This document shows positions 1 through 64,000 of a stretch of 64,000 nucleotides of DNA, piece by piece. This DNA is from Roseateles sp. (GTDB lineage: Bacteria > Pseudomonadota > Gammaproteobacteria > Burkholderiales > Burkholderiaceae_C): NCBI GenBank assembly GCA_016790285.1, contig JAEUPJ010000097.1, positions 1 through 64,000 of the forward strand, read 5' to 3'. Below the pieces are notes generated by a model, which saw only the letters and a list, made by a program, of their open reading frames with translations, was not told the origin of the DNA and made no database searches. The position numbers and the translations under genes are program-made. Each line of letters starts with the position of its first letter. The first letter of the stretch is position 1.

Positions 1-67
1 TGGCGCCAGAGAGTCATCGGGAGGGGGACTCTTGTCTGTTGCAAGAGCGGCTTGCTGGCGAGGCCCA

Positions 68-597
68 GCCGGGAGTTCGCCCCGGCGGGCGACCTACTTT
101 TTGTGTCGACAAAAAGTAGGCAAAAAACGACCCCTGCAAAACCGCCCCTTCGGGGTTCCCTGCGATGCTCGCAACCCGGGGCTCGCCCGGAACTCGCTGC
201 GCTACGCTCCGCTCAGACAACCGGGCGAAGTCAGTTGTTGAAGCGCGCTGCGCGCGCGCCCCGGGTTGCTGCGCTTCTCGGCGGTTTAGAAGGGGAGGCC
301 CACAAACAGCCGAACAGCCAACAGCCGAACGCCGCAACCCTGCGGTCGCGGCTGTTCCTTCAGTCCCCCCTGGAGCCCGCCGAGCAGCGGAAGGACTTGA
401 GGGCGCGCGCGCAGCGCGCTTCAACATCTGACTCCGCGCAATTGTTTGACCGGAGCGTAGCGAAGGGAGTTTTGCGCGGGCCCTCAAGGCCTGAGCAGCG
501 CAGGGAAGCCCGCAGGGCCGGGCGGATCGGGGGGCGACTTTTTGCGTACTTTTTGGTCGCTCAAAAAGTAGGTCGCCCGCCGGGGCGAACTCCCGGC
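68..597. repeat. Long imperfect palindromic element (about 530 bp)
   Basis: The sequence beginning GCCGGGAGTTCGCCCCGGCG at 68 recurs as its reverse complement ending at 597. The pairing continues inward through most of both arms (about 68-302 against 361-597), for example GCTACGCTCCG and GTTGAAGCGCGCTGCGCGCG. Each arm carries its own hairpin near the tip: CCTACTTTTTGT/ACAAAAAGTAGG at 93-120 (12 bp stem, GTCG loop) and TACTTTTTG/CAAAAAGTA at about 547-570. The centre (about 303-360) holds three tandem ACAGCC(G)A units at 306-328. No convincing gene lies in it or in the flanks 1-67 and 598-665. It may be a non-autonomous mobile or dispersed repeat element; no target-site duplication could be identified, so mobility is inference. 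Confidence 0.7.
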
Positions 598-665
598 ACG
601 GTGTACCGAGTCGAAAGGCTCGAGCCAAGAGCGACACATGCAACGACCGCACGGCCCCGATTCCA

Positions 666-1319
666 TCAAGCCTCATGCAACCCCGCCTCATCCAGCCGCA
701 GCCGCCGATCCGCCGCCTGCGCCGCCACCTCCGAATGCGTCACCAGCAGGCACGCCGCACCCGCCTCACGCGTGCAGCCGCGCAGCAACTCCAGCACTTC
801 GCCCGCATGCCGCGGGTCCAGGTTGCCCGTGGGTTCGTCGGCCAGCACCAGGCGCGGTCGGTGCACCAGGGCCCGGGCAATGGCCACGCGCTGAAGCTGG
901 CCGCCTGACAACTGCCGTGGCATGCGCGCTGCCAGCGCGCCGAGGTTGACGGCGGCCAGCATGGCCGCCACGCGGCCGTCGTCCCGCTGGCCGAGCAGCC
1001 GCAAGGGCAAGGCGACGTTGTCGGCCACGCTCAGGTGGGGCAGCAGGTGAAAGGCCTGGAAGACGAAGCCCAGCGCACGTCGGCGCAGCGCCGAGCGGGC
1101 CTCGTCGTCGAGGGCGCGCAGGTCGGCGCCGTCCAGGGTGATCTGGCCGGTGTCGGCCTCGTCCAGCCCGGCCAGGCAGTTCAGGAGGGTGGATTTGCCG
1201 CTGCCGGATTCGCCCAGCAGCGCGACGATCTCGCCGGCCTCGAGGTCGAGGTCGACCCCGGAAAACACCGCCACCTCGCCGTAGGACTTGGCCAGGCCGC
1301 GCGCACTCAGAAGACTCAT
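666..1319 (-). CDS. ABC transporter ATP-binding protein (LolD/MacB-type)
   Basis: A 217-residue nucleotide-binding subunit of an ABC transporter. It has a Walker A motif (GESGSGKST, near residue 35), a signature LSGGQLQRVAIARAL, a Walker B segment LVLADEPTGNLD with the catalytic Glu, and a switch His in LLVTHS. The length and the DEPTGNLD form are typical of the LolD/MacB/FtsE group that partners FtsX-like permeases, so export or lipoprotein handling at the inner membrane is the likely role. No permease is encoded beside it: upstream are the ribbon-helix-helix and SPFH genes, and downstream is the palindromic element. Its ATG overlaps the stop of the gene at 1316-1525 by 4 bp, so it should be translationally coupled to that gene. 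Substrate unknown. Confidence 0.88.
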   Translation of the reverse strand: MSLLSARGLAKSYGEVAVFSGVDLDLEAGEIVALLGESGSGKSTLLNCLAGLDEADTGQITLDGADLRALDDEARSALRRRALGFVFQAFHLLPHLSVADNVALPLRLLGQRDDGRVAAMLAAVNLGALAARMPRQLSGGQLQRVAIARALVHRPRLVLADEPTGNLDPRHAGEVLELLRGCTREAGAACLLVTHSEVAAQAADRRLRLDEAGLHEA

Positions 1320-1525
1320 GCCTCGGATTCTGGGCCCTTGCGCGAAGACCCCGCCCGACCCTTGGGTGGGTCGAGCTTGATGCCCCGCCGGGCGAGCGCC
1401 TCGCGCAGCAGCAGTTCGGCCTGCGCATTGGCGCTGCGCAGCTCCGTCGCGGCCAGCCGCTCGACCTCCGCCCAGAGGGCGGGGTCCACCCGCAGCGGGA
1501 AGGCCTTCTTGTCCGGGCTCGCCAT
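1316..1525 (-). CDS. Arc-like ribbon-helix-helix small protein
   Basis: A 69-residue protein. The segment KKAFPLRVDPALWAEVERLA followed by a helix with RSANAQAELLLREAL fits the Arc/MetJ ribbon-helix-helix pattern: a short beta strand with alternating residues, then two helices, with the Asn-Ala-Gln turn typical of Arc-like proteins. Such proteins bind DNA as dimers and repress, often their own operon. The C-terminal 20 residues are basic and look disordered. The gene lies 6 bp after the SPFH gene and overlaps the ABC ATPase by 4 bp, so the three look like one operon. The palindromic site upstream of the SPFH gene is the obvious candidate target, but that link is inferred. Confidence 0.72.
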   Translation of the reverse strand: MASPDKKAFPLRVDPALWAEVERLAATELRSANAQAELLLREALARRGIKLDPPKGRAGSSRKGPESEA

Positions 1526-1531
1526 CCCGCC

Positions 1532-2419
1532 TCAGGTGTAGAGGGTGCCGGTGTTGACGACCGGCTGGGTTTCACGGTCGGAGCAGAGCACCACGAGCAG
1601 GTTGCTCACCATCGCGGCCTTGCGCTCGTCGTCGAGCACGACGATCTCGCGCTCGCTCAAGCCCTGCAGCGCGGTCTCGACCATCGTGACGGCGCCCTGC
1701 ACGATCTTGGCGCGGGCGCCGATGATGGCCTCGGCCTGCTGGCGGCGCAGCATGACCTGGGCGATCTCGGGGGCGTAGGCGAGGTGGCTGATCTTGGCGT
1801 CCAGCACGTCCACGCCGGCATCGGCGAAGCGGGCCTGCAGCTCGGCGCGCAGGGCCTGTGCCACGATGTCCTGGCCGCCGCGCAGCGTCACGGTGTCAGG
1901 CTCGCCGGCATCGTTGGCGTGGTCGTAGGCGTAGCAGGCGGCGAGGTGGCGGATGGCGGCCTCGGCCTGCACGCGCACATAGGCTTCGTAGTCGTCCACC
2001 TGGAAGAGGGCCTGCGCGGTGTCGCGCACCCGCCAGACGACGACGGCGGCGATCTCGATGGGGTTGCCGCGCTGGTCGTTGACCTTGAGCACCGGCGCGT
2101 TGAGGTTGCGGTCGCGCAGGGAGACGCGCTTCTTCAGCGCAAACGGGTTGGCCCAGCGCAGGCCGGCACCGCGGTCGCTGCCGATGTAGGCGCCAAAGAG
2201 CGTGAGCGCAGCGGCCTGGTTGGGGTTGAGCATGTACAGCCCGGCGAGCGTGAGTGCGCCCAGCAGGCACAGCGGCAGGCCGACGACCGGCAGCCCGCGG
2301 GTGAGGGCGGCCGCGCCGAGCCCGCCCAGGGCCAGGCCGAGGGCGGCCATCACGTAGCCATTGCCGGCGCGGGCGGCGCGCTCGGTCATGACAGGGCGCT
2401 TCTCAGAGGAGGTGGACAT
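1532..2419 (-). CDS. SPFH/band 7 domain membrane protein
   Basis: A 295-residue stomatin/prohibitin-type protein. Two hydrophobic stretches lie at about residues 22-65, followed by an SPFH domain (about 70-240). Recognisable features are the LMLNPNQA-like entry into the domain (YMLNPNQAA), the beta-rich [19 protein letters not shown] segment, and the long helix with [24 protein letters not shown] proteins form large rings or scaffolds at the inner membrane and are tied to membrane stress and protease control; the specific role here is unknown. It is first in an apparent operon with a ribbon-helix-helix protein and an ABC ATPase. The start is preceded by the palindromic operator at 2435-2460. 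No strong ribosome binding site is visible. Confidence 0.87.
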
Positions 2420-2434
2420 GGCAGGCTTGTCTCA

Positions 2435-2460
2435 AAAGTGAATCAAAGTGATATCACTTT
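2435..2460. promoter_or_regulatory. Phased AAAGTGA half-sites with a 16 bp perfect palindrome
   Basis: AAAGTGATATCACTTT at 2445-2460 is a perfect palindrome. A further half-site AAAGTGA lies at 2435-2441, exactly 10 bp (one helical turn) before the AAAGTGA at 2445-2451. The cluster sits 16-41 bp upstream of the SPFH start. Tandem and inverted half-sites at helical spacing are the usual architecture for ribbon-helix-helix repressors, and one is encoded in this operon. The regulator assignment is inference. Confidence 0.6.
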
Positions 2461-2471
2461 AGGCCGCTCGG

Positions 2472-2495
2472 CGCTTGCCGGCAAGCGGTTTTTTT
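2472..2495 (+). terminator. Hairpin plus T-run overlapping the miaA stop
   Basis: CGCTTGCCGGCAAGCG at 2472-2487 is a perfect 16 bp palindrome followed on the plus strand by GTTTTTTT. As a rho-independent terminator it would act on plus-strand transcripts, whereas the genes on both sides run on the minus strand. On the minus strand the run of A precedes the stem, so it is at best half of a bidirectional terminator for miaA. Confidence 0.4.
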
Positions 2496-3424
2496 CACCC
2501 CATCAGGCGCTGCAGGCCGGCGAGCAGCGCCGGGATGGGATGCGGGCCGTCGCAGGCGATGACGCGGCGCTGCGGCATGCTGCGCAGCCACGTCACTTGG
2601 CGCTTGGCGAGCTGGCGCGTGGCGGCGATGCCGCGCTCGCGCAGGGTCGAGAAGTCGCCGGCATCCAGCGCCTCCCAAGCCTGCCGGTAGCCCACGCAGC
2701 GCATGGACGGCAGGGCCAGGCTCAGGTCGCCGCGGGCGCGCAGGGCCCGCACCTCGTCGACCAGGCCGTGGGCGAGCATCTCGTCAAAGCGCACGGCGAG
2801 CCGCTCGTGCAGCCAGGCGCGGTCGGTGGGCTCCAGCGAGAAGAGCGGCCAGTCAACGCCTTCGTCGCGCGACGCCGCATGCAGGGCGCTGAGGGGCTGG
2901 CCGGTGAGGCGGATGACCTCCAGCGCGCGTTGGATGCGCTGGCTGTCGTTGGGCGCGAGGCGCTCGGCGGTGGGTGGGTCCAGCTGGGCGAGCTCGGCAT
3001 GCATCGCCGGCCAGCCGCGCTCGGCGGCTTCGGCGTCGATCGCTGCCCGCAGTGCCGCGTCGGCCTGGGGCAGGGCGGAGAGGCCGTCGAACAGCGCCTT
3101 GAAGTACAGCATCGTGCCACCCACCAGCAGCGGCAGCCGGCCGCGCGCGCTGATCTCGGTGGCCAGGCGCTTGGCGTCGCGCACGAACTCGGCGGCCGAG
3201 TAGCTGTCGGTCGGCTCGAGGATGTCGATCAGGTGGTGCGGCACCGCGGCCAGCTCGGCCGCGGTGGGCTTGGCCGTGCCGATGTCCATGCCGCGGTACA
3301 CCAGCGCCGAGTCGACGCTGATGATCTCCACGGGCAGCACCTCGGCGATGGCGAGCGCGGCGGCCGTCTTGCCGCAGCCGGTCGGCCCGGCCAGGCAGAT
3401 CGGTGTGTTCAGAAGCGCTCCCAC
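2495..3424 (-). CDS. miaA: tRNA dimethylallyltransferase
   Basis: Transfers a dimethylallyl group to N6 of A37 in tRNAs that read UNN codons, the first step to ms2i6A. The P-loop GPTGCGKT lies near the N-terminus. The family motifs [18 protein letters not shown] (substrate and nucleotide contacts), [19 protein letters not shown] and the C-terminal [12 protein letters not shown] are present. The reading frame stays open upstream into the pseudouridine synthase gene. I chose the GTG at 3424, which gives 309 residues, the normal family length, and a 16 bp overlap with the stop of the upstream gene; a CTG nearer the P-loop is possible. The gene is last in the run mutL, pseudouridine synthase, miaA, and mutL-miaA linkage is common in proteobacteria. 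Confidence 0.93.
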
Positions 3425-4728
3425 GGGGCCAGGTAGCGCCACTGGCCCGCGGGCAGGTGGCCCAGGGGGATGCGGCCGATGCGCACGCGCTTCAAGCCCA
3501 CCACTTTCAGGCCCACGAGCTCGCACATGCGGCGGATCTGGCGCTTCTTGCCCTCGCGCAGCACGAAGCGCAGCTGATGTTCGTTCTGCCAGCTGACCTT
3601 GGCGGGCTTGAGCAGCTCGCCGTCGAGCTCGAGGCCGTGGTTGAGCAGGGCCAGCTGCTCCGGCGCCAGCGCCGCGTTGGGCAGCGTGCCTTCGGGCACG
3701 GGCTCGTCGCCGGGCCGCCCGATGAACTCCACGCGCACGAGGTACTCCTTCTCGATGTCGGAGTCGTCGCCGATCAGGGCCTTGGCGATGCGGCCGTCCT
3801 GCGTCAGCACGAGCAGGCCGGTGGAGTCGATGTCCAGCCGCCCGGCCGGCGCCAGGTGGCGGTGGTGGTTGGGGTGGGGCTTGATGCCGGAGGGGTCGTC
3901 CTTCCAGCGGTTCTCGGCCTGGAAGAGCACCACCGCCGGCTCGTAGCCGTCCTCGGCTTGGCCGGAGACGTAGCCGATGGGCTTGTGCAGCAGCACGGTC
4001 ACGAGCTGAGACTGGGCCTGGCGCGCGGCCGGGTCGATCTCGATCGCGACGTCAGGCCCCACGCGCTGGCCGAGCACGGCGACCTTGCCGTCCACACGCA
4101 CCCAGCCGGCGGCAATCCACTCGTCGGCCTCGCGGCGCGAGGCGAGCTTGAGCTCGCTCATGCGCTTGGACAGGCGCTCGCCCGACTCGGGGCTGACCTC
4201 GCGCGCCGGGTTCAGGCGGCGCTGGGGGCGCACCGGGGGCTCGGCGCCGGGGCCGCGGTTGGAGGCGCGGCGCTGGTCGACGCGGGGCGGGCGCTCGGCG
4301 CGGTCGCCACGGTCAGCGCGGTCACCACGTTCGGCGCGTTCAGCCGGCCCACGATCGCCCGGCTGGCTGTGGCCGCGGGGCCCCGGGCTGCGCTCGTGGC
4401 GCGGCGCCTCGCCCCGAGGTCCTCGCGATGGCGCAGGCCGGTCGGGCCGGTCAGGCCGATCAGGCCTGTCAGGCCGCTCGGGGCGGAATCCCGCGGGCTT
4501 GGGCCGCGCCGGGCGCTCGTCGCGCGCGGGCTCAGGGCGTTCGCGGCGCTGCTGGGCTTGCTGCGTCTGCTGGAATTGCGCTTCGCGCTCGGCGCGCTCG
4601 GCCTGGGCCTTGGCCAGCGTCGTGCGGGGCTTGGAGACGCCCTTGCCGCGCACCGGGGCGCGCTTCTCGCCCTCGGCGTTGCGCGTCTTGGCCGCAGGCT
4701 TCTTGTTCTTCAGGGTCAGGGTAGCCAT
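3409..4728 (-). CDS. RsuA/RluB/RluF-family pseudouridine synthase with long basic N-terminus
   Basis: A 439-residue rRNA pseudouridine synthase. Residues 1 to about 185 are a low-complexity Arg/Pro/Glu/Asp-rich tail with repeated PDRP units and no visible fold. An S4 RNA-binding domain follows ([20 protein letters not shown]), then the catalytic domain with the family aspartate in [17 protein letters not shown]. The C-terminal EKEYLVRV and [10 protein letters not shown] segments resemble RluF (23S U2604) more than RluB, so I leave the symbol open. The disordered extension is common in betaproteobacterial members and may add RNA affinity. The start codon lies 2 bp from the mutL stop, so the two are probably co-transcribed. 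Confidence 0.88.
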
Positions 4729-4729
4729 C

Positions 4730-6565
4730 TCATCGGCCTCGCAGGAAAAGGGCGTCCAGGTCTCGCATCTCGAGCTGGCGCCAGGTGGGGCGGCCGTGGT
4801 TGCACTGGTCGGCGCGTTCGGTGGCCTCCATGTCGCGCAGCAAGGCGTTCATCTCATCCAGCGTGAGCTGGCGGTTGGCGCGCACGGCGCCGTGGCAGGC
4901 CATCGTGGCCAGGATCTCGTGCTGGGCACGCTCCAGCACCGAGCTGGCGTCGAACTGGGACATCTCGGCGAGCAGCTCGCGGGTCAGGGCGACGAGGTCG
5001 CTCGCGGCCAGCAGGGCCGGGCGGGAGCGCACGGCCAGCGTGCGGGTGGACAGCGGCGCCACGTCCAGCCCGAGCCGGGCGAGGGTGTCGGCATGCTGCT
5101 CGGCAGCGGCCACCTCCTCGGCCGTCGCCGCAAAGCTGACCGGGATCAGCAGCGGCTGGCTCTCGATCTGCGCAGAGCCCAGGCGTGCCTTCAGCCGCTC
5201 GTACACCACGCGCTCGTGCGCCGCGTGCATGTCCACGATGACGAGGCCCTGCTTGTTCTCGGCCAGGATGTAGACGCCCTGGATCTGCGCGACCGCGCGG
5301 CCCAGCGGCCAGTCTTCGTCGGGCAGGCGCAGGATGGGCAGGGCCGGTGCGCTGGCCGACGGGGCCGGCGCAGCGGGTGCCTCGTCGGGCTGCCACAGGG
5401 CCTCGTGCTGCACCAGCGACAGCCGCACCTGCTCGGCCGTGGGCGGCACCGGCGGGGTGTAGGCCGGTCGGGGCTCGGCCACATAGAGCGTGGCGGGCAT
5501 GGTCGGCTCGAAGGCCAGCGGCGCCATGGCCGACTCGACACCGGCCGCGTCGGCGCTGCGCGACTGGGCGAGGGCGTCGATGAACGCCCGGCGCACGCTC
5601 TGGTGGATGGCCCGGCCATCGCGGAAGCGCACCTCGATCTTGGTCGGGTGCACGTTCACGTCCACCAGCTCCGGCGCGATCTCGATGAAGAGCACGTAGC
5701 TCGGCTGGCGCTGGCCGTGCAGCACGTCTTCGTAGGCGGAGCGGATGGCGTGGCTGATGAGCTTGTCGCGCACGTAGCGGCCGTTGACCCAGACATACTG
5801 CTGGTCGGCCCGCGAGCGCGCGGCCTCGGGCAGGCCGGCGCGGCCGGTCAGGGCCAGGGGCCCGGCGCTGTGCTCGAAGGGGCGGCTGTCGGCGACGAAA
5901 TCTTCGCCCAGCACGTCAGCGATGCGCTGCTGCACGCTCGCGGCGCGCCACTGGTCCACGAGCTTGCCTTCGTGCCAGATGGCGAAGCCCACATCCGGCC
6001 GCGCCAGCGCGTGGCGGCGCACGGCTTCCACGCAATGGGCGAGTTCGGTGCTGTCGGTCTTGAGGAACTTGCGGCGGGCGGGCGTGGCAAAGAACAGCTC
6101 GCGCACCTCCACGCTCGTGCCCCGCGAGCGGGCCGCGGGTTGCAGCTCGCCGCTGCGGGCGTCCAGCCGGTGGGCGTGGGCGTCGGCGGCAGTGCGGGAG
6201 GCGATGGCCATGTCCGACACCGAGGCGATGGCGGCCAGCGCCTCGCCGCGAAAGCCCATGGTCGCGACAGATTCGAGATCGTTCAGGCTCGCGATCTTGC
6301 TGGTGGCGTGGCGCTTGAGGGCCATGGGCAGCTGCTGCACGGGGATGCCGCAGCCGTCGTCCTCCACGACGATGGCGCGCACGCCACCGGACATCAGCTT
6401 GACCTGGATGTGGCGCGCGCCGGCGTCCAGCGCGTTGTCCACCAGCTCGCGCACCACCGAGGCGGGCCGCTCGACGACCTCGCCCGCGGCGATCTGGCTG
6501 ATCAGCTCGTCGGGCAGTTCGCGGATGGGGCGGGGCGCGGGGGCGTCGGGCAGCGGGGAATCCAT
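4730..6565 (-). CDS. mutL: DNA mismatch repair protein MutL
   Basis: The matchmaker ATPase of methyl-directed mismatch repair (611 residues from the ATG at 6565; an upstream in-frame ATG would overlap the divergent dedA promoter). The GHKL ATPase domain shows the Glu/Asn motif [17 protein letters not shown] and MGFRGEAL. The C-terminal domain holds [12 protein letters not shown] (about residues 446-457), which fits the DxHA-X2-E-X4-E endonuclease motif; the same DMHA form is found in the endonuclease-active MutL of Neisseria gonorrhoeae. ACHGAVRA and CNHGRPTW correspond to further metal-site motifs. This MutL is therefore predicted to nick DNA itself, as expected in lineages without MutH. A Pro/Ala-rich linker joins the two domains. 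Confidence 0.95.
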
Positions 6566-6617
6566 CGGCGGGATTATCGGCGGGCTGTCATGCCCCCCGC
6601 CGGGATAATGCGCCGCC

Positions 6618-7268
6618 ATGGACCTGTTGCAATTCCTCCTCGACTTCATCCTGCACGTTGACCGCCACCTCGCCGAGTTCGTGCAGGCCTATGGCGCCTG
6701 GGTGTACGCGCTGCTGTTCCTCATCATCTTCACGGAGACGGGCGTGGTGGTGATGCCCTTCCTGCCGGGCGACTCGCTGCTGTTCGTGGTGGGCGCGCTG
6801 TGCGGCGCGGGCCTGATGAGCCTGCCGCTGGCCATGGCGGTGCTGCTGGTGGCCGCCATCCTGGGTGACCAGACCAACTACCTGATCGGCCGGCACATCG
6901 GCCCCAAGGTGTTCCAGTGGGAGCAGTCACGCTTTTTCAACAAGCGCGCGTTCGACGCGGCCCATGCGTTCTACGAGAAGCACGGCGGCATCACCATCAT
7001 CCTGGCGCGCTTCATGCCGTTCGTGCGGACCTTCGCGCCCTTCGTGGCAGGCGTCGCCGAGATGAGCCGGGCCAAGTTCTCGCTCTTCAACGTGGTCGGT
7101 GCGCTCATCTGGGTGGTAGGCCTGACGGTCGCCGGCTACCTGTTCGGCAACCTGGCTTGGGTGCAGACCCACCTGAGCAAGATCATCTGGGCCATGATCC
7201 TCATCCCCGGCCTGATCGTGATCGCCGGCGGCCTCAAGAGCCGGTTCAAGCGCCAGCCGTCGGCCTGA
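6618..7268 (+). CDS. DedA family membrane protein
   Basis: A 216-residue inner-membrane protein of the DedA (VTT/SNARE-associated) family, members of which act in lipid carrier recycling and membrane homeostasis. Characteristic motifs are FTETGVVVMPFLPGDSLL, GDQTNYLIGRHIG and the arginine-rich ARFMPFVRTFAPFVAGV, with four to five hydrophobic segments and a re-entrant-looking GALIWV stretch. A short basic tail (KSRFKRQ) ends the protein. It is divergent from mutL with 52 bp between the starts. Which E. coli paralogue (YqjA, YghB, DedA, YohD) it matches cannot be decided by eye. Confidence 0.9.
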   Translation: MDLLQFLLDFILHVDRHLAEFVQAYGAWVYALLFLIIFTETGVVVMPFLPGDSLLFVVGALCGAGLMSLPLAMAVLLVAAILGDQTNYLIGRHIGPKVFQWEQSRFFNKRAFDAAHAFYEKHGGITIILARFMPFVRTFAPFVAGVAEMSRAKFSLFNVVGALIWVVGLTVAGYLFGNLAWVQTHLSKIIWAMILIPGLIVIAGGLKSRFKRQPSA

Positions 7269-7343
7269 GGCGGGGCTGACTTTTGGGGGCGGGCGCCGGG
7301 AGCGCCTAGAGTCGCGGTTTCAGTGACTCGCTCGGAGATCCCG

Positions 7344-10717
<3,374 letters not shown>

Positions 10718-10718
<1 letters not shown>

Positions 10719-12088
10719 TGCGCAAGGCCTGGGCCGCCCTGTCCCTGCGAGGGCGGCTCTTCCTGCTGGCGCTGATGCCGCTGCTGGCATCGCTTGCGCT
10801 GATCGCGTTGGCCGTGCGCCAGCAGGAGAGCGAGTTGGCCGCGCGCGAGCATGCCCTCGTGCGGGCCAGCTACATGGACGCGCGGCGCACCGAGCTCAAG
10901 CACTACGTCGACCTCGCCGTCAGCACGATCAAGCCGCTGCTTGGCCAGGCGGGTGGGCAGGCGAGGGCGCTGGCCATCCTGCAGTCGCTGGACTACGGGC
11001 GCGACGGCTACTTCTTCGTCTATGACCTGGATGGCCGCGCGCTGATGCATTCGCGCCAGCCGGAGCTCGTCGGGCAGAACCTGTGGGCGCTGCGCGACCC
11101 GCAGGGGCGGCTCACCATCCAGCAGCTCATCCAGCAGGCCAAGGCGGGCGGCGGGTATGTCGAGTACCTGTGGCGCAAGCCGTCCAGCAGCCAGCTCGCG
11201 CCCAAGCTCGGTTACGTGGTGGCGGTGCCGGAGTGGGGCTGGATGCTCGGCACGGGGCTCTACCTGGACGGCATCGAGGCCACGATGGCCGAGCTGGAGC
11301 GCGGGGCGCGGCAGAACATCACCGACACCATGCTCTGGGTCGGTGCGGTGGCCGTGTTCGGCGTGGCCCTGATCAGCGCGGGGGCGCTGGCGCTCAACCT
11401 CAGCGAGCACCGCAGCGCCGAGGCCAAGCTGCGAGCCCTTGCGCGCGAGGTCGTGCAAAGCCAGGAGGACGAGCGTGCACGGCTGGCGCGGGAGCTGCAC
11501 GACGGCGTCAGCCAGGCCCTCGTGGCCACCAAGCTGCTGATCGAGTCCGCGCAGTCCGAGCCCCAATCCGCCGCACGGCTGCAGGCCCTGGCGCTCAAGC
11601 GGCTGAACAGCACGTTGTCGGAGGTGCGGCACCTGTCACACGCGCTGCGCCCGGCCCTGCTGGACACGCTCGGCCTGCCGGCGGCCCTGCAGCACCTGGC
11701 CGGCGAGTTCGACGCGGCCGGCGGCACCCACTTCAAGGCGGCCGTGGCGGGTGACGAGGTGGAGCTGCCCGAGGCCGTCAAGACGGCGCTGTTTCGCATC
11801 GCCCAGGAGGCCATGAACAACGCCGCGCGGCACGCGCACGCGACGGTGGTGTCGGTCACGCTGCGCTTCGAGGCAGGCGGCGGCCTGGCGCTGGAGGTGC
11901 ATGACGATGGACAGGGCTTCGATGCCGACGCGGCGCAGGCCGTGGCCGACCGGGGCCTGGGCCTGCGCAGCATGCGCGAGCGGGCCGATGCGCTGGGCGC
12001 CCGGCTGTCGCTGATGACCTCGCCCGGCGTGGGTTGCCGGCTTGCCGTCAAACTCTCGGCTGCCGACCTCGCCCGCGCCGCCGCATGA
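10718..12088 (+). CDS. Cache-domain sensor histidine kinase (NarL-type partner)
   Basis: A 456-residue membrane sensor kinase. TM1 is at about residues 14-34 and TM2 at about 205-228. Between them lies a single-Cache-type periplasmic domain with the typical DYGRDGYFFVYDLDGRALMH and WGWMLGTGLY elements; such domains usually bind small organic acids. The cytoplasmic part is HisKA_3 (phosphoacceptor His261 in ARELHDGVSQ) and a HATPase domain with EAMNNAARHA, DDGQGFD and GLGLRSMRERA. The start overlaps the protease stop (TGATG) and its own stop overlaps the regulator start (ATGA), so the three form one coupled operon. The signal is unknown; the nearby cstA makes a carboxylate such as pyruvate or acetate a reasonable guess. 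Confidence 0.92.
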
Positions 12089-12720
12089 CTTCGCCCATCC
12101 GCATCCTCCTCGTCGACGACCACCCCATGGTGCGCGAAGGCCTGGTGGCGCGGCTGCAGGCGGTGCCGCGTTTCGAGGTGGTGGGCGAGGCGGGCAACCG
12201 TGCCGAGGCCCTGGCCCAGCTGGCGGGCACGCAGCCGGATGTCGTGCTGATGGACGTGGGGCTGAAGGACATCAACGGCATTGCGCTGGGCGCCGAGATG
12301 CTGGCCCAGCAGCCGTCGATCAAGCTGTTGATGTTCAGCATGTATGACAACCCGGAGTACGTGCAACGCGCGCTCACCGCCGGTGCACGCGGTTACGTGC
12401 TGAAGGACGCGCCGGCGCAGGAGATCGTGTCGGCCATCGACGCCGTCGCTTCCGGTGGCACCTTCTTGAGCGCGGCGGTGTCGGGGCGGCTCTTTCGCGG
12501 GCAGGCGCCCAAGCCGGTGCTGACGCCGCGGGAGAGCGAGATCCTCTCCGCGCTGGGCCGGGGGGCGTCCAGCAAGCAGATCGCGCGCGAGCTGGACCTG
12601 TCCGTTCGCACCGTGGAGGCCCATCGCCAGAGCATCAAGCGCAAGCTCGAGCTGGACGGGCAGGCCGAGCTGATCCGCTACGCCGTCGAGCACGCCCGGG
12701 ACGCAGCCACGGGCGGTTGA
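12085..12720 (+). CDS. NarL/FixJ-family response regulator
   Basis: A 211-residue DNA-binding response regulator. The receiver domain has the acidic pair in LLVDDHPM (Asp11/Asp12), phosphoacceptor Asp57 in VVLMDVGL and a conserved Lys in YVLKDA. The C-terminal LuxR-type helix-turn-helix reads LTPRESEILSALGRGASSKQ followed by IARELDLSVRTVEAHR. The ATG at 12085 overlaps the kinase stop (ATGA), so it is the cognate partner of the Cache kinase. Targets are not evident; the nearest candidates are its own operon and cstA. Confidence 0.93.
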   Translation: MTSPIRILLVDDHPMVREGLVARLQAVPRFEVVGEAGNRAEALAQLAGTQPDVVLMDVGLKDINGIALGAEMLAQQPSIKLLMFSMYDNPEYVQRALTAGARGYVLKDAPAQEIVSAIDAVASGGTFLSAAVSGRLFRGQAPKPVLTPRESEILSALGRGASSKQIARELDLSVRTVEAHRQSIKRKLELDGQAELIRYAVEHARDAATGG

Positions 12721-12800
12721 CGGCTGCCGCTAACTCGGCGCTTCAAATGACCTTGCAACAAGGCTTGATGACTCCCGGCGGCGCGTGTCAGAGTGGGCGC

Positions 12801-13190
12801 ATGACCCACACCGATGCCTCACCTCGCCTGCGCACCCTTTTTGTGGAAGACAACCATGAGCTGCGCGAGCAGATCACGGACCTGTTCGAGGAGGAGGGGC
12901 TGTCGGTCGTCAGCTGCGCGAGCGCCGAGGAGGCACTGCAGCTGTACGCAGCGGGTGGGTTCGACTTGGTCGTCACCGACGTGAGTCTGCCGCGCATGTC
13001 CGGCGTCGACCTCGCGCGGGCCATCCTGCGTAGCGTGCCTCACGCCTGGGTGGTGTTTGCATCCGGTTACGCGATGGGCAACGAGTTGTCGAGCTTCGGT
13101 CCGAATGTGCGCGCGCTGCGCAAGCCGTTCGAGCTGGAAGAGCTCAAGGCCCTGGCCCAGGAAATCCGGGGCCAGGTCGCCGCGCGCTGA
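12801..13190 (+). CDS. Single-domain response regulator (CheY-like receiver)
   Basis: 129 residues consisting of a receiver domain only: acidic pocket in LFVEDNHELRE, phosphoacceptor Asp60 in LVVTDVSLPRMSG, and conserved Lys in ALRKPFELEELK. No output domain is present, so it must act through protein contacts, for example in a phosphorelay or as a phosphate sink for the adjacent kinase. The start is the ATG at 12801; in-frame codons upstream lie in the 80 bp gap after the NarL-type regulator and have no homology-like features. Confidence 0.85.
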   Translation: MTHTDASPRLRTLFVEDNHELREQITDLFEEEGLSVVSCASAEEALQLYAAGGFDLVVTDVSLPRMSGVDLARAILRSVPHAWVVFASGYAMGNELSSFGPNVRALRKPFELEELKALAQEIRGQVAAR

Positions 13191-13193
13191 GTC

Positions 13194-13565
13194 TCAGCGC
13201 CCGCGATGCGGACCGTAGTCGCGGTCGCCATCCCAGCGGTCGCGCCGGTCATGCCAGCGCTCATGGCGGCGGTCCCAGCGGTCGTCCCAGCGGCGCTCGC
13301 GGTAGCTCGTCTCGTAGACGACACGGGGCGGGGGCACGTAATACACCTCGCGCTCCACATAGCGCGGGGCCGGCGCGTACACCACAGGCGGCGGCGCGTA
13401 GTACACGGGGGCAGGTTCACGCACGACGTAGCGTGGGGTGTCGGCCACCACCACGCCCACGGGCGGCAGGCTGATGCCGATGGACCAGTGCGTGCCGGCC
13501 TGGGCGGTGCCCGCGCCGAGCAGCGAGGCGGTGGCGAGGGTGGCGGCAACGATGGAGCGGAGCAT
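13194..13565 (-). CDS. Small exported Tyr/Pro- and Arg/Trp-rich protein
   Basis: 123 residues with a clear signal peptide (MLRSIVAATLATASLLGAGT, cleavage after AQA) behind a good AGGAGG ribosome binding site. The mature part has a beta-like start (HWSIGISLPPVGVVVAD), a Pro/Tyr/Val-rich stretch with repeated VYYAPPP / VVYAPAP / YYVPPP units, and an Arg/Asp/Trp-rich tail (RRWDDRWDRRHERWHDRRD). Proteins of this composition are widespread in Burkholderiales but I know of no assigned function; periplasmic or outer-membrane association is likely. It converges on the receiver gene with 3 bp between the stops. Confidence 0.75.
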   Translation of the reverse strand: MLRSIVAATLATASLLGAGTAQAGTHWSIGISLPPVGVVVADTPRYVVREPAPVYYAPPPVVYAPAPRYVEREVYYVPPPRVVYETSYRERRWDDRWDRRHERWHDRRDRWDGDRDYGPHRGR

Positions 13566-13653
13566 GGTGACCTCCTGGGTCGGGGCGATGGCTTGCATCG
13601 ATGACCGGACAACGCCCGCTGGCGCGCTGCGTTGACCCCGCGAGGCCCAGCAG

Positions 13654-13690
13654 ACGTAAGCGCGTGTGTTTCCGCGTGAGCGCGCGTGAG
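13654..13690. promoter_or_regulatory. Tandem GCGTGAG-like repeats upstream of cstA
   Basis: The region between the divergent genes at 13565 and 13835 carries ACGTAAG (13654), GCGTGTG (13662), GCGTGAG (13674) and GCGTGAG (13684). The last two are exact copies 10 bp apart, one helical turn, as in tandem activator sites. A two-component system is encoded just upstream. No promoter hexamers stand out, so regulatory function is inferred from the phasing only. Confidence 0.3.
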
Positions 13691-13834
13691 TGCCCCGGTG
13701 CTCGGGTTGACCCTTAGGTGCTCTCGCGCGGTTGGGCTGCGTGGCTTGACCGATGCCCGCTGGTGCATGTTTTCCGAGACTTGCACCACGGTCGCGCCCC
13801 GTGTCGAGGTGTGCACCGAAACGGAGACAAAACC

Positions 13835-15901
13835 ATGTCGAATCTGCGCCGCCACCTCGCGTGGGCGGGCGTTGCCATCCTGGGTGCTGCATCCCTCGCC
13901 ACCGTGGCCCTGAGCCGCGGCGAGGCCATCAGCGCGCTGTGGGTCGTGGCCGCCGCCCTGTGCACCTACCTCATCGCCTACCGCTACTACAGCCTCTTCA
14001 TCGCCAACCAGGTGCTGGGGCTGGACGCGACCCGGCAGACGCCCGCCTGGAAATACAACGACGGCCTGGACTACGTGCCCACCAACAAGCACGTGCTTTA
14101 CGGCCACCACTTCGCTGCCATTGCCGGCGCGGGTCCGTTGGTGGGCCCGGTGCTCGCCGCGCAGATGGGCTACCTGCCGGGCTTGCTGTGGATCCTGGCC
14201 GGCGTGGTGTTCGCGGGCGCCGTGCAGGACTTCATCGTGCTCTTCATCTCCACGCGCCGTGACGGCCGCTCGCTGGGCGACCTCGTCAAGCAGGAGATGG
14301 GCACGGTGCCAGGCCTGATCGCGCTGTTCGGCGCCTTCATGATCATGATCATCATCCTGGCCGTGCTGGCGCTGATCGTCGTGAAGGCCCTGGCCGATTC
14401 GCCCTGGGGCACCTTCACGGTGGCGGCCACCATCCCGGTGGCGCTCTTCATGGGCGTGTACCTGCGCTTCATCCGCCCAGGCCGCATCGGCGAGGTGTCG
14501 GTCATCGGCTTCGTGCTGCTGATGGCGGCCATCTTCGGCGGGCAGTGGGTCAGCGAGCACCCGACGCTGTCGCATGCGTTCACCTTCACGCCGGTGCAGC
14601 TGGTGTGGGCGCTGATCGGCTACGGTTTCGTCGCGGCCTGCATCCCGGTGTGGCTGCTGCTGGCGCCGCGCGACTACCTCAGCACCTTCCTGAAGATCGG
14701 CACCATCGTGGCGCTGGCCATCGGCATCATCATCGTGGCGCCGCCGCTGAAGATGCCGGCGCTGACGCAGTTCTCCGCGGGCAACGGCCCGGTCTGGGCG
14801 GGCAGCCTCTTCCCGTTCCTCTTCATCACCATCGCCTGCGGCGCGGTGTCGGGCTTTCATGCGCTGATCTCGTCGGGCACCACGCCGAAGCTGCTGGAGA
14901 ACGAAACCCACGCCCGCTACATCGGCTACGGCGGCATGCTGGCCGAGAGCTTCGTGGCCGTGATGGCCTTGGTGGCGGCCTCGTGCATCGAGCCGGGCGT
15001 GTATTTCGCGATGAACAGCCCCGCCGCCGTCGTCGGCAAGGACGCCGCCACGGTCGCCCAGACGCTGTCGACCTGGGGCTTCGTCATCACGCCCGAGATG
15101 CTGACGCAGGCTGCGAGCGACGTCGGCGAGAAGACCATCCTGGCCCGTGCGGGTGGTGCGCCGACGCTGGCGGTGGGCATGGCCGAGATCCTGCACCAGG
15201 TGATCGGCGGCAAGGCCATGATGGCCTTCTGGTACCACTTCGCCATCCTGTTCGAGGCGCTGTTCATCCTGACCGCCGTGGACGCCGGCACGCGAGCCGG
15301 CCGCTTCATGCTGCAGGACCTGCTGGGCAGCTTCGTGCCCTCGCTCAAGCGCACCGAGAGCTGGGTCGCCAACCTGATCGCCACCGGCCTGTGCGTGGCG
15401 GCCTGGGGCTACTTCCTCTACCAGGGCGTCGTCGACCCGCTGGGCGGCATCAACACGCTGTGGCCGCTGTTCGGCATCGCCAACCAGATGCTGGCGGCCG
15501 TGGCGCTGATGCTCGGCACCGTCGTCATCTTCAAGATGAAGAAGGACCGCTTCGCCTGGGTGACGGCCGTGCCGGCGGCCTGGCTGCTGTGCTGCACGAT
15601 GACGGCGGGCTGGCTGAAGATCTTCTCCAGCGACCCCAAGCTTGGCTTCCTGGCCCATGCCGACAAGTACGCCGCGGCCATCGCCGAGGGCAAGGTGCTG
15701 GCGCCGGCCAAGACCCTGGACGCGATGTCGCGCGTGGTCTTCAACGACCGGCTGGATGCGGCGCTGTGCGCGCTCTTCATGGGTGTGGTGATCAGCGTGC
15801 TGATCTACAGCGTGAAGGCCATCCTCGCGGCACGCCGTGCGGGCCGCCCGACGGCGCAGGAAACCGCCTTCGTGCCGCTGCTGGCGGGCCAGCATGCGTG
15901 A
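13835..15901 (+). CDS. cstA: CstA-family carbon starvation protein / pyruvate or peptide transporter
   Basis: A 688-residue integral membrane transporter of the CstA/BtsT family with about 16-18 hydrophobic segments. Family signatures are TPAWKYNDGLDYVPTNKHVL near residue 70, GHHFAAIAGAGPLVGPVLAA, and the later SSGTTPKLLENE. E. coli BtsT is a pyruvate/H+ symporter and CstA has been linked to peptide and pyruvate uptake in starvation. The ATG at 13835 has GGAGAC upstream. The gene overlaps the DUF466 gene ybdD by 8 bp, the conserved cstA-ybdD pair. The upstream Cache two-component system could control it. Substrate choice between pyruvate and peptides cannot be read from the sequence. Confidence 0.93.
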   Translation: MSNLRRHLAWAGVAILGAASLATVALSRGEAISALWVVAAALCTYLIAYRYYSLFIANQVLGLDATRQTPAWKYNDGLDYVPTNKHVLYGHHFAAIAGAGPLVGPVLAAQMGYLPGLLWILAGVVFAGAVQDFIVLFISTRRDGRSLGDLVKQEMGTVPGLIALFGAFMIMIIILAVLALIVVKALADSPWGTFTVAATIPVALFMGVYLRFIRPGRIGEVSVIGFVLLMAAIFGGQWVSEHPTLSHAFTFTPVQLVWALIGYGFVAACIPVWLLLAPRDYLSTFLKIGTIVALAIGIIIVAPPLKMPALTQFSAGNGPVWAGSLFPFLFITIACGAVSGFHALISSGTTPKLLENETHARYIGYGGMLAESFVAVMALVAASCIEPGVYFAMNSPAAVVGKDAATVAQTLSTWGFVITPEMLTQAASDVGEKTILARAGGAPTLAVGMAEILHQVIGGKAMMAFWYHFAILFEALFILTAVDAGTRAGRFMLQDLLGSFVPSLKRTESWVANLIATGLCVAAWGYFLYQGVVDPLGGINTLWPLFGIANQMLAAVALMLGTVVIFKMKKDRFAWVTAVPAAWLLCCTMTAGWLKIFSSDPKLGFLAHADKYAAAIAEGKVLAPAKTLDAMSRVVFNDRLDAALCALFMGVVISVLIYSVKAILAARRAGRPTAQETAFVPLLAGQHA

Positions 15902-16097
15902 GTTCGGGCGCGAGCTCGCGCAGGCCGGGCGCTACCTGACCCAGAGCCTGCGGCTGATGGTGGGCGTGCCGGACTACGGCAGCTACCTGGCCCACCACCG
16001 CGCCACGCACCCGGAGCGCGAGCCGATGAGCTACGAGGAGTTCTTCCGGGAGCGCCAGGCGGCGCGCTACAGCGCGCGCGTCGGCAAGTGCTGCTGA
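15894..16097 (+). CDS. ybdD: YbdD/YjiX family protein (DUF466)
   Basis: 67 residues, matching the short DUF466 family that accompanies CstA/BtsT transporters. The conserved core is VGVPDYGSYLAHHRATHPER followed by PMSYEEFFRERQ and a C-terminal CC. It overlaps cstA by 8 bp and is therefore probably translated by coupling. In E. coli the homologue is needed for transport by its partner permease; the same is assumed here. Confidence 0.9.
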   Translation: MREFGRELAQAGRYLTQSLRLMVGVPDYGSYLAHHRATHPEREPMSYEEFFRERQAARYSARVGKCC

Positions 16098-16153
16098 GGG
16101 GCAGGGGCGTGGCGCGCCGCTAGCATGCGGGCCATGAGTTCACGGAGCCCCGC

Positions 16154-17017
16154 ATGACGCAGCCGCAGGCCCGCCCGACCGAGCCCCAGACGCCCGGGCT
16201 GCTGGGCGACACGGCGCAGCGCGACTACGCGCGCAAGCTCGGCCTCTTCATGCGCTTTGCCGAGCCGGAGCTGCGCCAGGGTGTTGCGCTGCTGGGGCTG
16301 GAGCCCGGCATGCAGGTGCTCGATGCCGGCTGCGGCAGCGGCGAGGCCCTGGCCTGGTTGGCCGAGGCCGTGGGGCCGCAGGGCCGGGTCGTGGGGGTGG
16401 ACCTCTCCACCGCCCACATCCAGGCGGCACGCGCGCAGGCACCGGCCTCGGTGGAGCTGCTCTGCGGCGACTTGATGACGCTGCCGCTGCCCGCTTCGGG
16501 CTTGGACGCCGTCTGGTCGAGCAACACGCTCAACCATTTCGCCGACCCGCTCGCTGCCTTGCGGCAGCTGGCGACCTCGCTGCGGCCCGGCGGGCGGCTG
16601 GCCGTCGGCCAGACCGGCTTCCTGCCCGAGATGCTCTTCGCCTGGGATTCCAGGCTGGAGCGCGCCGTGGTCGACGGCGTGCGCGCCCATTACCGTGAGC
16701 GCTATGGGCTGGACGAAGAGCGGCTGACCGCCGTGCGTGCCAACCTGGGCTTGCTGCGGCAGGCGGGCCTGGCGCAGGTGCAGGCCCATACCTTCGTGAT
16801 CGAGCGCATCTCGCCGCTGGATGTGGCCACGCGTGACTACCTGCTGGAGGCGCAGTTCCGGCCCCTCTTCGGCGACCGGCTCCGGCGGTGGCTGACCCCG
16901 CAGGACCACGCCGCGCTGCAACGCCTGTGCGACCCGGCCGACCCGGGCTTTGCGCTGGCGCGGCCCGACTTCCACTACCTGCAGACCTACACCGTGGTCA
17001 CCGGCGTGAAGGCCTGA
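16154..17017 (+). CDS. Class I SAM-dependent methyltransferase
   Basis: 287 residues with a Rossmann-type methyltransferase domain. Motif I is VLDAGCGSGEALAWL (near residue 55), the acidic residue ending strand 2 is in VVGVDLS, and motif III-like SSNTLNHFADP and LRPGGRLAVGQ follow. The arrangement resembles UbiE/Methyltransf_11 enzymes, but no substrate-specific element is recognised. It stands alone between ybdD and the convergent amidase gene, 56 bp after ybdD. Confidence 0.85.
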   Translation: MTQPQARPTEPQTPGLLGDTAQRDYARKLGLFMRFAEPELRQGVALLGLEPGMQVLDAGCGSGEALAWLAEAVGPQGRVVGVDLSTAHIQAARAQAPASVELLCGDLMTLPLPASGLDAVWSSNTLNHFADPLAALRQLATSLRPGGRLAVGQTGFLPEMLFAWDSRLERAVVDGVRAHYRERYGLDEERLTAVRANLGLLRQAGLAQVQAHTFVIERISPLDVATRDYLLEAQFRPLFGDRLRRWLTPQDHAALQRLCDPADPGFALARPDFHYLQTYTVVTGVKA

Positions 17018-17023
17018 CGCGCC

Positions 17024-18451
17024 TCAGAGCGTCGTGCTGCGCTTCCTGGCCATCGGCGGGTTCTTGGCGAAGTAGCGCGCGATGCCCGTGGCCAGCGCGT
17101 CGACGAGCTGGTCCTGGTAGTCGGGGTCGCGCAGCTTCTTCTCCTCCTCGGGGTTGGAGATGAAGGCCGTTTCGACCAGGATGCTCGGGATGTCGGGCGC
17201 CTTGAGCACCGCGAAACCCGCCTGCTCGACGCGCGTCTTGTGCAGCTTGCCGACGCGGCCGATCTGCCCGAGCACCTCGCCGCCGAGCTTGAGGCTGTCC
17301 TTGATCTGCGCGGTGGTGCTCATGTCGAGCAGGGCGCGCAGCACGTTGGCGTCCTTGGTGGCCGCGCCCACGTTGACGCCGCCGACCATGTCGGCCGCGT
17401 TCTCACGGTCGGCCATCCAGCGCGCGGCGGCACTGGTGGCGGCGCCGTCGCTCAGCACGAACACCGACGCGCCCCTGGCCTTGGGCGTGATGAAGGCGTC
17501 GGCATGGATGGAGACGAAGAGGTCGGCCTGCACGCGCCGGGCCTTGCGCACGCGCTCGTGCAAGGGCACGAAGAAGTCGGCGTCGCGCGTCATCAGCACG
17601 CGGATGTTGGCGTTGGTGGTGAGGCGCTCCCGCAGCTTGTGCGCGACGGCGAGCACCACGTCTTTCTCGCGCAGGCCCGAGGGGCCGATGGCGCCGGGGT
17701 CCTCGCCGCCGTGGCCGGGGTCCAGCGCGATGATGATGAGCCGGTCGATCTTGGGCTCGGCCGCGGGAGCGGAGGAGGGCGCCGGCGCGGGTGCGGGCTT
17801 GGACGCCGCGGCCACCACCGGCGGCGGGGGCGGCGGTGTGGCGGCGGACGCCGTGGCGGCAGCGGGAACAGCGGGTGAGGGCGGGCGCTCGATCTTCTGG
17901 ATCAGCTCGCCCAGCGCGTCGTTCACGGCGCTGGCGGCGGCTTGCGCACGTTGCGCGGGCGAGGCCGGGGCGGGTATCGCCGGCTTCTTGTCGCCCTCCT
18001 GGGCCAAGGCCAGCAGTGGGTCGGCCTCGAACTTGGGCCGCAGGTCGAACACCAACCGGTGCTTGTACGCGGCCACGGGGCCGAGGGTGAAGATCTGCGG
18101 CGCCACGGGCTGGCGCAGGTCCAGCACGATGCGCACGACGGTGGGCGTGTTCTGGCCGACGCGCACGCCGGTGATGTAGGGGTCGTCGGCCTTGACCTTG
18201 CCGATGAGCTCGCGCAGGCCGGGGCTGAGCTCCAGGCCGTCGACGTCGATGACGAGGCGGTGGGGCGCCTCGACGAGGAAATGTCGCGTGGCCAGCGGCT
18301 TGTCGGACTCGATGGTGACCCGCGTGTACTCCTGGGCGGGCCACACGCGCACGGCGATGATGCTGGCCTGGCTGGGCGAGGTGGGCGCGGCGAGGGTGTC
18401 GGGTGCCTTCAGCAACACGGCCAGAAGCCCGAGGGAGCTGCGCCGCTTCAT
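17024..18451 (-). CDS. amiC: N-acetylmuramoyl-L-alanine amidase (AMIN + Amidase_3)
   Basis: A periplasmic amidase (475 residues) that cleaves the stem peptide from muramic acid to split the septum. The N-terminus has a twin arginine (MKRRSSLGLL), as in Tat-exported AmiC. An AMIN domain follows (about 35-140; RVTIESDKPLATRHFLVE, PHRLVIDVDGLE), then a long Ala/Pro linker (about 155-240). The catalytic domain shows the zinc ligands in ALDPGHGGEDPGA, GLREKDV, SIHADAF and the catalytic Glu in ILVETAFISN. AmiB/AmiC-type enzymes are normally held inactive by a regulatory helix and activated by EnvC or NlpD. The start overlaps the tsaE stop (ATGA), a conserved tsaE-ami arrangement. Confidence 0.92.
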   Translation of the reverse strand: MKRRSSLGLLAVLLKAPDTLAAPTSPSQASIIAVRVWPAQEYTRVTIESDKPLATRHFLVEAPHRLVIDVDGLELSPGLRELIGKVKADDPYITGVRVGQNTPTVVRIVLDLRQPVAPQIFTLGPVAAYKHRLVFDLRPKFEADPLLALAQEGDKKPAIPAPASPAQRAQAAASAVNDALGELIQKIERPPSPAVPAAATASAATPPPPPPVVAAASKPAPAPAPSSAPAAEPKIDRLIIIALDPGHGGEDPGAIGPSGLREKDVVLAVAHKLRERLTTNANIRVLMTRDADFFVPLHERVRKARRVQADLFVSIHADAFITPKARGASVFVLSDGAATSAAARWMADRENAADMVGGVNVGAATKDANVLRALLDMSTTAQIKDSLKLGGEVLGQIGRVGKLHKTRVEQAGFAVLKAPDIPSILVETAFISNPEEEKKLRDPDYQDQLVDALATGIARYFAKNPPMARKRSTTL

Positions 18452-18915
18452 CGCAGCACCTCGACGAGCCGTGGTGCCCCCACGGCACGCACGCGGCGGG
18501 TGTCGTCGGGCATGAGCGTGAAAAAGAGCTGCAGGTCGGGTGGCGGCAACTGGCCGGCCGCCTTCTCGGGCCATTCGCAGACCTTTAGGCCTGGCGCGGC
18601 GAAGACGTCGCGAAAGCCGGCGTCCTCCCACTCGCGCGGGTCGCCGAAGCGGTAGAAGTCGAAATGGCTGGCCACGCCGCCGGCCGGCAGCTCGTAGCTC
18701 TCCATCACGGCGTAGCTCGGGCTCTTGATGCGGCCCTGCACGCCGAGTGCACGCAGCAGCAACCGGGTGAAGGTCGTCTTGCCGGCGCCCAGGGCCCCGT
18801 GCAGTTCGATGAGGGCATCCGGCAGGGGGAGGAGGGCCTGTGCCAGTCGCTCGGCGCTGGCCTGGGCTGCGGCCTCGTCGGGCCACAGGAGCTCGGTTTC
18901 TAGAATCGCAGCCAA
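18448..18915 (-). CDS. tsaE: tRNA threonylcarbamoyladenosine ATPase TsaE
   Basis: The small P-loop ATPase that works with TsaB/TsaD in t6A37 synthesis. Walker A is GALGAGKTTF, with the family motif KSPSYAVMESYELP and the FDFYRFGDPREWEDAG segment. The frame is open to an ATG at 18981, but that would overlap the divergent queG gene. The TTG at 18915 gives 155 residues, the usual length, and the protein then begins shortly before the conserved LLWPDEAA strand. With this start the tsaE and queG start codons directly abut. Confidence 0.88.
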   Translation of the reverse strand: MAAILETELLWPDEAAAQASAERLAQALLPLPDALIELHGALGAGKTTFTRLLLRALGVQGRIKSPSYAVMESYELPAGGVASHFDFYRFGDPREWEDAGFRDVFAAPGLKVCEWPEKAAGQLPPPDLQLFFTLMPDDTRRVRAVGAPRLVEVLR

Positions 18916-20073
18916 ATGCAAGAAGTCCCGTCCACTGTCGAAGCCGCCGCGCTGTTGAATCGTTTGCGCGGCTGGGCGCATGGGCTGGGATTCTCACAGA
19001 TCGCGGTGGCCGATGTGGACCTGCGCAGCGCAGAGCCCGGCTTGCTCGCGTGGCTCGAGGCCGGGCACCACGGCCGCATGCAGTACATGGCCGCCCACGG
19101 CCTCAAGCGTGCGCGGCCGGCCGAGCTGGTGCCGGGCACGCTGCGTGTCATCTCCGCGCGCATGGACTACCTGCCGCGCGGCACGGCGCCGGGCTGGCAG
19201 GCGGTGGAGTGGGCAGGCCTGGCGCAGCCGACGCAGGCGCAGGTGTCGCTCTACGCCCGGGGGCGGGACTATCACAAGGTGCTGCGCCAGCGGCTGCAGA
19301 AGCTCGCCGACCAGCTCGAAGCCGACGTGGGGCCCTTTGGCTACCGCGTCTTCACGGACTCGGCCCCGGTGCTGGAGGTGGAGCTGGCCACGCGCGCGGG
19401 GCTGGGCTGGCGTGGCAAGCACACCCTGGCCCTGCACCGTGACGCGGGCTCGATGTTCTTCCTCGGCGAGATCTTCGTGGACCTGCCCCTGCCGTTGACC
19501 GAACCGGTCAGCGCCCACTGCGGCGAGTGCAGCGCCTGCCTGGACGCCTGCCCCACCGGAGCCATCACGGCGCCGTACCGGGTCGATGCCCGCCGCTGCA
19601 TCTCCTACCTGACGATCGAGCACGACGGGCCCATCCCCGAGGCGCTGCGGCCGCTGGTGGGCAACCGCGTGTATGGCTGCGACGACTGCCAGCTGGCCTG
19701 CCCGTGGAACAAGTTCGCCCAGCCGGCGGTGCTGGCTGACTTCGACGCCCGCCCGGGCCTTGCGGGCACGTCGATTGCCACGCTGCTGGGTTGGGACGAG
19801 GGCGAGTTCCTGCGCCGCACCGAGGGGTCGGCCATCCGGCGCATCGGTTTCGCACGCTGGCGCCGCAACCTGGCGGTTGCCGCAGGCAATGCATTGCGCC
19901 AGGGCGACGACGCTGTCCTGCGCGAGGCCTTGAAGCGGGCCGGGCAGGGCGCAGATGCGCTGGTGGCGGAGCACATCGACTGGGCCTTGTCCGCGCCTTT
20001 GTCCGCGCCTTTGTCTGCGCCGGCGGCCGGTGGCGCGTTATCGTCCGGCCCGCCTCACGTTGGAGTCTGCTGA
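18916..20073 (+). CDS. queG: Epoxyqueuosine reductase
   Basis: Reduces epoxyqueuosine to queuosine in tRNA, using cobalamin and two 4Fe-4S clusters. The clusters are in CGECSACLDACPTGAI and CDDCQLACPWNKF; the N-terminal cobalamin-binding reductase part begins with GFSQIAVADVDL. The length of 385 residues matches the family. The C-terminus has drifted into a threefold tandem SAPL repeat (nucleotides 19988-20023, repeats of about 12 bp), probably a neutral expansion. The gene is divergent from tsaE with abutting start codons, and its stop is immediately followed by the next gene. Confidence 0.94.
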   Translation: MQEVPSTVEAAALLNRLRGWAHGLGFSQIAVADVDLRSAEPGLLAWLEAGHHGRMQYMAAHGLKRARPAELVPGTLRVISARMDYLPRGTAPGWQAVEWAGLAQPTQAQVSLYARGRDYHKVLRQRLQKLADQLEADVGPFGYRVFTDSAPVLEVELATRAGLGWRGKHTLALHRDAGSMFFLGEIFVDLPLPLTEPVSAHCGECSACLDACPTGAITAPYRVDARRCISYLTIEHDGPIPEALRPLVGNRVYGCDDCQLACPWNKFAQPAVLADFDARPGLAGTSIATLLGWDEGEFLRRTEGSAIRRIGFARWRRNLAVAAGNALRQGDDAVLREALKRAGQGADALVAEHIDWALSAPLSAPLSAPAAGGALSSGPPHVGVC

Positions 20074-20679
20074 ATGTTGTCGTCCGTTCGCCGTCGCGCT
20101 GCCGTCCTGGCCCTGGCCGCTGCTGCCGCCACGCTGCCCGCCCACGCGGTGCAATACGAGGGTCAGGAGTTCGCCGATTCGCTGCCGCTGGGCGGCAGCA
20201 CGCTGGCGCTGAACGGCACCGGCAAGCGCCAGGTGGCCATCTACCCGCTGTACCTGGCGGCGCTGTACGTGCCGCAGAAGGCGAGCACGCCAGACGCGAT
20301 CTACAGCCAGTCCGGCCCCAAGCGGCTGGAGATGCGCATCGTCATTCCGCTCGTGAAGGATGTGTCCACGCAGGAGTTCGTGAAGGCCATCAACAAGGGC
20401 GTGAACCGAAATTCCACCGAGGCCGAGAAGGCGGCGGTGGCCGAGCGCGTGAAGCAGTTCAATGCCGCCATCTCGGAGGTGGGGCGCGTGAAGAAGGGCG
20501 ACGTGCTGCGCATCGACTACCTGCCCGCCCAGGGCGGCACCATCCTGTCGGTCAATGGCAAGGTCTGGGGCCAGCCCATCGAAGGCCAGGACTTCTATGC
20601 GGCGTTCCTGAAGGTCTTCCTGGGCGACCATAACAGCGACGCTCGCCTGCGCGCCGGTTTGCTCGGCCAGCCGGGCTAG
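20074..20679 (+). CDS. Exported chalcone isomerase-like protein
   Basis: 201 residues with a signal peptide (MLSSVRRRAAVLALAAAAAT, cleavage after AHA). The mature domain (QYEGQEFADSLPLGGSTLAL, YPLYLAALYVP, LEMRIVIPLVKDV, GDVLRIDYLPAQGGTILSVN) fits the bacterial chalcone-isomerase-like family (Chalcone_3). These are small periplasmic ligand-binding folds with no established catalytic role. The ATG follows the queG stop with no gap, so it may be co-transcribed with queG. Confidence 0.85.
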   Translation: MLSSVRRRAAVLALAAAAATLPAHAVQYEGQEFADSLPLGGSTLALNGTGKRQVAIYPLYLAALYVPQKASTPDAIYSQSGPKRLEMRIVIPLVKDVSTQEFVKAINKGVNRNSTEAEKAAVAERVKQFNAAISEVGRVKKGDVLRIDYLPAQGGTILSVNGKVWGQPIEGQDFYAAFLKVFLGDHNSDARLRAGLLGQPG

Positions 20680-20722
20680 CATCGGGGTATCTCAGCCAGA
20701 ACCTTCCCAGGAGACCGACCTC

Positions 20723-21688
20723 ATGCAACGCCGTTCCGTCCTGCAAGCCGCTGCACTCGCCTCCCTCAGCCCGCTCGCCTGGGCCGACACCTACCCCAGC
20801 AAGACCATCCGGCTGATCGTGCCGTTCGCCCCCGGCGGCACGACGGACATCATTGCCCGCATCGTGTCCGAACGCATCAACGGCATCCTGGGCCAGACCA
20901 TGGTCGTGGAAAACAAGGCCGGCGGCGGCGGCACCGTGGGCGCCACGGAGATCATGCGCCAGGCCCCCGATGGCTACGGCCTCGGCGTGGCCACCGTCTC
21001 CACGACGGCCGCCAACCCGGCGATCAACCCCAAGATCGCCTACAACCCGCTGACCGACTTCACGCCCATCATCAACATGGCCGCGACGCCCAACGTCATC
21101 GCGGTGCACCCAAGCTTCCCCGCGCGTGACTACAAGGGCTTCGTCGCCGAGCTCAAGAAGAACCCCGCCAAGCACAGCTACGCCACGTCGGGCACGGGCG
21201 GCATCGGCCACCTGCAGATGGAGCTGTACAAGACGCTGGCCGGCGTCTTTGTGCTGCACATCCCCTACCGCGGCGCCGGCCCCGCGCTCAACGACACGGT
21301 GGCGGGCCAGGTGCCGATGATCTTCGACAACCTGCCCTCGGCGCTGCCCTTCATCAAAGACGGCCGGCTCATCCCCATCGTCGTGGCTGCACCTCAGCGC
21401 GTGGCAGCCCTGCCGAACGTGCCGACCTTCAAGGAAGTGGGCCTCGAGCCGGTGAACCGCATGGCCTACTACGGCATCCACGGCCCCAAGGGCCTGCCGC
21501 GCGATATCGTCGACAAGGTCAACGCCGCCGTGCGCAAGGCGCTGGAGCTGCCTGACGTGAAGAAGCGCATCGAGGACACCGGCTCGCTGATCGTGGCCAA
21601 CACGCCCGAGCAGTTCGCGGCGCAGATCGCCGCCGAGTTCGAGGTCTACAAGAAGGTCGTGGCCCAGCAGAAACTGAAGCTTGATTGA
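20723..21688 (+). CDS. Bug-family tripartite tricarboxylate transporter solute receptor
   Basis: A 321-residue periplasmic binding protein of the Bug/TctC family, hugely expanded in Burkholderiales. After a short signal peptide (ending AWA-DT) come the family signatures YPSKTIRLIVPFAPGGTTDI, VVENKAGGGGTVGA, YATSGTGGIGHLQMEL and IPYRGAGPALNDTVAGQV. It would capture a small carboxylate or similar solute. No TctA/TctB membrane partners are nearby, as is common for orphan Bug proteins. A good AGGAGA site precedes the ATG. Its stop overlaps the TTG start of xerD by 8 bp. Confidence 0.92.
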   Translation: MQRRSVLQAAALASLSPLAWADTYPSKTIRLIVPFAPGGTTDIIARIVSERINGILGQTMVVENKAGGGGTVGATEIMRQAPDGYGLGVATVSTTAANPAINPKIAYNPLTDFTPIINMAATPNVIAVHPSFPARDYKGFVAELKKNPAKHSYATSGTGGIGHLQMELYKTLAGVFVLHIPYRGAGPALNDTVAGQVPMIFDNLPSALPFIKDGRLIPIVVAAPQRVAALPNVPTFKEVGLEPVNRMAYYGIHGPKGLPRDIVDKVNAAVRKALELPDVKKRIEDTGSLIVANTPEQFAAQIAAEFEVYKKVVAQQKLKLD

Positions 21689-22556
21689 CCCGTCGATCGA
21701 ATCCTTCATCGAGGCGCTCTGGCTGGAAGACGGCCTGAGCGCCAACACCCAGGCCGCCTACCGGCGTGACCTGGCGGCACTCGCAGCCTGGCTCAAGCCC
21801 ACGCTGCTGGATGCCTGCACCGAACTGCAGCTCTTCGAGTACGCGGCCGCGCGGCCTGCGGGCAAGGCGACGTCGTCGAACCGGCGGTTGTCGGTCTTCA
21901 AGCGCTACTTCCGCTGGGCGCTGCGCGAGGGCCGCATCCAGGCCGACCCCACGCTCAAGCTGACCGCCGCCAAGCAGCCGCTGCGCGTGCCCAAGCTGCT
22001 CAGCGAGGCGCAGGTGAGTGCCTTGCTCGCCGCGCCCGACGTCGACACCGCCCTGGGCCTGCGCGACCGCGCCATGCTGGAGCTGATGTACGCCAGTGGC
22101 CTGCGCGTGAGCGAGCTCGTCACGCTCAAGAGCGCGCACGTGGCCTTCAAGGATGCGGTGCTGCACGTCACCGGCAAGGGCAGCAAGGCGCGGCTGGTGC
22201 CCTTCGGCGAGCATGCGCGCGACTGGATGACGCGCTACCTGCGCGAGGCGAGGGCGGAGATCCTCGCCGGGCGCAGCAGCGACGACCTCTTCGTCACGGC
22301 GCGTGGCGCGGGCATGACACGCCAGATGTTCTGGACCCTGATCAAGCGACACGCGCTGGCCGCGGGCATCACCGCGCCGCTGTCGCCGCACACGCTGCGG
22401 CACGCTTTTGCCACGCACCTGCTCAACCATGGTGCAGACCTGCGCGCCGTGCAGCTCCTTCTGGGGCATGCCGACCTGTCCACCACGCAGATCTACACCC
22501 ATGTGGCGCGCGAGCGCCTCAAGGCGTTGCACGCCGAGCACCATCCCAGGGGCTGA
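21681..22556 (+). CDS. xerD: Site-specific tyrosine recombinase XerD
   Basis: Resolves chromosome dimers at dif together with XerC. 291 residues: a SAM-like N-terminal core-binding domain (GLSANTQAAYRRDLAALAAW) and a catalytic domain with ASGLRVSELVTL (first Arg), HTLRHAFATHLL (His-x-x-Arg), GHADLSTTQIY and the nucleophile Tyr272. The order of motifs and the length match XerD better than phage integrases. The start is a TTG at 21681 that overlaps the Bug receptor stop, so translation is probably coupled to that gene. Confidence 0.92.
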   Translation: MIDPSIESFIEALWLEDGLSANTQAAYRRDLAALAAWLKPTLLDACTELQLFEYAAARPAGKATSSNRRLSVFKRYFRWALREGRIQADPTLKLTAAKQPLRVPKLLSEAQVSALLAAPDVDTALGLRDRAMLELMYASGLRVSELVTLKSAHVAFKDAVLHVTGKGSKARLVPFGEHARDWMTRYLREARAEILAGRSSDDLFVTARGAGMTRQMFWTLIKRHALAAGITAPLSPHTLRHAFATHLLNHGADLRAVQLLLGHADLSTTQIYTHVARERLKALHAEHHPRG

Positions 22557-22713
22557 GGTCCGGGAACCCGCGTTTTCCCGAGGGGCGGGTTGCACCCAGG
22601 CTTCGTTCGTTTCGTTCGTTTCAAGCTGTCGGCAGGCCACAACAGGGACCGTCGCGGGAGCTGCTGCGGGGGGCAAACTCCGCCGCCATCACACATCCCA
22701 CCCGGAGTCCCTC

Positions 22714-25074
22714 ATGCACGCCACCCGCCTGCTGCCAACGGCCCTTGCGGCCCTGACCCTCTTCTCCACCGCCGCCGCCATGGCCCAGGACAACAGTCTG
22801 GAGCGCGTCACCGTCGTCGGCTCGCGCAAGTCGCTGCCCGCGGCCTCCAGCACCGACACCCTCGTGCCTGTGGACATCTACTCGATGAGCAAGGTCAGCG
22901 AGGGGGGTGGTCAATTCGACCTGGCGCAGTCGCTGCAGTACCTCTCGCCGTCGTTCAACTCCACCCGCCAGACCGGTGCCGACGGCGCCGACCTGATCGA
23001 CTCCGCCGCGCTGCGCGGCCTGGGCTCCGACCAGACGCTGGTGCTCGTCAACGGCAAGCGCCGCCACACCGTGGCCCTGGTCAACCTCTTTGGCGCGCGC
23101 AACCGCGGCACCACCGGCACGGACATGAACTCCCTGCCGCTGCTGGCCATCGACAACGTGCAGGTGCTGCGTGACGGCGCCGCCGCCCAGTACGGCTCGG
23201 ACGCCATTGCCGGCGTCATCAACGTGCAGCTCAAGAAGAAGGCCGGCTGTGAAGCCGTGGCGGGCTACGGACAGTACTCGGCCGGTGACGGCAAGAACTG
23301 GCTGGCCTCGGCCTACTGCGGCGTCAAGCTCGGCGGTGGCACGCTGGGCATCACCGGTGAATGGCAGGACCGCGGCCGTTCCAACCGCGCCGACCCGGGC
23401 AGCTTGCGCACCATCGGCGACACCAAGGTCGAGAACAAGACGATCTACCTGAACGGCGAATTCCCGGTGACAGGGGCCGACAAGCTCTACGTGACGGCCG
23501 GCGCCCAGGATCGCGATGCGTCGTCTGCAGCATGGGCGCGTGGCGGTGTCGGCTCCGACGATATCCCGAGCCGCAACTCCGCAGCCATGTACCCCGACGG
23601 CTTCGTGCCCTACATCAACGGCAAGATCGAGGACCGCTACCTCATCGTGGGCTGGAAGTCGGCCATCGCCGGCTGGGACACCGACCTGTCGCAGACCTAC
23701 GGCAGCAACAAGCTGCGCTACAACATCAGCAACACGCTCAACGCTTCCATCGCCAACAAGGACCTGCAGGCCGGAGGCAAGGGCATCAGCGCCAGCAGCT
23801 TTGACGCCGGCGGCTTCGGCTTCAGCCAGGCCACCACCAACTTCGATGTCAGCCGCTTCTTCCCCGACCTGCTTGGCGGCAGCAACATCGCCTTCGGCGC
23901 CGAGTACCGCAAGGAGAAGTACGACATCGGTGCCGGCGAGCCCGGCTCCTACATCGACGCCGACGGCGTGGGCTTTGGCGGCAATGCCGGCAGCCAGGGC
24001 TTCCCGGGCTTCCAGCCGTCGGATGCAACGAACAAGAGCCGCAACAGCCAGGCGCTCTACGTGGACTGGGAAGCCAACCTGACGCCCGCGCTCACGGTGG
24101 ACGCCGCCGTCCGCGCTGAGCACTACAGCGATTTCGGTTCCAGCACCACCGCCAAGCTGGCCGGCAGCTTCAAGGCCAGCAAGGAAGTGCTGCTGCGCGG
24201 CGCTGCCAGCACGGGCTTCCGCGCGCCGAGCCTGCAGCAGCTGTATTTCTCTTCGACGTTCACCGACTTCATCAGCGGCAAGCCGCTGGACGTGGTGCTG
24301 GCGCCCAATGGAAGCAAGATCACGGCAGCCGCCGGTGTTCCCGCGCTCAAGCAGGAGAAGTCGAAGAACTTCACCTTGGGGCTGACGGTCAAGCCGAGTG
24401 CCGACACGTCCTTCACGGTGGACCTGTACCAGATCAACATCCGTGACCGCATCGTGCTGTCTGGTCGCTTCGACGAAGACAACTACCCGGCGCTCGGCGC
24501 CATCCTGCAGGGCCTGGGGGTGGGACAGGCGCAGTTCTTCGTGAACAGCATCAACACCCGCACGCGTGGCCTGGACCTCACAGCGTCCAATCGCATGAAG
24601 CTCAGTACCGGCCAGCTGAACACCTTCCTGGCCCTGAACATCAGCACCACCACGGTGACCGCCATCAATGCGCCCGACAAGCTCAAGGGCTTCGAAGACG
24701 TGCTGTTGTCCGAGCGTGAGCGGCTCTTCATCGAGCAAGGTGGCCCGCGTTCCAAGGCCACGTTGGGCTTCGAGTACACGCAAGGGGCGTGGACGAGCGA
24801 GGCCAAGGTGATCCACTTCGGCAGCCAAACCCAGGGCACCTTCTCGGGCCCGCCGGTGCCCAACCTGCACTACAAGCCCAAGACGTCCATGGACCTGGGC
24901 CTGAGCTGGCAGGCCACACCGGCCCTGAAGCTCAGTGTGGGCGGCAACAACGTCTTCAACGTGAAGCCGACGCGCCAGAACCCGGACGAGACCGACAACG
25001 GCTTCTACTACGACAGCGTGCAGTTCGGCCTGAATGGCGCCTCTTACTACGCCCGGGCTCACTACCGCTTCTGA
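22714..25074 (+). CDS. TonB-dependent outer-membrane receptor
   Basis: A 786-residue outer-membrane receptor. Signal peptide of about 24 residues (ending AMA-QDN), then a plug domain with ERVTVVGSR, DSAALRGLGSDQTLVLVNGK and QVLRDGAAAQYGSDAIAGVI (the classic plug signature), and a long barrel with repeated FGAEYRKEKY and FRAPSLQQLYFSS segments. The terminal Phe in YYARAHYRF is typical of barrel insertion. No siderophore, vitamin or regulatory genes flank it, so the ligand is open. The 157 bp upstream contain a TTCGTTCGTTTCGTTCGTTT repeat near 22604-22622 of unknown meaning. Confidence 0.92.
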   Translation: MHATRLLPTALAALTLFSTAAAMAQDNSLERVTVVGSRKSLPAASSTDTLVPVDIYSMSKVSEGGGQFDLAQSLQYLSPSFNSTRQTGADGADLIDSAALRGLGSDQTLVLVNGKRRHTVALVNLFGARNRGTTGTDMNSLPLLAIDNVQVLRDGAAAQYGSDAIAGVINVQLKKKAGCEAVAGYGQYSAGDGKNWLASAYCGVKLGGGTLGITGEWQDRGRSNRADPGSLRTIGDTKVENKTIYLNGEFPVTGADKLYVTAGAQDRDASSAAWARGGVGSDDIPSRNSAAMYPDGFVPYINGKIEDRYLIVGWKSAIAGWDTDLSQTYGSNKLRYNISNTLNASIANKDLQAGGKGISASSFDAGGFGFSQATTNFDVSRFFPDLLGGSNIAFGAEYRKEKYDIGAGEPGSYIDADGVGFGGNAGSQGFPGFQPSDATNKSRNSQALYVDWEANLTPALTVDAAVRAEHYSDFGSSTTAKLAGSFKASKEVLLRGAASTGFRAPSLQQLYFSSTFTDFISGKPLDVVLAPNGSKITAAAGVPALKQEKSKNFTLGLTVKPSADTSFTVDLYQINIRDRIVLSGRFDEDNYPALGAILQGLGVGQAQFFVNSINTRTRGLDLTASNRMKLSTGQLNTFLALNISTTTVTAINAPDKLKGFEDVLLSERERLFIEQGGPRSKATLGFEYTQGAWTSEAKVIHFGSQTQGTFSGPPVPNLHYKPKTSMDLGLSWQATPALKLSVGGNNVFNVKPTRQNPDETDNGFYYDSVQFGLNGASYYARAHYRF

Positions 25075-25098
25075 CGCCCTCAAGGACAATCAGGGCGG

Positions 25099-25701
25099 AT
25101 GGACCACAGCTTTCTCTCCGCCCTGATCCTGCTGCTGCTGGTGCTCGACCCGCTCGGCAGCCTCCCCATCTTCATTCCCATCATGCGCGCGGTGCCCAAG
25201 GAGCGGCGCACGCGGGTGGCCATGCGCGAAGTGGGCATCGCGTTCTGCGTGCTGTTCGCCTTCATGTTCCTGGGAGAGGGCTTCCTGCGGGTGATGCACC
25301 TGTCGGAGCGGTCCCTGGAAGTGGCCGGTGGCGTGATCCTCGTCATCATCGCCATCCGCATGATCTTTGGCAGCTCGGGCGATTCGGCCTACGGCCTGGA
25401 GCCCGGCAAGGAGCCGCTGATCTTCCCGCTGGCCGTGCCGCTGCTGGCGGGGCCCTCGGCCATGGCGACGGTGCTGCTGCTGGCATCCCGCCAGCCGGAT
25501 CGCATCTATGAATGGATCGGCGCGCTGAGTGCGGCCATGCTGGTGTCGGGCCTGGTGCTCGTGTTGGCCGACCGCATCCGCAAGCTGCTGGGCGACTCGG
25601 TCGTGTCGGCCATCGAGAAGCTGATGGGCCTGGTGCTCACGGCGATTGCCGTGGAGATGATCCTGGCGGGCCTGAAGCGCTACTTCGTCGGCGGCCTGTG
25701 A
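25099..25701 (+). CDS. MarC family integral membrane protein
   Basis: 200 residues with six hydrophobic helices, matching the UPF0056/MarC family (LILLLLVLDPLGSLPIFIPI at the start; PLAVPLLAGPSAMATVLLL in the middle; LTAIAVEMILAGLK at the end). The transport activity of the family is unsettled. It follows the TonB receptor by 24 bp; a functional link is not evident. Confidence 0.9.
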   Translation: MDHSFLSALILLLLVLDPLGSLPIFIPIMRAVPKERRTRVAMREVGIAFCVLFAFMFLGEGFLRVMHLSERSLEVAGGVILVIIAIRMIFGSSGDSAYGLEPGKEPLIFPLAVPLLAGPSAMATVLLLASRQPDRIYEWIGALSAAMLVSGLVLVLADRIRKLLGDSVVSAIEKLMGLVLTAIAVEMILAGLKRYFVGGL

Positions 25702-25726
25702 GCCAGCGCCGCCGACGGGCGGTGCC

Positions 25727-25873
25727 TCACTTGTTCTTCTTGGCTTCCTTGCCCTTGGGGATGACGGCGGTCATCGGCGGCACGGGGCGGTCCGTGCCCG
25801 CGCTCTTGCCCACAGGCGCGTCCTTCTTGGGCTTCTTCGTCATCTTGTTGCCGCGCTGTTCGGTGTTGGCCAT
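25727..25873 (-). CDS. 48-residue lysine-rich protein
   Basis: A short basic protein: starts MANTEQRGNKMTKKPKKD, has a central VPPMTAVIP and ends KGKEAKKNK. The ATG has GGAGG six bases upstream, and codon use matches the neighbours. I see no known domain; about a quarter of the residues are Lys, suggesting nucleic-acid contact or disorder. It converges on marC and is followed in the minus direction by nothing on the same strand. Confidence 0.6.
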   Translation of the reverse strand: MANTEQRGNKMTKKPKKDAPVGKSAGTDRPVPPMTAVIPKGKEAKKNK

Positions 25874-25908
25874 GGGTCCTCCGTGTCAGGTGATTGGGGA
25901 AATCCGAA

Positions 25909-26460
25909 CTATGCCTCAGCCTGGTAGCGCGCCTTGGCGGGGCTCTCGGCCCATTGCGCTGCGGTGATGTCGTAGCGCTTGCAATCCATGTCGTACCAGC
26001 GGCCCATGCCGCTGTAGTGCATGCCCAGGCGCTCCATGACGGCGGCCGAAGCCACGTTGGGCGGCTGGCACACCGCGCAGATCAGCTCGGGCTGCAGCGT
26101 GCGGAAGGCCCAGCCCACCATGTGGCGCGCCGCCTCGCTGGCGTAACCCTGGCCCCAGGCGTCCTGCCGCAGGCGCCAGCCCGTCTCCAGCGGGCCCGCG
26201 GGGTCGCGGTTCAGGTGCTGGATGCAGCCGGTGCCGATGAGGTCGTCGTCGTCCCGGCGCATGAACGCCCACCACGAGTAGCCCAGCTCGGCCCAGCGCA
26301 GCTTCACGCGGTCGATCATCGAGCGCGTGTCGACCAGGGTGTCCGGGCGGCCGGTGATGTAGCGCATGACGACGGGGTCCTGGTTCAGGCGGTACAGGCC
26401 GTCGAAGTGGACGTCGGTGAGCGGCTCGAGTCGCAGGCGCGGGGTGGTCAGCACAGGCAT
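25909..26460 (-). CDS. GNAT family N-acetyltransferase (RimJ/RimL-type)
   Basis: 183 residues of the Acetyltransf_3 type. It begins with TPRLRLEPLTDVHFDGLYRL, contains GTGCIQHLNRDPAGPLETGW and the acetyl-CoA loop region QDAWGQGYASEAARHMVGWA, then ICAVCQPPNVASAAVMERLG. Members acetylate N-termini, small amines or antibiotics; the substrate here is unknown. The gene is divergent from aceA and shares a long AT-rich intergenic region with it. Confidence 0.87.
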   Translation of the reverse strand: MPVLTTPRLRLEPLTDVHFDGLYRLNQDPVVMRYITGRPDTLVDTRSMIDRVKLRWAELGYSWWAFMRRDDDDLIGTGCIQHLNRDPAGPLETGWRLRQDAWGQGYASEAARHMVGWAFRTLQPELICAVCQPPNVASAAVMERLGMHYSGMGRWYDMDCKRYDITAAQWAESPAKARYQAEA

Positions 26461-26738
26461 GGGGCGCAGCAGGCAAGGGGAGGGCGGGCGCCGATTCTGG
26501 CGGCGTCATTCTCACCATTCGAAAGTCACTTTTCAGATCGTGAAAACGATCCTTGTTGCAGTGCCGCAAGATTTCTCATTATGAAGAATTGCATTTCATG
26601 ATTTGGTATTGAGCTACTAAGTAATTGATTTGAAAGGACAAAGATTTTTGTCTTGTATAAGACTTTTGCTTGCGCGGCGGGGCGGCAAGCCCTAGATTTG
26701 AGTCATCGGATTTCAACGTTCTTGCCAAGGAGCTCTCC
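26461..26738. promoter_or_regulatory. AT-rich aceA control region with GTCTT-N4-AAGAC inverted repeat
   Basis: This 278 bp divergent region is far more AT-rich than the rest of the window. The dyad GTCTTGTATAAGAC at 26650-26663 has 5 bp perfect arms around GTAT, and TATAAG inside it could serve as a -10 element. It lies 75-90 bp before the aceA start. Tightly regulated isocitrate lyase promoters are the rule; which regulator binds here cannot be told. An AAGGAG ribosome binding site at 26727-26732 serves aceA. Confidence 0.45.
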
Positions 26739-28037
<1,299 letters not shown>

Positions 28038-28106
28038 TTCAGATCCCGGACGGCTCCGGCCGTCTGCAACGAGCAATCACAGTCAGCTTCAACTCCTGAC
28101 TTTCAC

Positions 28107-28131
28107 GACCCGCCCTGGCGGGTCTTTTTTC
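28107..28131 (+). terminator. Rho-independent terminator after aceA
   Basis: GACCCGCC-CT-GGCGGGTC (28107-28124) followed by TTTTTT; with loop opening the stem is about 7 bp of mostly GC. It lies 70 bp after the aceA stop. Confidence 0.85.
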
Positions 28132-28172
28132 TTTGTCATGCGCCGGTCATACTGACTTCACAGACTGACGCC

Positions 28173-29006
28173 ATGAACACCACAACAACAACGGACAAGT
28201 TCAACCTCGCACGGCGCATGGGCGCCTGGTGGCGCCAGCAGCGCGAAGCGCGAGCTCGGGCCGGCCTGCTCGCCCGATGCCCGCCGGCCACGGTGGCTGC
28301 AGCGCAGGTCCCTTCAAAGGTCAAGTCCGCGTGGCAGCAGCTCGCGCCCGACGAGTTCCCGGGCCTGCGCGTCGACGACGCCAGCTGGCTGCGCTGCACG
28401 CTGGCCCTGGCGCAGTTCTTCGAGGCCTGCCGTCTGCAGCGCGCCCACGGCGCCTGCGCCTTGCCAAGCAAGGCGGCCGATTCGGTCTGGCACGCCTGGC
28501 TTCAGGTGGACCCGGCTGGCCTGGCCCGCTGGCAGCGCGCCTACTTCGACAACGAGGTCGCCCACCAAGAGGCTCACGCGCTGGGTGCGCCGCTGGATGA
28601 GTGCCTGGCGCGGACCTGGGTCGGCGCCTGTCGCAGCGAAGGCCTCAGCCCCCTCGGGCCGCGCTTGCCGCTGGTGTTTGCCGTGGACGGCCTGCTGGCC
28701 TTGCCCGCCGGCTGGGCCTATCGCTTCGAGCGCAGCGGACTCGTTCACCGCGACATCGACGGCTTTGGCCGCACAGGCGGCGCCGGCGTGCTGCATGCAT
28801 CGGTGGCCGGGGCAGGGCTCGTGGGCCTGGGCCTGTTGAGCGAGCCGGAGCTGCAGGCGCTGCGCCGCCAGCAGGCCGGCGGCGATGGCGGCGATGGCGG
28901 CAGCGCCTGGGTCAGCTCCGACGGCGGCAGCTGCGACGCCGGCAGCAGCGGTGGCTGCAGCTCAGGCAGCAGCTGTGGCGGCGGTGGATGCGGGGGCGGC
29001 GGCTGA
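28173..29006 (+). CDS. Uncharacterised protein with Gly/Ser/Cys-rich tail
   Basis: 277 residues. The N-terminal half is helical and Ala/Arg/Trp-rich; SKAADSVWHAWLQVDPAGLA resembles the WH-type motif of GRDP/DUF1399-like 'glycine-rich domain' proteins, a weak match by eye. A second block (RLPLVFAVDGLLALPAGWAY) is hydrophobic. The last 45 residues are Gly, Ser, Asp and Cys in short repeats (DGGDGGS, SSGGCSSGSSCGGGGCGGGG) with four Cys. No signal peptide is seen. The function is not known to me; Cys-rich glycine tails of this kind also end TIGR04222-type membrane proteins. It is isolated between the aceA terminator and a convergent chemoreceptor gene. Confidence 0.65.
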   Translation: MNTTTTTDKFNLARRMGAWWRQQREARARAGLLARCPPATVAAAQVPSKVKSAWQQLAPDEFPGLRVDDASWLRCTLALAQFFEACRLQRAHGACALPSKAADSVWHAWLQVDPAGLARWQRAYFDNEVAHQEAHALGAPLDECLARTWVGACRSEGLSPLGPRLPLVFAVDGLLALPAGWAYRFERSGLVHRDIDGFGRTGGAGVLHASVAGAGLVGLGLLSEPELQALRRQQAGGDGGDGGSAWVSSDGGSCDAGSSGGCSSGSSCGGGGCGGGG

Positions 29007-29021
29007 ACGCAGCCCGCTGCC

Positions 29022-30572
29022 TCAGTGGCGTGCCACCTGGAAGGTACCCACGGCGCCGTTGAGCGCAATGGCCTGCTCGCGCAGGCTCTCGGCGGCAGCG
29101 GTGGACTGCTCCACCAGCGCGGCGTTCTGCTGCGTGACCTGGTCGAGCTGGGCGATGGCGATGTTGACCTGCGCGATACCGTCGGACTGCTCAGCCGTCG
29201 CTGTCGTGATCTCGCCCATGATGTCCTTCACCCGCTGAACCGCGCCGACGAGCTCGTCCATCGTCTTGCCCGCTTCGGCCACCAGCCGCGCGCCGGCTTC
29301 CACCCGGTCCACGCTGCTGCCGATCAGGGTCTTGATCTCCTTGGCGGCGTCCGCCGAGCGGCCCGCGAGCGAGCGCACCTCGCCCGCCACCACGGCGAAA
29401 CCGCGGCCCTGCTCGCCCGCGCGCGCGGCCTCGACCGCGGCATTGAGCGCCAGGATGTTGGTCTGGAAGGCAATGCCGTCGATGACGCCGATGATGTCGG
29501 CGATCTTGCGCGAGCTGGCATTGATCTCGTCCATGGTGTGCACGACCTGGGCCACCACCTCGCCACCGCGCTGGGCGACGCTCGCCGCTGACACCGCCAG
29601 CTGGTTGGCCTGGCCGGCAGAGGCGGCCGAGTGCTGCACGGTGCCGGTCAGCTCTTCCATCGCGCTGGCCGTCTGCTCCAGGCTGGACGCGGCCTTCTCG
29701 GTGCGCGCACTCAGGTCCTGGTTGCCAGCCGCGATCTCGCTGGACGCCGTGCCGATGGACTCCGCCGAATCACGGATGCCGCCGATCGTTTTCGCCAGCG
29801 TCTCGCGCATGCGGCGCAGCGTGGTCTGCAGGCGGCCGATCTCGTCGTCGCGCGCGATCATGCCCTGGCCGGAGCGCATCAGGTTGCCATCGGCCACGCG
29901 CTCGGCGAGTTCGTTGGCCGCAGCGAGCGGCACGGTGATGCTGCGCGTGATCTGCCACGCGGCACCGGCGCCCAGCGCCAGCATGGCGGCGCCAAAGGCC
30001 AGCAGCATGAGCCGGCCGCTGCTGTTGGAGGCATCGATGCCGGCGGCGGTCTGGTCGATCTTCTTGCGCTGGTGTGCGAGGAACTCTTCCATGCGGGCCA
30101 GGTAGACCTTGGCGCCGGGTGCGAACACGTCGTTGAACAGCTTGTCGGCTTCCTCGGCCTGGCCGTCCTTCTTGAGCTTGACGATCTGGTCGCGGGCGTC
30201 GATGTAGACCTTGCGGGCCTTGCCCACTGCATCAAAGAGTGCCTGCTCCTCGGGCGAGCGGATCAGCGCCTTGAGCTTCTCCTGCATCTCGCTGGAGGTC
30301 TTGGTGGACTGGGCCTGGTCTTCCTTGAACAGCTCCACCAGCGACGCGTCGGAACTCTTGGCGATGGCCATCGTGCGCCGCACGCCGGAGTTGATGTTGC
30401 GGCTCCAGTCCGAAATGAGGCGCTCTTTCGCGAGCGGCTCGTCCATCATCTGCCGGGTCGCCGCGGCCGTCTCGCCGAGCCGCCAGGACGCCAGTGCAAT
30501 CACGCAGCCCGCCAGCACCAAGACCAGTGCGAAGCCAGCTGCCAGCCGCTTGCCGATGGAAAGGCCATTCAT
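29022..30572 (-). CDS. Methyl-accepting chemotaxis protein
   Basis: A 516-residue transducer. TM1 is at about residues 8-30, then a four-helix-bundle periplasmic ligand domain (about 31-190), TM2 (about 190-212), HAMP ([20 protein letters not shown]) and the signalling domain. The hairpin tip [20 protein letters not shown] with [20 protein letters not shown] is the universal MCP signature. There is no C-terminal NWETF-type pentapeptide, so adaptation enzymes are probably recruited through other receptors. The ATG at 30572 has GGAGAC upstream. No other che genes are in the window. Confidence 0.94.
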
Positions 30573-30871
30573 GATGTCTCCAGTTCTTGTTGATGCCAGG
30601 CGCGCCCCGGGGTGCATCGAGGATGCTAGTCGCCACCCCTGGCCTGCAGCACTTTCAAACTGGGACATCGGTCACGCAGTCCCTGAATGAAAACGATGGC
30701 AGTGCACCCTTGGCGCCGGGAGGGGAGAGGGGGGCAGCATGCGCCGCTTCGAGCGGTTGGGCGAGGTCAGCCAGCAATTCGGGAGTTGCGCAGGGCCGGG
30801 CCCTCAATGTCGGCAAGCCGATGCGTCGGAACGCTTGACAAGGCGCATCTCCAATTGGCTCGGCTTGAAAG
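30573..30871. other. Intergenic region upstream of the chemoreceptor gene
   Basis: 299 bp between two minus-strand genes. It should hold the chemoreceptor promoter. Reading the minus strand I see a CCGAT-containing segment near 30660 but no convincing sigma-70 or sigma-28 pair. Short open frames here have no recognisable product. Confidence 0.5.
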
Positions 30872-32011
30872 CTATCGAGCGGCCGCCAGCAACGTGCGGT
30901 ACTCGTCACCGGTCGCGATGCGCGGATTGGTCTTGTGGCAATGGTCCAGCAGTGCGCGCTCGATGATGGCGTCGTCGAGCTCCGGCCCGACACCCATGGC
31001 CGCGAGGCCGCCCGGCAGGCCCAGGCGCGCGTTCATCGCGCTGATGGCGTCGGCAACGGCATCGGCGTCGCGGGCCGGCAGGTCCATGGCTTGTGCCAGC
31101 CGCTCGATGCGCCGCTCACGGCGCACGCTGTCGGCCTCGGCATTGAAGCGGATGACCGCCGGCAGGAAGACGGCGTTCAGCGTGCCGTGGTGAAGCCGCG
31201 GGTTCAGGCCGCCGAGCGCGTGGCTGAGCGAATGAACCGCGCCCAGCCCCTTCTGGAAGGCCATGGCGCCGTGCACGCTGGCGCACATCATGTCCATGCG
31301 GGCGTCACGGTCCTGGCCGTCGCGCGTGGCGCGCTCGATGGCGCCCCAGCCGCGGCGCAGGCCTTCCAGCGCGATGCCGTCGGCCGGCGGGTTGAAGGCT
31401 GGCGCCAGGAACGTCTCGATGCAGTGCGCGATGGCGTCCATGCCCGTGGCTGCCGTCAGCGCCGGCGGCAGCTTCAGCGTCAGGGCCGGGTCGCAGATGG
31501 CGGCCTTGGGCAGCAGCTCCCAGTTGTGAAAGCCCAGCTTGCGGCCGTCGTCCACGATGATGATGGCGCCACGCGCGACCTCGCTGCCGGTGCCGGCCGT
31601 CGTCGGCACGGCGATGAGCGGCAGCACGCGCGACGTGATGTTGACCGCACCGCCCTCGATGGTCGCCCAGCGCTTGAGCGGGCCCTCGTGCGTGGCCGCG
31701 ATGGCCACGCCCTTGGCCAGGTCCATGCTGGAGCCGCCGCCGATGGCAATGAGGCCATCGCAGCCGCCCGCCTCGCAGGCCTGCACGGCCAAGCGCACGG
31801 CGGCCTCGGTCGGGTTGGCGGGCGTCTGGTCGAAAACGGGCGGCTTGACCGTGAAGGCGGCCAGCGCCTCATCCAGCACGCCCGCGGCGCGCACGCCGGC
31901 GTCGGTCACCACCAGCGGGCGGCGGATGCCGATGCGCTCGCACTCGGCTGGCAGCAACCGGCTGGCGCCGAACTCGAGCTCGATGCGGGTCAGGTAGAGG
32001 ATCTGGGCCAT
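30872..32011 (-). CDS. Iron-containing alcohol dehydrogenase
   Basis: A 379-residue group III (Fe-dependent) alcohol dehydrogenase. NAD-binding shows in GLIAIGGGSSMDLAKGVAI; the family motif PTTAGTGSEVARGAII follows. Metal ligands are expected in the helix TGMDAIAHCIETF and in GAVHSLSHALGGLNPRLHHG (His residues). Substrates in the family range from short alcohols to 4-hydroxybutyrate and maleylacetate; specificity cannot be read here. It stands alone, divergent from the S10 peptidase gene with 58 bp between starts. Confidence 0.9.
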   Translation of the reverse strand: MAQILYLTRIELEFGASRLLPAECERIGIRRPLVVTDAGVRAAGVLDEALAAFTVKPPVFDQTPANPTEAAVRLAVQACEAGGCDGLIAIGGGSSMDLAKGVAIAATHEGPLKRWATIEGGAVNITSRVLPLIAVPTTAGTGSEVARGAIIIVDDGRKLGFHNWELLPKAAICDPALTLKLPPALTAATGMDAIAHCIETFLAPAFNPPADGIALEGLRRGWGAIERATRDGQDRDARMDMMCASVHGAMAFQKGLGAVHSLSHALGGLNPRLHHGTLNAVFLPAVIRFNAEADSVRRERRIERLAQAMDLPARDADAVADAISAMNARLGLPGGLAAMGVGPELDDAIIERALLDHCHKTNPRIATGDEYRTLLAAAR

Positions 32012-32069
32012 GGGTCATGCTCCGCTGTGTCTTTGGGCATGGTAGTTCGCGCTGTTTAGACTCACCGTC

Positions 32070-33767
32070 ATGCGCGCGACTCGCCTGGCCTGGCTGCTGA
32101 GCTTCGCCCTGGCCGCCTGTGGTGGCGGGGGCGGGGGCTCGACGCCTGCACCTCCTCCGGTTGTCGACAACACGCCGGGGCTGACCGACACCACCGTCTA
32201 CTCCTCGGCTGCCGACGCCTCCCTGCCCGGCGCGGTGGAAGCGGCTGCCGTCAGCACGCAGACCCTCGCGGTCAACGGGCAGACCCTGACCTACACCGCC
32301 ACGGCCGGCCATCTCATCGCGCGCGACCCGGCCGGCGTGGCCCAGGCATCCGTCTTCTACGCGGCCTACACGTTGCCAGGGGCCGACGCCGCCACCCGCC
32401 CGGTCACCTTCTTCTACAACGGCGGCCCCGGCTCGGCCTCGGTGTGGCTGCAGCTGGGCAGCTTCGGCCCGAAGCGCCTGGTCACCAACGCGCCCGACAC
32501 GACGGCCGCGCGGCCCTTTGCGATGGTGGACAACGCCGAGCACCTGCTGGGCCAGACCGACCTCGTCTTCGTCAACGCCGTGGGTACCGGCTACTCGCAG
32601 GCCATCGCCCCGTTCACCAACCGCAGCTTCTGGGGCGTGGACGCCGACGCGGCGCTCTTTCGCGACTTCATCCAGCGTTACCTGGCCGTCAACAACCGCA
32701 CCGGCTCGCCCAAGTACCTCTTTGGTGAGAGCTACGGCGGCCCCCGCACCGCGGTGCTCGCGCGCCGCCTGCAGGAGGCCGGTGTCATGCTCGACGGCCT
32801 GGTCCTGCAGTCGCCGGCCATGGACTACAACAGCAACTGCGGCATCACGAGCGGCAATGCCTGTGGCGGCTACTTGCCCACCTACGCCGCCGTCGGGGCC
32901 TTTCACCGGCTGACGCAGCCCGTGCCCGTCGACCTGAACGCGTGGGCCGCGCAGGCCCGCAGCTATGCCGACCAGGTCTACGCCCCGGCGCTGCAGGCCT
33001 GGCTCACCAGCCGCCAGGCGGCACCCGCCCTGTGGCAGCCCCTGGCCGACCTGACCGGCTTGCCGGCCAGCCAGTGGCAGACCAGCCTCGACATTCCCGC
33101 CGATGCCTTCCGCCTGCGACTGATTGCCGGTCAGCAGCTGGGGCGTTATGACGGGCGCATGAAGGCGGCGCTCGGCAGCCCCCTGGCGGCCGACGGCGAC
33201 GTCTCCAGCACCTGGATCAACGACAGCTTCGCTTCCGGCATCGTCACGCACCTGCGCGACCAGCTCGGCTACCGCAACGGCTCGACCTATGTCGTGCTGA
33301 GCAATGCCATCAACTTCTGGGACTTCCGCCATGGCGGCCGTGCGCTGCCCGACACGCTGCCCGACCTCGCCGCCGCGCTCGCGCAGAACCCGCGGCTGCG
33401 CGTGCTCGCCGTGAGCGGCTACCACGACCTGGCCACGCCGTTTCACCTGACCGAGACCGACCTGGCGCGCGTGGACGCCACCCGCGTGAAGATTCGCAAC
33501 TACGCGGGCGGCCACATGAGCTACCTCGACGACGCCACGCGCGCCGCGCAGCTCGCCGACCTCAAGGCCTTCTACGCCAGCACCCTGGCCCTGCGTGCCC
33601 AGGCCGACCTCGGCCCCGAACAGCGCGCCCAGGCCGCGCGGCCCGTCGTCGCCGTCGACCGCGCCGGCACGCCGCAGAAGCCCGGCAGCATCCCACCGAC
33701 GCAGGAGCCCGCCGTGCAGGCGCCGCTGCGCGACCCCTGGGTGCCGCCGACAATGCGCGTCCAATGA
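32070..33767 (+). CDS. S10 family serine carboxypeptidase, putative lipoprotein
   Basis: A 565-residue secreted peptidase. The N-terminus is a lipoprotein signal with lipobox LAAC (MRATRLAWLLSFALAAC) followed by a Gly and Pro linker. The S10 core has the oxyanion motif YNGGPGSASVWLQLG, nucleophile Ser221 in FGESYGGPRT, the acid Asp in VSGYHDLATP and the His in YAGGHMSYLDD. It removes C-terminal residues from peptides, probably at the cell envelope. A Pro-rich tail of about 40 residues extends beyond the catalytic domain. The stop overlaps the following esterase start (ATGA). Confidence 0.92.
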   Translation: MRATRLAWLLSFALAACGGGGGGSTPAPPPVVDNTPGLTDTTVYSSAADASLPGAVEAAAVSTQTLAVNGQTLTYTATAGHLIARDPAGVAQASVFYAAYTLPGADAATRPVTFFYNGGPGSASVWLQLGSFGPKRLVTNAPDTTAARPFAMVDNAEHLLGQTDLVFVNAVGTGYSQAIAPFTNRSFWGVDADAALFRDFIQRYLAVNNRTGSPKYLFGESYGGPRTAVLARRLQEAGVMLDGLVLQSPAMDYNSNCGITSGNACGGYLPTYAAVGAFHRLTQPVPVDLNAWAAQARSYADQVYAPALQAWLTSRQAAPALWQPLADLTGLPASQWQTSLDIPADAFRLRLIAGQQLGRYDGRMKAALGSPLAADGDVSSTWINDSFASGIVTHLRDQLGYRNGSTYVVLSNAINFWDFRHGGRALPDTLPDLAAALAQNPRLRVLAVSGYHDLATPFHLTETDLARVDATRVKIRNYAGGHMSYLDDATRAAQLADLKAFYASTLALRAQADLGPEQRAQAARPVVAVDRAGTPQKPGSIPPTQEPAVQAPLRDPWVPPTMRVQ

Positions 33768-34693
33768 CGCCGCCCACCCAGCTCCTGACCCCACGCATGG
33801 CCGGGGTGCTTGAACGCATCCACCGCGCCAACCGCCCGCCGTTCCACACCCTCACGCCGCGCGAGGCCCGCATCGCCTACCGCATGGGCGCCGAGATCCT
33901 GGACCTGCCGCGCGCGCCGCTGCCCCGTGTGCAAGACCTGGAGGTCGCCGGATGCCCCGCGCGGCTCTATGCACCGAGCCAGGCGCGCCTGCCCGTGATG
34001 CTCTATCTGCACGGAGGCGGCTTCACCATCGGCGACCTGGAAACCCACGACAGCCTGTGCCGCCAGCTCGCCCTGCGCAGCGGCGCGGCCGTGCTGGCGC
34101 TGGACTACCGCCTCGCCCCCGAGCACCGCTTCCCCGCCGCGGTGGACGACGCCTGGGCGGCCCTGGCCTGGCTGCACGACCACGCGGAGTCCCTCGGCCT
34201 TGACGGCAGCCGCCTGGCCGTGGGGGGCGATAGCGCCGGCGGCACGCTGGCGGCCGCCACCGCCTTCTTCGCGCGCGACCGCGGGCTGCCGTTGGCCCTG
34301 CAGCTGCTCATCACGCCGGGCACCGCCAGCGCTCCCACGAGCGCCTCGCACCGCTTCTTCGCCAACGGCTTCCTGCTGGAGGCCACGGGCATCGCCTGGT
34401 TCTTCGACCACTACATCGACCGCGCCCAGCGCCACGACTGGCGCTTTGCGCCGCTGGAGGCCGACGACCACGGCGGCCTGGCGCCCGCCTGCGTGGTGCT
34501 GGCCGAGTGCGACCCGCTCGTGGACGAGGGCGTGGCCTATGCCGACACGCTGCGCGCGGCCGGCGTCAACGTGCAGCTGGAGCTGTATCGTGGCGTAACG
34601 CACGACTTCATCAAGATGGGACGGCAGGTGCCTGAAGCCTTGACCGCGCTCAATGCCTGCGCCGAGGCGCTCAAGAACCATCTCCAGCCATGA
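33764..34693 (+). CDS. Alpha/beta hydrolase, HSL-type esterase
   Basis: 309 residues of the hormone-sensitive-lipase (family IV) esterase group. The oxyanion motif is YLHGGGFTIGD (His83-Gly86), the nucleophile Ser157 sits in GDSAGGTLAAA, Asp in AECDPLVDEG and His in GVTHDF. DYRLAPEHRFPAAVDDAW is the conserved cap-adjacent stretch. It would hydrolyse short acyl esters in the cytoplasm. The start overlaps the S10 gene stop and the stop overlaps the next start, so the three genes 32070-35547 form a tight operon. Confidence 0.92.
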   Translation: MTPPTQLLTPRMAGVLERIHRANRPPFHTLTPREARIAYRMGAEILDLPRAPLPRVQDLEVAGCPARLYAPSQARLPVMLYLHGGGFTIGDLETHDSLCRQLALRSGAAVLALDYRLAPEHRFPAAVDDAWAALAWLHDHAESLGLDGSRLAVGGDSAGGTLAAATAFFARDRGLPLALQLLITPGTASAPTSASHRFFANGFLLEATGIAWFFDHYIDRAQRHDWRFAPLEADDHGGLAPACVVLAECDPLVDEGVAYADTLRAAGVNVQLELYRGVTHDFIKMGRQVPEALTALNACAEALKNHLQP

Positions 34694-35547
34694 AACGCAC
34701 CGACTTCCGACACCTTGAATCCCTGCGCGTGCGCTGGGCCGAGATCGACGCCCAGGGCATCGTCTTCAACGGGCACTACCTCACCTACCTGGACACCGCC
34801 ATCAGCGGTTACTGGCGGGCGCTGGCCATCCCGTACCACGACACCATGAAGAGCCTGGGCGGCGACCTGTACGTGCGCCGCGCCACGCTGGACTACCGCG
34901 GCTCCGCGCGCTACGACGACCGCCTGGACATCGGCATCCGGGTGCGCGAGTTCGGCAACAGCTCGATGATGGTGGACGCTGCCGTCTTCCATGGCGAGCA
35001 GATGCTCGTGCAGGCCGAGATGATCTACGTCTTTGCCGACCCGGCCACCCAGACGCCGCTGCGCCTGCCCGACACACTGCGCCAGGTCATCCACGACTTC
35101 GAAGCCGGCAAGCCCGTGGTGGACGTGGCCCTGGGCGCCTGGCGCGACCTGGGCGAGGCGGCCACCGCCATCCGGCGCCAGGTGTTCGTGGAGGAGCAGC
35201 ACATCCCGGCCGACATGGAGTGGGACAGCGCCGACGCGGCCTGCCTGCACGCGCTGGCGCGCAACCATTTCGGCTTGCCGCTGGCCACGGGTCGCCTGCT
35301 GGAGCATGTGCCGGGTGTGGCCAAGATCGGCCGCATGGCCGTGCTGCGCCCGATGCGCGGCACGCAGATCGGCCGCCAGGTGCTCGACGCCCTCATGGCC
35401 GAGGCGCGCAAGCAGGGCTACCGCGAAGTGCTGCTGCACGCGCAGCTGTCGGCCGAGAACTTCTACCTGCGTGCCGGCTTCCAGCGCCGCGGCGAGCCTT
35501 TCGAGGAGGCCGGCATCGGCCATGTGGAGATGGTGCGGGCGCTCTGA
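34690..35547 (+). CDS. Fusion of 4HBT acyl-CoA thioesterase and GNAT acetyltransferase
   Basis: A 285-residue two-domain protein. Residues 1 to about 135 are a hot-dog thioesterase of the YbgC/FadM type, with the catalytic Asp in RWAEIDAQGIVFNGHYL. Residues about 140-285 are a GNAT domain of the ElaA-like kind (RRQVFVEEQHIPADMEWD, acetyl-CoA loop VLRPMRGTQIGRQVL, LHAQLSAENFYLRAGFQRRG). Joining an acyl-CoA hydrolase to an acyl-CoA-using transferase suggests a shared acyl-CoA substrate, but nothing in the sequence proves both halves are active on the same pathway. The start overlaps the esterase stop by 4 bp. Confidence 0.9.
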   Translation: MKRTDFRHLESLRVRWAEIDAQGIVFNGHYLTYLDTAISGYWRALAIPYHDTMKSLGGDLYVRRATLDYRGSARYDDRLDIGIRVREFGNSSMMVDAAVFHGEQMLVQAEMIYVFADPATQTPLRLPDTLRQVIHDFEAGKPVVDVALGAWRDLGEAATAIRRQVFVEEQHIPADMEWDSADAACLHALARNHFGLPLATGRLLEHVPGVAKIGRMAVLRPMRGTQIGRQVLDALMAEARKQGYREVLLHAQLSAENFYLRAGFQRRGEPFEEAGIGHVEMVRAL

Positions 35548-35552
35548 AGCGT

Positions 35553-35801
35553 TCAGCCCAGCATCTCGAAGCGCTCCACCTTGCGCTCGCTGGCGAGCCA
35601 GCCCGCCATGGCCGCGGCGACCTGCGGCTCGCGGTGGGTCCAGCCTGCGGGGTAGACCTCCATCCATGTCCAGCGGCCCTCGGCGTCGGGCTCCGGGCGC
35701 TGCAGCAGCTCGATGGGTGCCTCCACCCGCGCCTTGCGGAAGGCCGTGAGGGCTTCGTCCACGTGCTCGGCCGCCACGCGGTAGTAGACGTAGAGCTGCA
35801 T
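35553..35801 (-). CDS. DUF4936 family protein
   Basis: An 82-residue small protein: LYVYYRVAAEHVDEALTAF, then WTWMEVYPAGWTHREPQVAA and a C-terminal KVERFEML. This matches the betaproteobacterial DUF4936 family, found beside ygfZ; function unassigned. A ferredoxin-like alpha/beta fold of the antibiotic-biosynthesis-monooxygenase type is plausible. Its ATG overlaps the ygfZ stop (ATGA). Confidence 0.8.
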   Translation of the reverse strand: MQLYVYYRVAAEHVDEALTAFRKARVEAPIELLQRPEPDAEGRWTWMEVYPAGWTHREPQVAAAMAGWLASERKVERFEMLG

Positions 35802-36679
35802 CAGTCCTGCGGCGGGATGTCGTAGGGCAGGGCGCGCCGATGCAGGGCGGGGCCCGTGGCGCTGCCCAGGTGCAGGGTGCCGCCTTCGAGTGCCGCGAGC
35901 TTGATCTCGGCCGTCAGCAGCGTGCGCCCGGCTTCGGTGCCGCTGCCGGCGACGACGCCCGCCGGTTGTTCGGGGTCGGCGCTGTGGAAGATCTCCTGGC
36001 CGATGGTGGCGGCCGCGTCCGCCTCGAAGACCTGCAGGCGGCGCTTGAGCGTGCCCCGGTACTGGCTGCGGGCGACGATCTCCTGGCCCGGGTAGCAGCC
36101 CTTCTTGAAGTTCACGCCGCCCAGCACCTCGAAATTGATCATCTGGGGCACGAAGGCCTCGACGGTGGCGCCACGCACCCAGGCCAGGCCTGCAGCCGCC
36201 TCGGCCCCAGCCCAGGCCTCGGCCGACAGGGCCGACCCCGCCGGTGCGGGCGCGGCGGCCGGCTGGATGCGCAGGGCACGGCCCGCGCCCGGCAGGCTGA
36301 CCTGCACGGCGTCGCCGTCGCGCTGCAGCGTCCAGGCTTCGGCGGCCGGCGCGCCCAGCAGGCCGTATACGGCGAAGTCGCCGCTGGCGTCGGTCAGCTT
36401 GCACTTGGCACGCAGGACGAACATCGACAGCCGCTTGAGCGTGGCGGCCAACGTCTCGGCCGGCAGGGCCAGCAGGATCTCGTCCTCGCCGCCGCGCCAG
36501 CCCACCATCGTGGCCAGCAGCCGGCCCTTGGCGGTGCAGAAACCCGCCAGGCGCGCATGGTCGCGGTCCAGCAGGGCGAAATCCTGGGTCAGCTGACCGT
36601 GCAGGAAGCTGGCGGCATCGGCGCCCAGGGCGCGGATGACGCCCCAGTCGGTGAGACGGAGTTGGGTGGGCTCGGACAT
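35801..36679 (-). CDS. ygfZ: Folate-dependent Fe-S cluster repair protein YgfZ
   Basis: A tetrahydrofolate-binding protein that helps maintain or repair Fe-S enzymes such as MiaB. 292 residues from the ATG at 36679 (an ATG 15 bp upstream is possible). The hallmark KGCYPGQE motif with its Cys is present (NFKKGCYPGQEIVARSQYRG), and the GcvT-like N-terminal part includes FLHGQLTQDF and GRLLATMVGW. It is divergent from mltG, a conserved neighbourhood in Burkholderiales. Confidence 0.93.
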   Translation of the reverse strand: MSEPTQLRLTDWGVIRALGADAASFLHGQLTQDFALLDRDHARLAGFCTAKGRLLATMVGWRGGEDEILLALPAETLAATLKRLSMFVLRAKCKLTDASGDFAVYGLLGAPAAEAWTLQRDGDAVQVSLPGAGRALRIQPAAAPAPAGSALSAEAWAGAEAAAGLAWVRGATVEAFVPQMINFEVLGGVNFKKGCYPGQEIVARSQYRGTLKRRLQVFEADAAATIGQEIFHSADPEQPAGVVAGSGTEAGRTLLTAEIKLAALEGGTLHLGSATGPALHRRALPYDIPPQD

Positions 36680-36726
36680 GGCGCGAATTATCATCGGCGC
36701 CCTTTGAACCGGGGTTTTTTCAGGGC

Positions 36727-37722
36727 ATGAAGTGGTTGTCGCGGGCGGTGCTCGCCTTGTTGTTGATGGCCGGCCTGGTAGCCGGCGCCGCCTGGCAGTG
36801 GCTGCGCAGCCCGCTGGCCCTGGCTGCGCCGTCGGTGGAGCTGTCCATCGAGCCGGGCACCAACCCGGCCGAGGTGGCCCGCGCGTGGGTGGCCGCGGGC
36901 GTGCAGACCGACGCGCGCTGGCTCTACCAGTGGTTCAAGTGGTCGGGCCAGGCCAAGCAGATCCGCGCCGGCAGCTACGAGGTGCACGCCGGCATCACGC
37001 CGCGCGAGCTGCTCGACAAGATGGTGCGCGGCGACCAGGTCATGGAGCAGCTGCGCCTGATCGAGGGCTGGAGCTGGCGGCAGGTGAGGGCGGCGCTGGC
37101 CACCGCGCCAGCGCTCAAGGGCAAGACATCGACGATGAGCGACGCCGAGATCATGGCGGCCCTGGGCGAGCCGGGCGTGGCCCCCGAGGGGCGCTTCTTC
37201 CCGGACACCTACGCCTACAGCCGCGGCGTGAGCGACCTCACCGTGCTCAAGCGCGCCCACGCGGCCATGCAGCAGCGCCTGTCGGCGGCCTGGAGCCAGC
37301 GCGCCCCGGGTCTGCCGCTGAAGTCGCCCGAGGAGGCGCTGATCCTGGCCTCCATCGTCGAGAAAGAGACCGGCGCGCCGGCTGACCGCAGCAAGGTCGC
37401 CGCCGTCTTCGTCAACCGGCTGCGCGTGGGCATGCCGCTGCAGACCGACCCGACCGTCATCTACGGCCTGGGCGAAGCCTTCGACGGCAACCTGCGCAAA
37501 CGCGACCTGCTGGCCGACACGCCCTTCAACACCTACACCCGCGGCGGCCTGCCGCCCACGCCGATCGCCATGCCGGGCGCGGCCTCGTTGCAGGCGGCGT
37601 TGAACCCGGCGGCCATCAAGGCCGTCTACTTCGTCGCGCGGGGTGACGGCAGCAGCGAATTCAGCGACGACCTGGCCGCGCACAATCGCGCGGTGAACAA
37701 ATACCAACGCGGCGGCAAGTGA
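36727..37722 (+). CDS. mltG: Endolytic murein transglycosylase MltG
   Basis: Cleaves nascent glycan strands at the inner membrane and sets glycan length. 331 residues: an N-terminal membrane anchor (about 5-25), a LysM-like segment (SIEPGTNPAEVARAWVAAGV), and the YceG catalytic domain with EGRFFPDTYAY, the catalytic Glu in LASIVEKETGAP, and LQTDPTVIYGLG and NTYTRGGLPPTPIAMPG. It is the first gene of a tight plus-strand operon with tmk; the two overlap by 4 bp. Confidence 0.95.
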   Translation: MKWLSRAVLALLLMAGLVAGAAWQWLRSPLALAAPSVELSIEPGTNPAEVARAWVAAGVQTDARWLYQWFKWSGQAKQIRAGSYEVHAGITPRELLDKMVRGDQVMEQLRLIEGWSWRQVRAALATAPALKGKTSTMSDAEIMAALGEPGVAPEGRFFPDTYAYSRGVSDLTVLKRAHAAMQQRLSAAWSQRAPGLPLKSPEEALILASIVEKETGAPADRSKVAAVFVNRLRVGMPLQTDPTVIYGLGEAFDGNLRKRDLLADTPFNTYTRGGLPPTPIAMPGAASLQAALNPAAIKAVYFVARGDGSSEFSDDLAAHNRAVNKYQRGGK

Positions 37723-38336
37723 CCGGCAGATTCATCTCCTTCGAAGGCATCGACGGTGCCGGCAAGTCCACCCACATCCAGGCCGTGGCCGACTGGTTCC
37801 GCGCGCGCGGCGCCGACGTGCAGCTCAGCCGCGAACCCGGCGGCACGCCGCTGGCCGAGACGCTGCGCGACCTGGTGCTGAGCCAGCCCATGGGCGCGCT
37901 GACCGAGGTGCTGATGATCTTCGCCGGCCGGCGCGACCACGTCGAAACCGTCATCCGCCCCGCGCTGGCCGCTGGCAAGACGCTGCTGTGCGACCGCTTC
38001 ACCGACGCGAGCTTTGCCTACCAGGGCGGCGGGCGCGGCCTGCCGCTGTCGGTGCTGGAGCCGCTGGCCGACTGGGTGCAGGAAGGCACCGAGCCCGAGC
38101 TGACGCTGTGGTTCGACCTGCCCAGCGAGCAGGCGGCGGCGCGCCGTGCGGGCGCCCGCGAGGCTGACCGCATCGAGCAGCTGGACCTGGACTTCTTCGA
38201 GCGTGTGCGGGCTGCCTACGCCGCCCGTGCGGCCGCCGCGCCGGGTCGCATCGTGCGCATCGACGCCAGCGGCACCGTGCAGGAGGTGGGCGCGCAGGTC
38301 ATCGCGGCGCTGGCCAAGCGGTACCCTGCATGCTGA
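37719..38336 (+). CDS. tmk: Thymidylate kinase
   Basis: Phosphorylates dTMP to dTDP. 205 residues with the P-loop FEGIDGAGKSTH, the DR(F/Y/H) motif in LLCDRFTDASFAYQGGGRGL and the lid-like SEQAAARRAGAREADRIEQ region. Begins with GTG at 37719, overlapping the mltG stop; the stop overlaps holB by 7 bp. Confidence 0.95.
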   Translation: MTGRFISFEGIDGAGKSTHIQAVADWFRARGADVQLSREPGGTPLAETLRDLVLSQPMGALTEVLMIFAGRRDHVETVIRPALAAGKTLLCDRFTDASFAYQGGGRGLPLSVLEPLADWVQEGTEPELTLWFDLPSEQAAARRAGAREADRIEQLDLDFFERVRAAYAARAAAAPGRIVRIDASGTVQEVGAQVIAALAKRYPAC

Positions 38337-39340
38337 ACGCCGACCTGCCCTGGCTGCACGCGCCCCTGGCGGACGCACTGGCCCGCGCCCGCTCGCACGC
38401 CCTGCTCGTGCAGGGGCCGGCCGGCGTGGGGCAGCTCGAACTCGCCATCAAGCTCGCCCAGAGCTGGCTCTGCGAGGGCCGCGCCGACACTGCGCAGCCG
38501 GCCTGCGGTCAGTGCGCGAGCTGCAAGCTGTTCGCGAGCGGCACACACCCGGACTTTCAACTGCTGCTGCCCGAGGCGCTGGACGCCGCGGCCCGCGAGT
38601 CCCTCGGGCTGCCCTTCGAGGAGGCCGAGGCGCCCAAGGCGGGCAAGGCCAAGCCCAGCCGCGAGATCAAGGTCGAGGCGGTGCGCAACCTGCTGGCCTT
38701 CGCCCAGGCCACGTCGGCGCGCGGCAAGGCCAAGGTGGTGGTGATCTTCCCGGCCGAGGCGCTGAACGGCGTGGCGGCCAATGCGCTGCTCAAGACGCTG
38801 GAGGAGCCTGCCGGGCTGCTGCGTTTCGTGCTGGCCACGCACGACAGCGCGGGCCTGCTGCCCACCATCCGCAGCCGCTGCCAGCCGCTACCCCTGGCGC
38901 TGCCGGCGCGCGATGCGGCCCTGGCGTGGCTCGCCAGCAAGGGTGTGGCCGACGGCGCCGGCCTGCTCGACGCCACCGGCGGCCGCCCGCAGCAGGCGCT
39001 GCAGTGGGCTGGCGACGGCTTGACCGACGCCGCCTGGCAGGCCTTGCCCAAGCGCGTGGCGCGTGGCGAGGTGGCGGCGCTGTCGGACTGGGCGCCGCCG
39101 CGTGTCATCGACGCGCTGCAGCGCCTGTGCCACGACCTCGTGCGCCGCGCCCATGGTCAGCCAGGCCAGTTCTTCGCGGCGGCGTCCCTGCCGTCGCCGC
39201 GGCGCGCCGGCCCGTTGCTGGGCTGGGAGGCCGAGCTCAGGCGCGCCGCCCGGCATGCCGAACATCCGCTGAACGCGGGCCTGTGGATCGAGGCGCTGGT
39301 GGCCCAAGCCCGCGCGGCGATCACGGCGGCGGCCCGCTGA
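38330..39340 (+). CDS. holB: DNA polymerase III subunit delta prime
   Basis: A non-ATPase clamp-loader subunit. 336 residues; a degenerate P-loop (GPAGVGQLELA, lacking the Lys), as expected for delta prime, a zinc-binding CGQCASCKLFASGTHPD segment, the sensor-type NALLKTLEEPAG and IRSRCQPL. The central Ala/Lys-rich PKAGKAKPSREIK insert is a linker. Co-translated after tmk (7 bp overlap). Confidence 0.92.
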   Translation: MLNADLPWLHAPLADALARARSHALLVQGPAGVGQLELAIKLAQSWLCEGRADTAQPACGQCASCKLFASGTHPDFQLLLPEALDAAARESLGLPFEEAEAPKAGKAKPSREIKVEAVRNLLAFAQATSARGKAKVVVIFPAEALNGVAANALLKTLEEPAGLLRFVLATHDSAGLLPTIRSRCQPLPLALPARDAALAWLASKGVADGAGLLDATGGRPQQALQWAGDGLTDAAWQALPKRVARGEVAALSDWAPPRVIDALQRLCHDLVRRAHGQPGQFFAAASLPSPRRAGPLLGWEAELRRAARHAEHPLNAGLWIEALVAQARAAITAAAR

Positions 39341-39353
39341 ATACACTCAGGCC

Positions 39354-39800
39354 ATGAGCGACGCCAATTCCAAGCCCGGTTCGTCCACGCAATTCCAGCC
39401 CAGCCAGATGGGTGGCTCGCTGCCCCTGCCCACGGTGGGCGGCGCCGGCGCCAGCTCTGCCTCGCGGCCCAGCGTCATCCAGCTCGTGTTCCGCGAGAAG
39501 TCGGCGCTGTACGCCGCGTACATCCCGGCGTTCACCGACGGCGGGCTTTTCGTGCCGACGACCCGCGACTACAAGCTCGGCGAGGACGTCTACCTGCTGC
39601 TCGCACTGCCGGAGGACAACCAGCGCTACCCGGTGGCCGGCAAGGTGGCCTGGCTGACGCCGGCCAACGCCTCGGGCGGCCGCACGCAGGGCGTGGGCGT
39701 GCGCTTCCCCGGCGACGAAAAGACGCGTCTCATCCGTGTGCGCATCGAGGAGATCCTGGGCACGGCGGTCTCGTCGAGCAAGCCGACCCAGACCCTCTGA
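39354..39800 (+). CDS. pilZ: PilZ domain protein (type IV pilus type)
   Basis: 148 residues; a flexible Ser/Pro/Gly-rich N-terminus of about 35 residues, then a PilZ fold (QLVFREKSALYAAYIPAFTD, GGLFVPTTRDYKLGEDVYLL, GKVAWLTPANA, GVGVRF). The N-terminal RxxxR motif for cyclic-di-GMP is absent, as in the founding pilus-assembly PilZ that acts through PilB and FimX rather than the nucleotide. Lies between holB and tatD, the same place as pilZ in pseudomonads. Confidence 0.88.
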   Translation: MSDANSKPGSSTQFQPSQMGGSLPLPTVGGAGASSASRPSVIQLVFREKSALYAAYIPAFTDGGLFVPTTRDYKLGEDVYLLLALPEDNQRYPVAGKVAWLTPANASGGRTQGVGVRFPGDEKTRLIRVRIEEILGTAVSSSKPTQTL

Positions 39801-40594
39801 TGTTCATCGATTCCCATTGCCACCTCAGCTTTCCCGAGCTGAAGGCGAACCTGCCCGACATCCTCAAGGCCATGCGCGACGCGCAGGTCGACCAGGCCAT
39901 CTGCATCTGCACGCAGATGGAGGAGTTCGAGGCCGTGCATGCCCTGGCGCTCGCGCATGACGTGTTGTGGGCGACCGTCGGCGTGCACCCCGACACCGAA
40001 GACATGCGCGAGCCGGACGTGGACGAGCTGGTGCGCCTGGCCGCGCTGCCGCGCGTGGTGGCCATCGGCGAGACGGGTCTCGACTACTACCGGCTCAACG
40101 GCCGCAGCATCGACGACATGGCATGGCAGCGGGAGCGCTTTCGCACCCACATCCGCGCGGCGCGGGCCGCGGGCAAGCCGCTCGTGATCCACACGCGCTC
40201 CAGCGCCGCGGACACCCTGCGCGTGCTGGACGAAGAGGGCGGCGAGGCCGCTGGCGGTGTCTTCCACTGCTTCACCGAAACGGCTGACGTGGCCCTCGCT
40301 GCCGTGGAGCGGGGCTACTACATCTCCTTCTCCGGCATCGTGAGCTTCAAGAACGCCCAGGACCTGCGCGACCTGCTCAAGCTGCTGCCGCTGGACCGCG
40401 TGCTGATCGAGACCGACAGCCCCTACCTGGCGCCCGTGCCCTTTCGCGGCAAGACGAACACGCCGGCCTACGTGCCTCATGTGGCCAAGGCCGTGGCCGA
40501 TGCCGTCGGCCTGCCGGTGGCGGAACTGGCAGCCCTGGCCACGGCCAACACGCGGCGCCTGTTCAAGCTGCCCGCTCCCGAGGTGCCGGCATGA
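39800..40594 (+). CDS. TatD family metal-dependent hydrolase
   Basis: 264 residues, a TIM-barrel nuclease/hydrolase. Metal ligands are visible in FIDSHCHLSF (HxH), AIGETGLDYY (Glu), VIHTRSS (His), GVFHCFTE (His) and IETDSPYLAP (Asp). TatD enzymes have 3'-5' exonuclease activity and act in DNA repair and on D-aminoacyl-tRNA; this member resembles the YcfH type found after holB in E. coli. ATG overlaps the pilZ stop by 1 bp. Confidence 0.93.
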   Translation: MFIDSHCHLSFPELKANLPDILKAMRDAQVDQAICICTQMEEFEAVHALALAHDVLWATVGVHPDTEDMREPDVDELVRLAALPRVVAIGETGLDYYRLNGRSIDDMAWQRERFRTHIRAARAAGKPLVIHTRSSAADTLRVLDEEGGEAAGGVFHCFTETADVALAAVERGYYISFSGIVSFKNAQDLRDLLKLLPLDRVLIETDSPYLAPVPFRGKTNTPAYVPHVAKAVADAVGLPVAELAALATANTRRLFKLPAPEVPA

Positions 40595-41280
40595 AGTCCT
40601 GGCCGGCCGCGCTGGCGGCGCTGGCGCTAGGGGTCGCCGGGCTGGCCCAGGCCGCGCCCATCGATGACCTTGTCATTGCGGCCGAACTCAACGACGGCCG
40701 CACGGTGCTGAGCCTGTTGCTCAAGGGCGTGGACCCCAATCAGGCCGACTCGCGCGGCCGCAAGGCGCTTTTCGTAGCGGCCAAGGAGGAATCCTTGCGC
40801 GCGCTCGACAGCCTGCTGGCGTCGCCGCTCACGCGGCTGGATGAGCCCAACGCCCAGGGCGAGACGCCGCTGATGATCGCCGCCATCCGTGGGTCGCTGC
40901 CGGCCGTGCAGGCGCTGGTCAAGCGCGGCGCGGCCATCAACCGCGCGGGCTGGACGCCGCTGCACTACGCCTGCAGCGGCCCCGACAACGGCGTGGCCGC
41001 CTTCCTCATCGCGAACGGGGCCGAACTCAACGCGCGCTCCGAGAACGGCACCACACCGCTGATGATGGCGGCCCGCTACGGCAACAGCGACCTTGTCCCG
41101 CTGCTGATCAAGGCCGGCGCCGAGCCGCGCGCGGCCAACGAGCAGGAACTGACCGCCGCCGACTTCGCCGACCGCGGCGGGCGCGACGTGATGGCCAAGC
41201 AACTGCGTCGGCTGATCCAGGACCGCCAGCGCGAAGCCGACGCGGCCAGGGCCGCCAGCGCGGCATCAAGCGCCAAATAG
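40591..41280 (+). CDS. Exported ankyrin-repeat protein
   Basis: 229 residues with a signal peptide (MKSWPAALAALALGVAGLAQ, cleavage after AQA) and about five ankyrin repeats (ADSRGRKALFVAAKEE, NAQGETPLMIAAIRGSLPAV, GWTPLHYACSG, ENGTTPLMMAARYGN). Ankyrin repeats bind proteins; a periplasmic location is inferred. A coiled Arg/Ala tail ends it. Overlaps tatD by 4 bp, closing the operon that begins with mltG. Confidence 0.9.
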   Translation: MKSWPAALAALALGVAGLAQAAPIDDLVIAAELNDGRTVLSLLLKGVDPNQADSRGRKALFVAAKEESLRALDSLLASPLTRLDEPNAQGETPLMIAAIRGSLPAVQALVKRGAAINRAGWTPLHYACSGPDNGVAAFLIANGAELNARSENGTTPLMMAARYGNSDLVPLLIKAGAEPRAANEQELTAADFADRGGRDVMAKQLRRLIQDRQREADAARAASAASSAK

Positions 41281-41298
41281 TTCTCGCGCCAAGGCCCG

Positions 41299-41317
41299 TG
41301 TAGGAAAAACTCTTACA
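41299..41317. promoter_or_regulatory. TGTAGGA-N5-TCTTACA inverted repeat
   Basis: A 7 bp dyad with one mismatch, TGTAGGA AAAAC TCTTACA, lies about 80 bp before the small protein at 41398. It looks like a dimeric regulator site; the regulator is unknown. Confidence 0.35.
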
Positions 41318-41397
41318 GGCCGCAGGGCGGTGTGCCGACTGTTGCGCCCCGGCCGCCCTGCCTACAGTGAAGCCATCGATTCCCACCGAGGCTCACC

Positions 41398-41619
41398 ATG
41401 CTGACCACCACCCCGAATCTGGCTGACCCGTTCGCGATGCTGATTTCGCCCGACGCGGTGATGCACGCCGTCGAGCACTCCGACCGCCTGGCGCGCCTGC
41501 AGCGCCGTGTGTACCGGCCGCTGGACCGCCCCTGGATCCCGCTGAAGGCGAGTGCCGATTTCGACAGCGCCATCGACGCCGAAATCGAAGTGCCGGACCT
41601 CGCCGACGACGCCGCATAA
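41398..41619 (+). CDS. Small uncharacterised acidic protein
   Basis: 73 residues, with no signal peptide or membrane segment. The middle is Arg-rich (DRLARLQRRVYRPLDRPWIP) and the end is acidic (DAEIEVPDLADDAA). No known domain is recognised. It has its own upstream region of 117 bp containing an inverted repeat, and a strong terminator begins at its stop codon, which together support a monocistronic real gene. Confidence 0.6.
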   Translation: MLTTTPNLADPFAMLISPDAVMHAVEHSDRLARLQRRVYRPLDRPWIPLKASADFDSAIDAEIEVPDLADDAA

Positions 41620-41655
41620 AGCAAAACGCCCGCTGGTCCAGCGGGCGTTTTGCTT
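41619..41655. terminator. Bidirectional terminator between convergent genes
   Basis: An 18 bp perfect inverted repeat, AAGCAAAACGCCCGCTGG / CCAGCGGGCGTTTTGCTT, centred at 41637, with A-tract and T-tract at the two ends. It serves the small gene (plus) and efp (minus). Confidence 0.85.
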
Positions 41656-41669
41656 GGAGACCGCGGCGA

Positions 41670-42224
41670 TCAGACGCGCTTGCGGTACTCGTGGGTGCGG
41701 GTGTCGATTTCGATCTTGTCGCCGTTTTCAACGAACAGCGGCACGGGGATCTCGAAACCGGTGCCCTTCAGGCGGGCGGGCTTCATGACCTTGCCCGAGG
41801 TGTCGCCCTTGACGGCCGGCTCGGTCTCGATCTCGCGCACGACGCTGGTGGGCAGTTCGACGGAGATGGCCTTGCCGTCGTAGAAGGTCACTTCCACGGG
41901 CATGCTGTCTTCGAGGTAGGAGATGGCGTCACCCATGTTCTCGGCCTCGACCTCGTACTGGTTGTACTCGGTGTCCATGAAGACATACATCGGGTCGGCG
42001 AAGTAGGTGTAGGTGCACTCCTTCTTGTCGAGGATGATCTGCTCCATCTTGTCGTCGGCCTTGAAGACCAGCTCGGCGCCAGCGCCGTTGAGCAGGTTCT
42101 TCATCTTCATGCGCACGGTGGCAGCGCCACGGCCGCCACGGCTGTATTCGGTCTTCAGGACGACCATCGGGTCCTTGCCCTGCATGATCACGTTGCCGGC
42201 GCGGATTTCTTGAGCGAGTTTCAT
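41670..42224 (-). CDS. efp: Elongation factor P, Arg32 type
   Basis: Rescues ribosomes stalled at polyproline. 184 residues with the three EF-P beta-barrel domains. The tip loop reads [12 protein letters not shown] and carries Arg at position 32 in place of the Lys34 used by EpmA-modified EF-P. Arg32 is the residue rhamnosylated by EarP, whose gene lies just upstream (94 bp gap, same strand). This neatly matches the known EarP/EF-P pairing in betaproteobacteria and pseudomonads. Confidence 0.97.
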
Positions 42225-42318
42225 GGTGGCTTATCTGGGAGGGGTATCTCGGGATTGAGTCAGGGTGTGCGCACCAGACTCCGAAAACTCCCGGCTTGGC
42301 GCGGCAAAGCCCAACATT

Positions 42319-43350
42319 CTAGCTGGAAACCCCTAAGAAGCCCTCGAGCTGCGTGACCAAGTCGGGCTGGCTCGCCAATTGCGCACGCCAGTGCAGCGCC
42401 TGCTCGGTGGCGGGCGCCAGGGGCGGCATGGCCGCTGGCAGAGGTGCCAGGCCGTTCCAGCCACGCCAGACGGCGCACCAGTCTTCGCTCAGGTCTGCCC
42501 GCGCCATGAAGGCCTCGAGCTTGGCGTGATGCGCGTCGTCGTCCTGCGGGTAGATGTGCCAGACGAAGGGCTTACCCGCCCACTGCGCGCGCACGAAGGA
42601 GTCCTCGCCGCGCACGAAGTTGAGGTCGCACGCCCACAACAAGCGGTCGAAGTCGTCCTGCGGCAGGTAGGGCAGGGCGATCGTGCGCAGGCCCGGACGG
42701 TCGGCCACCTGCTGCTGCAGCGGACCGGGGCAGGCCAGGAGCAGCGTCGGCTGCTGGGCGAGCAGGTCCAGCAGCGCGGGCAAGGCCGGGTTGGCGTAGG
42801 CGAACAGGCTCACGACGCGTTCGCCAGGAGCGGCCCCCCACCCGCGGCGGGCCAGCCAGGCGCGGCCATCGAAGCCGCTCACCTCGTCCAGCAGTCCGGC
42901 TTCGCGCAACAGGCCGCCCGTGCGTGGCGTGAAGCCGGGGTAGAAGAAATGCCGGGTCAGGCCGGCGCCGGGCCCGTGGAACTGCGGTGACGCCAGCGCG
43001 TGGCTGCGCTCGACGTAGTCTTCCGCGCTCAGGTACTCCAGGTTGACCCATCGCGGCGGCGGAGTGCAGGCCGCCATGCGCGCCACGAAGTCGGGCGGCG
43101 GCTCGCAGCCGAACGCTTCAATGACGACGCCCCCAGGCGCCACGTCGACCGGCCCTTGCGGCCAGTCGCGCAGCTTGACGCCAGCGGGGCGCTGCGGCGC
43201 CATCCATGCCAGGGCGCGCGAATCGTCGACCCACAGCCGCACGCGGTGCCCGCGGGCCGCGAGGTCCCGCGCCAGGCGCCAGCACACGCCCAGGTCGCCA
43301 TGGTTGTCGATGACCCGGCAAAAGATGTCCCAAAGCAGCGGCTCGCTCAT
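42319..43350 (-). CDS. earP: EF-P arginine rhamnosyltransferase EarP
   Basis: Adds rhamnose from dTDP-rhamnose to Arg32 of EF-P. 343 residues of the GT104 family: N-terminal [20 protein letters not shown] (with the catalytic Asp of the [11 protein letters not shown] motif), [38 protein letters not shown] and the nucleotide-sugar site [20 protein letters not shown]. The start at 43350 is 33 bp from the divergent uvrC start. efp follows downstream. Confidence 0.95.
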
Positions 43351-43383
43351 GGGGGTCGATTGTCCCAGGCCAAAATCCGCGCC

Positions 43384-45384
43384 ATGTCGACACCGACCCC
43401 GTCCCACCCCGAGCCCGCGCAAACGCCCGCGGCCGACGGGTCCGCCGAGCGCGCCGCCCTGGATGCCGCCGAGAAGAAGAACACCGCCGAGATGGAAGCC
43501 GCCGCCCGCGACCAGCGGGACCGGCTCGTGGCCGAAGTCAATGCATTGCCGGCGTTGCCGGGCGTCTACCGCTACTTCGACGCCAAGGGCGAGGTGCTCT
43601 ACGTCGGCAAGGCCAAGGATCTCAAGCGCCGTGTCAGCAGCTACTTCCAGAAGAACCACGGCGGCACGCGCATCGGCATGATGGTCGCGCGCATCGCGCG
43701 GCTGGAAACGACCGTGGTGCGCACGGAGGCCGAGGCCCTGCTGCTCGAGAACAACCTGATCAAGACCTTGAACCCCCGGTTCAACATCCTGTTCCGGGAC
43801 GACAAGAGCTACCCCTACCTGAAGATCACCTCGCACGCCTTCCCGCGCATGGCCTACTACCGCGGCGCGGTGGACAAGCGGCACCAGTACTTCGGCCCCT
43901 TCCCGAGCGCCTGGGCGGTGAAGGAGTCCATCCAGCTGATGCAGAAGGTGTTCCGCCTGCGCACCTGCGAGGACAGCGTCTTCAACAACCGCAGCCGCCC
44001 GTGCCTGCTGCACCAGATCAAGCGCTGCTCCGGCCCTTGCGTGCCGGCCGGGCAGACGCCCGAGTACGCGCGCAACGTGGCCAGCGCCGAGCGCTTCCTG
44101 CGCGGCGAGACCGACGAGGTCATGGCCATGCTGCAGTCGCAGATGATGGCCTACGCCGAGGCCCAGCAGTACGAGCTGGCGGCCGAAGTGCGCAACCAGA
44201 TCCAGGCGCTGTCCAAGGTGCTGCAGCAGCAGGTCATCGAGGAAAGCAGCGCCACCGGCCGCGACCGCGATGTCGACGTGCTGGCCGTCAAGGTGCAGGG
44301 CGGGCGCGCCTGCGTGAACCTGGCGATGGTGCGCGGTGGCCGGCATCTGGGCGATCGCGCGTTCTTCCCCAAGCACGTGGACGACGCGACCGCCATCCAG
44401 CTGGAGGACGAAGAAGCCTTGTCGCCTGAGCGGCAGGTGCTGGAGGCCTTCATGGCCCAGCACTACCTGGCCTCGCCGGTGCCGGGCCTGATCGTCGTCA
44501 GCGAGCCGGTGGACACCGGGCTGGCGGATGCCCTGGCCGGCCAGGCCGGCAGCCGCGTCACCGTGCAGGCCCAGCCGCGCGGCCAGCGGCGCATCTGGCT
44601 GGAGATGTGCGTCAAGGGCGCCGAGCTGGCGCTCGCCCGGCTGCTGGCCGAAGAAGGCTCGCAGCAGGCTCGCACCCGCGCGCTGGTGGACGCGCTGGAC
44701 CTCTCGCCGCCCGAGATCGACAAGTTCCGTGTCGAATGTTTCGACATCAGCCACACCGCGGGCGAGGCCACCATGGCAAGCTGCGTCGTGTTCGAGGGCC
44801 ATCAGATGCAAAGCAGCCAGTACCGGCGCTACACGATCGACGGCATCACCGGCGGCGACGACTACGCGGCCATGCGCCAGGTGCTGACACGCCGCTACAG
44901 CAAGATGGCCGAGGCGGCGCAGCTGGGCACCGGCCGTCTGCCGGACCTGGTGCTGGTCGACGGCGGCCGTGGCCAGGTGTCGATGGCGCGCGAGGTGTTC
45001 GAGGAGCTCGGGCTGGACCTGAGCCTCATCGCCGGCGTCGAGAAGGGCGAAGGGCGCAAGGTGGGTCTGGAGGAACTGGTCTTTGCCGACGGCCGCGAGA
45101 AGGTCTACCTGGGGCGCGATTCGGCTGCGCTCATGCTGATTGCGCAGATCCGCGACGAAGCCCACCGATTCGCCATCACCGGCATGCGGGCCAAGCGTGC
45201 GGCTACGCGTACCGGCGGCTCCCGCCTGGAGGACGTGCCCGGCGTCGGCCCCAAGAAGCGCGCGCAGTTGCTGCAGCGCTTCGGTGGCGTTCGCGGCGTG
45301 GCCGGCGCGAGCGTGGACGAGCTGTGCAGCGTGAAGGGCATCTCGCGCGACCTGGCCGAAGACATCTACCGCGCCCTGCACTGA
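43384..45384 (+). CDS. uvrC: Excinuclease ABC subunit C
   Basis: Makes both incisions in nucleotide excision repair. 666 residues: an Ala/Glu-rich N-terminal extension of about 50, a GIY-YIG nuclease ([20 protein letters not shown]), the Cys-rich patch with [15 protein letters not shown], a UVR helix pair (about 245-280), the RNase H-like 5' nuclease ([28 protein letters not shown]) and a helix-hairpin-helix tail ([19 protein letters not shown]). Transcribed toward a TonB-like small protein and pgsA, the latter a classic uvrC neighbour. Confidence 0.97.
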
Positions 45385-45401
45385 GGCGCTGAGGAGAACC
45401 C

Positions 45402-45917
45402 GTGACCATCATCCAACGCCTGCAGCGTGCCGCGCGCTGGCTCATCGGCCCCGTGCTGGCGGGCTGCGCCGCAACGCCGCCCGCGCCGCCGCCGCGCCCG
45501 ACGCCGCTGCCACCCACTGCGGTGCCGTCGCCCCTGCCGTCACCGGCCGCGGCTGCGGCACCCAAACCGGCAGGCATGCCCGCGCCGAAAGCCGTGCGCA
45601 CGCACGACGAACTGCGCCGCCAGGCCGCCGAGCGCCTCGTCATGGCCAACCCCGAGCGCACCTTCATGACGACCGCGCCGACCCACCTGCTCACGGTCAT
45701 CGTGCTGGAGGTGGAGGTGAAGGCCGACGGCAGCGTGCGCCGCGTCAATGTCGTGCGCAAGCCGCGCTACGCGCCGGAGACGCTGCAGATGGCCATCGAC
45801 GCCATCCACAAGGCCGCGCCGTTCGGTGACGTGCGCCGCATGCCCGAGCCCTGGAAGTTCACGGAGACCTTCCTGTTCGAGGAAGACCGGCGCTTCAAGC
45901 CGCTGACCCTCAATTGA
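45402..45917 (+). CDS. Putative lipoprotein with TonB C-terminal-like domain
   Basis: 171 residues starting at a GTG (45402) with GAGGAG upstream. The N-terminus ends in a lipobox-like VLAGC at about residue 22. A Pro/Ala-rich spacer (about 25-60) leads to a beta-alpha-beta region VIVLEVEVKADGSVRRVNVV followed by ETLQMAIDAIHKAAPFGD and a beta-strand WKFTETFLFEED, as in TonB C-terminal/energy-transducer-like domains. The function is unknown; envelope anchoring is inferred. Lies 17 bp after uvrC and probably in its operon. Confidence 0.78.
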   Translation: MTIIQRLQRAARWLIGPVLAGCAATPPAPPPRPTPLPPTAVPSPLPSPAAAAAPKPAGMPAPKAVRTHDELRRQAAERLVMANPERTFMTTAPTHLLTVIVLEVEVKADGSVRRVNVVRKPRYAPETLQMAIDAIHKAAPFGDVRRMPEPWKFTETFLFEEDRRFKPLTLN

Positions 45918-45992
45918 TCTGATGCAACCTTCTTGCCACAGTCGTCCTGCACTGTTCCGGGGCAGGGCGCCGGGTTGGGCACAATCGCCGCC

Positions 45993-46559
45993 ATGTTCCT
46001 GACCCTGCCGACTCTGCTGACCTGGGCCCGCATCGTGGCCATCCCGCTGATCGTCGGGGTGTATTACCTGCAACTGGCACCCGCGCACCAGAACCTCTTC
46101 GCGACGGTGCTGTTCGTCGTCGTGGCCCTCACGGACTGGCTCGACGGCTACCTGGCTCGCAAGCTCAACCAGACGTCGTCGTTCGGCGCCTTCCTGGACC
46201 CGGTGGCCGACAAGTTCCTCGTTTGCTCGGCACTGCTCATCCTGCTGGAGCTGGGGCGGGTCAATGCGTTCGTGGCGCTGGTCATCGTCGGCCGCGAGAT
46301 CGCCATTTCGGCGTTGCGCGAATGGATGGCCCAGATCGGCGCCTCGCGCAGCGTGGCCGTGCACATGGTGGGCAAGCTCAAGACGACCGTGCAGATGGTC
46401 GCCATCCCGTTCCTGCTGTACGACGGGCACTTGTTCGGGCTCATCCCGACCCGCGTGTGGGGCACCTGGCTCATCTATGCCGCGGTGGTGTTGACCATCT
46501 GGTCGATGGTCTATTACCTGAAGAAGGCCTTGCCCGAGATCCGCGCCAAGGCCCGCTGA
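45993..46559 (+). CDS. pgsA: CDP-diacylglycerol-glycerol-3-phosphate 3-phosphatidyltransferase
   Basis: Makes phosphatidylglycerol phosphate, the committed step to PG and cardiolipin. 188 residues, polytopic. The CDP-alcohol phosphatidyltransferase signature is visible as [20 protein letters not shown] followed by FLDPVADK, with all the Asp residues. The ATG at 45993 was chosen because the protein then begins at the conserved [12 protein letters not shown] helix. uvrC-pgsA linkage is conserved in proteobacteria. Confidence 0.95.
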
Positions 46560-46792
46560 CGCGGCGGCCGCGGGCAGACCCGGGCAGCCGGACACCGAGT
46601 TGTATCGGGACTTTTCCCGCCCCGCCCGAAGCGGCGGGCGCGTCTAGAATCCGCTTCCCCGCGCGCGGCCCGTGTCGTTTTTCAACGGCATCCGGTCGCG
46701 CAGTGCGCGGGTCCGACGTCTCATCGCAGCCTTGCTCGCCGCATGCGGGTGCAGGGCTGCACAGTCCGCTGAATTGTCATGAGGGGGCACGA

Positions 46793-47065
46793 GTGAACAA
46801 GTCCGAATTGATCGAGCACATCGCCAAGCAGGCCGACATCTCCAAGGCCGCTGCGGGCCGTGCGCTCGAAGCCGTGATCGGCGGCGTCAAGACGACGCTG
46901 AAGAAGAACGGCACCGTGTCGCTGGTCGGCTTCGGCACGTTCAGCATCACCAAGCGCGCGGCACGCGCTGGCCGCAACCCGCGCACCGGCGACACGATCA
47001 AGATCAAGTCGGCGAAGGTGCCCAAGTTCAAGCCTGGCAAGGCCCTGAAAGACGCCGTCAACTGA
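46793..47065 (+). CDS. hupB: DNA-binding protein HU
   Basis: A 90-residue histone-like HU-beta subunit: [40 protein letters not shown] with the DNA-minor-groove arm, and [14 protein letters not shown] at the end. Starts with GTG at 46793 behind GAGGGGG. The 233 bp upstream are its own control region and hold no gene. tRNA-Val follows after 25 bp. Confidence 0.97.
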
Positions 47066-47090
47066 CGTCGTCGCCCCTCCCGGAATTACC

Positions 47091-47166
47091 GGGCGCTTAG
47101 CTCAGTTGGTAGAGCACCTCCCTTACACGGAGATTGTCGGCGGTTCGAGCCCGTCAGCGCCCACCA
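47091..47166 (+). tRNA. tRNA-Val (anticodon UAC)
   Basis: A 76 nt cloverleaf: acceptor GGGCGCT/AGCGCCC, D-arm TAGCTCAGTTGGTAGAGCA, anticodon loop CTTACAC (anticodon TAC), T-arm GGTTCGAGCC region, discriminator A and encoded CCA. Confidence 0.97.
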
Positions 47167-47215
47167 CCCGCTCCAGGCGGCCCTCGCCGCCTCGCATTTA
47201 GAATGCGGCTCCCCT

Positions 47216-47241
47216 CGAAGGCGAACCTCGGTTCGCCTTCG
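47216..47241. repeat. Perfect 12 bp inverted repeat between tRNA-Val and ppiD
   Basis: CGAAGGCGAACC-TC-GGTTCGCCTTCG. A strong stem but with no T-run after it, so it is a doubtful terminator for the tRNA transcript; it could also be an RNA structure in the ppiD leader. Confidence 0.6.
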
Positions 47242-47283
47242 TCGCGTTTGATTCTTCGCGCTTGACGCTCAAGGCTTCCCGAG

Positions 47284-49197
47284 ATGTTCGAATTCGTCCG
47301 CAAGCACACCCGCCTGTTCCAGTTCATCCTGCTGATCCTGATCCTGCCGTCCTTTGCCTTCGTGGGCATGCAGGGCTACACGAGCATGATGGATGGCGCC
47401 AATGCCGGCGTGGCCAGCGTCAATGGGCGCAAGATCACCCAGGCCGAATGGGACGCCGCCCAGCGTGACCAGGCCGAGCGGGTTCGTCGTCAGAACCCCA
47501 CGGTGGATGCCAAGCTGCTCGACAGCCCGGAGGCCAAGCAGCAGGCGCTGGAAGGCCTGGTCACCGAGCGCACGCTCAAGGTGGCCGCCGAGCAGCAGCA
47601 CTTCACGCCCAGCCCCGAGTCGGTTGCCGCCCGCTTCTGGGCCGACCCGCAGTTCGCCTTCCTGCGCAACCCTGACGGCACCGTCAACAAGGCGCTGCTC
47701 GCAGCCCAGGGCATGACGCCGTCGATCTTCCTCGAGCGCCTGCGCCAGGACTACGCGCTGCGCCAGGTCACCGGCCCGATCGATTCCTCGGGCACCGTGG
47801 GTACCGCCAGCCCCAAGCTCGCCTTCGATGCACTGCTGCAGCAGCGCGAGGTGCAGGTCCAGCGCTTCGACATCAAGGACTTCGCCGCCAAGATCGCGCC
47901 GAGCGATGCCGACATCGAGGCCTTCTACAAGGAACCGGCCAACGCGGCCAGGTTCCAGCTGCCTGAGTCGGCCCAGATCCAGTACGTCGCGCTCGACGTC
48001 GAGGCCCTCAAGAAGGACGTCAAGTTCACCGAGGACGACCTGCAGAACTACTACAAGGAAAACGCCGCCCGCTATGGTGTGCCGGAAGAGCGCCGCGCGA
48101 GCCACATCCTGATCAAGGTCGACCGCAGCGCGCCCGCCGACGAACGCGCCAAGGCCAAGGCCAAGGCGGAGGACATCCTCGCGCAGGTGCGCAAGAACCC
48201 GGGTGAATTCGCAGCCCTGGCCAAGAAGAACTCGCAGGACGAGGGCTCGGCTGCCAATGGCGGCGACCTCGACTTCTTCAGCCGTGGCGCCATGGTCAAG
48301 GAGTTCGACGCCGCCGTCTACGCAATGAAGGCTGGCGAGATCAGCAACCTGGTCGAGACCGATTTCGGCTACCACATCATCCAGCTCACCGGCACGCGCG
48401 GCGGCGACAAGAAGCCCTTCGAGGCCGTGCGCGCCGAGGTCGAGGCGGAAGTGCGCAAGCAACTCGCCCAGCGTCGCTACTCCGAGGCGGCCGAGCAGTT
48501 CGGCAACCTCGTCTACGAGCAGTCCGACAGCCTCCAGCCGGCGGCCGACAAGCTCAAGCTGCAGGTCCAGACCGCCACCGTGCTGCGCCAGCCCCAGCCC
48601 GGCGCTGCGGGCCCGCTCGCGTCGGCCAAGCTGCTCGATGCCGTGTTCGGCGCCGAAGCGCTGCGCAACAAGCGCAACACCGAAGCCGTCGAGACCGGCC
48701 CGAGCCAGCTCGTGTCGGCGCGCGTCACCCAACACAACCCCGCCCGTGTCCCGCCGCTGGCGGACGTCAAGGACAAGGTCCGCGAACAGCTCGTGCGCAA
48801 GCTCGCCGCCGAGCAGGCCAAGAAGGCCGGCGAAGCCCGCCTGGCTGCGCTCAAGGCCAACCCGGGCGATGTCGCCGGCCTTGAGGCTGCCGTCACCGTC
48901 TCTCGGGCCAAGCCGCAGGCGCTGAGCCGCGCCCAGCTCGAAGCCGTGCTCGGTGCCGACGCGACCAAGCTGCCCGCTGCGGTGGGCGTGACGTCCGAGG
49001 ACGGTGGCTACGTGGTCGTGCGCATCAACCAGCTGCAACCACGCGACGCTGCCGTCATCGACGACAAGCGTGCCGCCCAGCAATACGCCGGCGCCTGGGC
49101 CCGTGCCGAAGGCCAGGCCTACCTCGCCGCGCTCAAGACCCAGTACAAGGCGGTCATCAAAGTCGCTTCACCCGCATCGGCGGCCAGCGCACCCTGA
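47284..49197 (+). CDS. ppiD: Periplasmic folding chaperone / peptidyl-prolyl isomerase PpiD
   Basis: A 637-residue membrane-anchored periplasmic chaperone associated with the Sec translocon. N-terminal anchor at about residues 12-34 (FQFILLILILPSFAFVGM), a SurA-like N-terminal chaperone domain (VASVNGRKITQAEWDAAQRD), a parvulin domain at about 270-375 (RRASHILIKVD, GGDLDFFSRGAMVKEFDAAV, VETDFGYHIIQLTG) and a C-terminal chaperone lobe. The parvulin core looks conserved, unlike the inactive E. coli domain, but activity cannot be judged by eye. Flanked by tRNA genes, as hupB-ppiD often is. Confidence 0.93.
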   Translation: MFEFVRKHTRLFQFILLILILPSFAFVGMQGYTSMMDGANAGVASVNGRKITQAEWDAAQRDQAERVRRQNPTVDAKLLDSPEAKQQALEGLVTERTLKVAAEQQHFTPSPESVAARFWADPQFAFLRNPDGTVNKALLAAQGMTPSIFLERLRQDYALRQVTGPIDSSGTVGTASPKLAFDALLQQREVQVQRFDIKDFAAKIAPSDADIEAFYKEPANAARFQLPESAQIQYVALDVEALKKDVKFTEDDLQNYYKENAARYGVPEERRASHILIKVDRSAPADERAKAKAKAEDILAQVRKNPGEFAALAKKNSQDEGSAANGGDLDFFSRGAMVKEFDAAVYAMKAGEISNLVETDFGYHIIQLTGTRGGDKKPFEAVRAEVEAEVRKQLAQRRYSEAAEQFGNLVYEQSDSLQPAADKLKLQVQTATVLRQPQPGAAGPLASAKLLDAVFGAEALRNKRNTEAVETGPSQLVSARVTQHNPARVPPLADVKDKVREQLVRKLAAEQAKKAGEARLAALKANPGDVAGLEAAVTVSRAKPQALSRAQLEAVLGADATKLPAAVGVTSEDGGYVVVRINQLQPRDAAVIDDKRAAQQYAGAWARAEGQAYLAALKTQYKAVIKVASPASAASAP

Positions 49198-49224
49198 TTT
49201 TTAGGTTATACTTTTTGGCTCTGC

Positions 49225-49301
49225 GGTGGCTGTAGCTCAGTTGGTAGAGTCCAGGATTGTGATTCCTGTTGTCGTGGGTTCGAGTCCCATCAGCCACCCC
49301 A
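49225..49301 (+). tRNA. tRNA-His (anticodon GUG)
   Basis: A 77 nt cloverleaf including the extra 5' G (G-1) expected for tRNA-His: starts GGTGGCTGTAGCTCAG, anticodon loop ATTGTGATT, T-arm GTGGGTTCGAGTCCCAT, ends AGCCACC-CCA. Nearly identical to the E. coli gene. A possible -10 TATACT lies at 49207-49212. Confidence 0.97.
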
Positions 49302-49317
49302 AGAATTCCAGATAAGC

Positions 49318-49356
49318 CAACGGCCCGGAAGCGAAAGCTCCCGGGCCGTTGTGCTT
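49318..49356 (+). terminator. Hairpin after tRNA-His
   Basis: CAACGGCCCGG (49318-49328) pairs with CCGGGCCGTTG (49341-49351) around a 12 nt loop; a short GTGCTTTCT tail follows. Stable stem but a weak T-run; placed 16 bp after the mature tRNA end. Confidence 0.65.
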
Positions 49357-49420
49357 TCTGGCTCCAGGGACTTGGAACGCTATGCCGCCCCGAGTCCGGT
49401 GCCTGCCTGGCGCGGCCGCG

Positions 49421-50482
49421 TCAGCGTTGCAGCCAGCGTGCCGCGTCGATGACGTCCACACCCTGCATTTGCGCCAGCCAGGCGTCGAACCACGGCTTGT
49501 GCGAAGCCCCGACGATGGACAGCACACGCGCGCCCGGGGTGTCGCGGAAGGCTTCGCGGATGTTGGCCACCATGCGCAGGTTGCGTGTCTCCCAGCCTGC
49601 CACCCAGGCCTGCGTGTAGCCCTCGGGTGACTTGGCGCGAAGGGTCACGGCGATGTTGATGCTCGTCAGCGCCTGCAGGTAGGCCGGGTCATTGCTGTAG
49701 CGGTACAGCGGCATCAGGTCGTTGGACGCCTTCAAGACGCTGGTGCGCTGTTCGTGCACCCTCAGCTCACCGCGCCCTGCGGCCCAGGCGGCCGTCAGGG
49801 CCTTGCCGAAAGCGGCCTCGTCGGCGGGCCGGAGGTTGTCGCCGGTGTGGTTGTCCACAGCGTGGACGCGTACCAGCCCCAGGCGCGCGGCGAGCTGCGA
49901 ACCCAGCAGGTAGTTCTCGTTGCGGCGTGTGGCGATTTGTCGGAGCAGCTCCACGAGCGGGGCGTCCAGCCCGTCGCCAGGTTGGCGCTCGGCCGCGGGG
50001 AGCTGAAGCCATTGCGCGTAGGCCGACGCGCGGTCGTTGGCTGCAAGCATTGCCGCGGCAAGCTGCCGGCGCTGAGCCGGGGTTGGCGCGGCGGGCCAGG
50101 CCTGCAGCAGCCGGTGCACCTCGGCGATGGCCGTCGGCACGTCCAGGCCTGTCGACTTTTGCGCGACCTCGGTCGAGGGACAGTAGTCCGAGCTGTAGCG
50201 GCTGGGGTGGCGCTTCATCAGGTCGCACTCTTCACCCGACATCGCCTCGATGGTGATGACATCGGGCTTGAAGGCGGCCAGCCTATCCAGCACGCCCTGC
50301 AGGCTTGTGGGGTCGAAACCCTCCGGCAACTCGCTCAAGTGCACGGTGCCCAGCACCAGCACTTGTGAACGCGGGCCCGCCATGTCGCGGTCCAGGCCCT
50401 TGAAGCTCACCTGGGCCTGCGCACAGGTGGCCACCAGCGCGGCGCTGGCAAGCCACGCGCGGTGCATGCGGTTGACGCGCAT
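49421..50482 (-). CDS. Exported TraB/DUF5694-like protein
   Basis: 353 residues with a signal peptide (cleaving after AQA near residue 23; an internal ATG 15 bp later gives an equally good one). The segment QVLVLGTVHLSELPEGF followed by DVITIEAMSGEEC resembles the GxxH...E pattern of TraB/TiKI-like metalloproteins, as annotated in DUF5694; ARVLSIVGASHKPWFDAW near the C-terminus carries the second conserved GxxH. A protease-like or erythromycin-esterase-like fold has been suggested for such proteins, not proven. It converges on tRNA-His and lies downstream of a small membrane protein gene. Confidence 0.78.
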   Translation of the reverse strand: MRVNRMHRAWLASAALVATCAQAQVSFKGLDRDMAGPRSQVLVLGTVHLSELPEGFDPTSLQGVLDRLAAFKPDVITIEAMSGEECDLMKRHPSRYSSDYCPSTEVAQKSTGLDVPTAIAEVHRLLQAWPAAPTPAQRRQLAAAMLAANDRASAYAQWLQLPAAERQPGDGLDAPLVELLRQIATRRNENYLLGSQLAARLGLVRVHAVDNHTGDNLRPADEAAFGKALTAAWAAGRGELRVHEQRTSVLKASNDLMPLYRYSNDPAYLQALTSINIAVTLRAKSPEGYTQAWVAGWETRNLRMVANIREAFRDTPGARVLSIVGASHKPWFDAWLAQMQGVDVIDAARWLQR

Positions 50483-50495
50483 GGGGCCGCCCGGG

Positions 50496-50744
50496 TCAGA
50501 GCGCCGGCGAGGCGTCAGCCTGCGCCACCGTCACGCTTGCCGGCGCGCGGCGGTGCTCCACGACGACGCGCGGCAGCTTGGCGACGACGGCATCCGGCGC
50601 GCGCTGGCCCACGATCACGACGCGTTCCAGTCGCTCGACCTGACCCGTCGGTTGCGTGGCATGGTCGGCGAGGCCGACACCGATGGCGGCGGCTGCGGCG
50701 ACAGAGCCGAAGGCGATGGCAAAGGTCTGGGCAACGGCGTTCAT
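50496..50744 (-). CDS. Small membrane-anchored uncharacterised protein
   Basis: 82 residues: one hydrophobic N-terminal helix (TFAIAFGSVAAAAAIGVGLA) that could be a signal anchor, then VERLERVVIVGQRAP and LPRVVVEHRRA, a repeat-like pair of beta segments. A GGAG site precedes the ATG. Similar short proteins with a VVVxGRR-type motif are frequent in Burkholderiales, without assigned function. Confidence 0.6.
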   Translation of the reverse strand: MNAVAQTFAIAFGSVAAAAAIGVGLADHATQPTGQVERLERVVIVGQRAPDAVVAKLPRVVVEHRRAPASVTVAQADASPAL

Positions 50745-50818
50745 GGTGGGCTCCGAGGGGGTGTCCTGTGTGTCGGTGCTGCCAATGTCGTTGTGCGGCC
50801 CGCGCGCGGCGAGCGCTG

Positions 50819-50838
50819 CGCGACGGAATGCCGTCGCG
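50819..50838. repeat. 8 bp perfect hairpin downstream of the Lrp-type regulator
   Basis: CGCGACGG-AATG-CCGTCGCG in the 145 bp gap between the gene starting at 50744 and the regulator ending at 50890, all minus strand. No T-run follows on either strand. Otherwise I see nothing in this gap. Confidence 0.4.
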
Positions 50839-50889
50839 GCCGGACGAATTGCTGCTGGCCAGGACGAGTGGCGGCCCTGCCGGCGCAGT

Positions 50890-51357
50890 TCAGCTGACGT
50901 AGGTGAGCGGCAGCGCGGTCGTCAGCTTGAGCTCTTCCATCGCGAAGCTGGAGCTCACGTCATGCAGCTGAGTGCCGGCGATGAGGCGCTTGTAGACGCG
51001 GTCGTAGCCGGCGATGTCGGGCACCACGACGCGCAGCAGGTAGTCCACGTCGCCGCTCATGCGGTAGAACTCGACCACCTCCGGGATGGCCTGCACGGTG
51101 GCCTTGAAGGTGTCGAACCACTCCTGGCTGTGCTGGTTGGTGCGCACCGAGACGAACACGGTCACGCCGACGTTGACCTTCTGCGCATCGAGCAGCGCCA
51201 CCTGCCGCGTGATGACGCCGGCCTCCTTCAGGCGCTGGATGCGGCGCCAGCAGGGCGTGGTCGACAGGCCCACCTGGGCCGCGATATCGGCCACCTGTTG
51301 GGTGGCGTCCTGCTGCAGGATGTCGAGAATCCGCAAGCCGATGGAATCCAGTTTCAT
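50890..51357 (-). CDS. Lrp/AsnC family regulator, DecR-like
   Basis: 155 residues: an AsnC helix-turn-helix (DSIGLRILDILQQDATQQVA, VGLSTTPCWRRIQRLKEAGV) and a RAM ligand domain (GVTVFVSVRTNQHSQEWFDT, MSGDVDYLLRVVVPDIAGYD, DVSSSFAMEELKLTTALPL). By recollection it is strikingly close to E. coli DecR (YbaO), which senses cysteine and activates cysteine catabolism: TTPCW-R, HSxEW, F/Y-RM-G-YDYL-RV and SSFAME are shared. It is divergent from the cysteine desulfurase fusion gene with 120 bp between, where its operator should lie. A cysteine-responsive role is inferred from resemblance plus context. Confidence 0.87.
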   Translation of the reverse strand: MKLDSIGLRILDILQQDATQQVADIAAQVGLSTTPCWRRIQRLKEAGVITRQVALLDAQKVNVGVTVFVSVRTNQHSQEWFDTFKATVQAIPEVVEFYRMSGDVDYLLRVVVPDIAGYDRVYKRLIAGTQLHDVSSSFAMEELKLTTALPLTYVS

Positions 51358-51477
51358 GAACAGGATGGTATGAGAAATGGATTGCTCAGGGCGGCCCATT
51401 TGGAGGCGAACTGTGCAACGCAGTGCTGCGCTCCTGTGGGAACAATGCGGCGCATTCGCCCACCCGAGCTTGAGCCC

Positions 51478-53718
51478 ATGGAAATCTATCTCGACGCCAA
51501 TGCCACCACACCCGTGCTGCCCGCGGCCCGCGATGCCGCCCTGGCTGCGATGGCGGAGGACTTCGGCAACCCCAGCAGCATCCACAGCACGGGGCTCAAA
51601 GCCCGGGCGTTGATGGACGGCGTGCGCGCGCGTGCGCGGCGCGTGCTCGGGGCGGGGCAGGGCCGGTTGCTGTTCCTCAGCGGTGCCACGGAGGGCATCC
51701 AGACGGCTGTGCTGTCGGCGCTCAGCGCGCTGCGTGAGCTGCCCGTGCGGCCGGAGCTGCTGCTCTACGGCGCCACCGAGCACAAGGCCGTGCCCGAGGC
51801 CATCAAGCACTGGAATGCGCTGCTCGGGCTGAACCTGACGGTGATGGCCATCCCGGTGGGCCGCGACGGCCGCCACGACCTCGGCTGGCTCAAGGCGCAT
51901 GCGCCGCGTGCGGGCCTTGTCTGCACGATGGCCGCGAACAACGAGACCGGCGTCATCAGCGACCTCGACGGCATCTCGCAGGCGCTTGCGGGCAGCCCGG
52001 CGCGCTGGATGGTGGACGGCGTGCAGGCGCTGGGCAAGCTGCCGCTGCTGCTGGAGGAGCGGCGCATCGACTACGCCCCCTTCTCGGGCCACAAGCTCTA
52101 CGCGCCCAAGGGCATCGGGCTGCTCTACGTGCGCGATGGGGCGCCGTTCACGCCTCTGCTCGCCGGTGGCGGGCAGGAGGGCGCGCTGCGTTCCGGGACG
52201 GAGAACATGTCGGGCATCGCCGCGCTTGGCGCCGTGCTGGCGGCGCTGGAGGCCGGTGGCACATTCCGCGACGCCGCCACTCTGGATGCCTATCGCGACC
52301 GTCTCGCGGCAGCGCTGCAGCAGGCGTTCCCAGGGCTGCTCTTCAATGCGCCGCCCGAACTGTGCCTGCCCACCACCTTGAACTTCGCCGTGCCCGGCAT
52401 CAGCGCCAAGCTGCTGCTGGACCTGTTCGACGCCGCTGAGCTGCGCGTGAGCGGAGGCTCGGCCTGCAGCGCCGCCAAGGCACAGCCGAGTTATGTCCTG
52501 GAGGCCATGGGGCTGCCGACCTGGCAGACGGCCTCCAGCGTGCGCATGTCCTTCGGCCCCGTGGCCGACGACGCCTTCATCGACGAGGCCTGCGCCCGCA
52601 TCCGCGTGTGTGGCGAGTCGCTGCGCGATAGCTGCCTGGACCCGAGTGCGCCAGGCCAGGCGCTGCCGGCCGACGGCCTCACGCGCTTTGTCGTCGACGG
52701 GGCCTGCTGCTACCTGCTGGCGGATGCCGCCAGCCAGCGCGCCGTCGTCATCGACCCGCTGCCCGAGCTGACCGAGCGCCTGGCGCAGTGGCTGCGCTGC
52801 CAGCGGTACGCGCTGGCCGCGGTGCTGGACACGCACAGCCACGGAGACCATGCGTCCTCGGCTGCAGACCTCTGGGCCGCCGTACAGCAGGTGCCAGGTG
52901 ACGTCGACCCGCTGGGCTGGCCGCGCAGCGCCGACCGCCTCGCGATCGGCGCTTCGCACCTCACACGCTTGGCGATCCCCGGCCACACCCAGGACTCGAC
53001 CGCCTACCTCCTGCACGACGCCGGGCAACTGCGCCTGGCCTTCGTGGGCGACACCGTCATGCCAGGCGCGCTTGGGCGCAGCGATTTCGAGCAGAGTGCG
53101 CCGCTCCAGTACGCCGCCTCGCTGGCGCGCCTGCGCGAGGTCGTGGGCTTGCGCACGCTGCTGCTGCCCGGCCATGACTACGACGACCGTTTCGCCACGA
53201 CGCTGGCCGTGGAGTGCGACGCGCAGCCGCTCCTGGCCGACGTGCTCGCCGGGCGGCTGGATGCCGTGAGCTTCGCGGCGGCCAAGGCCGAGCTGGAGCG
53301 GGACCTGGGCCTGACGGCCTACCAGACCATCGCCTGCGGCGCGCGGGTGGATGCAGGCTGCGCGCTGGCGGGCAGCGAGATGGCGCTGGCCGACCTGCAG
53401 GCGCTCGCCGTTCAGCACCCGGGCCTGCTGCTCGTGGATGTGCGCGAGCCTTACGAACAGCGCCTGGGCCAGGCGCCTGAACTCGGCGCCCAGGTGCGCC
53501 GGCAGGCCGTGGCCCTGTCGGGTCTGCCTGACGCCCTGGTGCAGTGGCAGGCATTGCCCGCCGGCACGCCCATCGTCTTCTTCTGCCGCAGCGGCAACCG
53601 CAGCGCGCAGGCTGCCCGTGCGCTGCGTCGCCTGGGCCATGCCGAGGCCTGGAGCCTGCGCGGAGGGCTGGCCTTGTGGCCCCGTGCGACGGTGGCTGAT
53701 GCCGCCCTGGCGATCTGA
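51478..53718 (+). CDS. Cysteine desulfurase - persulfide-dioxygenase-like MBL - rhodanese fusion
   Basis: A 746-residue three-domain protein. Domain 1 (about 1-375) is a NifS/IscS-like class V aminotransferase: YLDANATTPVLPA, PLP Lys206 in SGHKLYAPKG, active-site Cys330 in SGGSACSAAKAQPSY. Domain 2 (about 390-610) is a metallo-beta-lactamase fold with THSHGDH (His453, His455, Asp457, His458), PGHT (His503), GDT (Asp525), GRSDFEQ and LPGHDY (His566), the pattern of ETHE1-type persulfide dioxygenases. Domain 3 (about 640-745) is a rhodanese with LVDVREPYEQR and loop Cys703 in FFCRSGNRS. A plausible flow is cysteine sulfur to persulfide, oxidation to sulfite, and sulfur transfer to thiosulfate. 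S. aureus CstB joins the last two domains; the added desulfurase is the unusual part. An in-frame ATG at 51445 is an alternative start. Confidence 0.9.
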   Translation: MEIYLDANATTPVLPAARDAALAAMAEDFGNPSSIHSTGLKARALMDGVRARARRVLGAGQGRLLFLSGATEGIQTAVLSALSALRELPVRPELLLYGATEHKAVPEAIKHWNALLGLNLTVMAIPVGRDGRHDLGWLKAHAPRAGLVCTMAANNETGVISDLDGISQALAGSPARWMVDGVQALGKLPLLLEERRIDYAPFSGHKLYAPKGIGLLYVRDGAPFTPLLAGGGQEGALRSGTENMSGIAALGAVLAALEAGGTFRDAATLDAYRDRLAAALQQAFPGLLFNAPPELCLPTTLNFAVPGISAKLLLDLFDAAELRVSGGSACSAAKAQPSYVLEAMGLPTWQTASSVRMSFGPVADDAFIDEACARIRVCGESLRDSCLDPSAPGQALPADGLTRFVVDGACCYLLADAASQRAVVIDPLPELTERLAQWLRCQRYALAAVLDTHSHGDHASSAADLWAAVQQVPGDVDPLGWPRSADRLAIGASHLTRLAIPGHTQDSTAYLLHDAGQLRLAFVGDTVMPGALGRSDFEQSAPLQYAASLARLREVVGLRTLLLPGHDYDDRFATTLAVECDAQPLLADVLAGRLDAVSFAAAKAELERDLGLTAYQTIACGARVDAGCALAGSEMALADLQALAVQHPGLLLVDVREPYEQRLGQAPELGAQVRRQAVALSGLPDALVQWQALPAGTPIVFFCRSGNRSAQAARALRRLGHAEAWSLRGGLALWPRATVADAALAI

Positions 53719-53886
53719 TCGAGCGAACAGCGCGTGGGAAGCGCGCCAGTTCGCGCGATGCAAACCCGCTTTGTGTCCGCCTCGACACAGAGCCGATAAG
53801 AAGGCTTGACGCACGGCTTCCAAGAATGGGTTCACCCGCCGCCAACCCGGCAGCGGGGCAGCAACCTTTCTTGAGAAGGAGTCGCC

Positions 53887-54612
53887 ATGAGCACGATCAG
53901 CGGCCTGGGCGGTGTGAACCGGGCCTGGGACACCAGCCAGAGCGGAGCATCCCGCAAGGCCGAGCACGAAGCGCGCATGTTCGCCAAGGTGGACAGCGAC
54001 GGCAGCGGCGGCGTGGACGCCACCGAACTCGCCGCCATGCTGGAGCACACCGGCCAGTCCGGCGACAGCGCCGAGCTGTTGAAGAAGATGGACAGCGACA
54101 GCGACGGCAGCCTGTCCAGCGACGAACTGCGCCAGGGCATGCGCGAACTGATGCCGCCGCCCGCCTCCACGCTGGACTTCGCGCAATCGCGCGGCGCCGC
54201 CAACGACGAGGACGACCCCTTCGCCGCGCTCGACGCCGATGGCGACGGCCAGCTCTCGCGGGCTGAGTACGAGGCCGGCCAGTCGCAGCAAACCCGGGGC
54301 CCGGGCGGCCCAGGCGGCCCAGGCGGCCCGCCCCCGGGCGCAGGTGGCCCGCCGCCGGTGCAGGGTGGCACCGGCACCACCGAGACGTCCTCCACCACCT
54401 ATGACCCGCTCGACGTCAACCAGGACGGCACGGTGTCGCAGATCGAGCGCCTTGCCGGCCAGCTGCAGGAGCTCGCCAAGGCGGGCTCGGGGGACGACGC
54501 GCAAGGCGTCAACGCGGACATCGCCGCGCTCGCCCAGAAGCTCTATGACCAGATCAGCAAGAACTGGCTCCAGCCCACGTCCGAGACGCAGGGCATCAGC
54601 ACGACGGCCTGA
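53887..54612 (+). CDS. EF-hand domain protein
   Basis: 241 residues with four EF-hand-type calcium loops: DSDGSGGVDATE (about residue 36), DSDSDGSLSSDE (about 69), DADGDGQLSRAE (about 118) and DVNQDGTVSQIE (about 177). Between the third and fourth is a Gly/Pro spacer (GPGGPGGPGGPPPGAGGPPP). No signal peptide is seen. The loops have the Asp/Asn/Ser residues needed for calcium, so calcium sensing or buffering is likely; the partner is unknown. AGAAGGAG precedes the ATG. Isolated, converging on the FAD oxidoreductase with stops adjacent. Confidence 0.88.
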   Translation: MSTISGLGGVNRAWDTSQSGASRKAEHEARMFAKVDSDGSGGVDATELAAMLEHTGQSGDSAELLKKMDSDSDGSLSSDELRQGMRELMPPPASTLDFAQSRGAANDEDDPFAALDADGDGQLSRAEYEAGQSQQTRGPGGPGGPGGPPPGAGGPPPVQGGTGTTETSSTTYDPLDVNQDGTVSQIERLAGQLQELAKAGSGDDAQGVNADIAALAQKLYDQISKNWLQPTSETQGISTTA

Positions 54613-55695
54613 TCAGAGGCTGGCGGCGAGGTCTTCGGCCAGGGCCAGCGCGGCCGTGAGGCCCGGTGACTCGATGCCGAACAGGTTGACGAGGCCGGGC
54701 TGGCCGCGGTCGATGACGAAGTCGGCCGCCGGCTCGCCCGGCCCGCTCAGCTTGGGGCGCACACCGCTGTAGGCGGGCTGCAGCGCGCCGGCGGGCAGGG
54801 CGGGCCAGTAGCTGCGCACCTCGGCCTCGAAGCGTGTGCCCAGCGCTGGGTCCACGGTGTAGTCCAGCGCGGCGGGGTCGGTGTCGGGCAGCCACTGCAC
54901 GTCCGGACCGAAGCGGGCCTGGCCGCCCAGGTCCAGCGTGAGGTGCACGCCCAGGCCGCCGTCCACCGGCAAGGGGTAGATCAACCGCTGGAAGGGCGCG
55001 CGGCCGGGCAGCGAGAAGTAGTGGCCGCGGGCAAGGCGCAGGGCCGGCGCCGGCGCGCCGAGCGCACGGGCCACCTGGCACGCGAACAGGCCGGCCGCAT
55101 TCACCACGTGGCGCGCGCCCAGGTCGAAGTCATCGCCGATGCGCAGCCGCCAGCCGTCGGCGAGCCGTTCGCCGCCCGTCACCGGGCTGGCCAGCGCGAG
55201 GCTCGCGCCGTGGCGCTCGGCGTCGCCCAGCAGCGAGGTCATCAGCCCGTGGCTGTCGACGATGCCGCTCGATGGCGAGAGCAGGGCGCCCGCGGCATGC
55301 AGGGCCGGCTCCAGGTGGTTCACCTCAGCCCGCTCCAGCAGGCGCAGGTCAGCCACGCCGTTGGCTGCACCGCTGGCGGCGAGTTGCGCCAGGCGGGGCA
55401 GGTCGGCCTCGCGCGTGGCCACCACGAGCTTGCCGCAGCGGCTGTGGGCGATGCCGCGCGCCGCGCAGTAGTCGTAGAGCAGCGCCTTGCCACGCACGCA
55501 AAGCCTCGCCTTGAGGCTGCCCGCAGGGTAGTACAGGCCCGCGTGGATCACTTCGCTGTTGCGCGAGGAGATGCCCGTGCCGAAGGCCGTTGCGCGCTCG
55601 ATCACGATGACTTCACGCCCGCGCTCGGCAAGCGCCCGCGCGACGGCAAGGCCCACGACCCCGGCACCGATGATGGCCACTTCGACTTGATCCAT
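54613..55695 (-). CDS. FAD-dependent oxidoreductase, L-2-hydroxyglutarate dehydrogenase-like
   Basis: 360 residues of the DAO family. The dinucleotide motif is [20 protein letters not shown]. The stretch [20 protein letters not shown] and the later [30 protein letters not shown] and [16 protein letters not shown] are typical of LhgO/L2HGDH, which oxidise L-2-hydroxyglutarate to 2-oxoglutarate and feed electrons to quinone. Substrate identity is by resemblance. Divergent from the Bcr/CflA transporter with about 150 bp between starts. Confidence 0.88.
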
Positions 55696-55847
55696 GCTCG
55701 CGAGTTTGCCTCCTAGAATCTGCGCCGCGCCGTGAACCCATGCGGCGCCGTCCCGCCGAGGGGTGCTGCGACGGAGCGCGCCTCCGCCACGCTCGGTGTC
55801 GACGTCAGGTCAAGGGCGCCCTCTGTGAAGAAGAGGCCCTGCCGCGC

Positions 55848-57020
55848 ATGCCGTTTTCCCCTTCCATACGAACCATCCTGCCGCTCGCCTTCGTCACCGG
55901 CGTGAGCATGGCGGCCATGGATCTCTACCTGCCCGCCGTGCCTGCCTTGCAGGCCGGCATGGGCATCAGCGTGCCACTCGCCCAGGCGACGGTGGCGGTC
56001 TACCTCGCGGGCCTGGCCGCGGCCCAGCTGCTGTGGGGCGAACTGCTCAACCGGCTGGGGCCGCGGCGCTGCCTGGAAGTGGGCCTGGCACTGCTGGTGC
56101 TCACGAGCCTGGGCTGCGCGCTGGCGCCCAACATCGAGACCTTGCTCGTGCTGCGGCTGCTGCAGGGCGTCGCCGCAGCCGCGGCCACCGTGGTGGCGCC
56201 GAGTGTGGTGCGGGCGACGCTCGGCCAGGCCGACGTCGTGCGGGGCATCGCGGCCATCTCGATGATCGAATCCATCGTGCCGGCCGCAGGCCCGGTCATC
56301 GGGGCGCTGCTGCTGCGCGTGACCGACTGGCGCGGCACCTTCTGGGTGCTGGCCGCACTGGCGCTGCTGGTGCTGCCCTGGGTGGTCAAGATCGCGCCGC
56401 GTCGCCTGCCCGGCCTGGACATGGACCATGACGTCGGCTACCTCGGTGTGCTGCGCAACCGCCGCTTCCTGCGGCTCGCGGCGTCGCACGCGCTGTGCAT
56501 CGGCGCCTTGCTGACCTTCCTGGCCAGCGCGCCGCAGCTGCTGCAACACACGCTCGGCCTCGGGTCGAGCGCGTTCGCGATGCTGCAGGTCGTGGGCGTG
56601 AGCGCCTTCATGCTCGGGGCCTCGCAATCCGGGCGCTGGGCGGCGCGGCTGGGCCATGCACGCGTCGTGCGCCTGGGCAGCGGCCTGCAGCTGGGGGCCT
56701 GTGCGCTGGCGCTGGGCGGCGCTCTGGTCTGGGGGCAGCTGCCCTTCGTGGCCCTGGCGGCGTGGTGGTTCTGTTTCTGCGGGGCGTTGGCCATCCGCGG
56801 GCCTGCCACGTTCGGCGACGCCATCGACCTGCCGCCTGCGCAGATGGGGCGCGCCACGGCCCTGCTCATCCTGGCGCTGCTGGCAGCCGGTGCCATCGGC
56901 ACGCAGCTGGTCGCGCCCTTCATGGGCCATGCCGACAGCACGGCGCCGCTGTTCGCGAGCGTGGGCGTGCAGCTGCTGCTCAGTGCTGCGCTGGTGTGGC
57001 GCTACCCGGTCAAGGGGTGA
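55848..57020 (+). CDS. Bcr/CflA-type MFS drug efflux transporter
   Basis: A 390-residue 12-helix major facilitator. The start LPLAFVTGVSMAAMDLYLPA followed by VPALQ, the loop NRLGPRR, the RLLQGVAAAAATVVAPSVVR helix and DWRGTFWVLAAL are typical of the DHA1 Bcr/CflA group, which exports bicyclomycin, chloramphenicol or dipeptides. The ATG at 55848 gives the normal N-terminus. Its 3' end overlaps the convergent DUF3616 gene by 11 bp. Confidence 0.9.
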   Translation: MPFSPSIRTILPLAFVTGVSMAAMDLYLPAVPALQAGMGISVPLAQATVAVYLAGLAAAQLLWGELLNRLGPRRCLEVGLALLVLTSLGCALAPNIETLLVLRLLQGVAAAAATVVAPSVVRATLGQADVVRGIAAISMIESIVPAAGPVIGALLLRVTDWRGTFWVLAALALLVLPWVVKIAPRRLPGLDMDHDVGYLGVLRNRRFLRLAASHALCIGALLTFLASAPQLLQHTLGLGSSAFAMLQVVGVSAFMLGASQSGRWAARLGHARVVRLGSGLQLGACALALGGALVWGQLPFVALAAWWFCFCGALAIRGPATFGDAIDLPPAQMGRATALLILALLAAGAIGTQLVAPFMGHADSTAPLFASVGVQLLLSAALVWRYPVKG

Positions 57021-57933
57021 AGTCGAGCGAGCGAAAGCCGCGCTGGTGCTTGTCGGCGTCCTTGCAGGCCTTCTTGCCGAGGTCCACGCCGCCGTCGTCG
57101 CTGAGCAGCGTGGCCTGCCCCGCGGGCCAGGTGAAGAGCGCCTCCGGGCGCAGCGTGCCGAGCTCGAGGGGCACGCGCACGGCCTCGTCGCCAGTGCGGC
57201 CGCTCCAGCGGTAGAGGGCGAAGCTGCCGTCGTCGCCGGTGGGCCCCGCCACGATGAGGTAGCCGCTGCCAATGTGGGCCAGGTCCCGCACGCCTCGTCT
57301 GCCGAGGTCCAGCGACGCGGCGGCGCCAAAGCGCGCCGGGCCGCGGCCGGCGACGAGCTCGGCCGGGTTGAGCAAAGGCAGCAGCAGCGCGCGACCCTGG
57401 GGCACCGGGTTGCGCAGGCCGATCAGGAGGCTGCCGTCGGGCGCCGTGGCCAGGCCTTCGATGTTGAAGCCGCCGGGCGCCTCGGCGGCCAGTTGGGCCG
57501 CGTCGGCCAGCTTCCAGCGCGCCAGTGCGGGAGACGCCAGCAGGTCGTCCAGCAGCCTCGCGTACGGCGTGCCCACGGGCTCGACGGTGGCGCCCTTGAT
57601 GGCCGTGGCGAAGAAGCGATGCCGGTCCTCGCGCCGCTTGCCCGCGCTGTTGCGGGCGTGGGAGGCGATCCAGTAGATGCGCTCGCCCACGCGCGCGGCG
57701 CCTTCCAGGTCGGACTCCTTGTCCGCGCGCAGGAACTTGCCCAGCTCGACCTCGCGCACCGCTGCCGGCACGCCCCGCTTGTAGACGGTCAGCCGGTTGT
57801 GCTCGTCGTCCGCCACGATGAAGTGCTGCGCGTCCAGCGCGATGGCGGCGGACGCGTCGCACAGGCCCTCGTAGCGCGTCTGCGCCTGAGCCACCGCGGC
57901 CAGCAAGGCAAGGCCAGCCGCCATCATTCGCAT
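57010..57933 (-). CDS. Exported DUF3616 protein
   Basis: 307 residues with a signal peptide (MRMMAAGLALLAAVAQAQ) and a DUF3616 propeller-like domain: YEGLCDASAAIALDAQHFIV, DLEGAARVGERIYWIASHAR, GFNIEGLATAPDGSLLIGLR, PEALFTWPAG. Such proteins look like periplasmic beta-propellers of unknown ligand. Its start overlaps the stop of the aminopeptidase gene upstream, and its stop overlaps the end of the convergent transporter gene by 11 bp. Confidence 0.85.
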   Translation of the reverse strand: MRMMAAGLALLAAVAQAQTRYEGLCDASAAIALDAQHFIVADDEHNRLTVYKRGVPAAVREVELGKFLRADKESDLEGAARVGERIYWIASHARNSAGKRREDRHRFFATAIKGATVEPVGTPYARLLDDLLASPALARWKLADAAQLAAEAPGGFNIEGLATAPDGSLLIGLRNPVPQGRALLLPLLNPAELVAGRGPARFGAAASLDLGRRGVRDLAHIGSGYLIVAGPTGDDGSFALYRWSGRTGDEAVRVPLELGTLRPEALFTWPAGQATLLSDDGGVDLGKKACKDADKHQRGFRSLDFTP

Positions 57934-59744
57934 CAGATCGGCGCGGTGCGCTCGGTCAGCCAGGCCAGGGCCGCGCCGCTGACCTTGGGCGACAGGCGCT
58001 CGCGCACGGTGGCGTGGTAGTCGTTCAGCCAGGCGACCTCATCGGGCTGCAGGAGGCTGCGGTCGATGCAGCGGGTATCGATGGGGCACAGCGTGAGCGT
58101 CTCGAACTCGAGCATCTCGCCGAAGGCGTTCTTCTCGGGCGTCTCGACGACGACGTTCATGACGAGGTTCTCGATGCGCACGCCCCACAGCCCCGGCCGG
58201 TACAGGCCCGGCTCGATGGAGGTGATCATGCCCGGCTCCATGGCCATGGCAGGCTCCGGAATGGCCTTGCTGATGCTCTGCGGACCTTCGTGCACGTTCA
58301 GGAAGTAGCCCACGCCGTGGCCGGTGCCGTGGCCGTAGTCCAGCCCGTGGGCCCACAGCGGCGCGCGGGCGATGGCGTCGAGCATGGGGCTCAGCGTGCC
58401 ACGCGGGAAGCGCGTGCGCGACAGGGCCAGCGTGCCCTTGAGCACCAGCGTGTAGTCGCGCTTTTGCTGGGCGCTGACGTCGCCGATGGGCCACACACGG
58501 GTGATGTCGGTCGTGCCGCCCGGGTACTGGCCGCCGGAGTCGATCAGCAGCAGCCCGTCGCCCTGGATGCGCGCGAAGGACTCGGGCGTGGCGCGGTAGT
58601 GGGGCAGGGCGCCATTGGCCATCCAGCCGGCGATGGTCGAGAACGACAGGCCGACGAAGCCGGGGCGGCGGCGGCGCGCGGCGGTGAGCCGGGTGTCGAT
58701 GTCGAGCTCGGTCCAGCTCTCGCCGCGGGCGAGTGAGGCCTCGAACTCGGCGTAGAACTCGCACATGGCCGCGCCGTCTTCGGCCATGGCCTCGCGGATG
58801 AATCGAGCCTCCTCGGGCGTCTTGCGGCTCTTGAGCAGGGTGCTCGGGTTGATCTGCTCGACGACCGGCAGGCCCGCCGGCGCCGCTTCGCGCAGGCCCA
58901 GGGTCACGCGGCGCGGGTCGATCAGCAGCCGGGCCGTCGGCGGCAGCGCCGCCAGGGCCGAAGCGGCCTGGGCATAGGGCGCCAGCGTGATGCCGTCAGC
59001 CGCCAGCCGTGCGGCGACGTCGGCCGGCACCTTGCCCTCGCCGATGAACAGCCGCCCGGCCTGCGCGTCCAGCAGCAGGTGGGCGATGAAGACGGGGTTG
59101 CATTCGACGTCGCTGCCGCGCAGGTTCAGCAGCCAGGCGACGTCGTCGACCGTGGAGACGAGGTGGTGCGTGGCGCCGATGCTGGCCATGGCCTGGCGCA
59201 CGCGGGCGAGCTTGTCGCTGCGTGGCACGACCGCGTGGGGCGCCGCGTGCTCGTACACGGGCTGCGTGGGCAGGCCTGCGCGGTCCGTCCAGGCGGCGTC
59301 CAGCAGGTCCAGGTCCGTGCGCATCGTCACGCCGGCGCGCTGCATCGCGCCGCGCAGCGCGTTGGCCAGCGACAGGCCGAGCACCTGGCCGTCCACCGCC
59401 AGCATCTGGCCAGGCTGCAACTGCTTCGTGATCCAGTCGATGTAGTTCGTGGAAGCGCCGGTGGCCATCTTCTCGAGCTGGATGCCGCTGCCGGCGATCT
59501 GCGCCTCGGCCTGCGCCCAGTAGCGGCTGTCGGCGAAGAGCGCCGCGCGGTCCTGCGTCACGACGAGGGCACCGACCGAGCCGGTGAAGCCGGACAGGTA
59601 TTGCCGCCCCTGCCAGCGGTCGGGCAGGTACTCGGACAGATGCGGGTCGCTGGATGGCACGAACACGGCGTGCACGCCCTGCGCGGTCATGGCGTCGCGC
59701 AGGCGTTCGATGCGCAGGCGGGTCTCGGAGGTGCGGGTGTCCAT
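57933..59744 (-). CDS. Aminopeptidase P family protein (Xaa-Pro aminopeptidase)
   Basis: 603 residues, the long (eukaryote-like) aminopeptidase P: two creatinase-like N-terminal domains (about 1-300) and a pita-bread metallopeptidase domain. Metal ligands are in LLIDSGGQYPGGTTDITR (Asp pair), HGTGHGVGYFLNVHEGP (His) and TSIEPGLY plus the later ENLVMNVV region (Glu). It releases N-terminal residues preceding proline. Co-transcribed with the DUF3616 gene (overlap of 3 bp). The ATG at 59744 marks the left edge of a lower-GC stretch. Confidence 0.93.
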   Translation of the reverse strand: MDTRTSETRLRIERLRDAMTAQGVHAVFVPSSDPHLSEYLPDRWQGRQYLSGFTGSVGALVVTQDRAALFADSRYWAQAEAQIAGSGIQLEKMATGASTNYIDWITKQLQPGQMLAVDGQVLGLSLANALRGAMQRAGVTMRTDLDLLDAAWTDRAGLPTQPVYEHAAPHAVVPRSDKLARVRQAMASIGATHHLVSTVDDVAWLLNLRGSDVECNPVFIAHLLLDAQAGRLFIGEGKVPADVAARLAADGITLAPYAQAASALAALPPTARLLIDPRRVTLGLREAAPAGLPVVEQINPSTLLKSRKTPEEARFIREAMAEDGAAMCEFYAEFEASLARGESWTELDIDTRLTAARRRRPGFVGLSFSTIAGWMANGALPHYRATPESFARIQGDGLLLIDSGGQYPGGTTDITRVWPIGDVSAQQKRDYTLVLKGTLALSRTRFPRGTLSPMLDAIARAPLWAHGLDYGHGTGHGVGYFLNVHEGPQSISKAIPEPAMAMEPGMITSIEPGLYRPGLWGVRIENLVMNVVVETPEKNAFGEMLEFETLTLCPIDTRCIDRSLLQPDEVAWLNDYHATVRERLSPKVSGAALAWLTERTAPI

Positions 59745-60064
59745 CGGGCGGACCTTGTCTCGGCTGGAATGAACCGTCGATTCTAGGTTTCAGGCGGTTT
59801 CGCCCTACCGCCCAAAGGGGGGATGAACCCCCACGTTTGACTAGACGTGGTTTCTCCGGACGTTGTTCGCTTCAAGCCGAAGGTGTGAAGCGGCAGGTCG
59901 ATGGCCGGTGGTGGAGCGGGGTGCTGGATGTTGTCGCGCTGCATCCGGGGTGCAGGCTCAGCCGCCCCCCAAGCCGACCTTGGGTCCGGCGCGTTAGCAA
60001 CCTCGCGCGATTCCAGAGCCATGCGCTACCATCTTTTGAGCTCACGTTATGCCGCACGATCAAC
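59745..60064. other. Intergenic stretch at the edge of a lower-GC patch
   Basis: 320 bp without a credible gene. It holds short inverted repeats such as CGCTTCA/TGAAGCG (about 59868-59892) and a GCGTTAG at about 59991-59997, and should contain the promoters of both flanking genes. I saw no clear promoter pair. Confidence 0.5.
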
Positions 60065-60427
60065 ATGAAACCCGCCAAGCTGGTCACGAATGCCGTCACT
60101 GCCGTTGTCATCGGATTGGCTGCCGTAGGCTTTGCCAACGGCTGGGTCGCCTACGCTGACCTCGACAGCACCCGCTTCAAGGCGCAGATCTTCGCGGCTT
60201 GTTCGGAGCGGTCGTGGTGCACCCCCGCCAAGGGCGAGTGCTTGTCAACGAACTTCTCAGCAGTGATGAAGGAAAAGCTTGGCCGTTTCGACGTCGCTCT
60301 CGGTTATGCCTTCAAGACGGTGACGTTGGGGAATCTTGAGACGCCGGACTACAGGAAGTTTCAGAAGCCCTTCAGCCTCGTTTCCGAGGAAGAGTTGCGA
60401 TACATCGGTGCCAGATGCGGAACCTGA
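60065..60427 (+). CDS. Small exported or anchored protein of unknown function
   Basis: 120 residues: one N-terminal hydrophobic helix (AVTAVVIGLAAVGFANGWVA), then a region with three Cys (ACSERSWCTPAKGECLS) and a mixed C-terminal part ending in a fourth Cys (ARCGT), consistent with periplasmic disulfides. GC content and codon use are lower than in neighbouring genes, suggesting transfer. I do not recognise a family. Overlaps the next gene by 13 bp, so the two are probably functionally linked. Confidence 0.6.
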   Translation: MKPAKLVTNAVTAVVIGLAAVGFANGWVAYADLDSTRFKAQIFAACSERSWCTPAKGECLSTNFSAVMKEKLGRFDVALGYAFKTVTLGNLETPDYRKFQKPFSLVSEEELRYIGARCGT

Positions 60428-61158
60428 TTCGACCCATTGCGGTAGCGATCTTTGGGGTGTTGCCGCACCTGTTTGCGGTCGCGCAGGATGTGCAGTTGAC
60501 ATGCAGCTTCCGAAAGCAGTGGTCAGTGACCGAGGTGTTCGGCCAGAGTCACCCGCAGGGAGACCGCATGTTGACGCAGATCTCGGTGGCGCTGGACCGC
60601 AGCAGCGGTAGCGCAGTCGCATTCCTGCCGGATGCACCCGCCATGAAAATGGGATGCAGGCTGAACGAAAGCGATGACGTCTCCGTGGTTCATTGCATGG
60701 GCGGCACCGAGCCAGTCGGATTGAATGAGCCCCTGATACGCCCCAAGTACCGGTTTGAAGAAATCGTGGGGCGGACCTTCGGTGCTGACAAGTGCGCATT
60801 GATGGACAAGTCGGAGTACGCAAGCAGCGGGCTGATCAATGGGCGGCGTTGGTTCGAGGCGAGCGTCGCGAACGGCTCCATCAAGGAATGCACGGCCGGC
60901 CATCTTGCAAAGCAGGCCGGCCTCAAGACCGTTGAAGCGGTTGCCTATCGGACCACTGCGATCAGCATCAATCGCCGAAGCCTTGCGGGCAAGCTGGTGT
61001 CGCGGCAAACAGTTGCCGTCCGCTCCGAGGATGGGGGCGCGTGGCGCGACCTGAGCCGCCGCGCCATGTTTGACAACGGGCTGACCAGTGGCGATCTGGG
61101 CTACGAGATCGTGGATGCTCGATGTGAACTTTCAAGCGCGCCTGCGCGAAGGTTCTAG
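60415..61158 (+). CDS. Exported protein of unknown function
   Basis: 247 residues with a signal peptide (MRNLIRPIAVAIFGVLPHLF ... AVA-QDV). The mature protein is beta-rich with paired Cys (LTCSF, MGCRL, VVHCMGG, DKCAL, KECTAG, DARCEL), so it should be a disulfide-bonded periplasmic or secreted protein. No known domain recognised. Lower GC than the surroundings. It overlaps the preceding small gene and lies just before decayed Rhs and transposase sequence, so an accessory (toxin-antitoxin or immunity-like) origin is possible but unproven. Confidence 0.6.
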   Translation: MRNLIRPIAVAIFGVLPHLFAVAQDVQLTCSFRKQWSVTEVFGQSHPQGDRMLTQISVALDRSSGSAVAFLPDAPAMKMGCRLNESDDVSVVHCMGGTEPVGLNEPLIRPKYRFEEIVGRTFGADKCALMDKSEYASSGLINGRRWFEASVANGSIKECTAGHLAKQAGLKTVEAVAYRTTAISINRRSLAGKLVSRQTVAVRSEDGGAWRDLSRRAMFDNGLTSGDLGYEIVDARCELSSAPARRF

Positions 61159-61184
61159 CCAGCCCAGCATCGGCGTCCATTCGC

Positions 61185-61330
61185 TTCGCGGACCGGTCCA
61201 TCTTTGGCTATGGAGAGGGCCGCTTGACGACTGCGGCCACGCCCGATGCAACGACGACGTTCCACCAGGACGCGCTCGGGCAGGTGAACATGACCGTGCA
61301 GAGCGTGGCTGCGGGCAGTTCGATGGTCCA
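61185..61330 (+). pseudogene. Remnant of an Rhs/YD-repeat gene
   Basis: In the frame starting FADRSIFGYGEGRLTTAATP, continuing DATTTFHQDALGQV, the translation looks like a single RHS/YD repeat (YGxGRL...TPDxTTxFxxDALGxV). The frame has no recognisable start, and the similarity stops near 61330, where transposase-like sequence in the opposite strand begins. I take it as a fragment of a larger Rhs-type gene broken by insertion or deletion. Identification is by eye on about 45 residues. Confidence 0.5.
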
Positions 61331-61455
61331 GGCGTTTGGCCTTGCCGTTCGTGCGCGGCGTGTAGGGCCGCGCGCCCTGGTGCTTCATGCCCAGCGGCAC
61401 AGCAAGCAGGCGAAGCGCCTGGAGCGTTAGGCCGAGCCGTTGTCGGTGTCTTTCG
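61325..61455 (-). pseudogene. Remnant of an IS3/IS481-type transposase
   Basis: On the minus strand LGMKHQGARPYTPRTNGKAK matches the end of the DDE integrase core (G-I/M-KH...TRPYTPRTNGKAERF) of IS481/IS3-like transposases. The preceding DTDNGSA, normally about 20 residues upstream, is in another frame and followed by a stop, so at least one frameshift has occurred. Catalytic residues are incomplete; only about 45 codons survive. Confidence 0.75.
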
Positions 61456-61516
61456 GGTGCTCCGTTCAATGCCGCTTGAATCGGCCTCGGGTGAACAGCC
61501 TCTTGGAAAACGACAA

Positions 61517-62347
61517 CTAGAGCTCGGTGCGCAAACTCCACAGTTCGGGAAAAAGCACCACGTCCAGCATCTTGCGCAGGTAGCTGACGCCGCCGGTGCC
61601 GCCCGTGCCGCGCTTGAAGCCGATGACGCGCTCCACGGTCGTCACGTGGCGGAAGCGCCAGAGGCGAAAGGCGTCCTCCAGGTCCACGAGCTCCTCGCCC
61701 ATCTGGTACAGGTCCCAGTGCGCTTGCGGGGTGCGGTAGACGGTGAGCCAGGCGTCCTTGACGGCGTCGCTCGCCGCATGTGGCCGGGTCCAGTCGCGTT
61801 CCAGATGCTCGGCCGGCACCGCGATGCCCCGGCGCGCCAGCAGGCGCAGCACTTCGTCGTACAGCGACGGCGCCTCGAAGGCCGCCTGCACCTGTGCGAG
61901 CAGATCGGGCCGGTGCTCGTGCGGCTTGAGCATGGCCGCGTTCTTGTTGCCGAGCATGAACTCGATGCGACGGTACTGCGCGCTCTGGAAGCCGCTGCTC
62001 TTGGCGAGATACGGCCGGATCGCGCTGTACTCGGGCGGCGTCATGGTGGCCAGCACGTCCCAGGCGTGCACGAGCTGCTCCATGATGCGCGAGACGCGTG
62101 CCAGCATCTTGAAGGCCTCGGGCAGCCGGTCGGCGGCGACGTTGGCAACGGCCGCCTGCAGCTCGTGCAGCATCAGCTTCATCCACAGCTCCGAGGTCTG
62201 GTGCTGCACGATGAAGAGCATCTCGTTGTGGTCGGGCGAGAGCGGCTTCTGGGCGTTGAGGATGGCATCGAGCTGGAGGTAGTCCCCATAGCTCATGTCG
62301 CGCGAGAAATCGAGCTGCGCGCCGTGGTGTTCGATCGTCTGGGTCAC
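61517..62347 (-). CDS. kynA: Tryptophan 2,3-dioxygenase
   Basis: A haem enzyme that opens the indole ring of tryptophan to N-formylkynurenine. 276 residues from a GTG at 62347, 2 bp after the kynU stop. Signatures are [40 protein letters not shown] (distal His and substrate contacts), [20 protein letters not shown], and [20 protein letters not shown] with the haem-ligand His. Last gene of kynB-kynU-kynA. Confidence 0.96.
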
Positions 62348-62349
62348 GG

Positions 62350-63603
62350 TCAGGTCACCTTGGCGCGCGAGGTGAATTGAGGCGCGTTCCACGAGCCGCT
62401 CTCGACGATGCCCGCCAGCACGTCCACGGCGCGCGCCACGTCGGCAAACCCGTTGTACAGCGGCGCGAAGCCGAAGCGCAGCAGTTCCGGCCGGCCCGCG
62501 CGGAAGTCTCCGATGACGCCTTGCGCGATGAGGGCCTGCATGACGGCATAGCCGTCCACACCCTTGTCCAGCGCGAACGACACCTGCGAGCCGCGCAGGG
62601 CCGAGTCGCGCGGCGTGGCGATGACAGCACCGGGCACGCGCGCCTCCACGCTGTCGATGAAGGCTTCCGTCAGGGCCAGCGACTTGGCACGCAGTGCCTT
62701 CATGCCGCCGAGCTTGTGCGCGGCGTCGTAGATGTCCAGTGCCGTGTCCAGGGCCGACATGGCCAGCACGGCCGGCGTGCCGCATTGGTATTGCTGGATG
62801 CCGGGCGCCGGCAGGTATTCGCTGTCGAAGTCGAACGGGTGGGCATGGCCCAGCCAGCCGGTCAGGGGTTGCCAGACCTGGCCCTCATGCCGCGGGTGCA
62901 TCCACACGAAGGCCGGGGCGCCGGGGCCGCCATTGAGGTACTTGTAGCCGCAGCCGATGGCGAAGTCGGCAGCGCAGCCCAGCAGGTCCACCGGCACGGC
63001 GCCGGCGCTGTGCGCCAGGTCCCACACGGCCAGCGCGCCGGCCTGGTGGGCCCAGCGCGTGAGCAGTCCCATGTCGTGCATGCGGCCGGTGCGGTAGTTC
63101 ACGTGCGTGAGCATGAGCACGGCGCAGCGCTCGTCCAGCAGCGCAGGGATGTCCTCGGGCGTCTCGGCCAGCACCAGCTCGCCGCCGTGCGCGCGCGCCA
63201 CGCTCTGGGCGATGTAGTTGTCGGTGGGGAAGTTGCTGCGCTCGCTCACGATGACGCGGCGCTGGCCCTGCTGCAGCTGCAACGCGGCGTGCAGCACCTT
63301 GTAGAGGTTGACCGAAGTCGAGTCGGCCACCAGCACCTCGCCGGGCCGAGCGCCGAGCCAGGGCGCGAGGCGGTCGCCCAGGCGGCGCGGCAGGTCGATC
63401 CAGCCGGCGGTGTTCCAGCTCTTGATGAGGCCCTGGCCCCATTCCTGCGTCACCGCACGCTGGATGCGTTCGGGCGTGGCCTTGGGCAGGGCGCCGAGCG
63501 AGTTGCCATCGAGGTAGGTGATGCCCTCGGGCAGGCTGAACAGCTCGCGCAGGCTGCGCAGCGGGTCGGCGGCGTCCAGCCGCTGGGCGTCTTCGAGATT
63601 CAT
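62350..63603 (-). CDS. kynU: Kynureninase
   Basis: A PLP enzyme that converts kynurenine to anthranilate and alanine. 417 residues: [56 protein letters not shown], and the PLP lysine in [23 protein letters not shown] at 63603 overlaps the kynB stop by 4 bp. Confidence 0.97.
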
Positions 63604-64000
63604 GGCAGTTCCCTCAGGATGGCGCGCACCGGGCTGGCACAGGCGCCTTGGAGTTTGAGTGGCAGGGCGATCAATTCATAGTCCCCGGCCGGCACGTTGT
63701 CCAGCACGAGGTTCTCCAGCACGCGCAGGTCCAGCCGGCGCAGCTGCTGGTGGCTGTCGAGCACCTTGGAGTCGGCCGGGTCCACGCTCGGCGTGTCGAT
63801 GCCGATGAGCTTCACGCCACGCGCCGCCAGCCACTCGATGGCCTCGGGCGCATAGGCCGTGAAGGCGGGGTTCCAGACGGTGTCGGCGCGCTCGCACACC
63901 CGCACCAGCACGCGCGGCGGCAGGTCTTGCTCGGCGTGGCGCAGGTGCTCCACGGTGATGAGCGGCGCCGCGCCGATGGCGTGGATGACGCGGCAGCGGC
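63600..64000 (-). CDS. kynB: Kynurenine formamidase, partial (5' end outside window)
   Basis: Hydrolyses N-formylkynurenine to kynurenine. Only the C-terminal 132 residues or so lie in the window; the frame runs open through position 64000 (CRVIHAIGAAPLITVEHLRH at the right end). The visible part has GVKLIGIDTPSVDPADSKVL and NVPAGDYELIALPLKLQGAC with ASPVRAIL, typical of bacterial KynB. Its place before kynU-kynA completes the tryptophan-to-anthranilate operon. Confidence 0.94.
   Translation of the reverse strand, partial: RCRVIHAIGAAPLITVEHLRHAEQDLPPRVLVRVCERADTVWNPAFTAYAPEAIEWLAARGVKLIGIDTPSVDPADSKVLDSHQQLRRLDLRVLENLVLDNVPAGDYELIALPLKLQGACASPVRAILRELP

Follow-up and report, generated by a model that had tools for sequence, protein, structure and literature searches.

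A single gene joining cysteine desulfurase, persulfide dioxygenase-like and rhodanese domains beside a DecR-like regulator: a candidate enzyme for oxidative cysteine disposal

Can one polypeptide take sulfur from cysteine, oxidise it and pass it on, under the control of a regulator encoded next to it? The question is raised by a locus in the window, that is, the whole 64,000-nucleotide stretch of Roseateles sp. DNA analysed here, in which a single gene carries the following parts:

51478..53718, plus strand: CD-PDO-rhodanese fusion gene, ATG start, 746 aa (from translation, Pfam and relatives)
51478..52632, plus strand: cysteine desulfurase (CD) domain, residues 1-385, with His102, Lys206 and Cys330 (from Aminotran_5 and folds)
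52633..52635, plus strand: Cys386, in the CD-PDO linker
52681..53277, plus strand: ETHE1/PRF-type persulfide dioxygenase (PDO)-like domain, residues 402-600
52798..52800, plus strand: Cys441, kept or lost jointly with its partner Cys386
53386..53697, plus strand: rhodanese domain, residues 637-740, with Cys703 and Arg708 (CRSGNRS loop)

The fusion is a genuine single gene and not an assembly artefact. The initial annotation had described a 746-residue chain of three domains, and translation and Pfam bear this out (Aminotran_5, residues 3-365, 1.6e-50; Lactamase_B, residues 411-468, 5.6e-10; Rhodanese, residues 646-734, 9.9e-11). A frameshift or a mis-join of separate genes is excluded by open copies, without internal stops, in 18 of the 19 further genomes searched from the genus; these copies share 67-87% identity and each covers at least residues 2-736. 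The sole genome without a copy, G010, is 83% complete and divided into 750 contigs. A longer mechanical open reading frame, from 50656, is also present; the start used here is our own choice, and the same-genus proteins in the alignment agree from M(E/D)IYLD onward. Domains, residues, conservation and co-occurrence are direct observations. Lys206, Cys330, His453/His455/Asp457/His458, His503, Asp525 and Cys703, the residues singled out in the initial annotation, were each found and are invariant in all 12 aligned same-genus proteins, and its suggested route from cysteine through persulfide to sulfite or thiosulfate is consistent with the complete active-site sets predicted in the three domains. 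The same architecture occurs in Alteromonadales, Verrucomicrobiales and one planctomycete, three phyla overall.

The N-terminal domain folds like Nfs1, NifS and IscS in structure comparison, and the fusion falls below the NifS/IscS equivalog cut-offs of NCBIfam (TIGR03402, 262.8 versus 530.75; TIGR02006, 178.1 versus 643.2). As the window's own genome holds two further NifS/IscS-type matches, the fusion is probably not the housekeeping desulfurase. The initial annotation missed that a two-domain form has previously been produced and assayed. This is CD-Rhd of Pseudorhodoferax sp. Leaf274 (WP_056898193.1), the parent of the CyReB biosensor. It has the same N-terminal desulfurase and C-terminal rhodanese, and it is reported to be a very active desulfurase and a thiosulfate sulfurtransferase; its authors describe it as the most efficient desulfurase yet characterised (PMC8931425). 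Its catalytic cysteines are numbered Cys334 and Cys466 (PMC12319549), and we matched it through a two-domain member from Variovorax boronicumulans (L117) that reproduces this numbering exactly. CD-Rhd lacks a PDO domain, whereas the fusion has a segment of about 250 residues, containing the PDO-like domain, between desulfurase and rhodanese. In the family tree, two-domain forms are scattered among PDO-bearing and PDO-decayed members. We state as new that the three-domain fusion and CD-Rhd constitute one family; biochemical data on the three-domain form were not found.

PDO types share 2-His-1-carboxylate ligands and a conserved Arg and Tyr (PMC6060420). When these roles are mapped, by our own assignment, onto H453, H503, D525, R534 and Y568, the inserted domain has the ligands, the Arg and the Tyr of an ETHE1-type PDO, with His453, His503 and Asp525 as the predicted Fe ligands; His455, Asp457, His458, Asp536 and His566 are present as well. 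Among solved structures, ETHE1-type PDOs are closest to it (4ysb, 1.1e-21; also 4chl and BpPRF, 5ve3). The structures 4chl and 4ysb share THxHxDH, the H and D ligands, GR(S/T)DF and HDY with the fusion, and differ in that the PDO domain of the fusion is flanked by fused domains at both ends. The domain had been likened at first to CstB; the S. aureus structure 3r2u, which we take to be CstB, matches at only 4.5e-5. CstB, a Type III PDO-rhodanese, likewise holds MBL and rhodanese in a single chain, but its match to the fusion is much weaker, and whereas the third His of HxHxDH becomes Phe or Tyr in Type III PDOs (PMC6060420), the fusion retains it as His458. A CstB-like or Type III assignment is therefore rejected, and the likeness is corrected to the far closer ETHE1 type. 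GloB gives the best NCBIfam score for the MBL part (59.8 versus a cut-off of 200.8; the sulfur transferase/dioxygenase Blh reaches 30.8 versus 625), but a GloB-like hydrolase is rejected too, since PDOs are closer by sequence and fold and human glyoxalase II stands only at Foldseek rank 23.

BpPRF, a PDO-rhodanese fusion (5ve3/5ve4), is collinear with the C-terminal part of our protein. A profile of the C-terminal parts of 28 fusions matches it across both domains (8.6e-42, profile positions 25-369 of 373), and it is Foldseek rank 1 for residues 386-746. BpPRF has no desulfurase, whereas the fusion carries one at residues 1-385, and in the predicted model the relative placement of the two domains differs (rmsd 16.7 over both). 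Seven fusions aligned with six PDO/PRF proteins lack two features found in BpPRF, the LPxPK stretch and the Arg of NPR; by our own reading this Arg and the Pro-Lys of LPxPK are the Type-I GSH contacts. Among the 39 intact fusions, position 585, which corresponds to the Arg of NPR in PDOs, holds Leu in 36 and Phe in the remaining 3. Because these features are absent, ordinary GSSH may not be the substrate of the fusion.

How firmly is the PDO held in the family? Our set comprises 109 rows (28 representatives taken from 44 family loci, plus named loci; three of the 28 are themselves named loci, omitted from the tree and kept in the rows). The catalytic residues of desulfurase and rhodanese, K206, C330 and C703 among them, are invariant in 109/109, whereas the PDO site is intact in just 39, partial in 5, decayed in 42 and absent in 23. 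This pattern favors an alternative in which the main job is the supply of persulfide or H2S, as the authors of CD-Rhd suggest for that enzyme, and the PDO serves as a safety valve or as a regulatory or structural insert, which would explain why many relatives lack it. By itself, CD-Rhd passes sulfur to thiols and to roGFP2 (PMC8931425), and a decayed remnant may keep some role, as 29 of the 42 decayed rows still have Cys386, Cys410 and Cys441. Yet the iron-site residues of intact PDO domains are kept across three phyla, and constraint on the segment is similar to that on rhodanese: within the genus it is under purifying selection, with omega 0.19 versus 0.20. Relative to rhodanese, PDO omega is 0.7 and 0.95 in the two intact groups, that is, not higher, and it exceeds rhodanese omega in 8/8 decayed groups (1.06-3.0 times). 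Loss of the PDO also tends to accompany a separate PDO gene in family genomes, and we consider persulfide supply rather unlikely to be the main job.

Of the 26 family genomes with a decayed or missing fusion PDO, 22 carry a separate PDO gene, compared with 5 of the 36 in which the fusion PDO is intact; this would be predicted if PDO activity came from the fused domain. In this count a genome carrying both an intact and a decayed copy (G096) was scored intact, and one of the 10 PDO-profile rows derives from a counted genome, G042. After phylogenetic correction the association is not significant (median p 0.25 with 3 independent pairs and 0.5 with 4, the second test using 90 rows, with the 5 partial rows and those without tabulated separate-PDO status excluded). 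Eleven of 33 named Burkholderiales contradict it, and Idiomarina is an exception, with decayed PDO in 3/3 and no separate PDO found; the search in named genomes omitted 12 of the 75 initially chosen, and L177. The stricter statement that the PDO is lost only where a separate one exists is weakened by Idiomarina, by part of the Massilia/Duganella/Janthinobacterium group and by the corrected test. Cys386 and Cys441 are retained or lost jointly in 42/42 decayed rows. The CD tree is unrooted, its outgroup being too distant; the three-domain form may nonetheless be the older one, because it occurs in three deep groups, the PDO domains of fusions form one clade in the PDO-domain tree and decayed remnants persist.

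Upstream of the fusion lie the following:

50890..51357, minus strand: DecR-like Lrp/AsnC regulator, 155 aa, with HTH_AsnC-type and AsnC_trans_reg domains
51358..51477, no strand: intergenic region, 120 bp between divergent start codons
51371..51388, no strand: operator-like inverted repeat TGAGAAATG/GATTGCTCA, of putative role

The resemblance to DecR proposed for this divergent gene holds: its identity to E. coli DecR is 48%, versus 34% for Lrp and 26% for AsnC, and it is the best of 11 matches to DecR in its genome (153.7 bits; next, 115.9). Constant pairing with the fusion, a check asked for at the outset, fails. By a list that we compiled, 61 of the 109 rows have a DecR-like gene adjoining the fusion; this does not count L132, where such a gene lies about 3.6 kb away. 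At the score applied, none was seen in the 23 rows outside Burkholderiales, Alteromonadales among them, and a fixed pairing is thus rejected. We take the TGAGAAATG/GATTGCTCA repeat as the probable counterpart of the GGAATnnnATTCC repeat, which in relatives lies at a constant distance from the start of the regulator, and as a putative operator. The repeat was noticed before testing in the same 34 sequences, a group of our choosing, and was not seen in 41 other intergenic regions. The regulator sits next to a gene for a cysteine-degrading enzyme, as ccdR adjoins ccdA in Pantoea (PMC5423876). The partners of DecR, CcdR and CyuR are a desulfhydrase or desulfidase, whereas here it is a desulfurase fusion; the upstream repeat also differs, and the published 23-bp CyuR/DecR motif of E. 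coli had 0 matches in the window with up to 3 mismatches allowed.

The regulator bears on a second alternative, in which the protein works mainly in sulfur assimilation from thiosulfate in the manner of BpPRF, the rhodanese making persulfide, the PDO releasing sulfite and the desulfurase being accessory. The collinearity with BpPRF, a protein assigned to sulfur assimilation by the title of its paper, and the acceptance of thiosulfate by CD-Rhd speak for this, but CD-Rhd prefers cysteine (PMC8931425), the regulator resembles one of cysteine catabolism, and omega within the genus is lower for the supposedly accessory desulfurase than for either of the other two parts. We regard it as improbable.

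Neighboring genes offer further context. TauE/SafE sulfite-exporter genes adjoin the fusion at L097, L166, L167, L171 and L183, 5 of 134 partly redundant loci, a count that may miss distant relatives because two seed proteins only were used. Clustering of neighboring open reading frames was swamped by shadow frames of high-GC DNA, and only TauE, SUF and TrhO-like neighbors were followed. A role as dedicated supplier of sulfur to Fe-S clusters or tRNA thiolation, in which oxidation would be an overflow, is suggested by the planctomycete locus L182, where the fusion lies among SUF genes (two SufB/D-like upstream, Rieske and Fe-S-assembly downstream), and by TrhO-like neighbors clustered in 13 loci, one confirmed by Pfam, but with other NifS/IscS-type desulfurases in the genome, a DecR-like regulator and no recognised sulfur or Fe-S assembly gene among the seven window neighbors scanned, it is the least probable of the alternatives.

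We propose, with a probability of roughly 0.6, that the fusion is a trifunctional cysteine-catabolic enzyme for oxidative cysteine disposal under DecR-like control. The PLP desulfurase would convert L-cysteine to alanine, leaving a persulfide on Cys330, and the sulfane sulfur would reach the Fe(II) site of the PDO, directly or via thiol carriers, to be oxidised with O2 to sulfite. The rhodanese, through Cys703, would shuttle sulfane sulfur between persulfide and sulfite or thiosulfate. In most Burkholderiales with the gene, the DecR-like neighbor probably induces the fusion under cysteine excess, and such a disposal module would avoid the build-up of free H2S. Each catalytic step in the fusion, the order of transfer, any channelling and the induction by cysteine are what we infer. 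For this explanation we counted the complete catalytic sets, the kinship with CD-Rhd and BpPRF, the other desulfurase matches in the genome, the TauE/SafE neighbors, the regulator, purifying selection on the PDO and the separate-PDO pattern; against it, the many lineages with the fusion but without the regulator, the SUF context in L182, the absence of recognised sulfur genes among the seven window neighbors scanned, the top score for GloB, the missing GSH contacts, the lack of significance of the separate-PDO pattern after phylogenetic correction together with its exceptions, the CyuR/DecR motif not found in the window and the inverted repeat not seen in the 41 other intergenic regions. It is tempting to speculate further, more tentatively and with doubt outweighing confidence, that one chain carries cysteine to sulfite or thiosulfate by handing persulfide within the protein to a PDO without the usual glutathione contacts, aided by the co-evolving Cys386-Cys441 pair, and that the three-domain form is the older, CD-Rhd (and CyReB) descending from it minus the dioxygenase, often where a separate PDO exists.

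If this is true, one polypeptide does the work of a desulfurase, a persulfide dioxygenase and a sulfurtransferase that are elsewhere separate, and the hand-over of persulfide between fixed active sites becomes directly testable. CD-Rhd and the CyReB sensor would fall within a larger family, many of whose members lack the oxidising part, and the laboratory enzyme may be a reduced relative of the three-domain form. DecR-type control would no longer be confined to cysteine desulfhydrases and desulfidases but would include a desulfurase fusion. Members whose dioxygenase is intact, decayed or absent would also form a natural series in which to ask when oxidation must remain attached to desulfuration.

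The three-domain fusion of cysteine desulfurase, persulfide dioxygenase (PDO)-like MBL domain and rhodanese is confirmed, and it is more widespread than the initial annotation supposed. Along one protein Pfam finds Aminotran_5, then Lactamase_B, then Rhodanese, and every residue cited in that annotation was found at the position it named.

Window 51478-53718, + strand: three-domain fusion gene, 746 residues by translation, protein start MEIYLDANATTP

Open copies, 67-87% identical, are present in 18 of 19 other same-genus genomes searched, so the fusion is real and not a frameshift or mis-join; the single genome without a copy is 83% complete and in 750 contigs.

By structure comparison, residues 1-385 fold like Nfs1, NifS-like proteins and IscS, with scores under the NCBIfam equivalog cut-offs. 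A profile of the C-terminal parts of 28 fusions matched the persulfide dioxygenase-rhodanese fusion BpPRF across both domains (8.6e-42). For the MBL domain alone, the best NCBIfam model was GloB, below its cut-off, and the closest structure was 4ysb (Myxococcus ETHE1 by its title; 1.1e-21), followed by BpPRF and further PDOs of the ETHE1 type. The match to CstB of S. aureus (3r2u) is far weaker (4.5e-5), and a CstB-like reading of this domain gives way to an ETHE1-type one. Confident AlphaFold2 models were obtained for the whole protein (pLDDT 87.9, pTM 0.87) and for residues 386-746 (pLDDT 86.9, pTM 0.88). Foldseek ranked BpPRF first for the latter, with an rmsd of 16.7 across both domains, so the PDO and rhodanese folds agree and their relative placement differs. 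The iron ligands and the residues common to all PDO types, as named in PMC6060420, are all present in the window protein by our mapping. All 7 fusions aligned lack the LPxPK stretch and the NPR-motif Arg, features that we read as the Type-I GSH contacts of that paper.

A two-domain relative is already known. CD-Rhd from Pseudorhodoferax sp. Leaf274 is described in PMC8931425 as an in vitro desulfurase of unusually high activity and as a thiosulfate sulfurtransferase; it later served in the cysteine sensor CyReB, with catalytic Cys334 and Cys466 (PMC12319549). A Variovorax boronicumulans member of our set (501 aa) has its two cysteines exactly at 334 and 466, and by these cysteine positions we place CD-Rhd in the fusion family. 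The word "dioxygenase" was not found in the main text of the 2022 CD-Rhd paper (PMC8931425), and no description of the three-domain combination was found among the titles and abstract openings listed (the first 15-30 titles of the longer lists), mostly outside subscription journals.

Within the window's taxonomic family, matches at 1e-60 occur in 47/299 genomes and 23/141 genera. In a class-level sample of 369 genomes (1e-75) the window's own genome was the only match, and the gene is thus patchy. A named genome collection was scanned with a desulfurase-domain alignment, and its best 80 loci were combined with the window and with 28 of the 44 family loci into 109 aligned rows. Desulfurase His102, Lys206 and Cys330 and rhodanese Cys703 and Arg708 are invariant in all 109. 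Scored on this alignment, best named loci included, the PDO site is intact in 39 rows, partial in 5 (iron triad kept, other key residues lost), decayed in 42 (shortened segment without the triad) and absent in 23. Among the matches listed, hosts of an intact PDO site are Burkholderiales, Pseudoalteromonas, Shewanella, Colwellia and Ferrimonas, as well as Verrucomicrobiales and a single planctomycete. The fusion genes of L104 (recorded as a Methylotenera sp. MAG) and L124 (Pantoea sp. 18069) cluster with Burkholderiales, and these record titles are probably wrong.

One branch (support 100/100) splits the PDO domains of 32 fusions from 10 PDO/PRF proteins, a sequence grouping consistent with a single fusion event. 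The desulfurase tree, which is not well rooted and in places has poor resolution, requires 11 or more switches between an intact and a non-intact PDO site. Because the shortened segments can still be recognised as remnants, loss is favoured over gain. The three-domain form is probably older than the two-domain one. At L170, L177, L179, L110 and L122 the triad is retained and other key PDO residues are gone, possibly PDO domains caught mid-decay. At L103 (G016:C201 1226-1991) two short frames that overlap hold fragments of a second PDO-rhodanese part (52-59% identical), possibly the remains of a further copy that broke up.

dN/dS was compared in small groups, with synonymous sites partly saturated: medians for same-genus pairs were 0.19 for the PDO segment, 0.20 for rhodanese and 0.10 for desulfurase. 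PDO exceeded rhodanese in 8/8 decayed groups (by a factor of 1.06 to 3.0, with PDO values of 0.16 to 0.98) and was not higher in the two intact groups (0.7 and 0.95 times). A profile built from 10 stand-alone PDO/PRF proteins, searched in 62 family genomes, split cleanly, with separate PDO genes at 254 bits or more and all else at 132 or less. Such genes occur in 5/36 intact-fusion genomes versus 22/26 with a decayed or absent site (Fisher 2e-8; 5/17 versus 22/26 without the window's genus, 4e-4). Among 40 named Burkholderiales-like genomes, a separate PDO gene accompanies 1/5 intact, 1/2 partial and 22/33 decayed or absent sites; in 22 other named genomes the figures are 2/17, 0/2 and, for decayed sites (Idiomarina), 0/3. 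Phylogenetically independent pairs on supported branches numbered only 3 and 4, with sign tests not significant, and a tie between loss of the fusion's PDO and a separate PDO gene is suggestive, not proven.

Cys386 and Cys441 occur together in 38/39 intact and 4/5 partial rows. Of the 42 decayed rows, all lacking the iron site, 31 retain both cysteines, 11 have lost both and none is discordant. When 231 pairs of conserved positions are compared, this pair shows the strongest association (phi 1.0), ahead of neighbouring Gly480/Trp481/Pro482 (0.84) and iron-site Asp525-His566 (0.81). Co-loss gave 3 independent pairs and a non-significant p, so shared ancestry contributes. The two cysteines may form a relay, a disulfide or a shared site.

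The DecR-like reading of the divergent gene stands: it is closest to DecR of three E. coli paralogues compared, and ranks first of 11 matches when the window genome is searched with DecR. DecR/CcdR regulators partner cysteine-degrading enzymes, and ccdR adjoins ccdA in Pantoea (PMC5423876). The regulator lies within 1.5 kb in 17/19 same-genus loci, in tandem at L019. Constant pairing does not hold, as a DecR-like gene adjoins the fusion in 61/109 rows (61/86 without 23 non-Burkholderiales rows; within these 86, 14/22 rows with an intact PDO site have one). Across 34 distinct intergenic regions from the window's wider group, the regulator start lies 23 nt from the centre of an inverted repeat, GGAATnnnATTCC. 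There 63% of positions pair, and no other centre and none of 500 shuffles exceeds 41%; 41 other intergenic regions have no comparable peak (best 40%).

Window 51371-51388, no strand: window version of the inverted repeat, offset by half a base pair

No match to the CyuR motif of E. coli (PMC11408624) was found in the window.

No recognised sulfur gene was found among seven neighbour proteins scanned in the window: SurA/PPIase-like foldase, DUF5694, EF-hand protein, FAD oxidoreductase, MFS transporter, DUF3616 and M24 peptidase.

Window 47284-49197: SurA/PPIase-like foldase gene, upstream of the fusion locus
Window 47091-47166: tRNA-Val (tac), one side of the foldase gene
Window 49226-49301: tRNA-His (gtg), its other side

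Clustering of neighbour ORFs placed TrhO-like genes immediately downstream of fusions whose PDO is decayed or absent at 13 loci, 1 of them Pfam-checked; at L067 (6904-7809) such a gene carries UPF0176 and rhodanese. In the planctomycete L182 (1803-9244, Planctomycetaceae MAG) the fusion has two SufB/D-like genes on one side and genes for a Rieske protein and an Fe-S-assembly (FeS_assembly_P) protein on the other, a position in which SufS might be expected; this setting does not fit sulfite as product. A search with two TauE/SafE seed proteins across 134 partly redundant loci found sulfite-exporter genes adjoining the fusion in five: L166, L171 and L183, the three Verrucomicrobiales, L167, and L097 (4158-7286; G011, window's genus), directly downstream on the same strand. 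At L097 the DecR-like gene is upstream in tandem rather than divergent. The TauE/SafE neighbours fit sulfite as product. The three-domain fusion is best read, at a probability of roughly 60%, as an oxidative cysteine-disposal enzyme, its catalytic steps being predicted.
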